Shown here one piece after another: positions 1 to 42,655 of a DNA stretch of 42,655 bases. The notes under the pieces were generated by a model. It was not told the DNA's origin. It made no database searches and saw only the letters and a program-made list of their open reading frames with translations. The stretch spans positions 1-42,655 of the forward strand of contig JAGSHN010000026.1 in the NCBI GenBank assembly GCA_029855935.1. The letters are read 5' to 3'. Source of the stretch: Candidatus Thorarchaeota archaeon (GTDB lineage: Archaea; Asgardarchaeota; Thorarchaeia; Thorarchaeales; Thorarchaeaceae). Each line of letters starts with the position of its first letter. The stretch's first letter is position 1. A program made the translations under genes and the position numbers.

Positions 1-19
1 AGATGTGTATAAGAGACAG
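1..19. other. Nextera transposon-end adapter remnant (not genomic)
   Basis: The first 19 bases, AGATGTGTATAAGAGACAG, are identical to the Nextera mosaic-end sequence used in tagmentation libraries. They fuse in frame to the following ribosomal protein fragment and give the well-known artefact peptide start MCIRDR. True genomic sequence therefore begins at about base 20, and this is an assembly end rather than a biological boundary. Confidence 0.97.
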
Positions 20-365
20 GCACATAGTCGAGGCCTTCAAGTACTTCAGCGACAATCCTGGTCACGGCTTCCAGTTTTCCCTCTTGGGCAAGAGGAAGAC
101 AAGACTCACGTCTCTGCCCAAGAAGTTCGAGGCTGTGAAGAAGGCGATACTACAGATTCCAAAGAATGAGTTGAAAAAGAAGAAGAAGAAGGCACGGCCC
201 GCCGGAGCTGCCGCAAAGGCAAAGAAGACAGTGCCGAAGAAGAAGAAAAAGACTGCAGCCGCGAAAGAGGAACCTGTTGCAAAGGCCCCTCGTGCCGTAC
301 CGAGAAAGCCCAAACCCAAGAAACTGGTTGCCCGGCGTGGGAAGAAGCGAGGTCAGAAGAAGTAA
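20..365 (+). CDS. rpl18: Ribosomal protein uL18 (L18), C-terminal fragment
   Basis: This is the 3' end of a gene broken by the contig end. The stretch HIVEAFKYF followed by LTSLPKKFEAVKKAIL fits the C-terminus of archaeal uL18, which binds 5S rRNA in the large subunit. Its place directly before uS5 matches the archaeal spc operon order. After the conserved part comes a tail of about 70 residues made almost entirely of Lys, Ala, Pro and Arg, ending at base 365. Most archaeal uL18 proteins stop shortly after the conserved helix, so the basic tail is unusual and recalls the C-terminal extension of eukaryotic uL18 (L5). The identity rests on a short match plus gene order. Confidence 0.8.
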
Positions 366-373
366 GGGGATGA

Positions 374-1057
374 ATGCGAATGAGCAGGCAACAGAGACGT
401 AGGCGAATGCCCCGTGCAGAGTACGACCCTCTTGAGAATTGGGTGCCCCGAACCAATCTGGGGCGTCTTGTCAAGGAGGGCCACATAAACACGCTTGAGG
501 AGATCTTCTACAACAACTATCGGATTAGAGAGCCCGAGATTGTGGACGTCCTATTTCCCGACCTCCGACAGGAGGTCGTCGATGTGACGATGGTCCAGCG
601 TCAATCGGACAGCGGCCAGCAGAAGAGTTTCCGTGTCACGGTGGTCGTCGGCAACGGTGAGGGCGTCATCGGTATCGGTGTCGGCAAGGCCGCAGAGTTC
701 GTCCCCGCCGTTCGTGCCGCAGAGGCTCGTGCCAAGTTGAACATCACACTCTTCAGGCGTGGGTGTGGCTCGTGGGAGTGCCGTTGTGGAGAGCCCCATA
801 GCATTCCCTTCCAAGTCCGTGGTCGCTCTGGCTCCGTGACGGTGACGCTCCGTCCTGCACCGAAGGGTACGGGGCTCGTCACGGCAGAGATTGGACGGAT
901 TGTGCTGCGGATTGCAGGTCTGAAGGATGTGTGGTCCATCACAAAGGGCCGTTCTAGGACCTCCTCAAACTTTGCCAAGGCATTCGTTGATGCTCTAGCA
1001 CAGACCTACAGAATGCTCCCGCCTCAGGAATGGGCAAGCTCAGGAGTGTATGAGTGA
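374..1057 (+). CDS. rps5: Ribosomal protein uS5 (S5)
   Basis: Small-subunit protein near the decoding centre and mRNA entry site. The 227-residue product carries the S5 double-stranded-RNA-binding-like domain, with the Gly-rich loop [16 protein letters not shown] around residues 91-106. It also has the archaeal/eukaryotic [16 protein letters not shown] segment around residues 131-146, before the C-terminal S5 fold. The gene starts 8 bases after the uL18 stop. ATG at 374 is given, but ATG at 380 sits at better spacing from GGGGATGA and may be the true start. Its stop overlaps the uL30 start, which suggests translational coupling. Confidence 0.96.
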
Positions 1058-1539
1058 TGAGCGCAGACGAACCAGTCGTACTTGCCATCCGTGTTCGGGG
1101 AACAGTCGGAGTCAGGCCTCAGATAGAGGACACCCTCAACAAACTCAACCTTGTTCGGGTACATCATGCTGTCGTCCTGAAACTCACCTCGAGTCTACGA
1201 GGAATGGTTGACAAGGCCAAGGACTACATCACGTGGGGTGAGGTCGACGAGGAGACTGCGACGCTCCTCCTCATGAAGCGCGGCAGACTGACGGGAAATC
1301 AACGTCTCACCAATGCGTACCTGAAGAAACACTCAAAATACTCCAGCATCAAGGCGTTTGCGAAGGCACTTGTAGCTGGCAAGGCGACGGTGAGAGACGT
1401 TGAGGGGCTCAAGCCGGTGTTCCGACTGACCCCCCCCAGTGGCGGTTTCAAGGGCAAGAAGTATCGTGCCTATGGCGAAGGTGGTATCACTGGCTATAGA
1501 GGAATGGCAATAAACGAACTTGCCAAGAAGATGATATAG
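1054..1539 (+). CDS. rpl30: Ribosomal protein uL30 (L30)
   Basis: Large-subunit protein of the long archaeal/eukaryotic L30/L7 type, 161 residues. The N-terminal L30 ferredoxin-like fold ([20 protein letters not shown]) is followed by the archaeal extension with [19 protein letters not shown] near the C-terminus. GTG at 1054 overlaps the uS5 stop by four bases and ATG at 1057 is an equally possible start. It follows uS5 as in the standard archaeal spc order. The next gene, however, is Hsp20 rather than uL15. Confidence 0.96.
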
Positions 1540-1561
1540 AACTACTGTCGAGGTGAAGATA

Positions 1562-2110
1562 ATGCCTTGGGATGACTCTTATGACCCGGATGACCCACGA
1601 CGGTCATTTCGGAAGTGGCTGGGCGACTTTTTCCCAGATGACATATTCCGCAACATCGAGGAGATGATGGATCAGATCTTCCGGGAGATGTCCGAGAGTG
1701 GACTGTTTGACCCGAGCAGATTTGAGGAACTCATGCGGTCTGATGCAAGCCTCAGCCCCTTTGTGTTTGGATTCTCCATTCGGGTTGGCCCCGATGGAAA
1801 GCCCGTGATTCAGCGATTCGGAAATCGGCCCGCTCCGACCCCCGATGGACGCTTCAGGATGACCCCTGAGCTCGAGCCTCTTGTCGATGTCTTTGAGGAG
1901 GGCGACGAGATAGTGGTCGTTGCGGAGCTCCCCGGGGTTGAGCCGGAGCAGGTCAAGGTCCGTGTCAAGGGCAAGACGCTGACAATCGATGTCAACAATC
2001 CTGAACGACCGTATCACAAGACGGTCGAGCTTCCCGCAAAGGTCAAGAAGAACGAAGCCCGTCCAACTATGAGAAATGGAGTTCTGGAGCTGCGACTGAA
2101 GAAGGCCTAG
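1562..2110 (+). CDS. Small heat shock protein Hsp20 family
   Basis: A probable ATP-independent holdase chaperone of the cytoplasm. The 182 residues comprise an acidic, aromatic N-terminal arm and a linker with FGFSIRVGPDGKPVIQRFGN, seen in archaeal Hsp20 relatives. The alpha-crystallin domain runs from about residue 98 (PLVDVFEEGDEIVVVAELPG, then LTIDV and GVLELRLKKA). The protein ends right after the last strand, so the C-terminal I-x-I assembly motif is absent. ATG 1562 is chosen because GAGGTGA lies five bases upstream; GTG at 1553 would overlap that site. It sits between uL30 and uL15, which are normally adjacent, and is probably co-transcribed with them. Confidence 0.93.
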   Translation: MPWDDSYDPDDPRRSFRKWLGDFFPDDIFRNIEEMMDQIFREMSESGLFDPSRFEELMRSDASLSPFVFGFSIRVGPDGKPVIQRFGNRPAPTPDGRFRMTPELEPLVDVFEEGDEIVVVAELPGVEPEQVKVRVKGKTLTIDVNNPERPYHKTVELPAKVKKNEARPTMRNGVLELRLKKA

Positions 2111-2126
2111 GTGAGTGTGACCTGTC

Positions 2127-2588
2127 ATGCAGAAACGACGACCAAAGAGGATCAACAAGCTACGAGGACGCAGGGCTGCGGGCTATGGACGCAGCGCTGG
2201 GCACAGGGCCTCCGGACAGAGGGGAGGCAAGGGCAGAGCGGGTTCTAAGAAGCACCACTATATCAAGGTCATAATGGAGGACCCAAACTACTTCGGCAAG
2301 CACGGATTCAAGCGGCCTGAGCCACTTGTGTCACGTCCTCAGACCATAAACGTCGGGGCGATCGATCAGATGGTGGACACGCTTGTCGAGCGGGGACTTG
2401 CAGAGAAGAAGGGTCGCAAGTACACTGTTGATGTCTCTCGCCTTGGTGTGGACAAGATACTTGGCGGAGGCAGGGTCACGCACGTCCTTGAGCTTACAGG
2501 TGTGCAGGCAGTTAGTGAGAGGGCGCGTGAAAAGGTTGAGGGTGCTGGAGGCTCTATCGAGCTGGTCGCCACCAACTCGCCCTCTTGA
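2127..2588 (+). CDS. rpl15: Ribosomal protein uL15 (L15)
   Basis: Large-subunit protein of 153 residues. The N-terminus is the typical basic, Gly-rich uL15 extension (KRINKLRGRRAAGYGRSAGH, GQRGGKGRAGSKKHH), which threads into the rRNA core. The globular part includes GFKRPEP and ILGGGRVTHVLELTG. ATG at 2127 follows the Hsp20 stop by 16 bases. In archaea uL15 directly precedes secY. Here 175 bases with a TATA-like element separate the two, so secY may have its own promoter as well. Confidence 0.96.
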   Translation: MQKRRPKRINKLRGRRAAGYGRSAGHRASGQRGGKGRAGSKKHHYIKVIMEDPNYFGKHGFKRPEPLVSRPQTINVGAIDQMVDTLVERGLAEKKGRKYTVDVSRLGVDKILGGGRVTHVLELTGVQAVSERAREKVEGAGGSIELVATNSPS

Positions 2589-2709
2589 GATCTGCCTTTG
2601 ATCTACCACCCATCATGCAGACTCTCCATCTGCCGTGACAGTTGTTGCACTCGGTGTCCTGCCCACCAGAGCAGACAGGTCTATGAAGGTCAGTCCTCAC
2701 GACCACTAT

Positions 2710-2717
2710 CTTTAAAG
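2710..2717 (+). promoter_or_regulatory. TATA-like element before secY
   Basis: CTTTAAAG lies about 47-54 bases before the secY TTG start and would place transcription start near 2740. It stands in the 175-base gap after uL15, which otherwise shows no gene. A secY-specific promoter inside the ribosomal operon is an inference. Confidence 0.45.
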
Positions 2718-2763
2718 GTGCAGCCAGAAACGACGCAACAAAAGCCCTGCAGGTGACAAGGTC

Positions 2764-4266
2764 TTGCCATCAAAGTTTCTGAAAGTCCTTTCCCCGCTTG
2801 TACGAGTAATGCCTGAGGTCAAGGCCCCAGAGCGGGAGGTGTCGTTCAGAGAGAAGATAGTCTGGACTCTCGTCGTCCTGATCATCTTCTTGGTCATGTC
2901 ACACATGCCCTTGTATGGCGTTGACAAGAACGTCGGCACCGACTATCTCTGGGCAATGCGTGTGATTCTGGCGAGCACTCGTGGAACGCTGATGGAGCTG
3001 GGAATTGGACCAATTGTCACCGCGGGCCTTGTGATGCAGCTTCTCTCCGGATCGAAGATAATCGACGTGGACTTCAGTGACCCGGATGACCGAGCGCTGT
3101 TCACTGGTGGCCAGAAGGTCCTCGCGATGTTGATGACGGCCTTTCAGGCCATTGCCTACATTATGGGCAATGCCTATGGTCCTCTGACACCTGACAGACA
3201 GGTCTTGGTCTTCCTCCAGCTCTTTGCCGCAGGTGTGGTTGTTATCCTGATGGACGAGCTTGTCCAGAAGGGCTGGGGCCTAGGCTCCGGAGTGTCTCTC
3301 TTCATCATGACCAATGTTGCTGGCCGCGTGATGTGGAACTCCCTCAATATGCTGCAGCTTGAGGACGCTGCACCCGAGGGCTATGCAGGTACAGGTGGCA
3401 CTCGATTGCCGAAGGGTATCATAGCGGCAATGGTCGTCAATCTACTCCGCTGGTTCGGAATTGGTACCGATGCAGGCCCTGCGGTCGATGCAGCGTGGCT
3501 GGTGTTCAGAAACGGCTATGACCCCAGCATATTTGCGCTGGCCGTGACAATGGGCATCTTCTTCTCCGTCCTATGGATGGAGTCTGTGCGTGTTGAGGTT
3601 CCACTACAGTACGCAAAGTATCGGGGTATGCGAGCCCGCTATCCTATCAAGCTCCTCTACACGTCAAACATCCCGGTGATTCTCGCGCAGGCCCTATACG
3701 CCAACATCCTCTTCTTCGGACAGATCATCTACACCAACTGGAATCCCGAGGGCAATAATCCAATCCTCAATCTCATAGGCACCTTCAGTCAGCAAGAGGG
3801 CTCGACAAGAATGATTGCCGAGAGTGGTCTGGCCAGATACATCACTCCGCCACAGGGTCTGATTGTCTTCACTCAGCCTGATGGTGTCTTGCACGTGATA
3901 ATCTATGCCCTACTGATGATAATTCTCTGTTGGGGTTTCAGCGTGATATGGGTCGACATCTCTGGCATCGCGCCGAGAGACGTGGCTCGTCAGCTCCTCG
4001 GTTCGGGCTACATCGTGCCAGGCTTCCGCAGGAGCGAGCGTGTTCTTGAGAGGCTCTTGGACCGCTACATCCCTGTCGTCGCTGGTCTCGGAGGATTTCT
4101 CATCGGCATCCTTGCGGCAGTGGCCGACATCCTCGGTGCCCTGGCAAGCGGCACGGGCATCCTGCTGATGGTGTCCATCATCAAGCAGTACTACGAGACG
4201 ATTGCGAAGGAGCAGCTTGCCGAGATGGGTGGCGAGGGCGTGGCTGGTCTGCTCGGCATACTCTGA
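2764..4266 (+). CDS. secY: Protein translocase subunit SecY (Sec61 alpha)
   Basis: Channel-forming subunit of the SecYEG/Sec61 translocon in the cytoplasmic membrane. The product has 500 residues and about ten hydrophobic helices, as expected for archaeal SecY (roughly 430-500). Recognisable pieces are MPLYGV in the first helix and plug region, LGIGPIVTAGLVMQLL, GWGLGSGVSLFI, VEVPLQYAKYRGMRARYPIKLLYTSNIPVIL in the cytosolic loop, and SGTGILLMVSIIKQYYE at the end. TTG 2764 is chosen because AGGTGA lies eight bases upstream; ATG at 2810 is an alternative. The gene is convergent with the GTPase at 4312. Confidence 0.97.
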   Translation: MPSKFLKVLSPLVRVMPEVKAPEREVSFREKIVWTLVVLIIFLVMSHMPLYGVDKNVGTDYLWAMRVILASTRGTLMELGIGPIVTAGLVMQLLSGSKIIDVDFSDPDDRALFTGGQKVLAMLMTAFQAIAYIMGNAYGPLTPDRQVLVFLQLFAAGVVVILMDELVQKGWGLGSGVSLFIMTNVAGRVMWNSLNMLQLEDAAPEGYAGTGGTRLPKGIIAAMVVNLLRWFGIGTDAGPAVDAAWLVFRNGYDPSIFALAVTMGIFFSVLWMESVRVEVPLQYAKYRGMRARYPIKLLYTSNIPVILAQALYANILFFGQIIYTNWNPEGNNPILNLIGTFSQQEGSTRMIAESGLARYITPPQGLIVFTQPDGVLHVIIYALLMIILCWGFSVIWVDISGIAPRDVARQLLGSGYIVPGFRRSERVLERLLDRYIPVVAGLGGFLIGILAAVADILGALASGTGILLMVSIIKQYYETIAKEQLAEMGGEGVAGLLGIL

Positions 4267-4311
4267 ACTGCGTGCAGATACTCTTGAGGGCCTGTCGCCA
4301 TGAACAGGCTC

Positions 4312-4845
4312 TCACGATTCCTGTCTTGCAGCACAGGCTGCCTCAGACGCTGTGCACAAGAACAGCTCTCCGACGCCATCCCCAGTCCGTGCACTTGTCA
4401 TCACGAATTCTAGGGAGAGCAGCTTGGCGAGCTGGCGTCCTCTCTCCAGTGCCTCTGAATGGTCCCCGTCGATATCTATCTTGTTGGCCACGAGAACGCC
4501 ACGTGGATACTCGCCCCTGGGGATGAAACACATCTGCGAGATCTGTCGGTACATCTCGGCAAGTGGCCTCAGGGTCTCCGGCCTACTCACATCATAGACG
4601 AATATCACCGAGTGAGCGTTTCTACAGTAGTTCATTCTGACATCGTCAAATGTCTGCTGACCCGCCATATCGAAGAGAATGAGTTCGGCATCTCCCTCTG
4701 GTAGCAGTAGTCTCTGGACAGTCACATCCACTCCGATGGTGGCCCTCACATTGTGACTGAACGCATCTTCCGCAAACCTTCTGACTAGAGAGCTCTTTCC
4801 CACTCCTCCGGGACCAACCATGATTATCTTCAGAGTTCGTACCAA
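4312..4845 (-). CDS. Ras-like small GTPase
   Basis: A 177-residue single-domain GTPase with all five G motifs: P-loop GPGGVGKSS (residues 11-19), switch I Thr36 in ATIGVD, G3 DMAGQQ (59-64, with Gln63 at the Ras Gln61 position), NKID (121-124) and SAR (151-153). This arrangement is that of the Ras/Rab/Arf superfamily, which is expanded in Asgard archaea and eukaryotes. The C-terminus (CAARQES) has no CAAX prenylation box and there is no N-terminal Gly for acylation, so no lipid anchor is evident. The frame is open much further upstream, but that part overlaps adkA; TTG 4845 is the likely start. It is divergent from adkA. The regulatory target is unknown. Confidence 0.93.
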   Translation of the reverse strand: MVRTLKIIMVGPGGVGKSSLVRRFAEDAFSHNVRATIGVDVTVQRLLLPEGDAELILFDMAGQQTFDDVRMNYCRNAHSVIFVYDVSRPETLRPLAEMYRQISQMCFIPRGEYPRGVLVANKIDIDGDHSEALERGRQLAKLLSLEFVMTSARTGDGVGELFLCTASEAACAARQES

Positions 4846-4919
4846 GATGCCGGCCACCCGCCCCTGACCACACAGTACGGCATTCACTAAAGGAATTTTC
4901 GCGTATTCTCTGTCGAATG

Positions 4920-4928
4920 ATATATAAC
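4920..4928 (+). promoter_or_regulatory. TATA box of adkA
   Basis: ATATATAAC precedes the adkA ATG by 47-55 bases and predicts a start of transcription near 4950. AAGGTGA, six bases before the ATG, is the ribosome binding site. A perfect 12-base palindrome (4941-4952) lies between them. Confidence 0.65.
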
Positions 4929-4940
4929 GCGACCCTGATG

Positions 4941-4952
4941 TTGGGCGCCCAA
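4941..4952. promoter_or_regulatory. Palindrome at the adkA transcription start (candidate operator)
   Basis: TTGGGCGCCCAA is a perfect 12-base palindrome. It sits about 13 bases after the adkA TATA box, at the predicted start of transcription, in the divergent region shared with the GTPase gene. A dimeric regulator could bind here; this is inference from position and symmetry only. Confidence 0.4.
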
Positions 4953-4974
4953 CCCCCAAGAAAGGTGAATCTCG

Positions 4975-5565
4975 ATGAGTTCGACAAGGAACGCCGTCAT
5001 TGTCACGGGCATACCGGGCGTCGGTAAGACTACGGTCATCGACACTGCAGTGGCGATGGTCAAAGAGAAGCACAACGAGGAGGTCGCGGTGCTGAACTTC
5101 GGAACAGCCATGCTGGAGGTCGCCTTGGAACGCAATCTGGTCAAGGATCGAGACGAGATGCGTCGTCTGCCCACCGCAGTTCAGAGAGAGATTCAAAAGC
5201 TGGCTGGAGAGGCCATTGCAAAGCGTGCTGAGTCTATGCGGGTCATTGTCGACACTCACACTCTGATTCAGACCCCTAACGGATTCCTGATCGGACTCCC
5301 CGAATGGGTCGCTCGTGCAATCAGCCCAAAGACGATTGTCCTCGTCGAGGCAGACTCTGCAGATATCGCCAAGCGTCGGAGCGACGACCCTACACGTGCT
5401 AGGGACGCTCAGATGGTCGAGGAGATTGAGACGCATCAGTTGATGTGTCGTTCCGCTGCTGTCGCTGCTGCAACTCTGACGGGAGCCACCGTGCGCATCA
5501 TAAAGAACCGTCAGGGCAAGGTCGAGGAGGCAGCGAGAGAACTATATGAGACTCTGATGGAGTAA
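4975..5565 (+). CDS. adkA: Archaeal adenylate kinase
   Basis: Converts ATP and AMP to two ADP in the cytoplasm. The 196-residue length and sequence fit the archaeal AdkA family rather than bacterial Adk: P-loop GIPGVGKTT (12-20), then LNFGTAMLEVA, RDEMRRLP, VIVDTHTLIQTPNGFLIGLP and RRSDDPTRARD. AdkA is usually encoded just after secY in archaea, as here, apart from the inserted GTPase on the other strand. It is followed by a DUF106 membrane protein after six bases, so the two are probably one transcript. Confidence 0.96.
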   Translation: MSSTRNAVIVTGIPGVGKTTVIDTAVAMVKEKHNEEVAVLNFGTAMLEVALERNLVKDRDEMRRLPTAVQREIQKLAGEAIAKRAESMRVIVDTHTLIQTPNGFLIGLPEWVARAISPKTIVLVEADSADIAKRRSDDPTRARDAQMVEEIETHQLMCRSAAVAAATLTGATVRIIKNRQGKVEEAARELYETLME

Positions 5566-5571
5566 ATCGGT

Positions 5572-6108
5572 ATGCAGGACATCCTTGTCTGGTTTGAGAC
5601 CACGTTCAAGTATCCGCCGCTCTCGGCGGTCCTCATAATGCTGGTGTCAGTCGGCATCTCGGTCGTCAGCAATCTTGCGATGAAACGTTTTGCCGATATA
5701 AGGCGCCTCCGGAGGTATCAGGCCGAGATCCAGGCCTACAATCAATTGAGACAGCGGGCGCAGAAGACGCAGAACGAGAAGCTTCTCCGAAAGGTACGCC
5801 GCAGAAAGGCCTACATCGACCGTATCCAGAAGGAGATGATGACGGCCCGGTGTAAGCCATATATGTTCTTCCTCATTCCCTTCATGATGATATTCTATCT
5901 CCTGTCTGGGTTCTATATGGAGGCTGGTCAGCCCATAATTGTGGCTGTCATCCCGTTTCACATCGAGTACGTGCTCTTCTTCCTCAATGGGTGGATTGGC
6001 GAGCCTGTGGTCGGTGGTTTCGGGATGTACTTCTTCGGGTTCTATATGCTCGTCGGTCTCGGTTTCGGCCAGATACTGCAGAGAATGATGGGCACCTCGC
6101 TCACTTGA
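5572..6108 (+). CDS. DUF106 / EMC3-TMCO1-like membrane protein (Oxa1 superfamily)
   Basis: Archaeal member of the YidC/Oxa1/Get1/EMC3/TMCO1 superfamily of membrane-protein insertases. The 178 residues show an N-terminal helix (PPLSAVLIMLVSVGISVVSN), a charged cytosolic coiled-coil region of about 60 residues (RRLRRYQAEIQAYNQL to IDRIQKEMM), two further hydrophobic stretches (YMFFLIPFMMIFYLL and IVAVIPFHIEYVLFFL) and a last helix near the C-terminus. Gene order secY-adkA-DUF106-eL34-cmk is conserved across archaea and supports a role near the translocon. The function is inferred from the family. Confidence 0.9.
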   Translation: MQDILVWFETTFKYPPLSAVLIMLVSVGISVVSNLAMKRFADIRRLRRYQAEIQAYNQLRQRAQKTQNEKLLRKVRRRKAYIDRIQKEMMTARCKPYMFFLIPFMMIFYLLSGFYMEAGQPIIVAVIPFHIEYVLFFLNGWIGEPVVGGFGMYFFGFYMLVGLGFGQILQRMMGTSLT

Positions 6109-6132
6109 GGGTCCGTGCTCTTGACCGTTGGG

Positions 6133-6141
6133 CTTAAAAAC
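6133..6141 (+). promoter_or_regulatory. TATA box before eL34
   Basis: CTTAAAAAC lies about 45-53 bases before the eL34 ATG and would start a transcript near 6165. AGGTGA then precedes the ATG at normal spacing. Confidence 0.55.
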
Positions 6142-6185
6142 TCAAGACTGTGAGAACGCAGAGCGTCAGTTCTAGGTGAAGGGAT

Positions 6186-6461
6186 ATGCCAAGACCAGGT
6201 CTATTGACAAGATCGCGTTCGAGTCGCGCAGTGAGGACTCCCGGGGGACGTGTGGTCATTCATCGTAGCAAGATCTACAGCGCCAAGGCCCACTGCGCCA
6301 TCACTGGCAGACGAATGCAGCTCCCCCGAGATGCCAAGCCCGGTAGAAACAAGCACGCAAGTCGTTCATCCAAGCGTCCGAATCGTCCGTACGGTGGCTA
6401 TGCGCTACCGTCGGCTGTGAGGCGCGGCATCATCAGAGCAGTGCGAGAAGGATCGACTTGA
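6186..6461 (+). CDS. rpl34e: Ribosomal protein eL34 (L34e)
   Basis: Large-subunit protein shared by archaea and eukaryotes, 91 residues. It keeps the N-terminal PRPGLLTRSRSSR and the family C-terminus with RPNRPYGGYALPSAVRRGII. The usual zinc-binding cysteines are nearly gone: only one Cys remains, in HCAITGRRMQ where family members often have C-x-x-C. This is a zinc-free variant. AGGTGA precedes ATG 6186. The stop overlaps the TTG start of cmk (TTGA). Confidence 0.92.
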   Translation: MPRPGLLTRSRSSRAVRTPGGRVVIHRSKIYSAKAHCAITGRRMQLPRDAKPGRNKHASRSSKRPNRPYGGYALPSAVRRGIIRAVREGST

Positions 6462-7003
6462 AGCGCGTGATAACAGTTGGCGGTCCCCACGGCTCGGGAA
6501 AGAGCTCGATTGCGGACCGTCTCGCCGAAGAGTTCGACCTGCGCAGAACCTCTGCGGGAATCATCTTTCGCCGTCTGGCCAGGGAGCGTGGTCTCTCTCT
6601 GGAGGAGTTCAGCCGGCTGGCAGAGCAGGACAAGAGTATCGACCGTCTGCTTGATGACAGGCTTCGAGAGGAGGCTCGCAGAGGGAATGTCGTCATTGAT
6701 GGTCAGCTGGCCGCCTCGATGGCAGGAGAGTATGCCGACCTGAAGGTCTATCTGACAGCTCCACTCGAGGTCCGGGTCCAGCGTATCGCCTCACGGGATG
6801 GCCGTGACTACGACGCAGCTCTTCAGGAGACTATGATCCGGGAAGAGAGCGAGCGCAGACGCTACAGGGACTACTATGGCATTGACGTCGACGACTTGTC
6901 TATCTACGACCTTGTCCTCAACACTGAGCACTATTCGCTCGACGAGGTCTATGAGATCGTTTCTACGGCTGTTAGACTGCGGCTTCAAAACGACCGATTC
7001 TGA
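6458..7003 (+). CDS. cmk: Cytidylate kinase, archaeal type
   Basis: Phosphorylates CMP/dCMP with ATP. The 181-residue product has a Walker A motif GPHGSGKSSI near residue 10, the family pattern AEEFDLRRTSAGIIFR, VIDGQLAASM, RVQRIASRDGRDYD for nucleotide binding, and ESERRRYRDYYGIDVDD in the lid region. The short archaeal form lacks the bacterial insert. It starts with TTG overlapping the eL34 stop, so it is translationally coupled. The order eL34-cmk-eL14-cbf5 is standard in archaea. Confidence 0.95.
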   Translation: MKRVITVGGPHGSGKSSIADRLAEEFDLRRTSAGIIFRRLARERGLSLEEFSRLAEQDKSIDRLLDDRLREEARRGNVVIDGQLAASMAGEYADLKVYLTAPLEVRVQRIASRDGRDYDAALQETMIREESERRRYRDYYGIDVDDLSIYDLVLNTEHYSLDEVYEIVSTAVRLRLQNDRF

Positions 7004-7209
7004 CACTGACTACCCATATTGATCTGCCCTGCTGACCGAAGCAATTCGACACTGCAATCGTCTCCGAACAGGCCACGTGGCAACCCGAACGGAAGGCTCT
7101 TATTCCCTCCTCCTCGTTCTCAGACAGGCTCTCAGGGTCCATTGGGATGAGAGCCACGAGGTGACTCGTGGCATCTCGTTTGACCTTGGACAGATTGAGG
7201 TGAGATACG

Positions 7210-7491
7210 ATGACACTCTTTGAAACTGGACGTGTTTGCGTCAAGACTATGGGCCGCGAGGCGGGAAGATACTGCGTGGTCGTCGAACAGATGAACGGAA
7301 AGTACGTTGTTGTCACTGGCCCCAAGTATCTGAGCGGAGTCCGGAGGCGGAGTTGCAATGTCCGTCACCTTGAGCCGCTGGACATCAAGATTGACATAAG
7401 GGACGGTGCCGATGACGACACCGTTGCGAAGGCCATAGAGTCCGCTGGGCTCACCGAGAGATTCAGACAGAAGGTCCGGCTCGGCGAGTGA
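7210..7491 (+). CDS. rpl14e: Ribosomal protein eL14 (L14e)
   Basis: Small large-subunit protein of 93 residues with a KOW/SH3-like fold: FETGRVCVKTMGREAGRYCV then VVVTGPKYLSGVRRRSCNVRHLEPLD. This is the standard archaeal eL14 pattern. GAGGTGA lies seven bases before ATG 7210. The stop overlaps the GTG start of cbf5. The 206 bases after cmk hold no gene that I can see; AGGCTCTTATTCC near 7095 is only a weak TATA candidate. Confidence 0.94.
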   Translation: MTLFETGRVCVKTMGREAGRYCVVVEQMNGKYVVVTGPKYLSGVRRRSCNVRHLEPLDIKIDIRDGADDDTVAKAIESAGLTERFRQKVRLGE

Positions 7492-8525
7492 GCTATGACC
7501 GCACGGGAGGTCTCTGTTTGACGGGTGCGCTTCCTGTCGACCTACCTCGTGAGGTCTTGGTACGTGCGCACGACACGACAGACCCACAGTACGGGTACTC
7601 CTCCCCCAGAGACCTCCCCGTCGAGTATCTCCTTGAAAATGGTGTTGTCTGCCTCGACAAGCCGTCGGGTCCCACCAGTCACGAGGTCGCCACGTGGGTC
7701 CGCAAGATCCTGAATGTCAGCAAGGCCGGTCACTCTGGTACTCTCGATCCGGGCGTCACTGGCGTACTTCCGATAGGCCTTGGAAATGCCACCAAAGTGA
7801 TGCAGGCTCTGCTTCCGGCGGGCAAGGAATACGTCTGCGTGATGGAACTTCACGACCTGGCTGGTGAGGACTCCATTCGCAGTGTGGCTCGCGAGTTCAC
7901 TGGGAAAATATACCAGCGTCCGCCGCTCCGCTCCTCAGTCAAGAGGGTACTCCGTGTCCGCGAGATATACTACATACGCATCCTAGAGATCAAGGGCCGG
8001 TTGGTACTCTTCCGTGTGGGATGTCAGGCGGGGACGTACATCAGAAAGCTATGCTTCGACATCGGCGAGGTCCTCGGCGTGGGGGCTCATATGCGCGAGT
8101 TGCGTCGTACCCGGGTCGGCAAGTTCTCAGAGGATGAGCATCTCTGCACTCTCCACGACCTCAAGGATGCATACGTGTTCTGGAAGGAGGACGCCGACGA
8201 GACAGACATCCGGAAGTACATACTTCCTGTTGAGGCTGCACTGCGTCATCTCCCCGAGATTGTCATACGGGACAGTGCCGTGGACGCAATCTGTCACGGT
8301 GCTGACCTTGCTGCAACGGGCGTTCTCCAACTCACGTCGGACGTGAAGAAGGGTCGTCTTGTGGTCATAAAGACATTGAAGGGCGAGGCCGTTGCGCTGG
8401 CAAGGTCATTGCTCGGGGCCGACCAGATACTCAAGGCCAAGAGCGGCCTTGTTGCCAAGACCGAGCGGGTGCTGATGGAGCGGGGCAGGTATCCACCAAT
8501 GTGGCGTCGCCATGACGAGGAGTGA
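7488..8525 (+). CDS. cbf5: tRNA/rRNA pseudouridine synthase Cbf5 (dyskerin, TruB family)
   Basis: Catalytic subunit of H/ACA ribonucleoproteins; in archaea it also makes pseudouridine 55 in tRNA. The 345 residues include the dyskerin N-terminal part (LLENGVVCLDKPSGPTSHEV), catalytic Asp87 in HSGTLDPGVTGVLPIGLGNA, KEYVCVMELHD, the thumb region, YIRKLCFDIGEVLGVGAHM, and a C-terminal PUA domain from about residue 245 (KYILPVEAALRHLPEIVI). GTG 7488 overlaps the eL14 stop. It is followed directly by the RNase P RNA gene. Confidence 0.97.
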   Translation: MSYDRTGGLCLTGALPVDLPREVLVRAHDTTDPQYGYSSPRDLPVEYLLENGVVCLDKPSGPTSHEVATWVRKILNVSKAGHSGTLDPGVTGVLPIGLGNATKVMQALLPAGKEYVCVMELHDLAGEDSIRSVAREFTGKIYQRPPLRSSVKRVLRVREIYYIRILEIKGRLVLFRVGCQAGTYIRKLCFDIGEVLGVGAHMRELRRTRVGKFSEDEHLCTLHDLKDAYVFWKEDADETDIRKYILPVEAALRHLPEIVIRDSAVDAICHGADLAATGVLQLTSDVKKGRLVVIKTLKGEAVALARSLLGADQILKAKSGLVAKTERVLMERGRYPPMWRRHDEE

Positions 8526-8589
8526 CAGCCTCTCTCCCCTGTTGCCGAACAGTGAGATTCATTACCGTAGGATGGTCCTCCCATCTATG

Positions 8590-8948
8590 GTGGCTCTGGA
8601 GCGAAAGCGCGACTGACGGTGCCGGGAGCTCTGCTTCACGGTGCTGAGGAAGATCCCAACTACGCGCCGACACCAGTCCTGCGCGAGCAGGGAGGCGAGA
8701 GCCTCGCTCTGGGAGCAGAAACGACACGTCCGTGCGGGAGATGACGATGATACAGCGTCGAAACAAGCTGTTGAGGACCCGCACGGGACCGTTGAAACGG
8801 CCCATCACTGGGTAGCAACCCCAAGAATACGCCGATGAGGAGTCGGCCCGAGGCGTAGGGTAGGGGGCTTAGTCCAATGTCGCAAGGTCCGCAGGCGGCA
8901 ACGCGGCGGACGGAACAGAATTGGGGCTACTCTTCGTACCAGAGCCAC
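8590..8948 (+). ncRNA. rnpB: RNase P RNA (archaeal type)
   Basis: Catalytic RNA that removes 5' leaders from pre-tRNA. Closing helix P1 is a perfect 10-bp pairing of 8590-8599 (GTGGCTCTGG) with 8939-8948. The conserved core is present in order: GAGGAAGATCCCAA (CR-I), AGCAGAAACGACAC (CR-II region), GTTGAAACGGCCC, GGGTAGCAACCCCAAGAA (CR-IV region), then GGTAGGGGGCTTAGTCC and ACAGAATTGGGGCTA (CR-V). P4 forms between CCCAA of CR-I and TTGGG of CR-V. The ends are set by P1 and could shift by a few bases. The location between cbf5 and tsr3 puts three RNA-maturation genes together. Protein frames across this stretch are spurious. Confidence 0.93.
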
Positions 8949-8962
8949 ACATCATCTTCCTC

Positions 8963-9493
8963 TCAGGGCTGATGATTCCTCATAAACTCAGTCTGCAGCT
9001 CCACCACCTGCGTGCTGTTCTTGCAACTAGCGTAGGCGTCTAGCCACTCTCTATTTAGCGTGAGAAAGGAGGACCCCCACTTGAATACCGACATAATGTC
9101 CTCCGCCTTGTCCTTTAGACCGACGATGTACAGTGCTGCGGCAATGGCCTCTGCAGTGGAGAGCTTGATGGGCTTGTAGGTATTGACCGGATTGGCTGCT
9201 ATCAGATATGGGAGAGCCCGCTGGGCACCAATCCGCACATCGTGAAACAATGACTCGGCCAGTCTCCATGAGCAGTCGAGAGCAACGATGCCAGCCTGTT
9301 CAACGATGGGACGGTCCGCAGGCGATACTGCCGTCTTTGAAACGGGATTGAGGACAAGGGCCCGCCTCGGAATCCTTCTCATATCCCTCAAGATCTGAGC
9401 ACGTTTCATTCTCACCAGTCGAAGGCCGGTGCATTTCTTTGGGTCGCACTGATTGGCGTGGAAGACAATGACTCTGAGGGACGAGCTGACCAT
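8963..9493 (-). CDS. tsr3: Tsr3-like rRNA aminocarboxypropyltransferase
   Basis: Transfers the aminocarboxypropyl group from S-adenosylmethionine to a hypermodified pseudouridine of small-subunit rRNA. Family signatures are HANQCDPKKCTGLRLVRM near the N-terminus, RRALVLNPVSKTAVSPADR, GIVALDCSWRLAESLF, RALPYLIAANPVNTYKPIKLSTAEAIAAALYI and FKWGSSFLTLNREWLDAYA. I chose ATG 9493 because GGGGATGA precedes it and the extra residues from ATG 9559 do not look conserved; the longer form would leave two bases between this start and the divergent zinc protein. It is convergent with RNase P RNA. Confidence 0.93.
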   Translation of the reverse strand: MVSSSLRVIVFHANQCDPKKCTGLRLVRMKRAQILRDMRRIPRRALVLNPVSKTAVSPADRPIVEQAGIVALDCSWRLAESLFHDVRIGAQRALPYLIAANPVNTYKPIKLSTAEAIAAALYIVGLKDKAEDIMSVFKWGSSFLTLNREWLDAYASCKNSTQVVELQTEFMRNHQP

Positions 9494-9561
9494 GACGCAT
9501 TCATCCCCCGACACGTCACAAGAGATTTCAAGCTTCCCATCCGTGGGCCGTCTGACCATCT

Positions 9562-9870
9562 ATGTTTCAGTACCGTCCGGGCAACCAGTGCGAGTCCTGT
9601 GGCAGATCCACCTCCCAGCTGTACCGCTGTAGGGTCTGTGGGGCACTTACCTGTGCCCACTGCCACATAGTAGAGCAACAGCTCTGTCCTGTCTGCGCAG
9701 AGGCCCTATGCAGAATCTGTTCTGAATATCTCTCGATACGTGCCTGTGACATCTGTGGTCGTCCCGTCTGTGAGGACCATAGTGTGCGCAGAGGCGAGGC
9801 GACTGTCTGCGACGACTGTCGGACCCGGGAACGCACTGCCACTCGACGAGTCGGGGTGTATGAGGATTGA
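9562..9870 (+). CDS. Small Cys-rich zinc-finger protein (B-box-like)
   Basis: A 102-residue protein built from closely spaced C-x2-C units: CESCG, CRVCG, CAHC, CPVC, CRICS, CDICG, CEDH and CDDC. The pattern suggests several interleaved treble-clef or B-box-like zinc sites. There is no membrane segment and no catalytic domain. The last codons overlap the TTG start of tiaS (TTGA), so the two are probably translated together; a link to tRNA modification is a guess from that coupling. The exact family is not recognised. Confidence 0.8.
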   Translation: MFQYRPGNQCESCGRSTSQLYRCRVCGALTCAHCHIVEQQLCPVCAEALCRICSEYLSIRACDICGRPVCEDHSVRRGEATVCDDCRTRERTATRRVGVYED

Positions 9871-11219
9871 GTCCGGTCACTGTCCATCTTGGTCTGGATG
9901 ACATCGACAGTCCCCGTGGTGGATGTACCACCCACTTTGCCAGTGTGCTCGTCGAGCGGCTGATGCGGCTCAACGTTGAGTGGCTGGACTATCCCAATCT
10001 GATCCGACTGAATCCGAACATCCCGTATCGGACTCGCGGGAACGGTGCAGTGGCACTGAGATTCGTTGTCGACCCGTCACATTTCCACGAGATCCTCCCC
10101 CTAGTGCAAGACTCTCTCGAAGACTATGTTGTCCACGGCTATGCCAACACCAATCCCGGTGTCGTGATGCTGCGCGGCAACACCCCGATGGATGTGACCC
10201 GTCTCTCAGAGCTTGCGCTCTGGCGTGTGCTCCCTCTCTCTGTAGTGAAGAGACTAGTCAACAGGCTCAACCTGCCACATCTGGCACTGGGCAACGGACG
10301 TGGCCTCATTGGTGCCATTGCAGCCGTGGGCAACAGACTGACTGCTGATCACACATATGAGTATCTCGCGTATCGCCCCCTTGAGATGGCGACCGAGGAG
10401 CGTGGTATTGACGAGGCCTCAGTCCTCAGGATGGATGCTGCTACAAGACCCCACACCTTTTCAAACGTCGACGAAACAAATGGCGCAGTACTCATCGCTC
10501 CTCACGGTCCCGACCCTGTCCTGTTCGGCATCCGGGGTGAGACCGCCCAAGATGTCATTGACGCAGCGTCTTACATAGTTGCTCAGCAACCAATTGAACG
10601 TTGGACGGTCTTCAGGACGAATCAGGGGACAGCCGAGCACCTGCGTCACTATGTTCGAATTCGCGATCTCCGTCCATACATGGCTGTCGTGGTCCGGGCC
10701 CGCGTTGCTGAGCGGCCTCGGATGACGGTCGGCGGTCATCTGTTTGCGAAGGTCTCAGACACTACGGGGTCAGTCGAGTGTGCATTCTACGAGCCCACAG
10801 GGGACCTTCGGAAAGTGGCGGCCGGGCTGGTGCCGGGCGATCTCATCGACCTGTATGCAGGAGTCCGACCAGCCTCTCGTACGCACGGAGTGACGCTCAA
10901 CGTCGAGGGTCTGCGTGTGTTGTCGTTGACCGAGAGAGTACGGCTCCTGAATCCTGTCTGTAGCAGGTGTGGTACAAGGATGAAGAGCGCGGGTGCGGGA
11001 AAAGGCTTCAAGTGTCCAAAGTGCGGTCTGCGGGAGCGTTCAGCGGTGAAGGTAGCCCAGCGTGTGTCCCCGCACATTCGACCTGGACTGTACCTGCCTC
11101 CGCCACGTTCGCAAAGACATCTGACACGTCCGCTGTCCCGTCGGGGCGTCCGCAACAAGATGAGCGTCTCTGCACGACCGACAGTCAGATGGCACAGCAT
11201 TCTTGCAGCCAAAGAGTAG
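9867..11219 (+). CDS. tiaS: tRNA(Ile2) 2-agmatinylcytidine synthetase TiaS
   Basis: Makes agmatidine at C34 of tRNA-Ile(CAU) using ATP and agmatine, so that the tRNA reads AUA. The 450 residues match the family: HLGLDDIDSPRGGCTTHFA (7-25) of the kinase-like TCKD domain, PYRTRGNGAVALRF, GRGLIGAIAAVGN, then FRTNQGTAEHL. An OB-fold and a C-terminal zinc ribbon follow, with cysteines at 365/368 and 383/386. The TTG start overlaps the zinc-protein stop. After the stop, 164 bases to the convergent uS11 gene contain nothing recognisable. Confidence 0.96.
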   Translation: MSPVTVHLGLDDIDSPRGGCTTHFASVLVERLMRLNVEWLDYPNLIRLNPNIPYRTRGNGAVALRFVVDPSHFHEILPLVQDSLEDYVVHGYANTNPGVVMLRGNTPMDVTRLSELALWRVLPLSVVKRLVNRLNLPHLALGNGRGLIGAIAAVGNRLTADHTYEYLAYRPLEMATEERGIDEASVLRMDAATRPHTFSNVDETNGAVLIAPHGPDPVLFGIRGETAQDVIDAASYIVAQQPIERWTVFRTNQGTAEHLRHYVRIRDLRPYMAVVVRARVAERPRMTVGGHLFAKVSDTTGSVECAFYEPTGDLRKVAAGLVPGDLIDLYAGVRPASRTHGVTLNVEGLRVLSLTERVRLLNPVCSRCGTRMKSAGAGKGFKCPKCGLRERSAVKVAQRVSPHIRPGLYLPPPRSQRHLTRPLSRRGVRNKMSVSARPTVRWHSILAAKE

Positions 11220-11383
11220 ACTCCTCTTTCAGTATGAGGCTCCATCAGAGTGGACACATTGCGGTGTCTGTCCTGCGTGGGCACAGGTGTATACTGTCAG
11301 CGAACACACTAGCCAGCGACTGAATGTGGATGCGTTGAACTGACCGACCAGTGGCCGATTGTGATATGGTCTCCGGCTGTTGG

Positions 11384-11782
11384 TCACACTCTTCGGCCAC
11401 GCCTTCCGCCAGGCTTTCGAGTGCCGTCGTGAGGAATGGGTGTGACCTCCTCAATCATTCCGGGTCTGAGACCAGCTCGGGCGAGGGCTCGTATCGCAGC
11501 CTGCGCACCAGGGCCGGGGGTCTTGGGGCCGTGACCACCAGGAGCGCGGACACGGATGTGAACTCCTTGGATTCCCTTGTCCTTTGCCTCTCTGGCAGCC
11601 TGAAATGCCGCCTGCATCGCAGCGTGCGGAGAGGACTCATTCCTGTCTGCCTTGACCATCATTCCACCCGAGTATCGCGCGATTGTCTCAGCACCTGTAA
11701 TGTCAGTGATGTGGACGATGGTATCGTTGTAGGATGCATAGATGTGAGCGATACCCCACTTCATCTCATCCCTCTTGCTCAT
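11384..11782 (-). CDS. rps11: Ribosomal protein uS11 (S11)
   Basis: Small-subunit platform protein, 132 residues. Family marks are [69 protein letters not shown] and the basic C-terminus [13 protein letters not shown]. Its ATG overlaps the uS4 stop (ATGA). In most archaea rpoD, eL18 and uL13 follow uS11; here transcription runs into a convergent gene, so the operon ends after three genes. Confidence 0.98.
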
Positions 11783-12459
11783 ATTCTCTCATCTCCTGTG
11801 ACCTCAGCCTCGTCCTCGTCTATCTCGGGAGGCACTATGTCATCGTCCACAGCCTCGATGACTGGCATCTTGGGTTCCTCCGTAGCAGCATCCTCCTCAA
11901 CGGGTGCGGCGGCAACCTCTGCAGCGCTCCTCTGTGCCACCTCAGCTGCTGCAAGACGCGCGGGATGCGATGGATCATTTAGCGGAGACTGTGGAGCGTA
12001 TCCTATACGATCCTCTTCCTCGACCTGGATTATCCTACTTGGTGTTGTTACGCGGACCCCATCAAGAGCAATATGACCGTGTGTGACAAGCTGTCGTGCG
12101 TGATAGACAGAGCAGGCAAGGCCCTTACGAAAGACTATCGTCTGCAGACGTCTCTCCAGCAGATCCTCAAGGCTCAGGTCGAGAATGCTATCAAGTGTCG
12201 GGCTTCCACGTACGATGCCCTCTCGAAGAAGCTTGTCGATGAGTTCCTTCTCTCGCTGCTCACGCTCGTCAGGAGGCAATGCCAGAAGCTGCCGTGCCTG
12301 ACGTCGGTAGCTCGACAGCTGCGTTCTGTGTTTCCAGAGTTCACGCTTGTTTCGAAGTCCGTAGGTACCGACCAATTGGAGTTCTTGGTGAAATCTATCA
12401 CTGTCGAAGGGCTTCTTTGGGGTGACGTACTTCTTCTTCTGGCGTCTTGGATCTCCCAT
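11779..12459 (-). CDS. rps4: Ribosomal protein uS4 (S4)
   Basis: Primary 16S rRNA binder. The 226 residues start with [19 protein letters not shown], typical of archaeal uS4, and contain the S4 RNA-binding domain ([35 protein letters not shown], about residues 103-137). A C-terminal tail of about 60 residues is very rich in Ala, Glu, Asp and Pro, including a run of acidic residues before the end. That acidic tail is longer than usual. The gene lies between uS13 and uS11. Confidence 0.97.
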
Positions 12460-12485
12460 CTACCTGCTCCCTCACATGTCAATGA

Positions 12486-12938
12486 CTACGTCTTCTTCCG
12501 CGACACACCCACCGTGGCACCACGACGACCGGTCGTTCTCGTATGCTGTCCCCTCACCTTCAGGCCCAGTGCATGTCTTATTCCACGCCACGCACGCAGC
12601 CGCTTCAGCCTCTCTATGTCACTCTTGTGGATGAACTCGAGGTCGTTGCCGGTCAGGTGGACCATTTTGCCTGTGAGCCTGTCACGAGGCCGATTGACGT
12701 ACCAGTGTGGAAATCCTGCAGCCGTGGGGTCGCTGAGCAGTGACTCAATTCTCTCAATCGTATTGTCGTCGAGATAGCCCATTCTTGCCATGGGGTCAAG
12801 GCCCAGTTGTCGGATCACGGCCTTCGACATCCTGAGGCCGACTCCCTTTATCCGGGTCAGACCTTGAAGCAGGTTCTCCTGGCCATCAATGTCTCTGCCT
12901 GCAACTCGGACTATGTGTCTGTATTCCTGCGTGGACAT
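12486..12938 (-). CDS. rps13: Ribosomal protein uS13 (S13)
   Basis: Small-subunit head protein contacting tRNA and uL5, 150 residues. Signatures: YRHIVRVAGRDIDGQENL, ALTRIKGVGLR-type motif as LQGLTRIKGVGLRMSKAVI, then YLDDNTIERIESLL and the basic end RAWRGIRHALGLKVRGQHT. ATG 12938 is chosen because GAGGT lies just upstream; the frame extends five codons to a TTG at 12953 that overlaps this site. A TATA box lies on this strand near 12994-12999. Confidence 0.97.
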   Translation of the reverse strand: MSTQEYRHIVRVAGRDIDGQENLLQGLTRIKGVGLRMSKAVIRQLGLDPMARMGYLDDNTIERIESLLSDPTAAGFPHWYVNRPRDRLTGKMVHLTGNDLEFIHKSDIERLKRLRAWRGIRHALGLKVRGQHTRTTGRRGATVGVSRKKT

Positions 12939-12993
12939 GGTCCTATACCTCAATCCGCCTGAAGTGAGGCCGGGGTCGACTTCTGCAGACGCC

Positions 12994-12999
12994 TTATAA
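12994..12999. promoter_or_regulatory. Symmetric TATA box for the uS13 operon
   Basis: TTATAA reads the same on both strands. On the minus strand it predicts transcription start near 12968, giving uS13 a leader of about 30 bases. On the plus strand it could serve the small membrane protein at 13051. Confidence 0.6.
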
Positions 13000-13050
13000 C
13001 CATTGCCATCAGGCCAGAACGTTCATGCGCGGTCTCCTGAGCATCAGTCT

Positions 13051-13374
13051 GTGGTCTCCACCGAAAGACACATAGACCTATGTCCGACGGTGTGCATTGC
13101 GGCAGTCACTGACGACGTAATTGTTCGCAGGAGAGACACAGCGTACGAGGATGTTCTGCTTGGCATCTCACTGCTCGTTGTACTGTTAATAGTCGCGTTT
13201 CTCCTCCGTCGGAGCAGGAGCGGAAACCGCCGAACGCGCTACTGGAGAGGCGAGTTGCCCGGAAGCCAAGGATTTGACTATTCCTACTCACCTGGGATAA
13301 GAGGCGCAAAGGGAGGTCTGCCTGTGGGGATGCCCCGGGCGTCGGACCGTAGAGACTCCGATGAGCGTCGGTAG
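13051..13374 (+). CDS. Possible small single-pass membrane protein
   Basis: The open frame encodes about 107 residues with one clear hydrophobic helix (VLLGISLLVVLLIVAFLL) followed by Arg-rich residues (RRSRSGNRRTRYWRG) and a polar, Gly- and Arg-rich tail. By the positive-inside rule the tail would be cytosolic. No family is recognised. The start is uncertain: the frame is open from TTG 13003, but that lies only four bases after the shared TATA, so GTG 13051 or a later start is more likely. No good ribosome binding site is seen. Coding status is therefore doubtful. Confidence 0.4.
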   Translation: MVSTERHIDLCPTVCIAAVTDDVIVRRRDTAYEDVLLGISLLVVLLIVAFLLRRSRSGNRRTRYWRGELPGSQGFDYSYSPGIRGAKGGLPVGMPRASDRRDSDERR

Positions 13375-13417
13375 GCTCTCGTGTCTTCATGAGGGCCTTG
13401 GCTTGGCACGAGCGAAA

Positions 13418-13429
13418 AGCTTGAAAAGC
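13418..13429 (+). promoter_or_regulatory. Promoter of tRNA-Ser
   Basis: AGCTTGAAAAGC lies 25-36 bases before the first tRNA base, the normal distance for an archaeal TATA box of a tRNA gene. Confidence 0.5.
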
Positions 13430-13453
13430 ACTCAAGTAACAGCTGTCACACAC

Positions 13454-13573
13454 GCCCGGATAGCCAAGTGGTTACGGCGGCAGCCTGGAGCTGTCAGGAC
13501 TCCTGATTGCCTGATCACCAGGCAGCTGCTCTCCCTCTGGGAGGCATGAGTTCGAATCTCATTCCGGGCGCCA
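13454..13573 (+). tRNA. tRNA-Ser(GGA) with a 33-base intron, CCA encoded
   Basis: The acceptor stem GCCCGGA pairs with TCCGGGC, followed by G73 and an encoded CCA. After removal of 13491-13523 the anticodon stem GCAGC/GCTGC closes the loop CTGGAGA, giving anticodon GGA (13487-13489) with U33. A long variable arm (CTCCC/GGGAG) makes it class II, as for serine. The T-arm is ATGAG-TTCGAAT-CTCAT. The intron follows position 37 and forms a canonical bulge-helix-bulge: central helix CTGG/CCAG with three-base bulges AGC and GCA. EndA at 20491 is the enzyme expected to remove it. Confidence 0.95.
13491..13523 (+). other. tRNA intron (bulge-helix-bulge, 37/38 position)
   Basis: Cuts between G13490 and C13491 and between C13523 and A13524 fall inside the two three-base bulges flanking the 4-bp central helix. 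The intron itself folds further with TCAGG/CCTGA. This is the canonical archaeal splicing substrate. Confidence 0.9.
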
Positions 13574-13635
13574 CTACTTCTATTCGCGTTGCACAGCTTG
13601 GTTTCACTGTGCTGGCAATAGGTCTATGCGGCTGC

Positions 13636-14691
13636 TCACAGCCCTAGCTCGCTTCCAAGACTCTCCCTGCCGATGTGTGGGATCTCACCCACAAAGTTGG
13701 TGGTCATCATCTCTCGCACTTGGTCGAGGTCATGCGTGTGGCCGAGTACCCATGCCAGCTTCACAAGTGCTGCCTCCGAGGTCATATCATAGGCGCTCAT
13801 AGCCCCCGCGTCCAGAGCAGCCCTACCGACCGCGTACAGTGAGAGATCTGTCCTGCCGAAGACGCACTGAGAGCTTATTACCACGGCGCACCCCTGAGCA
13901 ATGGCCTGCTGAATGGCCCCGGTCAGCGAGTTCTCCATCGTGGGTATGTTTCCGGTGCCAAACCCCTCCATAACAATACCGTGGTATCCCATGTTGATGA
14001 TTCGTGAGAGTATGGCTGGTGGTAGCCCGGGGAAGATCTTCAGGAGGAACACTCTGTCGTCTATTCTTGTGTCGAACTTGGGCACGAGATTGTGTCGTGT
14101 CCTATGCCAATCAAAGAGTACGATGTCCCTCCCAAGGACTCCGAGTGGCGACGGATCGACAGAGTCGTATGCATCGTACGCATCTGAACGCATCTTCTTT
14201 GTGCGTGTGGGCCGATGTATCTCGCCATTGAATACGATGCAGGTCTCCGCGAGGTCGGCAAAGGCTGCCACCCTGATGGCATCCAACAGGTTTCTGGGGC
14301 CATCGCTCCACGGAACATGTAGGGGTATCTGCGCCCCGGTGAAGACAACCGGCTTTCCGAAGTCTCGCACCATGAAACTCACTGCAGACGCTGAGTAGAC
14401 CATCGTGTCGGTGCCGTGAGTGACCACTATCCCGTCAAGATCCGGCATCTCGTTGTGGACCTGCTGGATCGCACTGGCTATCTCCTGCCAGTGATGCGGC
14501 TGCGCATTCGCGGAGTCCACCTCGAATATCTCTCGCGTGACGACACGCACGCTCTTCAGTCCTGGCGGTAGGGACTGCAGAAGTTTCTCTACAGACAGGC
14601 CCGGTCTCAGCGAGTCCACGGTCGGATCGTAGATACTACCTATTGTCCCGCCAGTGGTCATCAGACACACTGTGACCTCTGCATCTCTCAA
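13636..14691 (-). CDS. Type I L-asparaginase family protein
   Basis: Hydrolyses L-asparagine to aspartate and ammonia, probably in the cytoplasm. It has 351 residues with the first catalytic motif TTGGTIGS (12-19), the second VTHGTDTMVYSA (90-101), GAQIPLHVPWSDGPRNL, and GFGTGNIP in the second half. It lacks the N-terminal domain of GatD, so it is more like a free asparaginase than the amidotransferase subunit; no gatE is nearby. TTG 14691 is the only start that keeps the motif-proximal strand. The gene follows RNase Z by 46 bases on the same strand. Confidence 0.9.
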   Translation of the reverse strand: MRDAEVTVCLMTTGGTIGSIYDPTVDSLRPGLSVEKLLQSLPPGLKSVRVVTREIFEVDSANAQPHHWQEIASAIQQVHNEMPDLDGIVVTHGTDTMVYSASAVSFMVRDFGKPVVFTGAQIPLHVPWSDGPRNLLDAIRVAAFADLAETCIVFNGEIHRPTRTKKMRSDAYDAYDSVDPSPLGVLGRDIVLFDWHRTRHNLVPKFDTRIDDRVFLLKIFPGLPPAILSRIINMGYHGIVMEGFGTGNIPTMENSLTGAIQQAIAQGCAVVISSQCVFGRTDLSLYAVGRAALDAGAMSAYDMTSEAALVKLAWVLGHTHDLDQVREMMTTNFVGEIPHIGRESLGSELGL

Positions 14692-14737
14692 CTCTCAGCA
14701 CCAGCACGGACGTCGAGGACCTGTCTTATTGCTGTTG

Positions 14738-15730
14738 TCATGATCCATGTTGGCGCAGGGTCTTGTCCCCACTACCCCCGTTGCCTCTGGCCGTCGCGGG
14801 TTCTGTGACTTTGATACCGCTCCGTCTGACAGTGACCCGCATCAGGTCTCTCGCGAGGATGACGTTATCGAACTCTGTCCTGGCCTCCTCAAGGATTGGC
14901 ATCCCCATCTCAAGTTCGTATCTCGGACTGTAGTGCGTGAGAATGAGGGTCTTCACATTAGCCTCTCTGGCTAGACGTGCTGCCTCACGGGCGGTCATAT
15001 GGCCACGCTCCTCGGCCAGGTCAAGACGATCTGACGTGTACATCGCCTCCGAGATGAGAACATCTGCATTCTTCGCGGCGCGTCTGAGAGTGTCGCACGG
15101 TCTGGTGTCCCCACTGTAGACAATCTTGAGGGGTGGCGGTGGCGGGTCGCACACGTCCAGAGGCCTTATGGTCTTCCCGTTGACGATGATGCTCTCTCCA
15201 GACGCCAATCGACCCCACAGAGGCCCCCGTGGAACACCAAGCGCCTCTGCACGTTCTGGGTGGAACCTCCCTGTCAAGCGACGGAATGTCACGCTGTAGC
15301 CCAAGGCGGGTCCTCTATGTTCCACTCTGAACGCCTCGACGCTCAGGCCGCGTCTCTCAAGGAGTTTCCCCTCCTTGACGCCGTAGACCGTGGTCTCAAA
15401 CGTGGTGCCGAGGCCAATGGAGCTCCTGATGAGCCTCACATAGTCAACCAGCTCCCTTGGTCCGAATATCTGCAGAGGTCTTCTTCGGCCGAGGAGAGAC
15501 ATTCTGAGAATGAGCCCCGGGAGACCGATGACGTGGTCTGCATGGATATGCGTGATGAATATCGCCATTGGCGCGTTCAGGCCCAAGCGCGCTCTGATGA
15601 ACTGACGTTGTACATCCTCGCCAGTGTCGAATATGAGTACAGTTCCCTCGTGCCTTATTGCGATGGCAGGGTGATTCCGGTTGTCAGTGGGAATCGAGCC
15701 GCCTGTGCCTAGGAACACTATCTCAAACAT
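14738..15730 (-). CDS. rnz: Ribonuclease Z (tRNA 3' endonuclease)
   Basis: Metallo-beta-lactamase enzyme that cuts the 3' trailer of pre-tRNA. With the start at ATG 15730 it has 330 residues and begins MFEIVFLGTGGSIPT, exactly as the family does. The zinc-binding HIHADH motif is at 61-66, followed by SGDTRPCD and ISEAMY in the middle, HMTAREAARLA (the RNase Z His motif) and LTHYSPRY. Residues upstream of this Met in the open frame are not conserved. A disordered C-terminal tail of about 20 residues follows. RNase P RNA for the 5' end is also in this window. Confidence 0.95.
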   Translation of the reverse strand: MFEIVFLGTGGSIPTDNRNHPAIAIRHEGTVLIFDTGEDVQRQFIRARLGLNAPMAIFITHIHADHVIGLPGLILRMSLLGRRRPLQIFGPRELVDYVRLIRSSIGLGTTFETTVYGVKEGKLLERRGLSVEAFRVEHRGPALGYSVTFRRLTGRFHPERAEALGVPRGPLWGRLASGESIIVNGKTIRPLDVCDPPPPPLKIVYSGDTRPCDTLRRAAKNADVLISEAMYTSDRLDLAEERGHMTAREAARLAREANVKTLILTHYSPRYELEMGMPILEEARTEFDNVILARDLMRVTVRRSGIKVTEPATARGNGGSGDKTLRQHGS

Positions 15731-15774
15731 TCTCTTCGAGCCGGGGTCACGGCTCCTCATAACAGTTGTGACGG

Positions 15775-17199
15775 TCAAGTCGCGAGATCCACCGGGAGCC
15801 CCCTCCTTGTGGCCCGCCGCCTTGCCGTGAAGAATTTCTCAAGGTCCAGGAAGTCGTTCGAATCCCACCGCCACGTTCTATCCACGTGGTCATACACCGT
15901 GTGGACCAAGATACGGTCATCCATTCCCGCATTGACTGCGGTCGGGTGGAACCGGCCTCCCTCATCCTCCTCGTGCCGTGCAAATACGTACGCAATGTCT
16001 TCTGCCGTGCCAGTGGGCAACGCCGCCAGCATCAAGACCCGTGTTTCCTTCCCACTCTCTACGTCCCTGACACGCGAGATGTATGTGATTGGCAGGCTGA
16101 GCCACGCCCTGAGAAATGTCCCTGCCTGCTCAGGAGGGACGAAGAGAAGCAGCCTGTCAGTCAACCAGTCCAGTTGCGGTCTTGCTCTGGGGAGCAACAC
16201 CGAGAGCTCGCCGGTGAGCCGCGCCCGTCTCTTGAAGATGGTTGACTCTGACAGACCCGTCTGCTTCGCAAGCTCCGACGCAGCGGCCGTGAACTCTTGT
16301 CGGAGTATGTCTATCAGCCTTGTATCTGCATCAGAGAAACTTGTCCTCACAGTACCCACTGGCTCGTCCGTCCCCATTACAACTGGTTCGCCGGTGTGCC
16401 GTAGCAGGAGATGGAGAATGACGGGATCGACCGTCCATCGACGGCGACCACAGTGCTGATTGTAATAGAGGCTGGAGAATCGCAGCCGTCCCGTTGAGAG
16501 CCGCCACACCCGCACGCTCTCTGAGGTTGTTCGTAGGGAACGTACAAGCACGACTATGTCTGAGACCCGTTCTCTGGGGGCCGTCAGGGTCTGGAAGACG
16601 ATGCGCGTGGGGCCATCACAATAGAGCGTCTTCTCGACATAGGGCGACGATATCACGAAGGTCGGCTCGACCAATACCACGAGTATCCTTGCCAGACCCA
16701 TCTCCCCCACATTCAATATTGCCTGTGTCCTCAATAGCCCGGTCTGCAGAAGTCTTCGATAGGCTCTTCTCGTCCTGCTGTACGTCAGTCCAATCTCGGC
16801 AGCCAACTTTTGCAGAGCGGATGAACGATGGTCATTGACCATTGCACCGAGGACTCTCAACTCACTGTCACTGAGATGGGCGAGACCCCTGTGCCACTCC
16901 TGTTCTATTATCATGAGGATTTCTTGTTGTGTCAGAACACCCCCGTCCCCAGCACGACCAGCGCGCCTGACACGGTTCACCACAACTTGATACAGACTCC
17001 CTCTATGCGTTGCCACCATGTCACGTAGCCGACGTGCGTTCTCAATCTCAAACACGTCGACGTCTCTCCCAATCTCAATTGACCTCAGCAGACTCAGAAG
17101 GCGTTCTGCGGAGGGCGAGAGCCTGCAGCCCTCATACTCGTCCTCTGTTTCGTTTCCGCTTCCCCTCAAGAGGCTTGCCCCACGAGTTCTCATCATCAT
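15775..17199 (-). CDS. Large winged-HTH transcriptional regulator with two HTH segments
   Basis: A protein of about 474 residues with two recognisable winged-helix segments. The first is around LSDSELRVLGAMVNDHRSSALQKLAAEIGLTYSRTRRAYRRLLQTGLL. The second is FSDADTRLIDILRQEFTAAASELAKQTGLSESTIFKRRARL. Each is followed by an alpha/beta stretch, giving an internally duplicated layout. A specific family cannot be named; HTH architecture of Lrp or ArsR-like type is the best description. ATG 17199 is chosen because a TATA box lies about 20 bases upstream, suggesting a leaderless message. It precedes RNase Z on the same strand. Confidence 0.75.
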   Translation of the reverse strand: MMMRTRGASLLRGSGNETEDEYEGCRLSPSAERLLSLLRSIEIGRDVDVFEIENARRLRDMVATHRGSLYQVVVNRVRRAGRAGDGGVLTQQEILMIIEQEWHRGLAHLSDSELRVLGAMVNDHRSSALQKLAAEIGLTYSRTRRAYRRLLQTGLLRTQAILNVGEMGLARILVVLVEPTFVISSPYVEKTLYCDGPTRIVFQTLTAPRERVSDIVVLVRSLRTTSESVRVWRLSTGRLRFSSLYYNQHCGRRRWTVDPVILHLLLRHTGEPVVMGTDEPVGTVRTSFSDADTRLIDILRQEFTAAASELAKQTGLSESTIFKRRARLTGELSVLLPRARPQLDWLTDRLLLFVPPEQAGTFLRAWLSLPITYISRVRDVESGKETRVLMLAALPTGTAEDIAYVFARHEEDEGGRFHPTAVNAGMDDRILVHTVYDHVDRTWRWDSNDFLDLEKFFTARRRATRRGLPVDLAT

Positions 17200-17215
17200 T
17201 GAGTGAGATCTGCTA

Positions 17216-17224
17216 TGATATAAG
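17216..17224 (-). promoter_or_regulatory. TATA box of the large HTH regulator
   Basis: CTTATATCA on the minus strand ends about 17 bases before ATG 17199, so the transcript would start at or very near the initiation codon. This also argues against the longer upstream frame, which overlaps the TrmB-like gene. Confidence 0.6.
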
Positions 17225-17239
17225 GCCCAACAGCACGAC

Positions 17240-17998
17240 TCACCTGTCAAGAGGTCTTGAGTCGGTCCACAGCGAGTCGAAATAGGCCGCTGCCATTGAC
17301 GCGAACACAACGTGATTAGAGTATACTCCTAAGAACTGCTGTTCAGCGCCTCCCGTCAGCATGATGAGTGTCTCACGAGTATCACATACGAGTCCCGCAC
17401 CGAACACTCGGTCCCTAAGACGCACTTCGTATCGATGCGGAATGAGTGGGATGAGCCCCTCGGCCACGTGCGATGTCAGAATGTAGACACGCTGTGCCCG
17501 CACATCGAGCACCCGGTCGACAACAGCATCTATCTCCTCCACATCTGGTGTGAGACTGGGTAGCGAGAGCTTGATCTCTTCCTTTGCAGCCTCGATCATT
17601 GCTATGGCCTTCGCCAGAATGGCCGCCCGCCCGTGAATGACGAACACGTCGCGTGTAGTGACCTTCGTTTCCTTCTCGTAGAGCGGCTGAAGCTCCTCAA
17701 CGACTATCCGCGCAGACCTCTCAATCCGCTCCTCAATGGCGAGCCTAACAAGCTTCACCACCTCGACCGGGGCCTTGGCCACGTACAATGTCGGCCTTCC
17801 TCGTTGAACCTGGATGAAGCCCTTCTCCTCCAGTCGGCCAAGAACATCGTAGACCCTCGAATATGGGACTCCGGACTTCTGACTGATGTCCGATGCCGCC
17901 ATCTGGCCCCCCTGTATCATCACAAGATAGGCTGCGGTCTCGTACTCGGTGAGGCCCATATCTCTCAACGCACGTGTTGCTGCCTCACTGATGGTCAT
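17240..17998 (-). CDS. TrmB-family transcriptional regulator
   Basis: Archaeal regulator of the TrmB type, 252 residues. The N-terminal winged helix (MGLTEYETAAYLVMIQGG, then SDISQKSGVPYSRVYDVLGRLEEKGFI) is followed by RGRPTLYVAKAPVEVV and a coiled-coil linker (IEERIERSARIVVEELQPLYEKE). A C-terminal effector-like domain of the phospholipase-D-like type follows. ATG 17998 is preferred over GTG 18007 because GAGGGTGA lies just upstream. TrmB regulators often respond to sugars, but no transporter or sugar gene is adjacent, so the effector is unknown. A TATA box lies at 18035-18040. Confidence 0.9.
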   Translation of the reverse strand: MTISEAATRALRDMGLTEYETAAYLVMIQGGQMAASDISQKSGVPYSRVYDVLGRLEEKGFIQVQRGRPTLYVAKAPVEVVKLVRLAIEERIERSARIVVEELQPLYEKETKVTTRDVFVIHGRAAILAKAIAMIEAAKEEIKLSLPSLTPDVEEIDAVVDRVLDVRAQRVYILTSHVAEGLIPLIPHRYEVRLRDRVFGAGLVCDTRETLIMLTGGAEQQFLGVYSNHVVFASMAAAYFDSLWTDSRPLDR

Positions 17999-18034
17999 TC
18001 TCTTCACCCTCTAGACTGTTCTCTGTCCCTGTAC

Positions 18035-18040
18035 TTATAG
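18035..18040 (-). promoter_or_regulatory. TATA box of the TrmB-like regulator
   Basis: CTATAA on the minus strand (context AGCCTATAAGTAC) lies about 40 bases before ATG 17998, giving a short leader that contains the GAGGGTGA site. Confidence 0.55.
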
Positions 18041-18172
18041 GCTTGTAAGAGGCGTTGCGCAGAGCGCAGTGACGCCCACGGCAGCACTACGTATATCAGG
18101 GGAATGGCTAACACAAGGCCCTGACTCGTGCAGAGTCTCAGCCTACTACAGGTATTCTGAGGTCCGGTCGAG

Positions 18173-18904
18173 ATGTCCTTCCCACAGGTGAGCGTTCCTG
18201 CGGCGGAGATGCCCTCCACCGTGTTACACTTCATGAGGATTGACGTACCGGACGCTCTTCCCCCGCCCAATCCCGATCTGATCCAGCGCTTCAATCCGCG
18301 AGCTGTAGTGATTGTGATAATTGACAACTTTGGCCTGTTTGAGGCGGTCGTCTACAGACCCGAGTTTCTAATCAAGAATATGGAGGTGCTTGCGCTCCTC
18401 CAGACTTCCAGCCCTCAGGCAGTCCCGCTCATCACATCTCTGCTGCGAGGTCCTCGTGCCTTTCATCTGACCGAGTACGTCCGAGGCTACGGAAAGTTCG
18501 TGCGGGTAGTGTGCCGTGCTGATGACGCCGAGCTCTTCGGGTTCGACCCTGCCTATACGGTCACAACACGCGATGACATGGCCACATACGTTGAGTCCAC
18601 AAGGTATGTCTTTCGGAGCGAGCTGTTGCTTGTCCACTTTCTCGATTTTGAGAGTCTCTATGCGCAGTACGGCCACAGGACTCCTCCTGAGACCCTCCTC
18701 GGGAAGATAGTGCGCAGGACTGACAACTGGATAAAGGTCCTCTATCGACAGGCACGTACCGGCACTCTCTTCATCATAGTTGGGAACCACGGTCGTCATC
18801 CAGTCCCTCTGAACTACGAGGGAAAGCTTGCGGAGTGGCGGAAGGCAAATGCCCCCATCGCCATAATGTTTCAAAAACGTGAGGACGGCTCACGCCAGCA
18901 ATGA
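18173..18904 (+). CDS. Alkaline-phosphatase-superfamily-like protein
   Basis: A soluble protein of 243 residues. The segment AVVIVIIDNFGLFE (about 44-57) resembles the first metal-binding strand of phosphopentomutase and type I phosphodiesterases, and LFIIVGNHGRHP near residue 203 resembles the late D-H-G metal motif with Asp replaced by Asn. A typical nucleophile Ser/Thr after the first motif is not obvious, so activity is uncertain. The order of motifs and length support the superfamily, but I cannot name a substrate. The 3' end overlaps the convergent uppP gene by 15 bases. Confidence 0.55.
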   Translation: MSFPQVSVPAAEMPSTVLHFMRIDVPDALPPPNPDLIQRFNPRAVVIVIIDNFGLFEAVVYRPEFLIKNMEVLALLQTSSPQAVPLITSLLRGPRAFHLTEYVRGYGKFVRVVCRADDAELFGFDPAYTVTTRDDMATYVESTRYVFRSELLLVHFLDFESLYAQYGHRTPPETLLGKIVRRTDNWIKVLYRQARTGTLFIIVGNHGRHPVPLNYEGKLAEWRKANAPIAIMFQKREDGSRQQ

Positions 18905-19720
18905 TGGGATCCCAAACACTATCGCCACGGCTCCGAGGATCACACACAGTCTCCAGAAGTCCACTCTTCTCGCGAGCCTCAGCAACGCCTCCATCGAGAG
19001 CAGTCCTGTCACGAAGACTATTGCCTCCATGACGAGAAGGTCCAAGAGTGGAACCGCAGGAAAGATCGAGTCACTGGTGAGGATGTCGACGAAGAGAGCG
19101 CCCACGACCGCTGGGACGCTCATCAGGAAACTGAACCATAGCGCCCTCTCGCGGTCGACCCTCATCAGCAGCAGGGCGGATATCGTGACCCCTGAGCGAC
19201 TGAGTCCGGGCAGGATTGACAGACCCTGTACGAGACCCGTCAATCCAGCACGTTTCTCATCTGGGTCGTTGTATTCCTTGTTCCTCCCACACTCGTCTGC
19301 GTTCTCGTCGTCGTTGTACAACTGGCGGTTCACGCGGGTCGGCAGGTAGAGCACAACCGCCGTGACAAGCAGTAGTGCGCCCACCATCACATTGATGATC
19401 TCGCCATTGAAGGAGGAGATGGTCTCGCGGACGAGAAGATAGAGCGGAATGCCCGTCAAAGCCGTTGCGATGGTCGCAATCAGCAGCCGACGCAGGAGCA
19501 CCCTGTCCCGAAGACCAAGTACGTTGATGAAGTCACGAGGATAACGTGCCACAACGGCAAGGGCAGTCCCGAGATGGAGCCAGACGACAACAGAGACTAT
19601 CTTGTCGGCTGGTACCGAACTCGTGTTGTAGACAAAAAGAACGGCTTGCCCCTCACTGCTTATTGGTAGCCACTCGACGAGTCCCTGTATCAGTGCCACA
19701 AGAATCTGCCATAGCTCCAT
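18890..19720 (-). CDS. uppP: Undecaprenyl-diphosphatase-like protein UppP/BacA
   Basis: Membrane phosphatase of polyprenyl diphosphates. In archaea it probably recycles dolichyl or other polyprenyl diphosphate used in glycosylation. It has 276 residues with many hydrophobic helices, and the two active-site motifs are present: LVEWLPISSEGQ near the N-terminus (E-rich motif 1) and LPGLSRSGVTIS (motif 2, S-R-S). The gene is divergent from the PhoU-like gene at 19812 and may share its regulatory region. Confidence 0.93.
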   Translation of the reverse strand: MELWQILVALIQGLVEWLPISSEGQAVLFVYNTSSVPADKIVSVVVWLHLGTALAVVARYPRDFINVLGLRDRVLLRRLLIATIATALTGIPLYLLVRETISSFNGEIINVMVGALLLVTAVVLYLPTRVNRQLYNDDENADECGRNKEYNDPDEKRAGLTGLVQGLSILPGLSRSGVTISALLLMRVDRERALWFSFLMSVPAVVGALFVDILTSDSIFPAVPLLDLLVMEAIVFVTGLLSMEALLRLARRVDFWRLCVILGAVAIVFGIPSLLA

Positions 19721-19758
19721 CGAGGCGTTCTCTCCTCTCTTGCTGAGCGTGCTGAGAA

Positions 19759-19768
19759 GATTTAAAAC
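19759..19768 (+). promoter_or_regulatory. TATA box of the PhoU-like gene
   Basis: GATTTAAAAC precedes ATG 19812 by about 44-53 bases, predicting transcription start near 19790. Its position inside the upstream part of the open frame shows that the start at 19740 is too early. Confidence 0.6.
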
Positions 19769-19811
19769 TGGTGACCAGTGCTGGCAGCCCGTTCCTCAGG
19801 ATGTGCAGACA

Positions 19812-20474
19812 ATGGTACTTGACAATGGCAGATTCATTACCAGCGAGCTGGCAAATGTGACACATCTACTGGACGAGCACTTCAGGGTGGCACTGTCCGC
19901 GACGAAGATTGTGGCCGGAGCCATAGCCGACTGGCTGGAGGCTGGCAAGATGATCTCTGATGAGGACCTCCAGAAGATCACTGGTCTTGAGGAGAGAGGT
20001 GACGAGCTCAAGGCCGCCATCCTACACGAGCTTGCCTCTGCCAATACTCTGATGCAGCGTGAGGATCTGCTGCGGCTCGTTCACTACAACGACAAGCTCG
20101 TTGACGGAGCGGAGATTGCCTGCTACCATCTTGCGGCCTTTGTCAACCGGTGGACTCCTGAGGGACCGTTGAGAGCCAAGATCGCAGAGCTGGGCCAAAA
20201 ATATCTTGAGATTGTGACCCAGCAGCGCGAGGCGGTGCGATATCTCTCGCTGGACATTGAGAAGTCGCTCGCCAAGACCAATGACATTTGCAGTCTTGAG
20301 AAGCAGATTGACATTCTGATGCGTGAGATATGGGCCCACCTCTACCCGAGCGACCTGCCCATAGCCATCATCCTGCGAGTTCGAGACTTTGTCAATATGC
20401 TCGAAGAGGTCAGCAACTTTGCTGAGGACGCCGCGAACACGATTCGGGGCATATCTCTCACACTGAACACATGA
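19812..20474 (+). CDS. DUF47 / PhoU-like helical protein
   Basis: About 220 residues, almost entirely helical, with features of the DUF47 PhoU-like family: FRVALSATKIVAGAIADWLE, ITGLEERGDELKAAILHEL, LLRLVHYNDKLVDGAE and a C-terminal VRDFVNMLEEVSNFAEDAANTI. Such proteins usually accompany Pit-type phosphate transporters and bind metals through acidic motifs. No transporter is next to it here; UppP, which releases phosphate from polyprenyl diphosphate, is the divergent neighbour. ATG 19812 follows the TATA box at normal distance. Confidence 0.85.
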   Translation: MVLDNGRFITSELANVTHLLDEHFRVALSATKIVAGAIADWLEAGKMISDEDLQKITGLEERGDELKAAILHELASANTLMQREDLLRLVHYNDKLVDGAEIACYHLAAFVNRWTPEGPLRAKIAELGQKYLEIVTQQREAVRYLSLDIEKSLAKTNDICSLEKQIDILMREIWAHLYPSDLPIAIILRVRDFVNMLEEVSNFAEDAANTIRGISLTLNT

Positions 20475-20490
20475 AACCTGTGTCAGCATC

Positions 20491-21081
20491 TTGAGCGTGA
20501 TTGGATTGGCTGAGGGCGATGAGACCTCTGACGACATTCCGGTCGCCGACTTTCTGGGTGATCGCGGAATAGTGTGGGACTCTCGGCACGGCACACGTCT
20601 ATACTCCAGTGGCTTCTTCGGTCAACCTGTGGGTATCAGAAAGCCAAAGTCCCCCGAGTTCGACAGACCTCTGGAGCTGTCGCTGCTTGAATGCGCCTAT
20701 CTAGTCGATGCCGGGATGCTACGTGTCATCGACGTGAGCGGGCAGGTCCCGATGACGGTCGACGATCTCATAAGGGCCGGTCTACTTCAGTCTGAGGAGT
20801 TCTATGAACGTTTTCTGGTCTACAAGGACCTGCGTAGGCGCGGGTTTGTGGTGCGTCCGGGGCTTAAGTTCGGGACAGACTTCGCGGTCTACGAGCACGG
20901 CCCGGGAATCGACCACGCGCCGTTCTTGGTCCACGTCATTCCCCAGAGAAAGGGTGTCCAACCCATAGACATGGTCCGAGCTGGCCGACTTGCAACGTCT
21001 GTGCGTAAGAAGTTCATCATAGCAACCGTCAAGGAGTCGGAGGAGATTACGTACTACTCCTTTGTCTGGCACCGCCCCTAG
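20491..21081 (+). CDS. endA: tRNA-splicing endonuclease EndA
   Basis: Cuts bulge-helix-bulge introns from pre-tRNA. The product has 196 residues, the size of the homomeric archaeal subunit. The C-terminal catalytic domain holds the triad in FAVYEHGPGIDHAPFLVHV (Tyr134 and His142) and SVRKKFIIA (Lys173 or Lys174); the His-Lys spacing of 31 is as in the family. LVYKDLRRRGFVVRPGLKFGTDF is the typical lead-in. TTG 20491 is given as start and GTG 20497 is possible. It follows the PhoU-like gene by 16 bases. A substrate, intron-bearing tRNA-Ser, lies at 13454. Confidence 0.96.
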   Translation: MSVIGLAEGDETSDDIPVADFLGDRGIVWDSRHGTRLYSSGFFGQPVGIRKPKSPEFDRPLELSLLECAYLVDAGMLRVIDVSGQVPMTVDDLIRAGLLQSEEFYERFLVYKDLRRRGFVVRPGLKFGTDFAVYEHGPGIDHAPFLVHVIPQRKGVQPIDMVRAGRLATSVRKKFIIATVKESEEITYYSFVWHRP

Positions 21082-21095
21082 CCTCACCAGCAAAA

Positions 21096-21104
21096 CAAAT
21101 AAGG
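21096..21104 (+). promoter_or_regulatory. TATA-like element before the 21155 gene
   Basis: CAAATAAGG lies about 50-60 bases before ATG 21155, shortly after the endA stop. It would give a leader that includes ACGGTGA, the ribosome binding site. Confidence 0.4.
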
Positions 21105-21154
21105 CGTACCTGCAAGGTCCAATCAGTTTCATCCTGCTTGACGGTGAAGACAGA

Positions 21155-21472
21155 ATGTCAGACAAAGCGGAGAACGCGAAGGCCTTTGGCGACATCCTTA
21201 TGCAGGCTTGGGAGCACACTCCCTCCTTCATCTGCAGCAATGAGGACTACATCTATTGTCTGTTTCCTGCTGATGAGACCAACGAACGGTGGATCGAGGC
21301 CTCGATAACATTCCCAGATGGCTCTCTTGAGAAGAAGGAGATTGACTCCTCAAAGGCAATTGCCCTACTGGTTGAGGAGTTGAAGGTCCTTCCGACCTAT
21401 GGTGTCGAGTCGATTGTCAGCACCAAGGCCAAGCTGGATGAAGCGCTTGCTCGCCTCAGCACGCTGAAGTGA
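21155..21472 (+). CDS. Small acidic protein of unknown function
   Basis: About 105 residues: MSDKAENAKAFGDILMQAW, a middle part with SNEDYIYCLFPADETNERWI, then SITFPDGSLEKKEIDSSKAI and a C-terminal helix. The pattern suggests a compact alpha/beta fold without membrane segments or metal motifs. I do not recognise a family. ATG 21155 is chosen because GGTGA lies upstream; the frame is open to 21062, but that overlaps the end of endA. Codon use looks like that of its neighbours. Confidence 0.7.
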   Translation: MSDKAENAKAFGDILMQAWEHTPSFICSNEDYIYCLFPADETNERWIEASITFPDGSLEKKEIDSSKAIALLVEELKVLPTYGVESIVSTKAKLDEALARLSTLK

Positions 21473-21779
21473 GATGTGTTGACATCGTGATACCATGCTG
21501 TGAGGAGGGTCCCACAGAGTCATAGTTGTCTTGGCGGAATGTGGTGATGTCATTCATCCCTCTGAATTCTATGGTTAACTACCTGCTGTTTCATCGTCAT
21601 TGCACGGCTGATGCAGCAACTTGGGGCACAGGGCGTCTTTGTTTCAAGACTCTCTCACTTGAGGGCCTACCTGTGAGATTGCTCTCTCCGCCGGGCGACA
21701 CTAGGGCAATCTGCTGTGGGGCGTTGTGACAGATCGTGTTGGAAACGTAACGAGTTGTGTGTTCTTGGGTGAAATCGCA
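21473..21779. other. Intergenic stretch with no gene recognised
   Basis: I see no convincing coding frame or structured RNA here. TGTGAGGAGGGTCCCACA near 21500 can form a weak hairpin shortly after the preceding stop and may be a 3' end structure. The last bases hold GGGTGA, the ribosome binding site of the next gene. Confidence 0.4.
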
Positions 21780-22091
21780 ATGACCGAGAATCTATCGGAC
21801 TGTACTCCTCTCTGTAAGAGCTTTCGTTGTGATAGAAAGCCATCGGCACTAAAGATTCGTCGCAGAGGGGGAAGGAAAGTCATCTGGTGCACGTGGGTCG
21901 ACGATGAGTGCGACGGTCCGTGGTGCCAGTTCGGTGTGTGCCGTGAACTCAAGATGACCGCGGACGGGAAGTGCAAGAAGACCGTGGCGCCACCAAGGCC
22001 TCAACCGGTGGCAATTCCCGAGGACGACTATATCGACCCTGACGAACTGCCGGAACGAGTGGCCAAGAAACTGAGGGTGCGGGAGCGGTAG
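21780..22091 (+). CDS. Small Cys-rich protein of unknown function
   Basis: About 103 residues with nine cysteines in the first 70: CTPLCKSFRC, then WCTWVDDECDGPWCQFGVC and GKCKK, so a metal-binding or disulfide-rich module is likely. The C-terminal part is proline-rich and then acidic (IPEDDYIDPDELPERV) with a basic end. There is no signal peptide or membrane helix. ATG 21780 is chosen over the earlier in-frame start at 21726 because GGGTGA lies six bases upstream. No family is recognised. Confidence 0.72.
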   Translation: MTENLSDCTPLCKSFRCDRKPSALKIRRRGGRKVIWCTWVDDECDGPWCQFGVCRELKMTADGKCKKTVAPPRPQPVAIPEDDYIDPDELPERVAKKLRVRER

Positions 22092-22279
22092 GTGAGTTCT
22101 CCTCTCGTCATCGCCTTTTGCACCCTCTCTCGGCTCTCACATTCAGCTATGAGAGTGAGATAGAGCCGTATGCAGACCGGTCAGCTGAGATGACAGGCCA
22201 GATAGGACTTATGAGCCTAAACACAGCCCTCGACTCTCGCTGTACTGGCGTGCGGTCGGACGACTGGTGGTCGCAACTT

Positions 22280-22286
22280 CTATAAG
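22280..22286 (+). promoter_or_regulatory. TATA box before the 22348 microprotein and AIR-synthase-like gene
   Basis: CTATAAG lies about 62-68 bases before ATG 22348 and predicts transcription start near 22310. The region 22092-22279 has no gene that I can see apart from a stem-loop at about 22129-22163 (GGCTC/GAGCC plus TCAC/GTGA). Confidence 0.5.
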
Positions 22287-22347
22287 TGCTTCAGCTGGGG
22301 ACGGACCCGCAGGTGAGACGGGTTTGTTCGAAGAGGTTCGTCCCGAG

Positions 22348-22446
22348 ATGCGTGCCCTGATATTCTTGATGATTGGTCTATCTCTCTTGGGCATTGGCAT
22401 TCTACTCAACCAGGCGAAGTTTGCAATAGACTTTCTCAGTCCGTGA
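22348..22446 (+). CDS. Candidate 32-residue single-helix membrane microprotein
   Basis: A short frame encodes MRALIFLMIGLSLLGIGILL followed by NQAKFAIDFLSP. It is nearly a single transmembrane helix with one Arg at the N-terminus. It lies after a good TATA box and 27 bases before the start of the AIR-synthase-like gene, with which it would share a transcript. GAGG is present upstream at a rather long distance. No known family is recognised, and chance hydrophobic frames of this size do occur. Confidence 0.4.
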   Translation: MRALIFLMIGLSLLGIGILLNQAKFAIDFLSP

Positions 22447-22473
22447 TCGGAGTTTCTGGCTGCGTGATTCCTG

Positions 22474-23478
22474 TTGCCGCAGATAGATGATATTGTTGAC
22501 TCCCTCCGCTCCTTTGAGGGAATCACCCGCAAGTATGTGATTCCAGATATCATCAGAAAGATCCGTGAGATCTCGTACAGGGGTGGCCTTCCGCACTCTC
22601 TGGGAGAGGACTCTGCGACAATCGGGACAGAGAGCGACGAGTACGTCCTCCTGACGACCGACTCTGTGGTGGAGGAACTGTGTCGCAGTCATCCCCGAGC
22701 TGCTGGATTCAATGTGGTCTTGGCCAACATTATGGACATCTATGCTGCAGGCGGTGTTCCGACCTCCTTTGCTGTCGCGCTATCCTACTCCTCACCATCG
22801 GTGGGTGAGGGTCTCCTTCAAGGGGTGATCGAGGGATCTCACGCCTTTGAGGTTCCCATCATTCGTGGTCACACCAATCCCTCTGCGAGCTGCACCTACA
22901 TAGTCGGTGCCGCCACTGGAAGAGTCAAAGTCGACGATGTGCTGACGGCCGGGGGCGCCACGAATGACGATCTTCTGGTCTTGATCTTCGACCCACAAGG
23001 AAGACGGGGTCGGTACTATCGTCTGGGCTGGGACACGGTCACCAAACGTTCCAGTGATGACAATATCCGTCGTCTCACAGTAATGACCCGGATTGCCCAG
23101 GAGCATCTCGCTACCGCCGCAAAGGACATCTCAACCGCAGGACTGGTGGGCACGGCCGCAATGATGGTGGAGTACTCAGGGATGGGGGCTCTCGTGGATC
23201 TTGATACACTGGACAGGACCCGTCCCTCAGCAATACCGCTCAAGGACTGGATTCGCATGTTCATCTCGTTGGGTTTCCTACTCTCTGTGAAACAGTGTCA
23301 TCTTGCCCGTGTTGAGGAGCTGACACAAGAGCACGGTCTTCGTGCAGTGGTCATCGGGCACGTGAACGACTCCGGGACACTGGACCTACAGTACGGCGAC
23401 GAGAGAAGGAGACTGTTCGACTTTCGCGATGGCCCCCTACTCACTCCTGCGGGTGAGGACTCGGATGAGCCGTCATAG
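22474..23478 (+). CDS. AIR-synthase-related protein (PurM/SelD/ThiL/HypE superfamily)
   Basis: A 334-residue ATP-dependent enzyme of the PurM-like fold. The N-terminal half has the superfamily signs GEDSATIG, LTTDSVVEELC and NVVLANIMDIYAAGGVPTSFAVAL, which form the acidic metal and ATP site. The sequence IIRGHTNPSASC and a second-domain segment KDISTAGLVGTAAMMVEYSGMGALVD complete the fold. It resembles the AIR-synthase-related subgroups more than true SelD, since the N-terminal Cys/Sec-x2-Lys catalytic motif of SelD is missing. The product is unknown. The nearby Sec cluster makes a selenophosphate-related role worth testing. TTG 22474 is the chosen start. Confidence 0.85.
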   Translation: MPQIDDIVDSLRSFEGITRKYVIPDIIRKIREISYRGGLPHSLGEDSATIGTESDEYVLLTTDSVVEELCRSHPRAAGFNVVLANIMDIYAAGGVPTSFAVALSYSSPSVGEGLLQGVIEGSHAFEVPIIRGHTNPSASCTYIVGAATGRVKVDDVLTAGGATNDDLLVLIFDPQGRRGRYYRLGWDTVTKRSSDDNIRRLTVMTRIAQEHLATAAKDISTAGLVGTAAMMVEYSGMGALVDLDTLDRTRPSAIPLKDWIRMFISLGFLLSVKQCHLARVEELTQEHGLRAVVIGHVNDSGTLDLQYGDERRRLFDFRDGPLLTPAGEDSDEPS

Positions 23479-23486
23479 TTAAATCG
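23477..23486 (+). promoter_or_regulatory. TATA box before the 23510 gene
   Basis: AGTTAAATCG is centred about 28 bases before GTG 23510, so the message of that gene would be leaderless or nearly so. Confidence 0.5.
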
Positions 23487-23509
23487 TTCAGCTACTCGAC
23501 AATGCTGGA

Positions 23510-23755
23510 GTGAACGCAGTGTCAACTTCTACGAAGGTCTGCAGCATCGTCGGGTGCGACAAACCATCAAAGAGGTCCTTCTCGCGAGACAGGATCCTCC
23601 AGAGCATCATCAAGAGCGGCCTCAGGGTCAAGGAGCCACGATCTGGCAGGGATGCGCGTTCGCGAAAGGTCTACCTCTGTGCTGACCACTGGAAGGTAGT
23701 CAAGAAGGTGTTCAAGAAGGAGACCCGACCGGAACGTATGCGTTGGGGCCACTGA
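23510..23755 (+). CDS. Small basic protein with Cys/His motif
   Basis: An 81-residue basic protein. Cysteines lie in CSIVGC and a late CADHW, giving a possible C-x4-C...C-x2-H zinc site bridging the ends. The middle is rich in Arg and Lys (KPSKRSFSRDR, KEPRSGRDARSRK), and the C-terminus is basic (KVVKKVFKKETRPERMRWG). RNA or DNA binding is plausible from composition. GTG 23510 is about 25-30 bases after the TATA box; GTG 23519 is an alternative. The family is not recognised. Confidence 0.7.
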   Translation: MNAVSTSTKVCSIVGCDKPSKRSFSRDRILQSIIKSGLRVKEPRSGRDARSRKVYLCADHWKVVKKVFKKETRPERMRWGH

Positions 23756-24165
23756 TATCGCCTGCTCTCACTCTTCGGTTTCAACTGGTCCTTTGGGGGC
23801 GCCGTAGAGTGCCGGAAGCAGATAGTGTCTCAGGCCTGACTCCTCACTGGAAGCTCTGGCTTGAGCATGACGGTCGGTATGTCTTTGGGCGGGGTGCGTT
23901 TCTCCTGCTGAGAGCAATTCAGGATACGGGAAGCCTCACCGCTGCGGCTCAGCGTGTGGGTATGTCGTATCGCTATGCCTGGGGAATCATCCGAAAGGTC
24001 GAACGGGAGTTGGGTGCGCCAGTCGTGGAGACGCATCGCGGGGGCGCTGTTGGGGGCGGCGGGACGAGTGTGACCCCGGTCGGAGCGAGGCTGATTCGCG
24101 CGTTCTCTCTATTGGACGAGGCCTTTCAGAGGACCGCTGCACAACTCCAGGCTGACCTGCTGTGA
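23743..24165 (+). CDS. ModE-like winged-HTH regulator (N-terminal domain only)
   Basis: A LysR/ModE-type winged helix of the kind that controls molybdate or tungstate genes. The conserved core is WKLWLEHDGRYVFGRGAFLL, SLTAAAQRVGMSYRYAWGII, the RGGAVGGGGTSVTPVGARL wing and a C-terminal dimer helix. No molybdate-binding TOBE domains are attached, which is common in archaea. The start is uncertain: TTG 23743 is the outer limit and overlaps the previous gene, while GTG 23809 gives the usual length of about 118 residues. It is convergent with the ferredoxin gene, one base apart. Confidence 0.88.
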   Translation: MGPLISPALTLRFQLVLWGRRRVPEADSVSGLTPHWKLWLEHDGRYVFGRGAFLLLRAIQDTGSLTAAAQRVGMSYRYAWGIIRKVERELGAPVVETHRGGAVGGGGTSVTPVGARLIRAFSLLDEAFQRTAAQLQADLL

Positions 24166-24166
24166 G

Positions 24167-25216
24167 CTATGAGAAGCGAAGTTCAATCGCCTTGTTCGGA
24201 CAGTGGCTCATGCACTCCAAGCAGAGGATGCAGTCGGCACTGTACATGTGGTCGTAGGGAAACTTCCTGATCTGAATGTTCATCGGGCAGACAACCTCGC
24301 ACACATTGCACGTGTCAGGTGTGCATCTCGCGGGGTTTCTGCCGATGCCTATGAGCGCGTCCCTTGAGAATAGACCGTAGAACCATCCTGCAGGACACAG
24401 CCATCTACAGAACCAGCGTGGCACCCAGAAGGAGACAACGAGGACGAACGTGACGAAGATGACCTGAAGCCAGACCACTGTGCCCCAGACCGAGAGATAC
24501 CACAGCGTATCGAGTCCCGTGGGCCAGACCTGGTTGGCCATGACCACAAATATGATGTATGCCGGGTTGAATGGGTCAAACGCCGCGTTGGCAAACATCC
24601 CGAGGACTGCCTCTAGGTCCTCCGCTGTGCCGGTCAACCTGCTCAGCCCCATCCACACTGCAAGGCCGACGACAATGACAAAGACGTACGCCTTGACTCG
24701 CCTGAGCTCTCTCTCTGTGTTGGGCGCAGGCCGCACCTTTGACCTGTTCGGCAAGGTGGCAAAGTCTTGGAGCGTACCAATGGGACAGATCCAGCCGCAG
24801 GCCACACGACCGAGGACAGTGAGGATGAGAATCATTGCTCCGAGGGTGAAGAACGGGAATATGCCACTGGAGAGCTCTCTCTGCATAGTGTCAAAGGACC
24901 CTGCAATCATCCCGAAGGGGGCCTCCAGCGGGGCGATGATTGGCAACGTCGGGATGGCGTTCCTCACACTCTCCCAGAAAGCGGTTATCTGTTCGTTGCC
25001 CCACCATGCTGCAAAGATGTAGCCATTGATTCCCAGCAGGAACAGAATCTGCACGACACGCCTGAGCATTCGGATGTTGAACACAGCACCCACGACCCGT
25101 CGTGCCAGTCCGGGTCGTTTCTCCATCGCCCTCTCTGCCCTCTTGGTCTCAGCTTCAGAGGATTTGTCCCTGTTCTCTTCCTTCTCCGTGCCAGGCGTCT
25201 CGGCATCCTTTGCCAT
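24167..25216 (-). CDS. NapH-like membrane ferredoxin (4Fe-4S polyferredoxin)
   Basis: An integral membrane electron-transfer protein of 349 residues. A charged cytosolic N-terminus of about 45 residues precedes a set of about five hydrophobic helices. CGWICPIGTLQD and CRWLCPAGWFYG are the paired C-x3-CP motifs of NapH/CcoG/RdxA proteins. The C-terminus holds two 4Fe-4S motifs, CNVCEVVCP and CILCLECMSHCP, facing the cytosol. It probably passes electrons between quinol or ferredoxin and an unknown partner. A TATA-like TTTTTAATC lies near 25268-25276. Confidence 0.9.
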   Translation of the reverse strand: MAKDAETPGTEKEENRDKSSEAETKRAERAMEKRPGLARRVVGAVFNIRMLRRVVQILFLLGINGYIFAAWWGNEQITAFWESVRNAIPTLPIIAPLEAPFGMIAGSFDTMQRELSSGIFPFFTLGAMILILTVLGRVACGWICPIGTLQDFATLPNRSKVRPAPNTERELRRVKAYVFVIVVGLAVWMGLSRLTGTAEDLEAVLGMFANAAFDPFNPAYIIFVVMANQVWPTGLDTLWYLSVWGTVVWLQVIFVTFVLVVSFWVPRWFCRWLCPAGWFYGLFSRDALIGIGRNPARCTPDTCNVCEVVCPMNIQIRKFPYDHMYSADCILCLECMSHCPNKAIELRFS

Positions 25217-25303
25217 CAGGTTCAGTCCTCGTCACCGGCGTATCGAACGGCGAAGACCTGAGGGCAGATTAAAAACGTTGTGCTGGACTGACATCGGCCC
25301 TGC

Positions 25304-25711
25304 TCATCGGCTGAAGGATATCGCAATCGTCCCGTTGTTCAGTTTCACCCTCAGAAGGTACACACCTGGCGAGTCAGGTGCGTCTGTCAGCAGTAGTGGG
25401 TGTGTGTATGTCTCAGTCCACAGGACTGGAGCGTCCTGTCCGGACTCGTATCGAACGGTCAGCGCTGTACCGTCCACATTGATGGAGACCCCATGGGGGA
25501 CCAACAGTTCAAGTGTCACCGACTCGGCCATTCCAGTGTCGACGGATGCGGTGGCATTATGCAGGACCTCCGCGAAGTGGCTTGCCTCCTCCAGTTGAGA
25601 TGCCGCATTGAAGTACTCAATTGAATAGAGGAGGACCGGTACTGCGACACTGGCTGCAGTCATCAGACCCACCGCAAGCAGCACCATCTTCTCTAGCGAT
25701 CTTGAGACCAT
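25304..25711 (-). CDS. Pilin-like or membrane-anchored surface protein
   Basis: A 135-residue protein with a short basic N-terminus (MVSRSLEK), one hydrophobic helix (MVLLAVGLMTAASVAVPVLL) and an extracellular region. The latter begins with a helix (YFNAASQLEEASHFAEVLHNA) and continues in beta-rich sequence. This layout resembles archaeal type IV pilins and TadE-like pseudopilins, but a clear class III signal cleavage site is not visible. ATG 25711 is chosen over the earlier in-frame start at 25786. The gene is divergent from selB and shares its TATA element. Confidence 0.65.
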   Translation of the reverse strand: MVSRSLEKMVLLAVGLMTAASVAVPVLLYSIEYFNAASQLEEASHFAEVLHNATASVDTGMAESVTLELLVPHGVSINVDGTALTVRYESGQDAPVLWTETYTHPLLLTDAPDSPGVYLLRVKLNNGTIAISFSR

Positions 25712-25757
25712 ATCTCTCAGTGTATGCGGACCAGCAATAAACTCCTCGCTGGCTAGT

Positions 25758-25765
25758 GTTATAAC
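25758..25765. promoter_or_regulatory. Palindromic TATA element shared by selB and the pilin-like gene
   Basis: GTTATAAC is a perfect 8-base palindrome. On the plus strand it is 33-40 bases before the selB ATG, giving a leader of about 10 bases. On the minus strand it is about 50 bases before ATG 25711. Confidence 0.65.
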
Positions 25766-25797
25766 CTGCCGCACGAAGACACACAAGGCGTGCAGGA

Positions 25798-27189
25798 ATG
25801 ACTGAGGAGCCGGTCACGGTACATGTGGGCCTCACTGGTCACATAGACCATGGCAAGACAGCTCTCGCTGCAGCGCTCAGTGAGGGTGTCTTCACAGCTG
25901 GTCTTGACAGACATCCACAGGCCCGGCAGCGAGGGATGACAATTGATCTCGGATTCACAATGTTCCATCTCGGCGACTATGTTGTGACCCTAGTCGATGC
26001 TCCGGGACACGCTGATCTCATCCGGAGTGTTGTCGCGGGGGCCAGCATAATCGATATGGCAATTCTCACGGTCGCCGCGGACGAGGGGCCCAAGGTACAG
26101 ACTGGTGAGCATCTTGTCGTTCTCGACTCGATGGGCATATCCTCTCTTCTCGTTGCAATCACCAAGATTGACCTTGTTGGTCGAGAGCAGGTCGAGAGGG
26201 TCGAGCGGCAGATGCGGTCGATACTCAGCGATCTGTCCTTTGACGATGTCCGCTTTGTGAGGGTGTCAGCGAAGACGCGTGAGGGCCTCGATGAACTGAG
26301 GCAGACGCTGCTGGACATGCTCCGCCCACGACCTCGAGACCGCGACGGTCCGTTCCTGATGCCAATAGACCACGCCTTTCCCGTCCGTGGTCACGGCACG
26401 GTCGTGACGGGTACCATCCTTCGAGGGTGTATCTCCTCAGACAATTTGGTAGAGCTAGCGCCACAGGGCCTGCGGGCGCGTGTCCGTACGATTCAGACCT
26501 TTGGGCAAAGCCGGAAGGCTGCTTGTGCCGGTGACCGGGTTGGCATCAACGTTCCCGACCTCGACCACAGAGACATCGTCCGTGGCTACTACCTCTGTCA
26601 GCCTCACTCGCTGGCGAATAGCCCGCAGTTCCTCGTGAGACTGCAGAGGACAAGACTCTACAGCGGGCGGGTGACCTCAGGTATGAGGCTGTCTGCCCAC
26701 GTTGGAATGCGCGCGGTGACCTGCGAGGTCATCCCACTTGTCGAGATTGAGGGGCGTCTTGTATTGTGTGAGGAGGCGGAAGACGAGGAGTTCCTTGCTG
26801 TGTTACGATCATCGCGCCCCATTGCAATAGAACCCGGAATGCGCGTCCTACTCCTGCGGACAGACCTTCCACCCACCACCATGCGTATTGTGGCATCGGG
26901 GGCGGTCCGGTGGACTACATCACCGACCACGGTATACAGACGTACGGTTCGGCGCGGGACTGTGCACCGTCTGCGTGAGGCCGACGTACTCGTCGTCGGA
27001 CTGGCCACCCGGCGTGAGCGTGCACTGCAGCTTCGTGGTCTGCGTGTGAGGGCTGCTGGTGGGGCCGTGGGGACGATTGGCGAGCCCTTTGGGACAAAGG
27101 GGGTTGTCAGCATATCATTCGACTCCCCAGTCACCGAGGGTGAGGAGGTCTATCTTGATGTGTTTCGTGAGGTGAGACTTGGTGGATGA
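25798..27189 (+). CDS. selB: Selenocysteine-specific elongation factor SelB (EFSec)
   Basis: GTPase that delivers Sec-tRNA-Sec to ribosomes at recoded UGA codons. It has 463 residues, the size of archaeal SelB. Domain I shows GHIDHGKT (14-21), QRGMTID (44-50), DAPGH (67-71), TKID (122-125) and SAKT around residue 157. Domains II and III follow (FPVRGHGTVVTGTILRG, then GDRVGINV), and a short domain IV runs to the end. The RQRGMTIDLGF motif instead of RGITI, and the extra C-terminal domain, separate it from EF-Tu/aEF1A and aIF2-gamma. It overlaps sepS by 11 bases and shares a palindromic TATA with the upstream divergent gene. Confidence 0.93.
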   Translation: MTEEPVTVHVGLTGHIDHGKTALAAALSEGVFTAGLDRHPQARQRGMTIDLGFTMFHLGDYVVTLVDAPGHADLIRSVVAGASIIDMAILTVAADEGPKVQTGEHLVVLDSMGISSLLVAITKIDLVGREQVERVERQMRSILSDLSFDDVRFVRVSAKTREGLDELRQTLLDMLRPRPRDRDGPFLMPIDHAFPVRGHGTVVTGTILRGCISSDNLVELAPQGLRARVRTIQTFGQSRKAACAGDRVGINVPDLDHRDIVRGYYLCQPHSLANSPQFLVRLQRTRLYSGRVTSGMRLSAHVGMRAVTCEVIPLVEIEGRLVLCEEAEDEEFLAVLRSSRPIAIEPGMRVLLLRTDLPPTTMRIVASGAVRWTTSPTTVYRRTVRRGTVHRLREADVLVVGLATRRERALQLRGLRVRAAGGAVGTIGEPFGTKGVVSISFDSPVTEGEEVYLDVFREVRLGG

Positions 27190-28504
27190 ACTGGAACGAC
27201 GGCTCTTGGAGACCATACCCACTAACATGGCGGCGAGAGGGCTCACCACTCTAGATGCCCTCATACGACCGATTCGCGACCTACTGAGTCGGCAGCAGTT
27301 TCCAGAGGAGTCACTGTCTGACAGACAGATCGAATGGCTCCTGAAACTGCTCTCCTCAATGGACTCTGACAAGGACCCTGCTGCCGCACGGGTGGGAGAG
27401 AGAGAGGGTCGCGTGGCATCTCCTCTGGTGGAGCGCCTCTCCTTCGCGTTCAACCATGGCGTGGGTCGCAGCGGTCATGTGACGGCACCACAGCCAAAGG
27501 CCGCCGGCGCGTCCCTGATGCAGCAGCTCTGCAACAATGTAGCTGTTGATGCAATTCGTCGTCTTGGCCTTCCCAACATCCGGCACGGCCTAGTACTCCC
27601 GGTATCGACGGGGATGTGCATCGCTCTCGTATTTGCGGCTCTGCGCCGGGAGCTTGGTGTGAGACGAGTCTTCTACCCACGAATTGACCACAAGTCCCCG
27701 CGTCGCGGACTGGCACTCGCTGGTGTCGAGGTGATTGAGGTCCCGACTATATTGACTGGCGATGCCGTCCGTCCGAACCTTGACTGGCTGAGTACCGTGC
27801 TGCCCGAGAGAAGAGACGAGGCTGCTGTTCTCGCCACGACCACGTTCTTTTCACCACGAGAGCCCGACCCTGTAAAGGAGATTGCCCGGCTCTGCAGCGA
27901 CCTTGACACGCCTCTCGTGATCAACAATGCCTATGGTGTGCAGTCTCCCCGCATCATGGCCATGATACGCTCTGCGGTTGATGCAGGTCGGGTCGATGCT
28001 GTGATACAGAGCAGTGACAAGAACTTCTTGGCCCCCGTTGGTGGGTCCATTCTCGTGTCAGCATCTAGAGACATAGTGGAGTGGACGGCTGCGACATACG
28101 CTGGTCGTGCCACCGCCGCACCAGTTGTCCAGACGCTTGCGGCCCTTCTGGCTCTTGGCAGGTCTCGATATGAGCAACTACGTTCAGAACAGGCCGAGAA
28201 CAGACAACTCCTCGAAACGATGCTGGGCGAGGTGGCCGATGCTGTCGGGCAGCGATTGCTCTCGGTGTTCAATCCAGTTTCTTGCGCGATGACCCTCGAT
28301 GGTCTTGACGCCCGGGTCATTGGAGCGAGGCTGTACAGTGCGCGAGTGACGGGGCCACGTGCGGTGGAGCAGGGAGATCAGGGTTCGTGCATCGATGGAT
28401 ACCCCCACAGCTATGTAGTTATGAACGCTGCAATCGGATCCTCACGTGAGGATGTCGAGACGGCAGTCGCCAAACTTCATAAGGAGCTCTCTCAAATGAT
28501 GTAA
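27179..28504 (+). CDS. spcS: O-phosphoseryl-tRNA(Sec) selenium transferase (SepSecS)
   Basis: PLP enzyme that converts phosphoseryl-tRNA-Sec to selenocysteyl-tRNA-Sec with selenophosphate. The 441 residues match the family: GVGRSGHVTAPQPKAAGASL (about 97-116, substrate phosphate loop), RHGLVLPVSTGMCIALVF, DHKSPRRGLALAGVEVIEVP, TTFFSPREPDPV, NNAYGVQSP, and SSDKNFLAPVGGSIL with PLP-binding Lys281. The TTG at 27179 overlaps the selB end, so the two are translationally coupled; GTG 27182 is also possible. The pathway partners tRNA-Sec and PSTK lie just downstream. Confidence 0.95.
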   Translation: MVDELERRLLETIPTNMAARGLTTLDALIRPIRDLLSRQQFPEESLSDRQIEWLLKLLSSMDSDKDPAAARVGEREGRVASPLVERLSFAFNHGVGRSGHVTAPQPKAAGASLMQQLCNNVAVDAIRRLGLPNIRHGLVLPVSTGMCIALVFAALRRELGVRRVFYPRIDHKSPRRGLALAGVEVIEVPTILTGDAVRPNLDWLSTVLPERRDEAAVLATTTFFSPREPDPVKEIARLCSDLDTPLVINNAYGVQSPRIMAMIRSAVDAGRVDAVIQSSDKNFLAPVGGSILVSASRDIVEWTAATYAGRATAAPVVQTLAALLALGRSRYEQLRSEQAENRQLLETMLGEVADAVGQRLLSVFNPVSCAMTLDGLDARVIGARLYSARVTGPRAVEQGDQGSCIDGYPHSYVVMNAAIGSSREDVETAVAKLHKELSQMM

Positions 28505-28549
28505 CCGTTTCCGACTGAGCGTGTCTCTGAGTTGTGATGGTGCGACGCT

Positions 28550-29185
28550 ATGACAACAGTCTCTCGAACTCTCCACTACGACGAACAGAGCCCATCGACA
28601 GTGTTCAGGATAGTCTGGTACGCGGCCGCACTGAGGCCTGGAGTCATACTGGTCGACCACAGCGAGGCTGAGAGCAAGACCCTCGACGCATCTGCGGAGT
28701 TCCAGCTGGACCTCGATGGCAAGCGGGTCAGCCTACAGGCGCACATCCGTGGCGATGATCGCTCTGTAGAATTGACAGTCTCCGGTGATGTCGACGGCTC
28801 AGCACTCGAGTCATATGTGGACGGCCTGACTCAGGAGATAGAGTCGCTGATCAAGAAGTTCGCTGCTATGGATGAGGCCACCCAACAACGTGTTGACCGC
28901 GCACTCTTAGCGAAGGCATGTTGGGACCGTGTGATTGCTGGCGTCCTCAAGAAGAGCCCTAGCAGCGACATATATTTCCAGCTCGCGCACGGCCGCGAGA
29001 TGATAATCAAGGCGACAGAGGGCGAGGATGTTCCTCCAATGGCGCTCACGACCAGTTCGTGGATCTCAAACATAGAGTCATTGCCACAGGACGAGCCGCT
29101 TCCCGCCTCCGTGGCGACCGATCTCGCAAAGAAGTGTGTCGAGTGGAAGAAGGAGACTCTGGAGATCTTGCGTCGGTATCTATGA
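28550..29185 (+). CDS. Unknown protein inside the Sec cluster
   Basis: A 211-residue soluble protein. The N-terminal half looks beta-rich (FQLDLDGKRVSLQAHI, then RSVELTVSGDVDG). A long helix, SYVDGLTQEIESLIKKFAAM, is followed by a helical C-terminal half ending VEWKKETLEILRRYL. No catalytic motif, metal site or membrane helix is apparent, and I do not recognise the family. ATG 28550 lies 45 bases after spcS with no obvious promoter between, so co-transcription with selB-spcS is likely. tRNA-Sec begins 34 bases after the stop. A role in Sec metabolism or RNA binding is inference from position alone. Confidence 0.78.
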   Translation: MTTVSRTLHYDEQSPSTVFRIVWYAAALRPGVILVDHSEAESKTLDASAEFQLDLDGKRVSLQAHIRGDDRSVELTVSGDVDGSALESYVDGLTQEIESLIKKFAAMDEATQQRVDRALLAKACWDRVIAGVLKKSPSSDIYFQLAHGREMIIKATEGEDVPPMALTTSSWISNIESLPQDEPLPASVATDLAKKCVEWKKETLEILRRYL

Positions 29186-29219
29186 TGTCTCTGGTGTGAC
29201 TGACATCCACATCACTGAT

Positions 29220-29310
29220 GGCCCCCAGCAGTGTCGGTGGTCCGGCGCCGCGGGCTTCAAACCCGTGATCGCGCAAGCGATGAGAGTTCGATTCTCTCTG
29301 GGGGCCGCCA
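29220..29310 (+). tRNA. selC: tRNA-Sec(UCA), CCA encoded
   Basis: All special features of selenocysteine tRNA are present. A 9-bp acceptor stem pairs GGCCCCCAG with CTGGGGGCC. The D-stem has 7 bp (GTGTCGG/CCGGCGC) with a four-base loop TGGT, as in archaeal tRNA-Sec. A 6-bp anticodon stem closes the loop CTTCAAA, giving anticodon TCA (29257-29259). The variable arm is ATCGC-GCAA-GCGAT, and the T-stem has 4 bp (AGAG/CTCT, loop TTCGATT). This is the 9/4 form of archaea and eukaryotes, followed by G73 and CCA. The extended D-stem is what PSTK recognises. Confidence 0.97.
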
Positions 29311-29320
29311 CTCACGCCAT

Positions 29321-30103
29321 TCAAGACCTCAATATCCCATCCTCGTACAGCCTGCGCCGTAGAATATCGAGTGTTTCGGCCTCTGACAGCCCCTGTCGCA
29401 GTGCTGTCTTCAACACCTCTCTCCGCAGCTTGGACAGTCGTTGAGGGTCGCTCCTGGCTGGGTGGTCTCGAATGAAGGCAGCCACCAGACGCCTTGTGGC
29501 GACATCGAGCGAGGTGGCCCGCTCGTCTCTTGATGACGATGCCATCATTCTGCCCCTTCCTCTCTCCTCGGTTTCGATGAGTCTTCTGAGTCCACTGACC
29601 ACTAGTCTCGCAGCCTCGTCCACACCCATCACAGAGAGGTCCGCTGCAGCAATTGGCCGATCCCAGGCATAGCGGAGGCCCGGCGGGTCGAGTCTGTCAG
29701 CAATCCTCCGAAGCACCTCCTCCGGAACCTGGCGTCTTCTCTGTCTGTTCCAGCGTAGCGCGACCGCGAGTGGTGTCGTGACGTACACGACGCCAAACGC
29801 GACACTCATCCTCTCAGCAACGACCAATAGCTCGTGACGCATGCTGGCGTAGTAGTTCGTGTCATCGTGAATGACTGACTGTCCCTGATCCAGTGTCCTC
29901 TCGGCTCGTCTCAACGCCTTCTGCCGCACTGCATGTTCTCGCTCTGGTGTGAAGTTCCTGTAGTACTCGTCATCACGCAGAGCATCGGTGCTGATCAGAG
30001 TCGCGGGTCGAAGGTCGTCTGTCAGTTGAGCCAAGACAGCCTCTGCAAGGGTGGTCTTGCCCGATGCTGGAATGCCGCACAGCGCGAGGAGAAACTGTGG
30101 CAT
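29321..30103 (-). CDS. pstK: L-seryl-tRNA(Sec) kinase (PSTK)
   Basis: Phosphorylates Ser-tRNA-Sec to Sep-tRNA-Sec, the substrate of SepSecS. With ATG 30103 it has 260 residues. The N-terminal P-loop kinase shows LCGIPASGKTTLA (P-loop at 10-18), ISTDALRDDEYYRNFTPERE, VIHDDTNYYASMRHEL and VVYVTTPLAVALRWNRQRR. A helical C-terminal tRNA-binding domain ends RRRLYEDGILRS. GTG 30115 is an alternative start. Its 3' end lies 10 bases from tRNA-Sec, on the opposite strand, and tfb is upstream on the same strand. Related small P-loop kinases exist, but the context makes PSTK firm. Confidence 0.93.
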   Translation of the reverse strand: MPQFLLALCGIPASGKTTLAEAVLAQLTDDLRPATLISTDALRDDEYYRNFTPEREHAVRQKALRRAERTLDQGQSVIHDDTNYYASMRHELLVVAERMSVAFGVVYVTTPLAVALRWNRQRRRQVPEEVLRRIADRLDPPGLRYAWDRPIAAADLSVMGVDEAARLVVSGLRRLIETEERGRGRMMASSSRDERATSLDVATRRLVAAFIRDHPARSDPQRLSKLRREVLKTALRQGLSEAETLDILRRRLYEDGILRS

Positions 30104-30209
30104 CAGAGGGTCCACCGAGTCTATTGTCCCCTGCTGTACAAAAGGAGTTTGTGGCCCGCCTCAAGAACGCGGTCCGCCCGGGGCGTTGCGCCACAAGACA
30201 TACAACGGT

Positions 30210-31154
30210 TCACGGACGGATTGTTATCTGTAGGCTGCTGGCGAGATCCTTGTACCTATTCCTGACCGTGACCTCTGTGACATTGGATGCCTCAGCAATC
30301 TCTCTCTGCGTCCGCCTGTCGTTGGTTATGATGCCAGCAATGTAGAGCGCCGCAGCCGCCAGTCCACCGGGGTCTTTTCCGGCTGTGATCCCCCTCTCAC
30401 GTGCCATGTCGATTATCTCCATGGCCTTCTGGACCGTACGACCATCGAGCCCGAGGTCGGACGATATTCTTGGCATCAGGTCATTGGCTGACGGGATGGG
30501 GACCTTCATCCTGACATTGCGCAGTATCAGCCTCACGCACTGTCCCAACTCCTTTCTGTTGACCCGCGCCTCAGTGACAATCTCATCCAGCTGTCTCGGT
30601 ATCCGGTGGATGCGACAGGAGAGATAGATTGCAGCCGCCACCATCCCCTCGATTGAACGCCCACGGACCAGTCTTCGGCTTAGTGCCTTCCTGTAGATCA
30701 GTGCGGCGGTCTCCTTCGCCTCGCTGGGAACACCGAGCTGCGAGGACAGTCGGTCAAGCTCGCTCATCGCGATTGACAGATTCCGGTGCTGTGAGCTGTG
30801 GACGAGTGTGCGAATCTGCCACTTCCTCATCCGATAGATTGCCGCCCGGGAGCTGCCGGATATCGCGCGACCGTTCGCGTCTCTGTCGCTCCAACCGAGA
30901 GTCGTTGCCAAGCCCTTATCGGCCATAGTGAGAGTAAGTGGCGAGCCCGTCCTCGCGCGCGCGTTTCTCTCCTCGGTTGTGAAGGCCCTCCACTCGGGTC
31001 CGGTGTCCATTATTCTCTCATCGAGGACACAGCCACACGATGTGCAGATGAACTCCCCCCGGGTGTGGTCCTCGTAGAACTCACTGCCGCCGCATATGGA
31101 ACACACCTGCAGCCCACGTTGTCTCTCTGTCGTAGGTCGCACTGGTCTTGCCAT
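30210..31154 (-). CDS. tfb: Transcription initiation factor TFB (TFIIB)
   Basis: General factor that bridges TBP at the TATA box and RNA polymerase. The product has 314 residues from ATG 31154, which GGTGA precedes at normal spacing; the frame is open further upstream but unlikely to be used. The zinc ribbon is intact (CSICG at 18-22 and CTSCG at 37-41). The linker with GPEWRAFTTEER follows, then two cyclin repeats (LDRLSSQLGVP to AAIYLSCR, and DLGLDGRTVQKAMEI to AALYIAG) and the C-terminal recognition helix EASNVTEVTVRNRYKDL. Confidence 0.96.
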   Translation of the reverse strand: MARPVRPTTERQRGLQVCSICGGSEFYEDHTRGEFICTSCGCVLDERIMDTGPEWRAFTTEERNARARTGSPLTLTMADKGLATTLGWSDRDANGRAISGSSRAAIYRMRKWQIRTLVHSSQHRNLSIAMSELDRLSSQLGVPSEAKETAALIYRKALSRRLVRGRSIEGMVAAAIYLSCRIHRIPRQLDEIVTEARVNRKELGQCVRLILRNVRMKVPIPSANDLMPRISSDLGLDGRTVQKAMEIIDMARERGITAGKDPGGLAAAALYIAGIITNDRRTQREIAEASNVTEVTVRNRYKDLASSLQITIRP

Positions 31155-31431
31155 TGTGTCTTCACCATCCAGGTGGTCCCCGCGGGAGATGGCCGCGTGC
31201 ATAGGACCCGAATAGGTGGTCAAAAGCACGCTCCGAACGGGAAACGCTTGCGTAGCCCGAGCCCGCCGCCTAATAAATCTAAGGATTGACGAAGGAATGC
31301 ATCACTGTAGAATAGTCAGGAACTGGTCTATGCATGGTGGCACTGTTCTCGATGATGGGCAGCACGGTGGAAAAACAAGATGTCGGGCCCAGCCAACAAT
31401 CTGTTGAACAGTCTCTGGGGCGATAATGAAG

Positions 31432-31463
31432 CGGGCCCGGCGCCCGACTGAGCACCGGGCCCG
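31432..31463 (-). terminator. Strong GC hairpin, possible 3' end structure
   Basis: CGGGCCCGG at 31432-31440 and CCGGGCCCG at 31455-31463 form a perfect 9-bp stem with a 14-base loop. It lies 38-69 bases after the stop of the 31501 gene on the minus strand. A transcript-end or mRNA-stabilising role is inferred. No T-run follows, so it is not a standard archaeal terminator. The rest of 31230-31500 shows no gene. Confidence 0.4.
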
Positions 31464-31500
31464 GGGGTGGTGGCGTTGTTGTGATGTGTAACGAGTCCGT

Positions 31501-32070
31501 CTACTCCAGACAGGACCAGCTCTGGATCGCTGACTCGGGGATCACATGTACATTGTCGTAGAAGACCTGACCAGAGTCAAGCACTGTCTTGTTAAGAGCC
31601 ACTCGGAAGACACCATCCTCCCTTGAGATGAGATATCCGGCAATGTACTTGACCGGGACCTTTGTCTGTCGGGCCTGCTCCTCAGACAGCGAGCAACACT
31701 CGACAACCGGGCTGACGAAGGAGACCTCCACGAGCTTATGGCTCTCACACTGGTCCGCACGCCTGAGCGTCCTGGACCTCTCAATGCGCTCGCGGCCGAT
31801 GATGTTCTCGATCTCATTATGGTCATAGTGATATGGCTCGCCCGGTATGAGATGTATTGACGGGGACACGTAGAGGACCCTTCCTTGGACCTCCTCCGTA
31901 GCACCCGCGCCACGATCCACCAGTCGCCTCTCTTGGCTCTCGCCCACTACGAAGCGCACGTGATAGTGCTTGGCATCTACAGACCTCTCTTCTCCGTTCT
32001 CATCTACAGCAACTGTTGCCTCATGCCACACCTCAATGGGGGTAAATGGATTCTCAGTGGAAACTGTCAT
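31501..32070 (-). CDS. Soluble protein of unknown function
   Basis: 189 residues, rich in charged residues and beta-type sequence: TPIEVWHEATVAVDENGEER, KHYHVRFVVGESQERRLVD, VLYVSPSIHLIPGEPYHYD, then a pair of adjacent cysteines in VVECCSLSEEQ and a further Cys in the last residues (WSCLE). No signal peptide or membrane segment is visible. No family is recognised. The ATG at 32070 lies 25 bases from the centre of the palindromic TATA element at 32087-32103, which predicts a leaderless message. The stop is TAG. Confidence 0.75.
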   Translation of the reverse strand: MTVSTENPFTPIEVWHEATVAVDENGEERSVDAKHYHVRFVVGESQERRLVDRGAGATEEVQGRVLYVSPSIHLIPGEPYHYDHNEIENIIGRERIERSRTLRRADQCESHKLVEVSFVSPVVECCSLSEEQARQTKVPVKYIAGYLISREDGVFRVALNKTVLDSGQVFYDNVHVIPESAIQSWSCLE

Positions 32071-32086
32071 TCTCTGTCACTTCACA

Positions 32087-32103
32087 ATAGTTAAATTAAC
32101 TAT
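32087..32103. promoter_or_regulatory. 17-base inverted repeat with TATA core
   Basis: ATAGTTAA-A-TTAACTAT is a perfect inverted repeat of two 8-base arms around one base. Its centre is 25 bases before the ATG of the minus-strand gene, so it acts as that gene's TATA box and may also be an operator for a dimeric regulator. On the plus strand it is about 75 bases before the methyltransferase-like gene, which has its own TATA at 32122-32128. Confidence 0.6.
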
Positions 32104-32121
32104 GGTTATTAGGTCTGTAGA

Positions 32122-32128
32122 GATATAA
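32122..32128 (+). promoter_or_regulatory. TATA box of the ICMT-like gene
   Basis: GATATAA lies about 50 bases before GTG 32176, predicting transcription start near 32150. Confidence 0.5.
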
Positions 32129-32175
32129 GTGTTGCGACCCATCCTGTCATCCGCAGCCTGAATCGCCATCATCGG

Positions 32176-32838
32176 GTGTCTGTCGTGTTCCAATACATTC
32201 TCATCATCAGCACTGTCGTTCTCTTCGGGGCCCTCCACTCGGGCCTCTCAAGTCACCGCGTGAAGTACCGTATCGTAGATAGATACGGCAATCAGACTTA
32301 CTCTCAGGTCTTCAAGTGGATCAGCATTGTCAGCTTCATCATCGCCTTCCTGTCGATTGGCTACTGGGACTGGCTCTACTTCGTCTACGATCCCGCAGTG
32401 ATACTCACTCCGAGATTCGTTCTTGCCACGGTGTTGCTCATTGTCGCTCTCGTCGTGGCCTGGCGCGCGTCAGTGGTCATATCGATAAACTCCGCCGCAG
32501 ACATGCGTAGCGAACGCCTCCCCGACCTCGCCACGGGTGGGATATACTCACGGATTCGGCACCCGCTCTATCTGGCGACCGTGATGATGTTTCTCACGCT
32601 GGCCCTGATATACCCGGATCTCCGAGTAGTGGTCTTCGCACTGGGAATGGCCGTATACACAGTGTTTGGCGCGTATCTTGAGGAGAGGAAGCTCATAACG
32701 TACTATGGAGATGAGTACCTCCGCTACAGGCAGACTGCGGGATTCCTTCTTCCACGCCTCAGACGACCCCGTGTCCTTGATTCTGCTACTGGCTCTGCAT
32801 CATCTGCTGAATCTTTGAGAGATGCCGGGACCTCTTGA
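32176..32838 (+). CDS. ICMT/PEMT-like membrane methyltransferase
   Basis: An integral membrane protein of 220 residues with about five hydrophobic helices. The C-terminal half carries the hallmark of the isoprenylcysteine carboxyl methyltransferase and phospholipid methyltransferase superfamily: TGGIYSRIRHPLYLATVMMF (the R-HP-Y SAM-binding signature), then the helix pair AVYTVFGAYLEERKLITYYG and DEYLRYRQTAGFLLPRL. The methyl acceptor cannot be told from sequence. The GTG start follows a TATA box. Its 3' end overlaps the convergent gene at 32786 by 53 bases. Confidence 0.85.
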   Translation: MSVVFQYILIISTVVLFGALHSGLSSHRVKYRIVDRYGNQTYSQVFKWISIVSFIIAFLSIGYWDWLYFVYDPAVILTPRFVLATVLLIVALVVAWRASVVISINSAADMRSERLPDLATGGIYSRIRHPLYLATVMMFLTLALIYPDLRVVVFALGMAVYTVFGAYLEERKLITYYGDEYLRYRQTAGFLLPRLRRPRVLDSATGSASSAESLRDAGTS

Positions 32839-33226
32839 CCGCCTCGGGGCTCACCTCATACACCTTGCCTCTCTCGACAACGAAGTGTGCGGTCTCGATG
32901 TCGGTTGTGAAGTGTCTTCTGATGTCTTCAATGACATAGTGCAGCTGGACACAGTGGGGACTACCGTCGACCGTCAGAGCAGTGACTCTCTTTATTCCCG
33001 AATACCTCACTATCGACGCAATCTTGAAGCCCGCATGATTGACGTGAATCTCCTCAAGACAGATGTCGAGCACAGCTGGTCCTCCCTCTCTCTGGCGAAA
33101 CTCCTCAACAACCTCTGGGTATCGGGACATCATACAACTCCCAATTAGAAGCAGGTTTCCCGCCTCTCTGAGACGCCTGTCTCCCACATTTGTCCTCATC
33201 AGACACCCATCACAGTCGCAGCCCAT
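32786..33226 (-). CDS. Cys-motif protein of unknown function
   Basis: 146 residues starting MGCDCDGCLMR, so three cysteines lie at positions 3, 5 and 8, with further cysteines in IGSCMMSR and SPHCVQLHYVIED. A metal or Fe-S site is likely. A predicted beta core follows (VTALTVDGSPHCVQLHYV). ATG 33226 is three bases after the stop of the aspartoacylase-like gene, so the two form an operon. I cannot name a family; archaeal redox-type accessory proteins with similar PHC motifs come to mind only weakly. Confidence 0.72.
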   Translation of the reverse strand: MGCDCDGCLMRTNVGDRRLREAGNLLLIGSCMMSRYPEVVEEFRQREGGPAVLDICLEEIHVNHAGFKIASIVRYSGIKRVTALTVDGSPHCVQLHYVIEDIRRHFTTDIETAHFVVERGKVYEVSPEAVKRSRHLSKIQQMMQSQ

Positions 33227-33229
33227 GAG

Positions 33230-34165
33230 TCACCACTTCCTCCGCGGAGCACTCTCCTCATCTCTGTCGCGAATTGGCGTCCGTTCAGCGAGCGGTGCTG
33301 CCACACGTGCGACCACATCACCCTCGAACACATAGGTCATTCGGCTGAGTGCGACCACGGCGCCCTCCTGTGTCGTGACCACGGGACTCTTGTCCTGAAT
33401 GGCGCCCAACGGTTCATTCTGGGACACGACCTCTCCGAGATTGATCAACGGGACGAAGAAGCCCTCCTCTGAGACGTTGACCTTCTGAGCTCTGCCCATC
33501 AGCGTGTTCGAGACCTCCATAGGCTCACCGGACACCACGTTCACGACTCTGAGGAGATTCAGGACGGCCTCCTTTACTTCGACTGCGGCCTGCGGGTCCA
33601 CCTCTCCGCGTCCCCCGCGCATCACAATGGTGAGGGCTGCAATGCCCTCATGTGCAGCCTCGACGGAGAGCGCACCCCTTGTGCCCGGGGACTGGACGAC
33701 AAGAGGTAGTGCCACTTGGGTGGCAAGATTTCGGACGTGAATGTAGTCCCGATGTAGTGCCACCACGTGGCTGACGCAGGACAGGGTGTCTGTCTCTAGT
33801 TGAATGATGTATCGGGCGCTCATTGCCCTTCTCCATATCTCTCGGGCGGTCCTCTCGGTCACGGTGCCTCTCTCGTCACCCGGGAATGTCGAGTCGAGGT
33901 CACGGGAGTCGAGCGGCGAGACCGCGGCTCCCAGCCTGAATGCCAGAGGATTAGCCACTGGGAGAACGGTGACGGAGCCGTCGATTCTCTCCTGTGAACG
34001 TAGTTCTCTCATTATCAGGTAGCTGGCGTAGACATCTGTAGCTGACAGCCCACTCATACCGGCGACCAGCAGAACGTTCGGCTCGTCTCGTCCGTATGTG
34101 TAGAATCCGAGTGTGGTACCAGTCTTCAGGTCAATATCGACAGCGTCAACGCTCGGACTGACCAA
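33230..34165 (-). CDS. Aspartoacylase/succinylglutamate desuccinylase-like protein lacking zinc ligands
   Basis: 311 residues with the AstE/AspA (M14-like) layout: VLLVAGMSGLSATDVYASYL, VTVLPVANPLAFRLGAAVSPLDSRDLDSTFPG and a C-terminal beta domain with FFVPLINLGEVVSQNEPLGAI. In active members the first motif is G-x-H-G-x-E and the second D-L-H-T. Here they read GMSGLS and QLETD, so all three zinc ligands (His, Glu, His) are missing. It is therefore probably not a zinc hydrolase. TTG 34165 is the start, preceded by AGGAGA. It is the first gene of a two-gene operon with the Cys-motif protein. Confidence 0.82.
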   Translation of the reverse strand: MVSPSVDAVDIDLKTGTTLGFYTYGRDEPNVLLVAGMSGLSATDVYASYLIMRELRSQERIDGSVTVLPVANPLAFRLGAAVSPLDSRDLDSTFPGDERGTVTERTAREIWRRAMSARYIIQLETDTLSCVSHVVALHRDYIHVRNLATQVALPLVVQSPGTRGALSVEAAHEGIAALTIVMRGGRGEVDPQAAVEVKEAVLNLLRVVNVVSGEPMEVSNTLMGRAQKVNVSEEGFFVPLINLGEVVSQNEPLGAIQDKSPVVTTQEGAVVALSRMTYVFEGDVVARVAAPLAERTPIRDRDEESAPRRKW

Positions 34166-34483
34166 TGTCTTGTTCTCCTACTGGCGCTGTTCTATCTCTC
34201 CACCGTGTCGAATATGAAGGAGTGTAACACAAAGGCACTCGTGCGAGAGAGCGTCCACACTCGTTCTACGTGGGACAGAGGTCGCTCACAGACCGATTCC
34301 CGACATGGTCAATGTTCGCTGGCCAAAGCTCTAATAAGGGACTTCTCACCCAACTCCGCACGAGAGTGAGCCAGGATGGATTGCGTTCTCAGATGAGCAT
34401 CACTGTTTCTGCGAGTCCTTTATAGAGGGCTCTCGCGTTGGCTCATTCGTGCTGTGGACACACAACAATCATAGTAGAGGCCA
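34166..34483. other. Divergent intergenic region before leuS
   Basis: These 318 bases separate two divergent genes. I see no coding frame. CTTTATAGAG at 34418-34427 is a TATA candidate for leuS, and AGGAGA near 34184 is the ribosome binding site of the minus-strand gene. No T-box-like or other leader structure is recognised. Confidence 0.5.
34418..34427 (+). promoter_or_regulatory. TATA box of leuS
   Basis: CTTTATAGAG is about 57-66 bases before GTG 34484 and predicts transcription start near 34450. Confidence 0.55.
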
Positions 34484-37405
34484 GTGAAGTTGAGTGACGA
34501 AGTGAGCGAGTTCACAAAGATCGAGCAGAAATGGCAGAAGAGATGGGAAAAGGACCACATATTCGAGGCCGACCCAGATCCCACTAGGCCCAAGTTCTTC
34601 ATCACAGTGCCCTATCCTTACACAAATGGGGCACTGCATATCGGTCACGGGCGGACGTACACGGTCGGCGACCTCATTGCGCGGTACAAGCGGATGCGAG
34701 GTTTCAATGTCCTGTTTCCGATGGCGTCTCATATGACAGGCACACCCATTCTGGGCATGGTGGAGCGTATCAAGGCTGGCGACAAGGAGGCCATCGAGCA
34801 GTACAAGCGTGACCTGCGGCTCTATCTGAAGACGGAGGAAGAGGTCGAGGCGCAGCTTGCGAAGTTCACTGATCCGTGGGTCACTGCGAAATTCTTTGCG
34901 GATGCCATATCCGCCGATTTCAAGGCGCTCGGATACAGCATCGACTGGCGCAGGAAGTTCACAACAGGCGACAAGATCTACAATCAGTTTGTCACTTGGC
35001 AGTATCACAAGTTCAAGAAGAAGGGCTACCTCAAGCAGGGCGACTACCCCCTTCTGTACTGTCCGCACTGCGGCAACCCGGTCGGTGAGGATGACCTGCT
35101 GGAGGGTACAAACGCGAAGATCAAGGAGTTCACAGCCATCAAGTTCAGCTTTGAGGATGGCTACATAGTGCCAGCGACGCTGCGGCCGGAGACAATCTTT
35201 GGTATCACGAACATGTGGATCAATCCCAGTGCCACCTATGTCTGGGCACGAGTCAATGGCGAAAAGTGGTTGATATCAGAGTCCGCAGCCGAGAAGCTGA
35301 AACTACAGGCCAAAGAGGTTGAAATTCTGGAGCGTTTTCCCGGCGCAAGGGTCGTGGGAAAGAAATTCAGGGCCATTCACGATGACCGTGAGCTGCCCAT
35401 TCTGCCTGCAGACTTTGTGGACCCGGACAATGCCACCGGAGTCGTCTACTCTGTTCCTGCTCACGCACCATATGACTACATCGCGCTGCGTGACCTCTGG
35501 GAGGATCCCTCTGGGCTGGAGCAGTACGGCATCTCGGCGGAGGATGTCCGCAGCATCGAGATGATCAGTATGATTGACATTGCTGGGTACAGCGAGTTTC
35601 CGGCGAAGGATGCTGTCGAGGCTCACGGGATAAAGAATCAGAGCGAGATTGAGGCGCTGGAGGAGGCGACTCAGGAGATCTACAAGGCCGAGTTCTACGA
35701 GGGTCGGATGAAGGACAACTGTGGTCAGTTCTCTGGACGCCTAGTCCGGGAGGTCAAGGACGATGTCGTCGCCTGGCTGAAGGCCAACAACAGGGCAGAC
35801 GTCTTCTACGAGCCGGACATACGTCCTGTCATCTGCAAGTGTGGAAGTGATGTGCACGTTGGAGTCTTTGCTGGCCAGTGGTTCCTCGACTACACAAGCC
35901 CGGGCTGGAAGGAGAAGGCTCGTGAGGCCCTAGACGGGATGTGCATAGTCCCCGAGATCTACCGGAACCTGTTCGAGGCGACCTTTGACTGGTTGACACA
36001 GCGACCCTGTGCTCGAAAGCGCGGTATTGGCACTCCACTGCCTTTCGACCCAGAGTGGATCATCGAGTCGCTCTCTGACTCCACAATCTATATGGCGTTC
36101 TACACAATCGCCCACAAGATCACCAGCAACAAGCTGAGGCCTGAACAGCTGACTCTGAGCTTCTTCGACTATGTGTTCCTCGGCAAGAGACCAGTCGAGA
36201 AGGTCGCCGAGGAAACGGGCATCGACGTCTCGCTGCTGAAGGATATGCGCGAGGAGTTCCTGTACTGGTATCCGAATGACCAGCGTCACACTGCACCCTC
36301 CCACATAACGAATCACCTCAGCTTTGCCATCTTTCATCATGTGGCCATCTTTCCAAAGAAACACTGGCTGAAGTGCATCAGCTTGAACGAACACGTCAAT
36401 ATGGAGGGGGCCAAGATGTCCAAGAGCAAGGGCAATGTCATCCCTCTCGTCGAGATTCCCAAGAAGTACGGTGCGGATGTCTATAGGACGTACGCGATAT
36501 CTGCAGCTGAGCCGTCGAGCCTGATGGACTGGAGAGAGCGCGATGTCCCAGCTGTGCGCAATCGGCTGAGGCGCTTCATCGAGATAATGGAGAAGTACTC
36601 ACGAGGGGAGCCGCACGCCTACTCGAAGAAAGAGAGGCCTACTATGGTGACCCGCTGGCTTCAGTCGCGTGTCAACTCCATCGTCCGTGACGCGACCAAG
36701 AGTCTGGACGAGTTCAAGCTACGCGACTACGCTCTGCTGGTGACAACGGAGATGATTCGTGTCATCAATCACTATCTGCGACGCAAGGAGGTACCTGAGG
36801 CGGAGCGAAAGGCTGCCATGGCCTATGTGTGCAACATCTGGGTGCGACTCGTCGCCCCAATGACGCCACACATTGCTGAAGAATTCTGGCACAAGATGGG
36901 TCGCGACGGGTACGTGTCACTGGCGTCGTGGCCAAAGTCCGACAAGAAGATGATCGACGGGCGTGTGGAACGGGCGTTCTCTGTCGTTGAGTCGACCGTG
37001 GCGGACATTCGCGAGATATTGAGTCTCCTCAAGGGGAAGAGTGCCAAGAGAGTCTACGTCTATGTAGCTCCTCAGTGGAAGTTCGATGTCTTGGAGAGTA
37101 TTCGACAGGCCAACCTGCCACTGGTGATGAAGGACATCATGAAACATGTGATGTCCAACCCTGAGTTCCGCAAGCGTGGCAAAGAGGTTCAGGCGCTTGT
37201 CACAAAGATATCAAAGGAGGGCAGCCTGTGGGATCACTCTGCAACTGCAAAGGACGAATTCGAGGCCATCTCGGGGTCGTCCGACTACATTCAGTCCGAG
37301 GTCGGTCTTGAGGTGAATGTCCAGTGGGCTGACAGGCCCGAGTATGATCCTGCTGGGCGCGCCAAGAACGCACTCCCCGGGAGAGTATCTCTCTATATCG
37401 AGTGA
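34484..37405 (+). CDS. leuS: Leucyl-tRNA synthetase, archaeal type
   Basis: Charges tRNA-Leu with leucine. The 973-residue length fits the archaeal/eukaryotic LeuRS. Class I motifs are HIGH (52-55, in GALHIGHGRTYT) and KMSKS (644-648, in EGAKMSKSKGN). The CP1 editing domain contains TLRPETIFGITNMW and a late DDREL segment. A zinc-type CPHCG motif lies near residue 190, and the anticodon-binding helices follow the KMSKS loop. GTG 34484 is the start; the motif-proximal N-terminus FTKIEQKWQKRWEKDHIFE is complete. Confidence 0.98.
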   Translation: MKLSDEVSEFTKIEQKWQKRWEKDHIFEADPDPTRPKFFITVPYPYTNGALHIGHGRTYTVGDLIARYKRMRGFNVLFPMASHMTGTPILGMVERIKAGDKEAIEQYKRDLRLYLKTEEEVEAQLAKFTDPWVTAKFFADAISADFKALGYSIDWRRKFTTGDKIYNQFVTWQYHKFKKKGYLKQGDYPLLYCPHCGNPVGEDDLLEGTNAKIKEFTAIKFSFEDGYIVPATLRPETIFGITNMWINPSATYVWARVNGEKWLISESAAEKLKLQAKEVEILERFPGARVVGKKFRAIHDDRELPILPADFVDPDNATGVVYSVPAHAPYDYIALRDLWEDPSGLEQYGISAEDVRSIEMISMIDIAGYSEFPAKDAVEAHGIKNQSEIEALEEATQEIYKAEFYEGRMKDNCGQFSGRLVREVKDDVVAWLKANNRADVFYEPDIRPVICKCGSDVHVGVFAGQWFLDYTSPGWKEKAREALDGMCIVPEIYRNLFEATFDWLTQRPCARKRGIGTPLPFDPEWIIESLSDSTIYMAFYTIAHKITSNKLRPEQLTLSFFDYVFLGKRPVEKVAEETGIDVSLLKDMREEFLYWYPNDQRHTAPSHITNHLSFAIFHHVAIFPKKHWLKCISLNEHVNMEGAKMSKSKGNVIPLVEIPKKYGADVYRTYAISAAEPSSLMDWRERDVPAVRNRLRRFIEIMEKYSRGEPHAYSKKERPTMVTRWLQSRVNSIVRDATKSLDEFKLRDYALLVTTEMIRVINHYLRRKEVPEAERKAAMAYVCNIWVRLVAPMTPHIAEEFWHKMGRDGYVSLASWPKSDKKMIDGRVERAFSVVESTVADIREILSLLKGKSAKRVYVYVAPQWKFDVLESIRQANLPLVMKDIMKHVMSNPEFRKRGKEVQALVTKISKEGSLWDHSATAKDEFEAISGSSDYIQSEVGLEVNVQWADRPEYDPAGRAKNALPGRVSLYIE

Positions 37406-37477
37406 GTGTTCCTCGATATATCACACTGGCCTTGCGGGACCCCAGACTGGCACCAACCTCCATCCCCTCCACTCGTA

Positions 37478-37487
37478 AGATAAATAG
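37478..37487 (+). promoter_or_regulatory. TATA box of the protease gene
   Basis: AGATAAATAG lies about 120 bases before ATG 37603, giving a predicted leader of about 90 bases with no other gene in the gap after leuS. Confidence 0.45.
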
Positions 37488-37602
37488 GGTGCTTTCACGA
37501 TAGAGGCCCATCTTACAAGTCGTGCCCGAGCATGTCTGCCCCTGACTTCTCGTCAGCCATCGACGTGGTCCCCCAATCAACAGGTGTCTGAGGGTCTTCA
37601 CC

Positions 37603-40600
37603 ATGCCACGATCCGGCTTTCGCCCAAGTATGTTTGTTATTGACATCACGGTCTTCTTTCTGATGCAGCTGACTCCGATGGCCGCATCGCAGATTGTTGC
37701 GTCAAACAACGACGCCTATCATCCGGACACTAGTCTTGTGCTTCTCCCCGATCGCTCGGTCGTGCCACAGCCTCCAGGGACTCTCACGCTCACGCCTGTG
37801 AGCGGGCCATTGCTATCACCCGTGAGGGTCATGCAGCCGTCCAATGTGGTCGACTTCGAGAAGCGCAAGGCTGAGATATTCGCCTCCGTGGATCAGAACG
37901 GGAACAAGATTCACGACGAGCTGGACAGCATTGTCAGGGAGCGCGAGGCTGCGGGAGCCGCTGACGAGCCCGTCCGTGTCATAGTTGCTGTAGAGGATGG
38001 CGAGCTCGACCGTGCCACAGGCGAATTCAAGTCGCTTGGTGGCGTCCTGTACCAGAGGTACGAGGGTGCATTCTATGGGTTTGCAGGAGACATACCCTAC
38101 AGCGCCGTGACAGACGTATCCTCACTCTGGGAGGTCGAACTTGTGGAACGCGATCAGCCAATGATGAGGATGTCTGATCTCAGTACTCTGCTCACTGGAG
38201 TCCGGAACTATGTCTGGGACACGCTTGGATACACCGGCGACCCCAACAGTTCAATTGCTGTTCTCGACACGGGAATTGATGATACTCATCCCATGCTCTC
38301 ACCGTACGGCGACCTTGATTTTGCCAATGCCAAGATAGTGGGATGGCACGATGCCACGGGTGATGGTTCGACCTCTCCTGAGGACATGAACAGTCACGGG
38401 AGTCACTGTGCAGGTATTGCTGCTGGTAAGGAATACGCCTCAGAGACTGGTGACGGCCGTATTCAGACGACGTGGGGAATCAAGTATCCGTACTCCTCGC
38501 TCAGCGGAGGAGCGTCAGGCTATTTTGTCTATTACATTGACGTGAAGTCGCCTGGCCTTGTGGAGGTCAAGACCCTCTGGAGCGGCACCTCCGGAGTGAT
38601 GAGCAATGATGTCATCCTCAGAACACCTAACGGGACCTACGCCGACCACGTCGTCAGCTCCGCATCGCAGAGGGATCTGAGCGCGCTGGCTAATGCCACG
38701 GATATTGGGTTGTGGTCCGTGTGGATTCACGTGTCATTTCCTTCTGGCCTGAATCAGGAGTTCCGTGCCACTGGCGTCAATACCTATCCCTACGACTCGC
38801 CAACCGACGGTCATCTGCGATTCAGTGGAGTCGCCCCTGACACAAAACTGGTCAGTGTGAAGGTCTTTGACAACACTGGTTCCGGCTCGTCGACGGACTT
38901 GGTCAACGGCCTCGACTGGGTGTATAACAATGCGGAAAAATATCACATCACTGTGGCATCGATGAGCCTTGGATTCTCGGATACCGTTGCCTCAGTCGAC
39001 TCGGCCACCGCGAAGCTTGTCTCGAAGGGAATAGTCACCTGTGTCAGTGCCGGCAACGACGGGCAGGGCGCCAACAACATCAATACGCCCGGGCATGTCG
39101 ATGAGGTGATCTGTGTTGGTGCCACTGGCGATCACAATCAGGTGACATCCTACTCATCTCAAGGTCCTGGTCATCTCAACACCCAGAAGCCTGACCTCGT
39201 CGCTCCGGGTGGCGTGTCCTCACAGGGCGCGATTCTCTCTGTCGACTCCAATGACCAGGAGGCGGACGGTGCGTTCTCTGAGCAGCAGCCGAATGATATG
39301 GCAATAATGCAGGGAACGTCAATGTCATGTCCGTATGTCGCTGGCCTTGCAGCACTCCTTGTTGATGCGATGGGCGGGTACAGTAGCTGGACCTATGATA
39401 GCACCGCGAATCCGTTCACCGTGAAACAGATACTGATGATGACGAGCTACGAGGTATGGTCACACGACCGCGGAGGGAAGGATGTCGTTGAGGGCTATGG
39501 TCGTGTCTGTGCTGATGCTGCTCTCGAGGCGTACCTCTACGAGCATGTCATCGGCACCGCCGAGACTGGGACAATCGTGACTGGCGATGCCGGCCGCAAG
39601 GCTTGGGCCCGACATATGTCTCTCACGGCGGGGACCATCTACACGTTCGATCTTGATGTACCTGCGATGGCCGACTTTGACCTCTTCCTATATGACGGGG
39701 CCTACGACACGTATGGGGAGCCCGTCCTACTTCGTCGATCGATCAACTTCGCCCCTGGTGCCTCAGAGCACATAACATTCACCCCCTCGACCAGTGGCAC
39801 GTATTACATCGTAGTGAAGTACGTGACTGGAGAGGGCGGTACATTTACTCTCTCCAGTCGGTCTGGCACGTCGTTCCCATCGGTGAGCTTCAACAACCCC
39901 GCAGAGAATGATGTCCTTACTGGCTCTCTGACCGTTCAGGTGTCAGCCAGTGGAACTGGCCTCTCGTCTGTCGAGCTCAGGTTCTGGAACGACACGTGGA
40001 TTGACATAACGAGTGGCTACAACTCTGGCACGGGCTACTACGAGTACACTATGAATGTGTCCTGCATCGAGACGGGAAATGTGACGTTCGTCGCACGTGC
40101 AACGTCGCCGAGTGGAACAAGCTATGCCTCTGTCAACGTGTACGTGTCTACGTCGAGTCCGCAGATTCTCCTAGTCGATGATGACAATGGTGCCTCCTAT
40201 GAGAGCTACTACAAGGCCGCATTGGAGGATCTGGGGCTCAAGGAGAACGTCGCATATGATGTGTGGACAGTGTCCTCGGATGGATCTCCCTCTGCATCAA
40301 AGCTTCAATCCTACGTGATAGTCATATGGTTCACGTCTGACGACTATCAGACAACACTCTCCGACACTGATAGGGCCAACCTGCAGACCTTCCTCAATGG
40401 AGGCGGCAAGCTGTTCATCTCGGGTCAGGACATAGGATACGACTCGTCAAACAGTAACTGGGAATCATGGATTCAGACCTACCTCCACGGCGACTATGCC
40501 AACAATGACGACACGAACGGCAACGCGGTCAATGGTGTGGCGGGTGATGCTGTGTTTGATGGGGTCAGCTACTCTCTTGGCGATGGAGATGGCGGTGGCA

Positions 40601-42655
40601 ACAATGGCTATCCCGATGAGATCTCGCCCATCAACGGTGGCATTCAGTGCCTCACTTATGATGTCACCGGGACACCCGGTGCCGCTGTGAGATATGCTGG
40701 CACCTACAGAGTGGTCTATTTCGGTTTCAACTTCGAGGCGATATCCTATGCCGCCGACCGCACTGATGCGATGGACCGGGTGCTGGACTTCTTGGGTCTC
40801 GATTTGGCCCCATCCCTGCAGGTCTCATCTCCCTCACGATTCTCTTGGGTGTACTCGCCTGTGACTGTGAGCTGGACTGCAACCGATGACGTGTCGGTCT
40901 CGTATGTCGAGGTCTACCTTGACGGCCAACTAACGGCACACGTCACCAACAGTTCAGTGCAGGTGACTGTCAGCGAGGGCAATCACACACTCCGTGTGGT
41001 GGCCGTTGACTCCATTGGCCAGATAACGGTGCGTCAAGTCATCATCTATGTTGACAACACCGACCCCACAATCACCTTTCTGTCACCAGCCGCGGGTGCT
41101 GTGGTGAAGAGCGGCACCACCGTCGATGTCGACGTATCGGACGAACATCTTGATACTGTCTACTACAGATGGGACTCGAGAGTCTGGCAGGTCTTCACGT
41201 CACCATATGACACCGTGGTGCCCTCTGGTGATGGCCCTCACACGCTGTACGTGAATGCAACGGACCTTGCAGGCAATCTTGCAGCATCCTCCCGGCAGTT
41301 TGTCTGTGACGACACGGCGCCCACCATCACTCTAGTCAGTCCAGCTGCAGGCAGTGTTCAGCAGAGCGGGGTCACCGTTGACCTCGACGTGTCAGACGCG
41401 CACCTCAGTACTGTGCGCTATCACTGGGACTCTGATGCTTGGGCGGACCTTCCAGCACCCTTCGACACCACAATCCCGAGCGGCGATGGCGACCATACAC
41501 TCTATGTCAACGCGACTGATGAGGCTGGCAACTATGCGCTAGTGTCCTATACCTTCACGACCGACGACACTCAGCCCACCGTCACTCTGATCTCACCCGC
41601 GAACAACACAGTTCAGTCTGGCGGCACCACAGTGGACCTCTCTGTCTCGGACCTGCATCTCAGTACCGTCTACTATCGCTGGGACTCGGGATCCTGGGCT
41701 GTGCTCCCCGCCCCATACGACACTCAGATTCCCGAAACCGAAGGGATGCACATTCTGTACGTCAATGCCACAGATGAGGCTGGCAACGTCCGGCGCGAGA
41801 CGTACGTCTGGACAGTACCGTCAACAGGCAGCGCTCCGTCGGTGTGGTTGGTCTCCCCTCCTGACGAGAGTGTGAACCAGAGCGGTACGACGATTGACCT
41901 GAACATCACAGATGCTGATGGCGATCTCGGCACCGTCTACTACTGGTGGGACATTGGGTCGCCCGCAGTGCTGCCGTCTCCATATGACACAAGTCTTCCA
42001 TCCGGCGATGGTCCCCACACGCTCTATGTAAACGCTACAGACAGCGCTGGCCACTACACGTACGTCAGCTTCTCGTTCATCACAGACGACACACCACCAT
42101 CAATCACGCTCGACTCTCCACCCGACGGGTCTGTGATACGGTCGGGCACGACCGTGTACTTCAACGTGACCGACTTGAACTCCATAGTGAGCATACTGTA
42201 CGCCTGGGACGCCGCCGGGAATCTATCGCTTCCTGGTCCTTACAACAAGACCACCTACAATGTGAGCACCTCGGGTCTGTCGGAGGGTCTACATACGCTC
42301 ACGCTCTACGCCACAGACGAGGCTGGCAACGAGGCCTCGGCACAGTATACATACACGGTGGATGACACACCGCCCTCAATCACGCTCGTTTCACCGCCTG
42401 ACGGTTCCGAGATTCAATCTGGGACGACAATCGACCTTGATGTGACTGATCCGCACACTGTGCAGCAGGTACTGTACAATTGGGATGGAGGCTCTAACGC
42501 TTCGCTCTCAAGTCCGTACGACGTGTCAACAACTGGTCTGTCTGAAGGGTCTCATACTCTGAACGTCTATGCAAGCGACGGGCCCGGGAACTGGGCATTT
42601 GCATCGTACTCCTTTGTAGTCGACGATACTCCCCCAAGTGTCGTACTGAACTCGC
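37603..42655 (+). CDS. Secreted subtilisin-family (S8) protease with Ig-like repeats, 3' end missing
   Basis: The frame is open from ATG 37603 to the contig end (1684 codons) and is incomplete. A signal peptide (hydrophobic stretch MFVIDITVFFLMQLTPMAAS) and a propeptide of about 150 residues come first. The S8 triad is intact: Asp222 in VLDTGID, His265 in NSHGSHCAGIAAG, Ser573 in GTSMSCPYVAGLAAL, with oxyanion Asn485 in SAGND. An insert of about 120 residues lies between the His motif and GVAPDTKLVSVKVF. A pre-peptidase C-terminal domain (about 645-760), an Ig-like domain, a domain starting QILLVDDDNGASYESYYKA and a series of Ig-like repeats follow. Probably cell-surface or extracellular. An in-frame stop at 37543 fixes the start region. 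Confidence 0.93.
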   Translation, partial: MPRSGFRPSMFVIDITVFFLMQLTPMAASQIVASNNDAYHPDTSLVLLPDRSVVPQPPGTLTLTPVSGPLLSPVRVMQPSNVVDFEKRKAEIFASVDQNGNKIHDELDSIVREREAAGAADEPVRVIVAVEDGELDRATGEFKSLGGVLYQRYEGAFYGFAGDIPYSAVTDVSSLWEVELVERDQPMMRMSDLSTLLTGVRNYVWDTLGYTGDPNSSIAVLDTGIDDTHPMLSPYGDLDFANAKIVGWHDATGDGSTSPEDMNSHGSHCAGIAAGKEYASETGDGRIQTTWGIKYPYSSLSGGASGYFVYYIDVKSPGLVEVKTLWSGTSGVMSNDVILRTPNGTYADHVVSSASQRDLSALANATDIGLWSVWIHVSFPSGLNQEFRATGVNTYPYDSPTDGHLRFSGVAPDTKLVSVKVFDNTGSGSSTDLVNGLDWVYNNAEKYHITVASMSLGFSDTVASVDSATAKLVSKGIVTCVSAGNDGQGANNINTPGHVDEVICVGATGDHNQVTSYSSQGPGHLNTQKPDLVAPGGVSSQGAILSVDSNDQEADGAFSEQQPNDMAIMQGTSMSCPYVAGLAALLVDAMGGYSSWTYDSTANPFTVKQILMMTSYEVWSHDRGGKDVVEGYGRVCADAALEAYLYEHVIGTAETGTIVTGDAGRKAWARHMSLTAGTIYTFDLDVPAMADFDLFLYDGAYDTYGEPVLLRRSINFAPGASEHITFTPSTSGTYYIVVKYVTGEGGTFTLSSRSGTSFPSVSFNNPAENDVLTGSLTVQVSASGTGLSSVELRFWNDTWIDITSGYNSGTGYYEYTMNVSCIETGNVTFVARATSPSGTSYASVNVYVSTSSPQILLVDDDNGASYESYYKAALEDLGLKENVAYDVWTVSSDGSPSASKLQSYVIVIWFTSDDYQTTLSDTDRANLQTFLNGGGKLFISGQDIGYDSSNSNWESWIQTYLHGDYANNDDTNGNAVNGVAGDAVFDGVSYSLGDGDGGGNNGYPDEISPINGGIQCLTYDVTGTPGAAVRYAGTYRVVYFGFNFEAISYAADRTDAMDRVLDFLGLDLAPSLQVSSPSRFSWVYSPVTVSWTATDDVSVSYVEVYLDGQLTAHVTNSSVQVTVSEGNHTLRVVAVDSIGQITVRQVIIYVDNTDPTITFLSPAAGAVVKSGTTVDVDVSDEHLDTVYYRWDSRVWQVFTSPYDTVVPSGDGPHTLYVNATDLAGNLAASSRQFVCDDTAPTITLVSPAAGSVQQSGVTVDLDVSDAHLSTVRYHWDSDAWADLPAPFDTTIPSGDGDHTLYVNATDEAGNYALVSYTFTTDDTQPTVTLISPANNTVQSGGTTVDLSVSDLHLSTVYYRWDSGSWAVLPAPYDTQIPETEGMHILYVNATDEAGNVRRETYVWTVPSTGSAPSVWLVSPPDESVNQSGTTIDLNITDADGDLGTVYYWWDIGSPAVLPSPYDTSLPSGDGPHTLYVNATDSAGHYTYVSFSFITDDTPPSITLDSPPDGSVIRSGTTVYFNVTDLNSIVSILYAWDAAGNLSLPGPYNKTTYNVSTSGLSEGLHTLTLYATDEAGNEASAQYTYTVDDTPPSITLVSPPDGSEIQSGTTIDLDVTDPHTVQQVLYNWDGGSNASLSSPYDVSTTGLSEGSHTLNVYASDGPGNWAFASYSFVVDDTPPSVVLNS
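41053..42655 (+). repeat. Tandem Ig-like repeats in the protease
   Basis: Six full repeats of about 255-276 bases start near 41053, 41308, 41563, 41824, 42085 and 42361, and a seventh begins at 42622. Each opens with DD(T)-x-P-x-I-T-L-x-SP and has a central Y-x-W-D motif and the phrase HTLYVNATDEAGN. The array is cut by the contig end, so the total number is unknown. Confidence 0.9.

Follow-up and report, generated by a model that had tools for sequence, protein, structure and literature searches.

A compact selenocysteine-decoding cluster with a fifth gene, Sel_Asgard, in a Thorarchaeon

The region described here is almost certainly an inherited selenocysteine (Sec)-decoding cluster of a Thorarchaeon that carries a putative accessory factor, Sel_Asgard, next to the four elements SelB, SepSecS, tRNA-Sec(UCA) and PSTK. 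The window, i.e. the whole stretch of DNA analysed, is contig JAGSHN010000026.1 (42,655 nucleotides; GenBank assembly GCA_029855935.1) of a metagenome-assembled genome of 32 contigs that is 97% complete. The cluster spans positions 25798-30115 (Table 1). The original prediction of four Sec elements within ~ 4.3 kb of a probable Asgard archaeon using the PSTK/SepSecS route was borne out by profile matches, ARAGORN and Rfam, the organism being a Thorarchaeote; the overlap of selB with sepSecS (11 nt) and the end of PSTK 10 nt from tRNA-Sec were also found. The gene between SepSecS and tRNA-Sec had been overlooked. Chance is excluded for the cluster because the same gene order recurs across the family. 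An earlier study already reported that most Thorarchaeia have the Sec trait and that an unknown gene is clustered with its genes (Huang et al, 2024, PMC11227280), and the cluster therefore belongs to a known system.

Table 1. Elements of the Sec cluster, in window coordinates.
Feature	Position	Strand	Evidence
selB / aEFSec, Sec-specific elongation factor, 463 aa	25798..27189	+	TIGR00475, PDB 4ac9, Pfam aSelB_III
sepSecS, O-phosphoseryl-tRNA(Sec):selenium transferase, 441 aa, TTG start	27179..28504	+	TIGR03531, PDB 2z67
Sel_Asgard protein, 211 aa, fifth cluster member	28550..29185	+	NF045535, AlphaFold2
tRNA-Sec, anticodon UCA	29220..29310	+	ARAGORN, Rfam RF01852
PSTK, L-seryl-tRNA(Sec) kinase, convergent to tRNA	29321..30115	-	TIGR03574, PDB

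The machinery genes and their order

SelB, SepSecS and PSTK all match Sec families rather than falling outside them, and the solved SelB, SepSecS and PSTK structures of the M. jannaschii and M. maripaludis machinery are clear homologues of the window proteins. SelB scores 283 bits against TIGR00475 (cut-off 242). Its best PDB match is the archaeal SelB 4ac9 (297 bits), with EF-Tu far lower (156 bits); on these matches it is an archaeal SelB and not EF-Tu or eIF2-gamma. SepSecS reaches 437 bits with TIGR03531 (cut-off 225) and 335 bits with M. maripaludis SepSecS, and its PLP lysine, K281 in the motif SSDKN, aligns with that of 2z67 and is invariant (n = 23 sequences). The tRNA-Sec call scores 64.4 bits with the Rfam model (cut-off 47); its acceptor/T branch of 13 bp consists of a 9-bp acceptor and a 4-bp T stem, and CCA is encoded in the DNA (29308-29310). 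PSTK, which starts at 30103 (ATG) or 30115 (GTG), obtains 140 bits (E 8e-41) with its profile, under a cut-off of 290.5 that is reached in 0 of 228 Asgard genomes, and in the PDB it matches only M. jannaschii PSTK entries at E ≤ 0.001 (84 bits).

According to the established biochemistry of these families, seryl-tRNA synthetase would charge tRNA-Sec(UCA) with serine, PSTK would phosphorylate this serine, and SepSecS would swap the phosphate for selenium from selenophosphate. The latter would be supplied by SelD, which is encoded outside the cluster and is itself a predicted selenoprotein. SelB would bring Sec-tRNA-Sec to UGA codons marked by a 3′ SECIS.

The standard order in Thorarchaeia is SelB-SepSecS-Sel_Asgard-tRNA-Sec plus convergent PSTK, a placement of PSTK shared by most Thorarchaeial loci, and the window agrees with related named Thorarchaeota. 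The Sel_Asgard alignment was too poorly conserved to serve as query for named genomes, and SepSecS was used instead. SepSecS and Sel_Asgard are at most 1.5 kb apart in 114 of the 115 Asgard genomes that have both on one contig, and adjacency of selB and sepSecS or of sepSecS and Sel_Asgard is also found in Jord-, Frey-, Njord-, Hel- and Lokiarchaeia. Lokiarchaeial Sel_Asgard adjoins sepSecS, and often tRNA-Sec, but not selB, which lies several kb off on the opposite strand. The expectation that these genes are usually scattered was thus wrong here: linkage is the rule in Thorarchaeia, adjacency recurs in other Asgard classes, and both the Sec trait and the linkage of its genes are known and common among Asgard archaea, for which linkage in itself is ordinary. 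A PSTK-SelB fusion, already described and not new (PMC9499178), is known from Bathyarchaeota and one species of Archaeoglobi and was also observed here, with selB and pstk linked beside sepSecS at loci L202 and L204-L206; the window PSTK, by contrast, is separate and convergent.

In a FastTree phylogeny of SepSecS, the window protein falls within a Thorarchaeota clade of six (local support 0.944). The cluster has been handed down among Thorarchaeia and is not a recent acquisition, and the idea that physical linkage makes the trait easy to gain or lose as a block finds no support as block transfer in this genome, where SepSecS groups with Thorarchaeota. The SepSecS of 'Chlamydiae' SM23_39 falls inside the Lokiarchaeota clade and is therefore probably a binning error.

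SelD, its SECIS and other selenoprotein candidates

The prediction that selD and selenoprotein genes lie elsewhere in the genome held: we found both a SelD with UGA and SECIS and a VhuU-like ORF with UGA. selD (C21:243308-244171; 212 bits, cut-off 125) has one in-frame TGA, which sits in the motif THGUSCKV. Of the 47 family genomes searched, this one and at least 33 more have a selD with a single in-frame TGA, and the putative Sec site reads GUSCK in all 23 sequences read and nearly always HGUSCKV.

The predicted selD SECIS overlaps the stop codon and is conserved and covarying. In the alignment, 94.5% of cells are paired, compared with 28-41% when it is slid, and both sides changed in 15 of 19 pairs (as high in 0 of 500 shuffles). 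The UGA of the core is invariant, and in 22 of 23 sequences the base before it is A or G; most have GAGGA on the 3′ side, and most have AAACC or close variants. The features of the eSECIS-like Asgard type are thus present: an [A/G]UGA..GA core, an upper stem and an unpaired A run. The selD elements form strongly covarying three-way junctions with a second hairpin, mostly with a YGCRA loop, and we found no description of this junction and hairpin in the literature available. vhuU also seems to have a three-way-junction SECIS, judging by one sequence. A SECIS-model match inside the window (17111-17148, E 0.055) has no SECIS helix and was set aside as chance.

The Thorarchaeia of Huang et al (2024, PMC11227280) share SelD, SecS, EFSec, PSTK, tRNA-Sec and the UGA in SelD, as well as a SECIS whose core, GUGA or AUGA, overlaps the stop codon, and an unknown gene, e.g., MBD3157761.1, near secS/efSec/pstk. 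The main text of that study gives neither the full gene order nor a second hairpin, three-way junction or fold of the unknown gene; its 'G[A/U]G_C[U/A]C' lower-stem pairs of selD are probably part of the outer stem here. The methanogen SECIS is of another type than that of Asgard archaea (PMC11227280).

The VhuU-like ORF (50 aa; YDCULSCGAH) has a clear UGA and lies on contig C24 directly behind a hydrogenase large-subunit gene whose product is without the usual C-terminal DPCxxC. The VhuU pattern DPUxSCxxH gave no match, and the ORF was spotted by eye as DCUxSCxxH. All examined copies of HdrA, FrhD and peroxiredoxin were Cys forms or had no Sec signature, and the FrhD and AhpC-type copies had no inner stop. 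One TGA in HdrA on C17 precedes the likely start or falls at the gene end and is not a Sec site; those in HdrA on C24 and in an electron-transfer locus on C21 are junctions of neighbouring genes. A scan for redox motifs beside TGA gave many chance matches, among which SelD alone was credible.

The fifth gene, Sel_Asgard

The Sel_Asgard protein matches NF045535 (NCBIfam, putative selenocysteine system protein) with 191.5 bits (cut-off 132). Sel_Asgard and SepSecS occur together in 120 Asgard genomes, one without the other in 15 and 14, and neither in 79. Well-scored Sel_Asgard is found in genomes with no SepSecS match (families f12, f4 and f26), and it is missing from some SepSecS genomes (family f27); it is therefore not strictly tied to Sec. 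The NF045535 cut-off is passed without an above-cut-off SepSecS match in 8 genomes of f12 and in G175, and the 'equivalog' label is too strict.

The AlphaFold2 model is confident (pLDDT 95.3, pTM 0.90) and predicts a helix-grip domain (1-106) followed by a four-helix bundle (109-210). In this predicted fold Sel_Asgard resembles the Asgard adaptin-appendage/Vps28-C multidomain proteins (Makarova et al, 2024, PMC10936438), in which a helix-grip (TBP-like) domain likewise precedes a helical bundle; it differs from them in having neither the Ig-like half nor the winged-helix array. We found no description of this fold or likeness in the literature available. hhalign aligned Sel_Asgard with the C-terminus of ~ 790-aa Asgard proteins (probability 98.5%, 196 columns); the appendages of COPI and AP2 are matched by the ear-like domain of these proteins. 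The link to Vps28-C runs only via these relatives, as none of 52 Sel_Asgard members matched Pfam VPS28 directly. Foldseek gave no match at E ≤ 1e-3; AP4 beta appendage (E 0.014, probability 1.00) and AP2 beta (E 0.12, probability 0.99) were among the weaker ones. We infer that Sel_Asgard is an accessory factor of the Sec pathway and, because it resembles the adaptin-appendage/Vps28-C proteins, we somewhat favour a non-catalytic adaptor.

Less probably, Sel_Asgard would aid tRNA-bound synthesis, e.g., as a SepSecS/PSTK partner that holds Sep-tRNA-Sec away from other factors. The Lokiarchaeial arrangement, with selB distant, fits such a role, and the Bathyarchaeota PSTK-SelB fusion has been proposed to overcome a similar misrouting problem (PMC9499178), but neither sequence nor fold links Sel_Asgard to tRNA-binding proteins, and paralogues exist without SepSecS. 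It is unlikely that Sel_Asgard is instead a trans-acting Asgard SECIS factor bridging SECIS and SelB or the ribosome, as SBP2 does in eukaryotes. No Asgard genome encodes SBP2, yet the Asgard SECIS is eukaryote-like (PMC11227280); Sel_Asgard is linked to sepSecS, its profile had no match in the control genome of M. jannaschii, which uses Sec with the other type of SECIS, and KA1- and METTL16-VCR-like folds are among its weak Foldseek matches. However, the protein is acidic, not basic, its domains ranging from acidic to near neutral (net charge by domain -8 and -2; family medians -3 and +1), we found no RNA-binding signature and no L7Ae/SBP2-type RNA-binding domain, and the gene is present in Asgard genomes without SepSecS. 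More doubtful still is a joint version in which Sel_Asgard, as a reduced adaptin-appendage/Vps28-C relative in SBP2's place, would couple SelB to a composite SECIS of Thorarchaeial selenoprotein mRNAs, a three-way junction of a kink-turn helix and the second hairpin with its near-invariant YGCRA loop.

The genes, their conserved order, the UGA and covarying SECIS of selD and the VhuU-like ORF with its UGA are established at the level of sequence, and the Sec system of this Thorarchaeon looks functional on that basis. A relic no longer used for Sec, or a contaminant contig, is very improbable: the UGA-containing candidates found are only SelD and one VhuU-like ORF, but the UGA and covarying SECIS of SelD are kept across the family, the machinery ORFs are all intact, and both gene order and SepSecS are those of Thorarchaeota. 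To our knowledge, the Asgard Sec system is the closest known to the eukaryotic one. The cluster bears on how the Asgard SECIS is read without SBP2, and a conserved compact cluster with one extra gene and a covarying mRNA element provide two concrete objects for testing.

A selenocysteine cluster shared across Asgard archaea

The window is contig C5 of a 2.97-Mb MAG that is 97% complete. selB, sepSecS, tRNA-Sec(UCA) and PSTK were all found where the original prediction had placed them, and their sequence-based identities are consistent across family models, solved structures and Rfam. selB and sepSecS overlap by 11 nt, and a fifth gene, encoding Sel_Asgard, lies between sepSecS and tRNA-Sec. 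At E ≤ 0.001, PSTK matched only M. jannaschii PSTK entries among solved structures (84 bits); its family-model score is below the model cut-off, which was reached by none of the Asgard genomes searched. The nearest named carriers of the window's SepSecS are Thorarchaeota (identity up to 69%), and the protein falls within a clade of six Thorarchaeial sequences (FastTree local support 0.944).

Features in the window and on other contigs (C21, C24, C28) of the same genome
Feature	Location	Match or detail
Archaeal RNase P RNA	window 8597-8941	176.6 bits
tRNA	window 13454-13570	117 nt; matched by Rfam, missed by ARAGORN
AIR-synthase-like gene	window 22474-23478	related to methanogenesis marker 2, distantly to SelD
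selB	window 25798-27189	closest to archaeal SelB 4ac9 (297 bits, vs 156 for EF-Tu)
sepSecS	window 27179-28504	closest solved structure 2z67 (335 bits)
Sel_Asgard	window 28550-29185	scores above the NF045535 cut-off (NCBIfam, "putative selenocysteine system protein")
tRNA-Sec(UCA)	window 29220-29310	
PSTK	window, end at 29321	strand opposite to tRNA-Sec, transcribed towards it
selD 3′ element	C21:244310-244391	
Sec codon of VhuU-like ORF	C24:78646-78648, minus strand (L120)	MSEEIPEGLLNLIEMVVRCYDCULSCGAHLVVVDEEGRELARKELVTGGG (50 aa)
Second hydrogenase large subunit	C28:7116-8213 (L122)	no C-terminal DPCxxC

Elsewhere in the window, the AIR-synthase-like gene was ruled out as SelD (38 bits on TIGR00476, cut-off 125). 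Two insertions interrupt the 117-nt tRNA, a large one at the anticodon loop and a second ahead of the T arm; it probably contains an intron.

We surveyed 228 genomes of the Asgard phylum, with thresholds set by hand and related genomes that are not independent; 120 carried both SepSecS and Sel_Asgard, 15 only Sel_Asgard, 14 only SepSecS and 79 neither. Where both genes lay on one contig, they were at most 1.5 kb apart in 114 of 115 genomes (median gap 206 nt). In Thorarchaeia, nearly all loci of sufficient length have the order selB-sepSecS-Sel_Asgard-tRNA-Sec, with PSTK converging on the tRNA gene from the other strand. The selB-sepSecS pair is retained in Jord-, Frey- and Njordarchaeia, where Sel_Asgard adjoins it or lies a few kilobases off, and Lokiarchaeia keep (tRNA-Sec)-sepSecS-Sel_Asgard, with selB several kilobases away on the opposite strand. 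It follows that the block is widespread among Asgard archaea and not peculiar to this genome. The original reading of a Sec system stands; its view of the linkage as unusual does not.

Three side observations were made. Four genomes of family f27 (G176-G179; L076) have SepSecS, three of them also PSTK, and no Sel_Asgard match. In Bathyarchaeota (L202, L204, L205, L206), PSTK and SelB are fused in one reading frame immediately 5′ of sepSecS, a fusion already in the literature (PMC9499178). A contig labelled Chlamydiae bacterium SM23_39 (L229) carries a Lokiarchaeal SepSecS, probably through a binning error.

Candidate selenoprotein genes and a proposed composite SECIS

The original prediction called for selD and UGA-containing genes in the rest of the genome and would have been refuted by their absence. 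Our search there found them: contig C21 encodes a SelD whose frame contains a single TGA, in the motif THGUSCKV. At least 33 further genomes of the same family have a SelD with exactly one TGA; the Sec site is GUSCK in 23 sequences and nearly always HGUSCKV. Some Thorarchaeial relatives (L133-L138) have, in place of or besides the one-TGA SelD, an open frame of 530-780 aa that includes SelD but has no in-frame TGA.

A VhuU-like ORF with the motif DCUxSCxxH, not DPUxSCxxH, is the second candidate selenoprotein. It directly follows the NiFe-hydrogenase large-subunit gene on C24, whose product lacks the usual DPCxxC and has PDPIVKV as its last residues. Near the large-subunit gene on C28 no VhuU-like ORF turned up, and no Sec site was seen in the HdrA, FrhD and peroxiredoxin copies examined in this genome.

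In 23 aligned selD genes, an element of ~80 nt overlaps the UGA stop codon. It has an outer stem (GAGACCG/CGGUCUC), the 5′ arm of which is coding sequence; a short stem, UCC/GGA; the [A/G]UGA..GA core, which comes with a variable helix and a loop rich in A; and a second hairpin whose loop is YGCRA in 21 of the 23 (AGUGA and AGCAA in the others). For a 19-pair structure comprising the outer stem, SECIS helix and second hairpin, 94.5% of the alignment cells paired, compared with 28-41% when partners were slid by 1 to 3 columns; the structure was taken from the same alignment, which biases this measure towards it. Independently of that bias, 15 of the 19 pairs changed on both sides. None of 500 shuffled alignments attained any of these measures, and RNAalifold returned the same three-way junction. 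Covariation in the alignment places the predicted selD SECIS within a three-way junction with a second hairpin. The core and stop-codon overlap are the same as those reported for Thorarchaeial selD by Huang et al. (PMC11227280), whose lower-stem pairs are probably part of our outer stem; neither the second hairpin nor the junction appears in the main text of that paper.

The vhuU 3′ end has AUGA at the stop codon, the stretch GCAAACC and a 6-bp CGCAA hairpin. YGCRA hairpins with 5 or more base pairs turned up 10 times across the 282 kb of strand scanned, so one falling near the stop codon by chance is unlikely (roughly 0.002-0.004 for 60-110 nt), but vhuU is a single sequence that was picked after selD had been seen. 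The selD SECIS model did not detect the vhuU 3′ end.

The fifth gene, Sel_Asgard

An AlphaFold2 model from 52 aligned members (pLDDT 95.3, pTM 0.90) predicts a strand-helix-four strands-helix arrangement followed by a four-helix bundle. Foldseek returned nothing for the model at E ≤ 1e-3; its N-terminal half resembled KA1 domains and adaptin-appendage platform domains, with high probabilities but weak E-values. The family profile aligned with the C-terminus of ~790-aa Asgard proteins (L072-L074) over 196 columns (hhalign 98.5%). These proteins carry zinc ribbons and a UFL1/DDRGK-like winged-helix array, together with an appendage-like ear (COPI/AP2-like) and a Vps28-C-like bundle. A 615-aa protein (L075) likewise joins such winged helices, appendage and bundle, and its C-terminus too is related to Sel_Asgard. 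Asgard proteins joining appendage and Vps28-C domains were reported by Makarova et al. (PMC10936438), and Huang et al. (PMC11227280) list the Sec-cluster gene as hypothetical, Asgard-exclusive and near Sec genes; no text that we found connects it with these multidomain proteins. Our preferred guess is that Sel_Asgard is a putative protein-protein adaptor.

Sel_Asgard-like genes also occur in families f26, f12 and f4 (L066-L070), in genomes without a SepSecS match, beside unrelated neighbours such as a HerA-like ATPase and a CLC channel. In the tree, the members from these families form long branches close to the midpoint root, a placement by which the family may predate its link with Sec or outlast Sec loss.

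The Sec-cluster observation is correct, and SelD, the VhuU-like ORF and the SECIS evidence now back it. The cluster is one more case of an already known arrangement; two points merit follow-up, the fifth gene Sel_Asgard and the composite SECIS.

Follow-up and report, generated by a model that had tools for sequence, protein, structure and literature searches.

The window, by which we mean the whole analysed stretch of 42,655 nucleotides, belongs to the draft genome of a Candidatus Thorarchaeota archaeon (2.97 Mb in 32 contigs, 97.3% complete, contamination 2.81). It carries a conserved selenocysteine (Sec) gene cluster in the order SelB-SepSecS-SelX-tRNA-Sec-PSTK. The first gene, for the Sec-specific elongation factor SelB/aEFSec (25798..27189, plus strand), scored 283.3 bits against TIGR00475 (cut-off 242.25) and matched the archaeal-type SelB 4ac9 in the PDB (E 1.9e-87). 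It is followed on the same strand by the gene for SepSecS, the O-phosphoseryl-tRNA(Sec) selenium transferase (27179..28504), which scored 437.2 bits against TIGR03531 (cut-off 224.85) and matched PDB 2z67 (E 5.1e-99). By profile and PDB matches alike, these two genes are of the kind found in the archaeal/eukaryotic Sec pathway. Next on the plus strand come SelX (28550..29185), a member of NF045535 (Sel_Asgard, 'putative selenocysteine system protein') with 191.5 bits against a cut-off of 132, and the tRNA-Sec gene (29220..29310; anticodon UCA, 9/4 form, encoded CCA). The cluster is closed by a gene on the minus strand, convergent with the tRNA, for the L-seryl-tRNA(Sec) kinase PSTK (29321..30115). 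Its score of 140.2 bits against TIGR03574 is under the NCBIfam cut-off of 290.5; the only PDB matches under 0.001 were L-seryl-tRNA(Sec) kinases (best 3adb, E 1.1e-22), and these matches together with synteny identify it as the kinase of the same pathway.

Scanning named genomes with SelX returned 36 loci, mostly from Candidatus Thorarchaeota, the closest being that of isolate B65_G9 (57% identity). The 36th locus, a 46-residue fragment, was left out of the synteny counts. In the remaining 35 Thorarchaeial loci the gene order was kept, with SelB present in 30, SepSecS in 32, PSTK in 28 and tRNA-Sec in 27; several of the absences fall at contig ends, and the truncated SelB, SepSecS and PSTK of one locus (L104) were scored as present. 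The distance from the end of SelX to the start of tRNA-Sec was no more than 70 nt in 23/27 loci. Two further genes are conserved neighbours. One (22474..23478, plus strand), found at 24/35 SelX loci, is AIR-synthase-like and resembles methanogenesis marker 2 rather than SelD proper (TIGR03267, 228.2 bits, below the cut-off of 365); the other (24167..25216, minus strand) encodes a NapH-like ferredoxin membrane protein.

Elsewhere in the window, the archaeal RNase P RNA was found at 8597-8941 on the plus strand (RF00373, 176.6 bits). A second tRNA gene at 13454-13570 (plus strand; RF00005, 47.3 bits) was missed by ARAGORN at default settings; it has an intron, a long variable arm and an encoded CCA, and by hand it reads as tRNA-Ser (GGA). 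A very large open frame of 1,684 aa (37603-42654, plus strand) runs off the contig and, judged by eye, resembles subtilisin in its N-terminal part and contains repeats of an Ig-like unit. Positions 1-19, at the contig start, read AGATGTGTATAAGAGACAG, which we take to be a Nextera transposase end, i.e. adapter left in the assembly; the open reading frame 3-365 begins inside it (MCIRDR).

A sequence-only reading of this stretch had called a tRNA-Sec with full archaeal hallmarks and proposed covariance-model scoring as the check. Both the identity and the hallmarks held. The gene (tRNA-SeC, anticodon tca) was the sole ARAGORN tRNA call in the window, and RF01852, the Rfam covariance model, matched 29220-29306 with 64.4 bits (E 5.4e-11), well clear of its gathering score of 47. 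This was the one match above the cut-off in the whole genome; the five weaker ones were tRNA-Gly, -Ser, -His, -Lys and -Ser. Pairing by hand reproduced every part of the described cloverleaf, with 31/31 standard pairs: an acceptor stem of 9 bp, a 7-bp D-stem with a UGGU loop, a 6-bp anticodon stem whose loop (CUUCAAA) carries the UCA anticodon, a 5-bp variable arm capped by GCAA and a 4-bp T-stem, followed by G73. To judge the structure by covariation we used 22 Asgard genes (20 distinct rows, drawn from the best-scoring loci). In this alignment 89.8% of the cells were paired, against at most 53.8% for slid structures; both-sided changes occurred at 24 of the 31 pairs, and the covariation score was equalled by none of 500 shuffles.

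The gene thus shares with the archaeal tRNA-Sec of RF01852 the 13-bp acceptor domain in its 9/4 form, the 7-bp D-stem with a 4-nt loop, the UCA anticodon, G73 and the long variable arm; a passage of the review PMC9499178 lists the 9/4 form, the 7-bp D-stem with its 4-nt loop and G73 as archaeal hallmarks. The review also states that CCA is not gene-encoded in archaea, a trait that is common in archaeal tRNA-Sec and does not define it. In contrast, CCA is encoded here (29308-29310) and in 20/20 Asgard tRNA-Sec loci checked. This is not peculiar to tRNA-Sec, because another tRNA of the window encodes CCA as well.

Few selenoprotein genes, two in number, were found in this genome. The gene for SelD (G000:C21) has an in-frame UGA in the motif HGUSCK, at residue 20 of the frame as read, and HGU was present in 24/24 UGA-bearing SelD loci examined from the same family, a count that excludes six of the 30 fetched loci (L066-L071), in which long frames lack the UGA. 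The second, a putative VhuU, is a 50-codon gene on contig C24, downstream of a hydrogenase large subunit without the C-terminal metal-binding motif; its frame reads MSEEIPEGLLNLIEMVVRCYDCULSCGAHLVVVDEEGRELARKELVTGGG, with Sec in DCULSC. Some match to the VhuU family at E <=0.001 was obtained in 37/47 genomes, weak large-subunit matches counted, and all 30 VhuU loci fetched combined an in-frame UGA with a UGA stop. SelX stop codons, in contrast, were mixed (TAG 21, TGA 7 and TAA 7 in 35 named loci). VhuU of methanogens is likewise a very short Sec polypeptide encoded after a hydrogenase large subunit; the Thorarchaeial gene differs in its SECIS, which is of the Asgard eSECIS-like kind and not of the methanogen type. 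A second hydrogenase large subunit without the C-terminal metal-binding motif lies on G000:C28 (L150, minus 3024-4352). The 500 nt downstream of this gene showed no VhuU, and the subunit may share that of C24.

In the parts compared, other candidate selenoproteins of the genome were negative. Sec replaces Cys at NIREHC/NIREWC of HdrA elsewhere, and three HdrA-type frames carry Cys at this position here, with no in-frame UGA in the HdrA-type proteins. Six FlpD, eight NiFe-hydrogenase and four AhpC/TSA (peroxiredoxin-like) stretches had no stop within the matched part. A frame scan for further UGA-split ORFs gave many candidates; among the matches listed, those inspected looked like neighbouring genes or background.

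Both selenoprotein genes carry a SECIS of eSECIS-like type, i.e. an [AG]UGA/GA core with an A-rich apical region over a paired stem, and this was seen in 24 SelD and 30 VhuU loci. AUGA was invariant in VhuU, while in SelD UGA was invariant and one of the 24 rows had CUGA. The UGA stop codon falls within this core in SelD and VhuU alike. The 5' arm of the lower stem in SelD (24 loci) consists of the last codons (GAGACCG) and its 3' arm lies downstream; a UCC/GGA step leads to the core, which is topped by an upper stem and the apical region AAACC, and a further hairpin sits between core and lower stem. The VhuU layout (30 loci) is the same. Since the element straddles the stop and its lower stem is coding, RNA stem and protein sequence would constrain each other. 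Covariation was found in both sets, with both-sided changes at 15/22 pairs in SelD (94.9% of cells paired; slid structures reached 43.8% at most) and at 12/27 pairs in VhuU (94.3% against at most 48.4%). These figures are biased towards the structures, which were derived from the very alignments used to test them, and for VhuU some of the 500 shuffles (10 and 28) attained two of the five summary measures. Covariance models built from the two sets, each with this genome's own sequence in its training set, recovered the genome's SelD (E 1.5e-23) and VhuU (E 7.7e-20) elements. No third element appeared at E up to 10 among the 150 of about 1,000 first-look candidates that were scored per model.

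The extra short hairpin 3' of the core often has a GCRA-type loop (SelD L072-L095, VhuU L166-L195). Together with the lower stem formed by the last codons it makes the SelD and VhuU SECIS a three-way junction. That the stop UGA and the SECIS core overlap was rejected as a novelty, as Huang et al. 2024 (PMC11227280) already state it for Lokiarchaeia, in a passage that describes a stop UGA overlapping AUGA and cites Mariotti et al. 2016.

Taken together, the tRNA very probably is a functional tRNA-Sec of the archaeal/eukaryotic type, serving insertion of Sec at in-frame UGA codons of mRNAs with an eSECIS-like element. Judged by sequence, the tRNA, SelB, SepSecS and PSTK are all present, as are SelD and VhuU with UGA and a covarying SECIS. 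The earlier statement that the tRNA is direct evidence for UGA being read as Sec goes further than a tRNA by itself allows: a Thorarchaeial relative without Sec machinery (G208) retains a decayed tRNA-Sec of 37.6 bits, with 5/31 pairs broken and 10 differences from a Sec-using relative (L112). The gene of the window could on this precedent be left over from a Sec system since lost, with UGA serving only as a stop. We regard this as very improbable, given 31/31 pairs and 64.4 bits here, intact SelB, SepSecS and PSTK adjoining the gene, and, elsewhere in the genome, SelD and VhuU genes that combine an in-frame UGA with a SECIS. The conclusion that UGA is read as Sec stands, because SelB, SepSecS and PSTK flank the tRNA and SelD and VhuU carry an in-frame UGA with a SECIS. 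Even less credible is a genome-wide reassignment of UGA, in favour of which there is the existence of a tRNA with anticodon UCA. The 13-bp acceptor domain of this tRNA is that of a tRNA-Sec, and SECIS elements are expected with local recoding only. Moreover, UGA is the stop of 29/40 genes tallied in the window; with ordinary UGA stops so common, recoding must be local. The warning that gene callers would truncate selenoproteins was right and, with two such genes found, narrow in reach.

In the pathway that we infer, SerRS would place serine on tRNA-Sec, PSTK would phosphorylate the tRNA-bound serine, and SepSecS would swap the phosphate for selenium from selenophosphate, which SelD, itself a selenoprotein, would supply. 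SelB would then carry the Sec-tRNA to the in-frame UGA of an mRNA with the eSECIS-like element round its stop codon. Expression, charging and actual Sec insertion are likewise what we infer from the gene content.

For comparison across Asgard archaea, the tRNA proved a poor marker of the Sec trait. Of 130 genomes with SepSecS, 62 had no tRNA-Sec above the Rfam cut-off, and several showed a match of 40-45 bits adjoining SepSecS (e.g. G107, G155 and G157 of family f20). The cut-off of 47 under-calls Asgard tRNA-Sec, and SepSecS was therefore used as the marker instead. In families f14 (G076-G079) and f27 (G175-G178) SepSecS was present and no tRNA-Sec exceeded the cut-off even with laxer filters; SelB adjoins SepSecS in the three f14 genomes inspected, raising the question whether the tRNA-Sec of these families is divergent, split or intron-bearing. 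Genus g6 (G191, G192) has Sec-containing SelD and VhuU, and neither SelX nor a tRNA-Sec over the cut-off. We take this absence as an assembly gap, because SepSecS runs off the contig end in G192.

The discussion of Huang et al. 2024 (PMC11227280) names a hypothetical protein, restricted to Asgard archaea and encoded near secS, efSec and pstk, which we take to be the NF045535/SelX family. The same authors leave room for unknown genes that substitute for SBP2, and on one reading SelX would be the Asgard counterpart of that eukaryotic protein, binding SECIS or SelB. In most Thorarchaeial loci SelX indeed has SepSecS on one side and tRNA-Sec on the other, and its NCBIfam name is that of a putative Sec-system protein. 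Among 227 Asgard genomes, 111 had both SelX and SepSecS over the cut-off, 15 SelX alone, 19 SepSecS alone and 82 neither, so that exactly one of the two occurred in 34; Fisher's test gives p 2e-27, for genomes that are not independent. However, SelX is not confined to genomes with Sec machinery, as 15/126 SelX genomes lack SepSecS over the cut-off. Three of these have partial SepSecS matches (G148, G158, G225) and G149 was set aside, leaving eleven clearer ones: all eight genomes of f12, G174, and the Thorarchaeia G198 and G208. Conversely, four f27 genomes have SepSecS and no SelX match. Very long branches separate families in the SelX tree and the joins between them are unresolved, so f12/f26 orthology is not established by the tree. 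Synteny favours orthology in f12, where SelX is over the cut-off in 8/8 genomes without SepSecS and a NapH-like gene adjoins it as well, and in G174, where PhoU-, EndA- and UppP-like genes lie near as in the window, judged by eye.

Three Thorarchaeial genomes, G225, G208 and G198 (84%, 90% and 91% complete, respectively), look like stages of Sec loss round an intact SelX. Compared with L102 (91-96% DNA identity), the G225 locus (L104) misses ~2 kb across SelB and SepSecS; what remains of SelB is a match of 99 residues, and of SepSecS a frame of 122 residues. On the other side a shorter sequence takes the place of tRNA-Sec and part of PSTK; SelX, in between, is whole. The deletions lie either side of it within L104 7893-10401, and a UGA-bearing SelD is still in the genome. 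This broken locus reflects either a very recent loss or a chimeric assembly. In G208 (L114, L207), SelB, SepSecS and PSTK are gone from the locus, and the genome has no SepSecS or SelD over the cut-off and no UGA-bearing VhuU; the decayed tRNA-Sec mentioned above, on which ARAGORN is silent (37.6 bits with RF01852), lies between the intact SelX and TFB (L207, G208:C387, minus 7824-7910). In G198 (L109, L208) the same three genes are gone and there is no tRNA between SelX and TFB. The dN/dS of SelX is near 0.10 for G208 against L112 or L103, and 0.07 between L112 and L103, with synonymous sites near saturation.

SelX thus outlasts the Sec machinery and is apparently under constraint. Since it is intact in Thorarchaeia with a broken or lost Sec locus, SelX is probably no dedicated component of the Sec pathway; its linkage to the Sec genes is tight in Sec users, and it may have a double role. 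A stand-in for SBP2 would have to persist in G198 and G208 without SepSecS, Sec-containing SelD or VhuU, or an intact tRNA-Sec, and through the G225 deletions, which makes this explanation rather unlikely despite the co-occurrence. Efforts to find what replaces SBP2 should accordingly not be built on this protein, the one Asgard-specific candidate proposed for the pathway, which persists without it.

The predicted structure offers a different lead. SelX is a free-standing protein of 211 aa that, in an AlphaFold2 model from 36 Thorarchaeial sequences (pLDDT 92.3, pTM 0.89), folds into a small alpha/beta domain (beta-alpha-beta4-alpha, residues 1-105) and a four-helix bundle (109-210) like the VPS28 C-terminal domain. 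With VIA-align the bundle matched 2j9w, this domain of VPS28, at Z 12.2 (rmsd 2.5, 99 aligned), a comparison in which helical bundles may share arrangement only. Residues 1-105 matched the plant protein 1vjh at Z 11.6 (rmsd 2.3, 101 aligned) and, ranking below it, the adaptin appendage 2mj7 at Z 9.4 (rmsd 2.9, 99 aligned). A Pfam scan of SelX itself gave no match. A firmer connection comes from profile alignment, in which SelX aligns with the C-terminal ~199 residues of four proteins of ~788 aa from families f19/f20 (96.2% probability, E 2e-9, 175 columns); the three of these scanned match NF045535 at E 4e-13 to 7e-11, all below the cut-off. The SelX-like end was assigned to Pfam VPS28 above the cut-off in 3/3 proteins scanned, and the remaining parts to DDRGK, E3_UFM1_ligase (UFL1) and PCI, likewise above their cut-offs. 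DDRGK, UFL1, PCI and VPS28 are thus found in one chain at L162:1195-3558, L163:3000-5363 and L164:1198-3549. On these alignments we consider SelX and the C-terminal module of these UFL1/DDRGK- and VPS28-matching Asgard proteins to be homologues. There is about an even chance that SelX is a free-standing trafficking-type adaptor module, appendage-like plus VPS28-C-like, with a Sec-independent job, perhaps alongside other old neighbours, the NapH-like protein among them, and that in Sec users it may also adapt SelB or the ribosome.

Among known prokaryotes, Asgard archaea are the closest relatives of eukaryotes, and these observations bear on how eukaryotes came to SBP2-dependent Sec insertion. 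Asgard proteins that join a VPS28-C domain to an adaptin appendage are described in an ESCRT survey (PMC10936438), and the main text of that survey does not contain the word 'selenocysteine'. SelX resembles those proteins in its homology to the C-terminal module of Lokiarchaeal-type VPS28-matching proteins and differs from them in being free-standing, 211 aa long and located in a Sec cluster. NF045535 is unmentioned in the open-licence PMC papers searched, and the connection made here for SelX may have been published elsewhere; its homology to the C-terminal module of the UFL1/DDRGK-VPS28 proteins and its persistence without Sec genes are apparently new.

The tRNA-Sec itself adds one more genome to a trait already known for the group, and the SelD and VhuU of this genome can now be annotated correctly. 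Sec use has been reported for 77.4% of Thorarchaeia genomes (Huang et al. 2024, PMC11227280), and a passage of Sun et al. 2021 (PMC9723677) notes tRNA-Sec in Thorarchaeia. The Asgard selenoproteins in print are SelD, FrhA/VhuU, HdrA, FrhD and Prx-like proteins, with eSECIS-like elements (PMC11227280). Compared with the Asgard Sec systems of these two papers, the present system has the same pathway, a SelD that is itself a selenoprotein and the same eSECIS-like core; what it adds is a SelX that persists where the Sec genes are gone and, for SelD and VhuU of Thorarchaeia, the three-way-junction layout of the SECIS.
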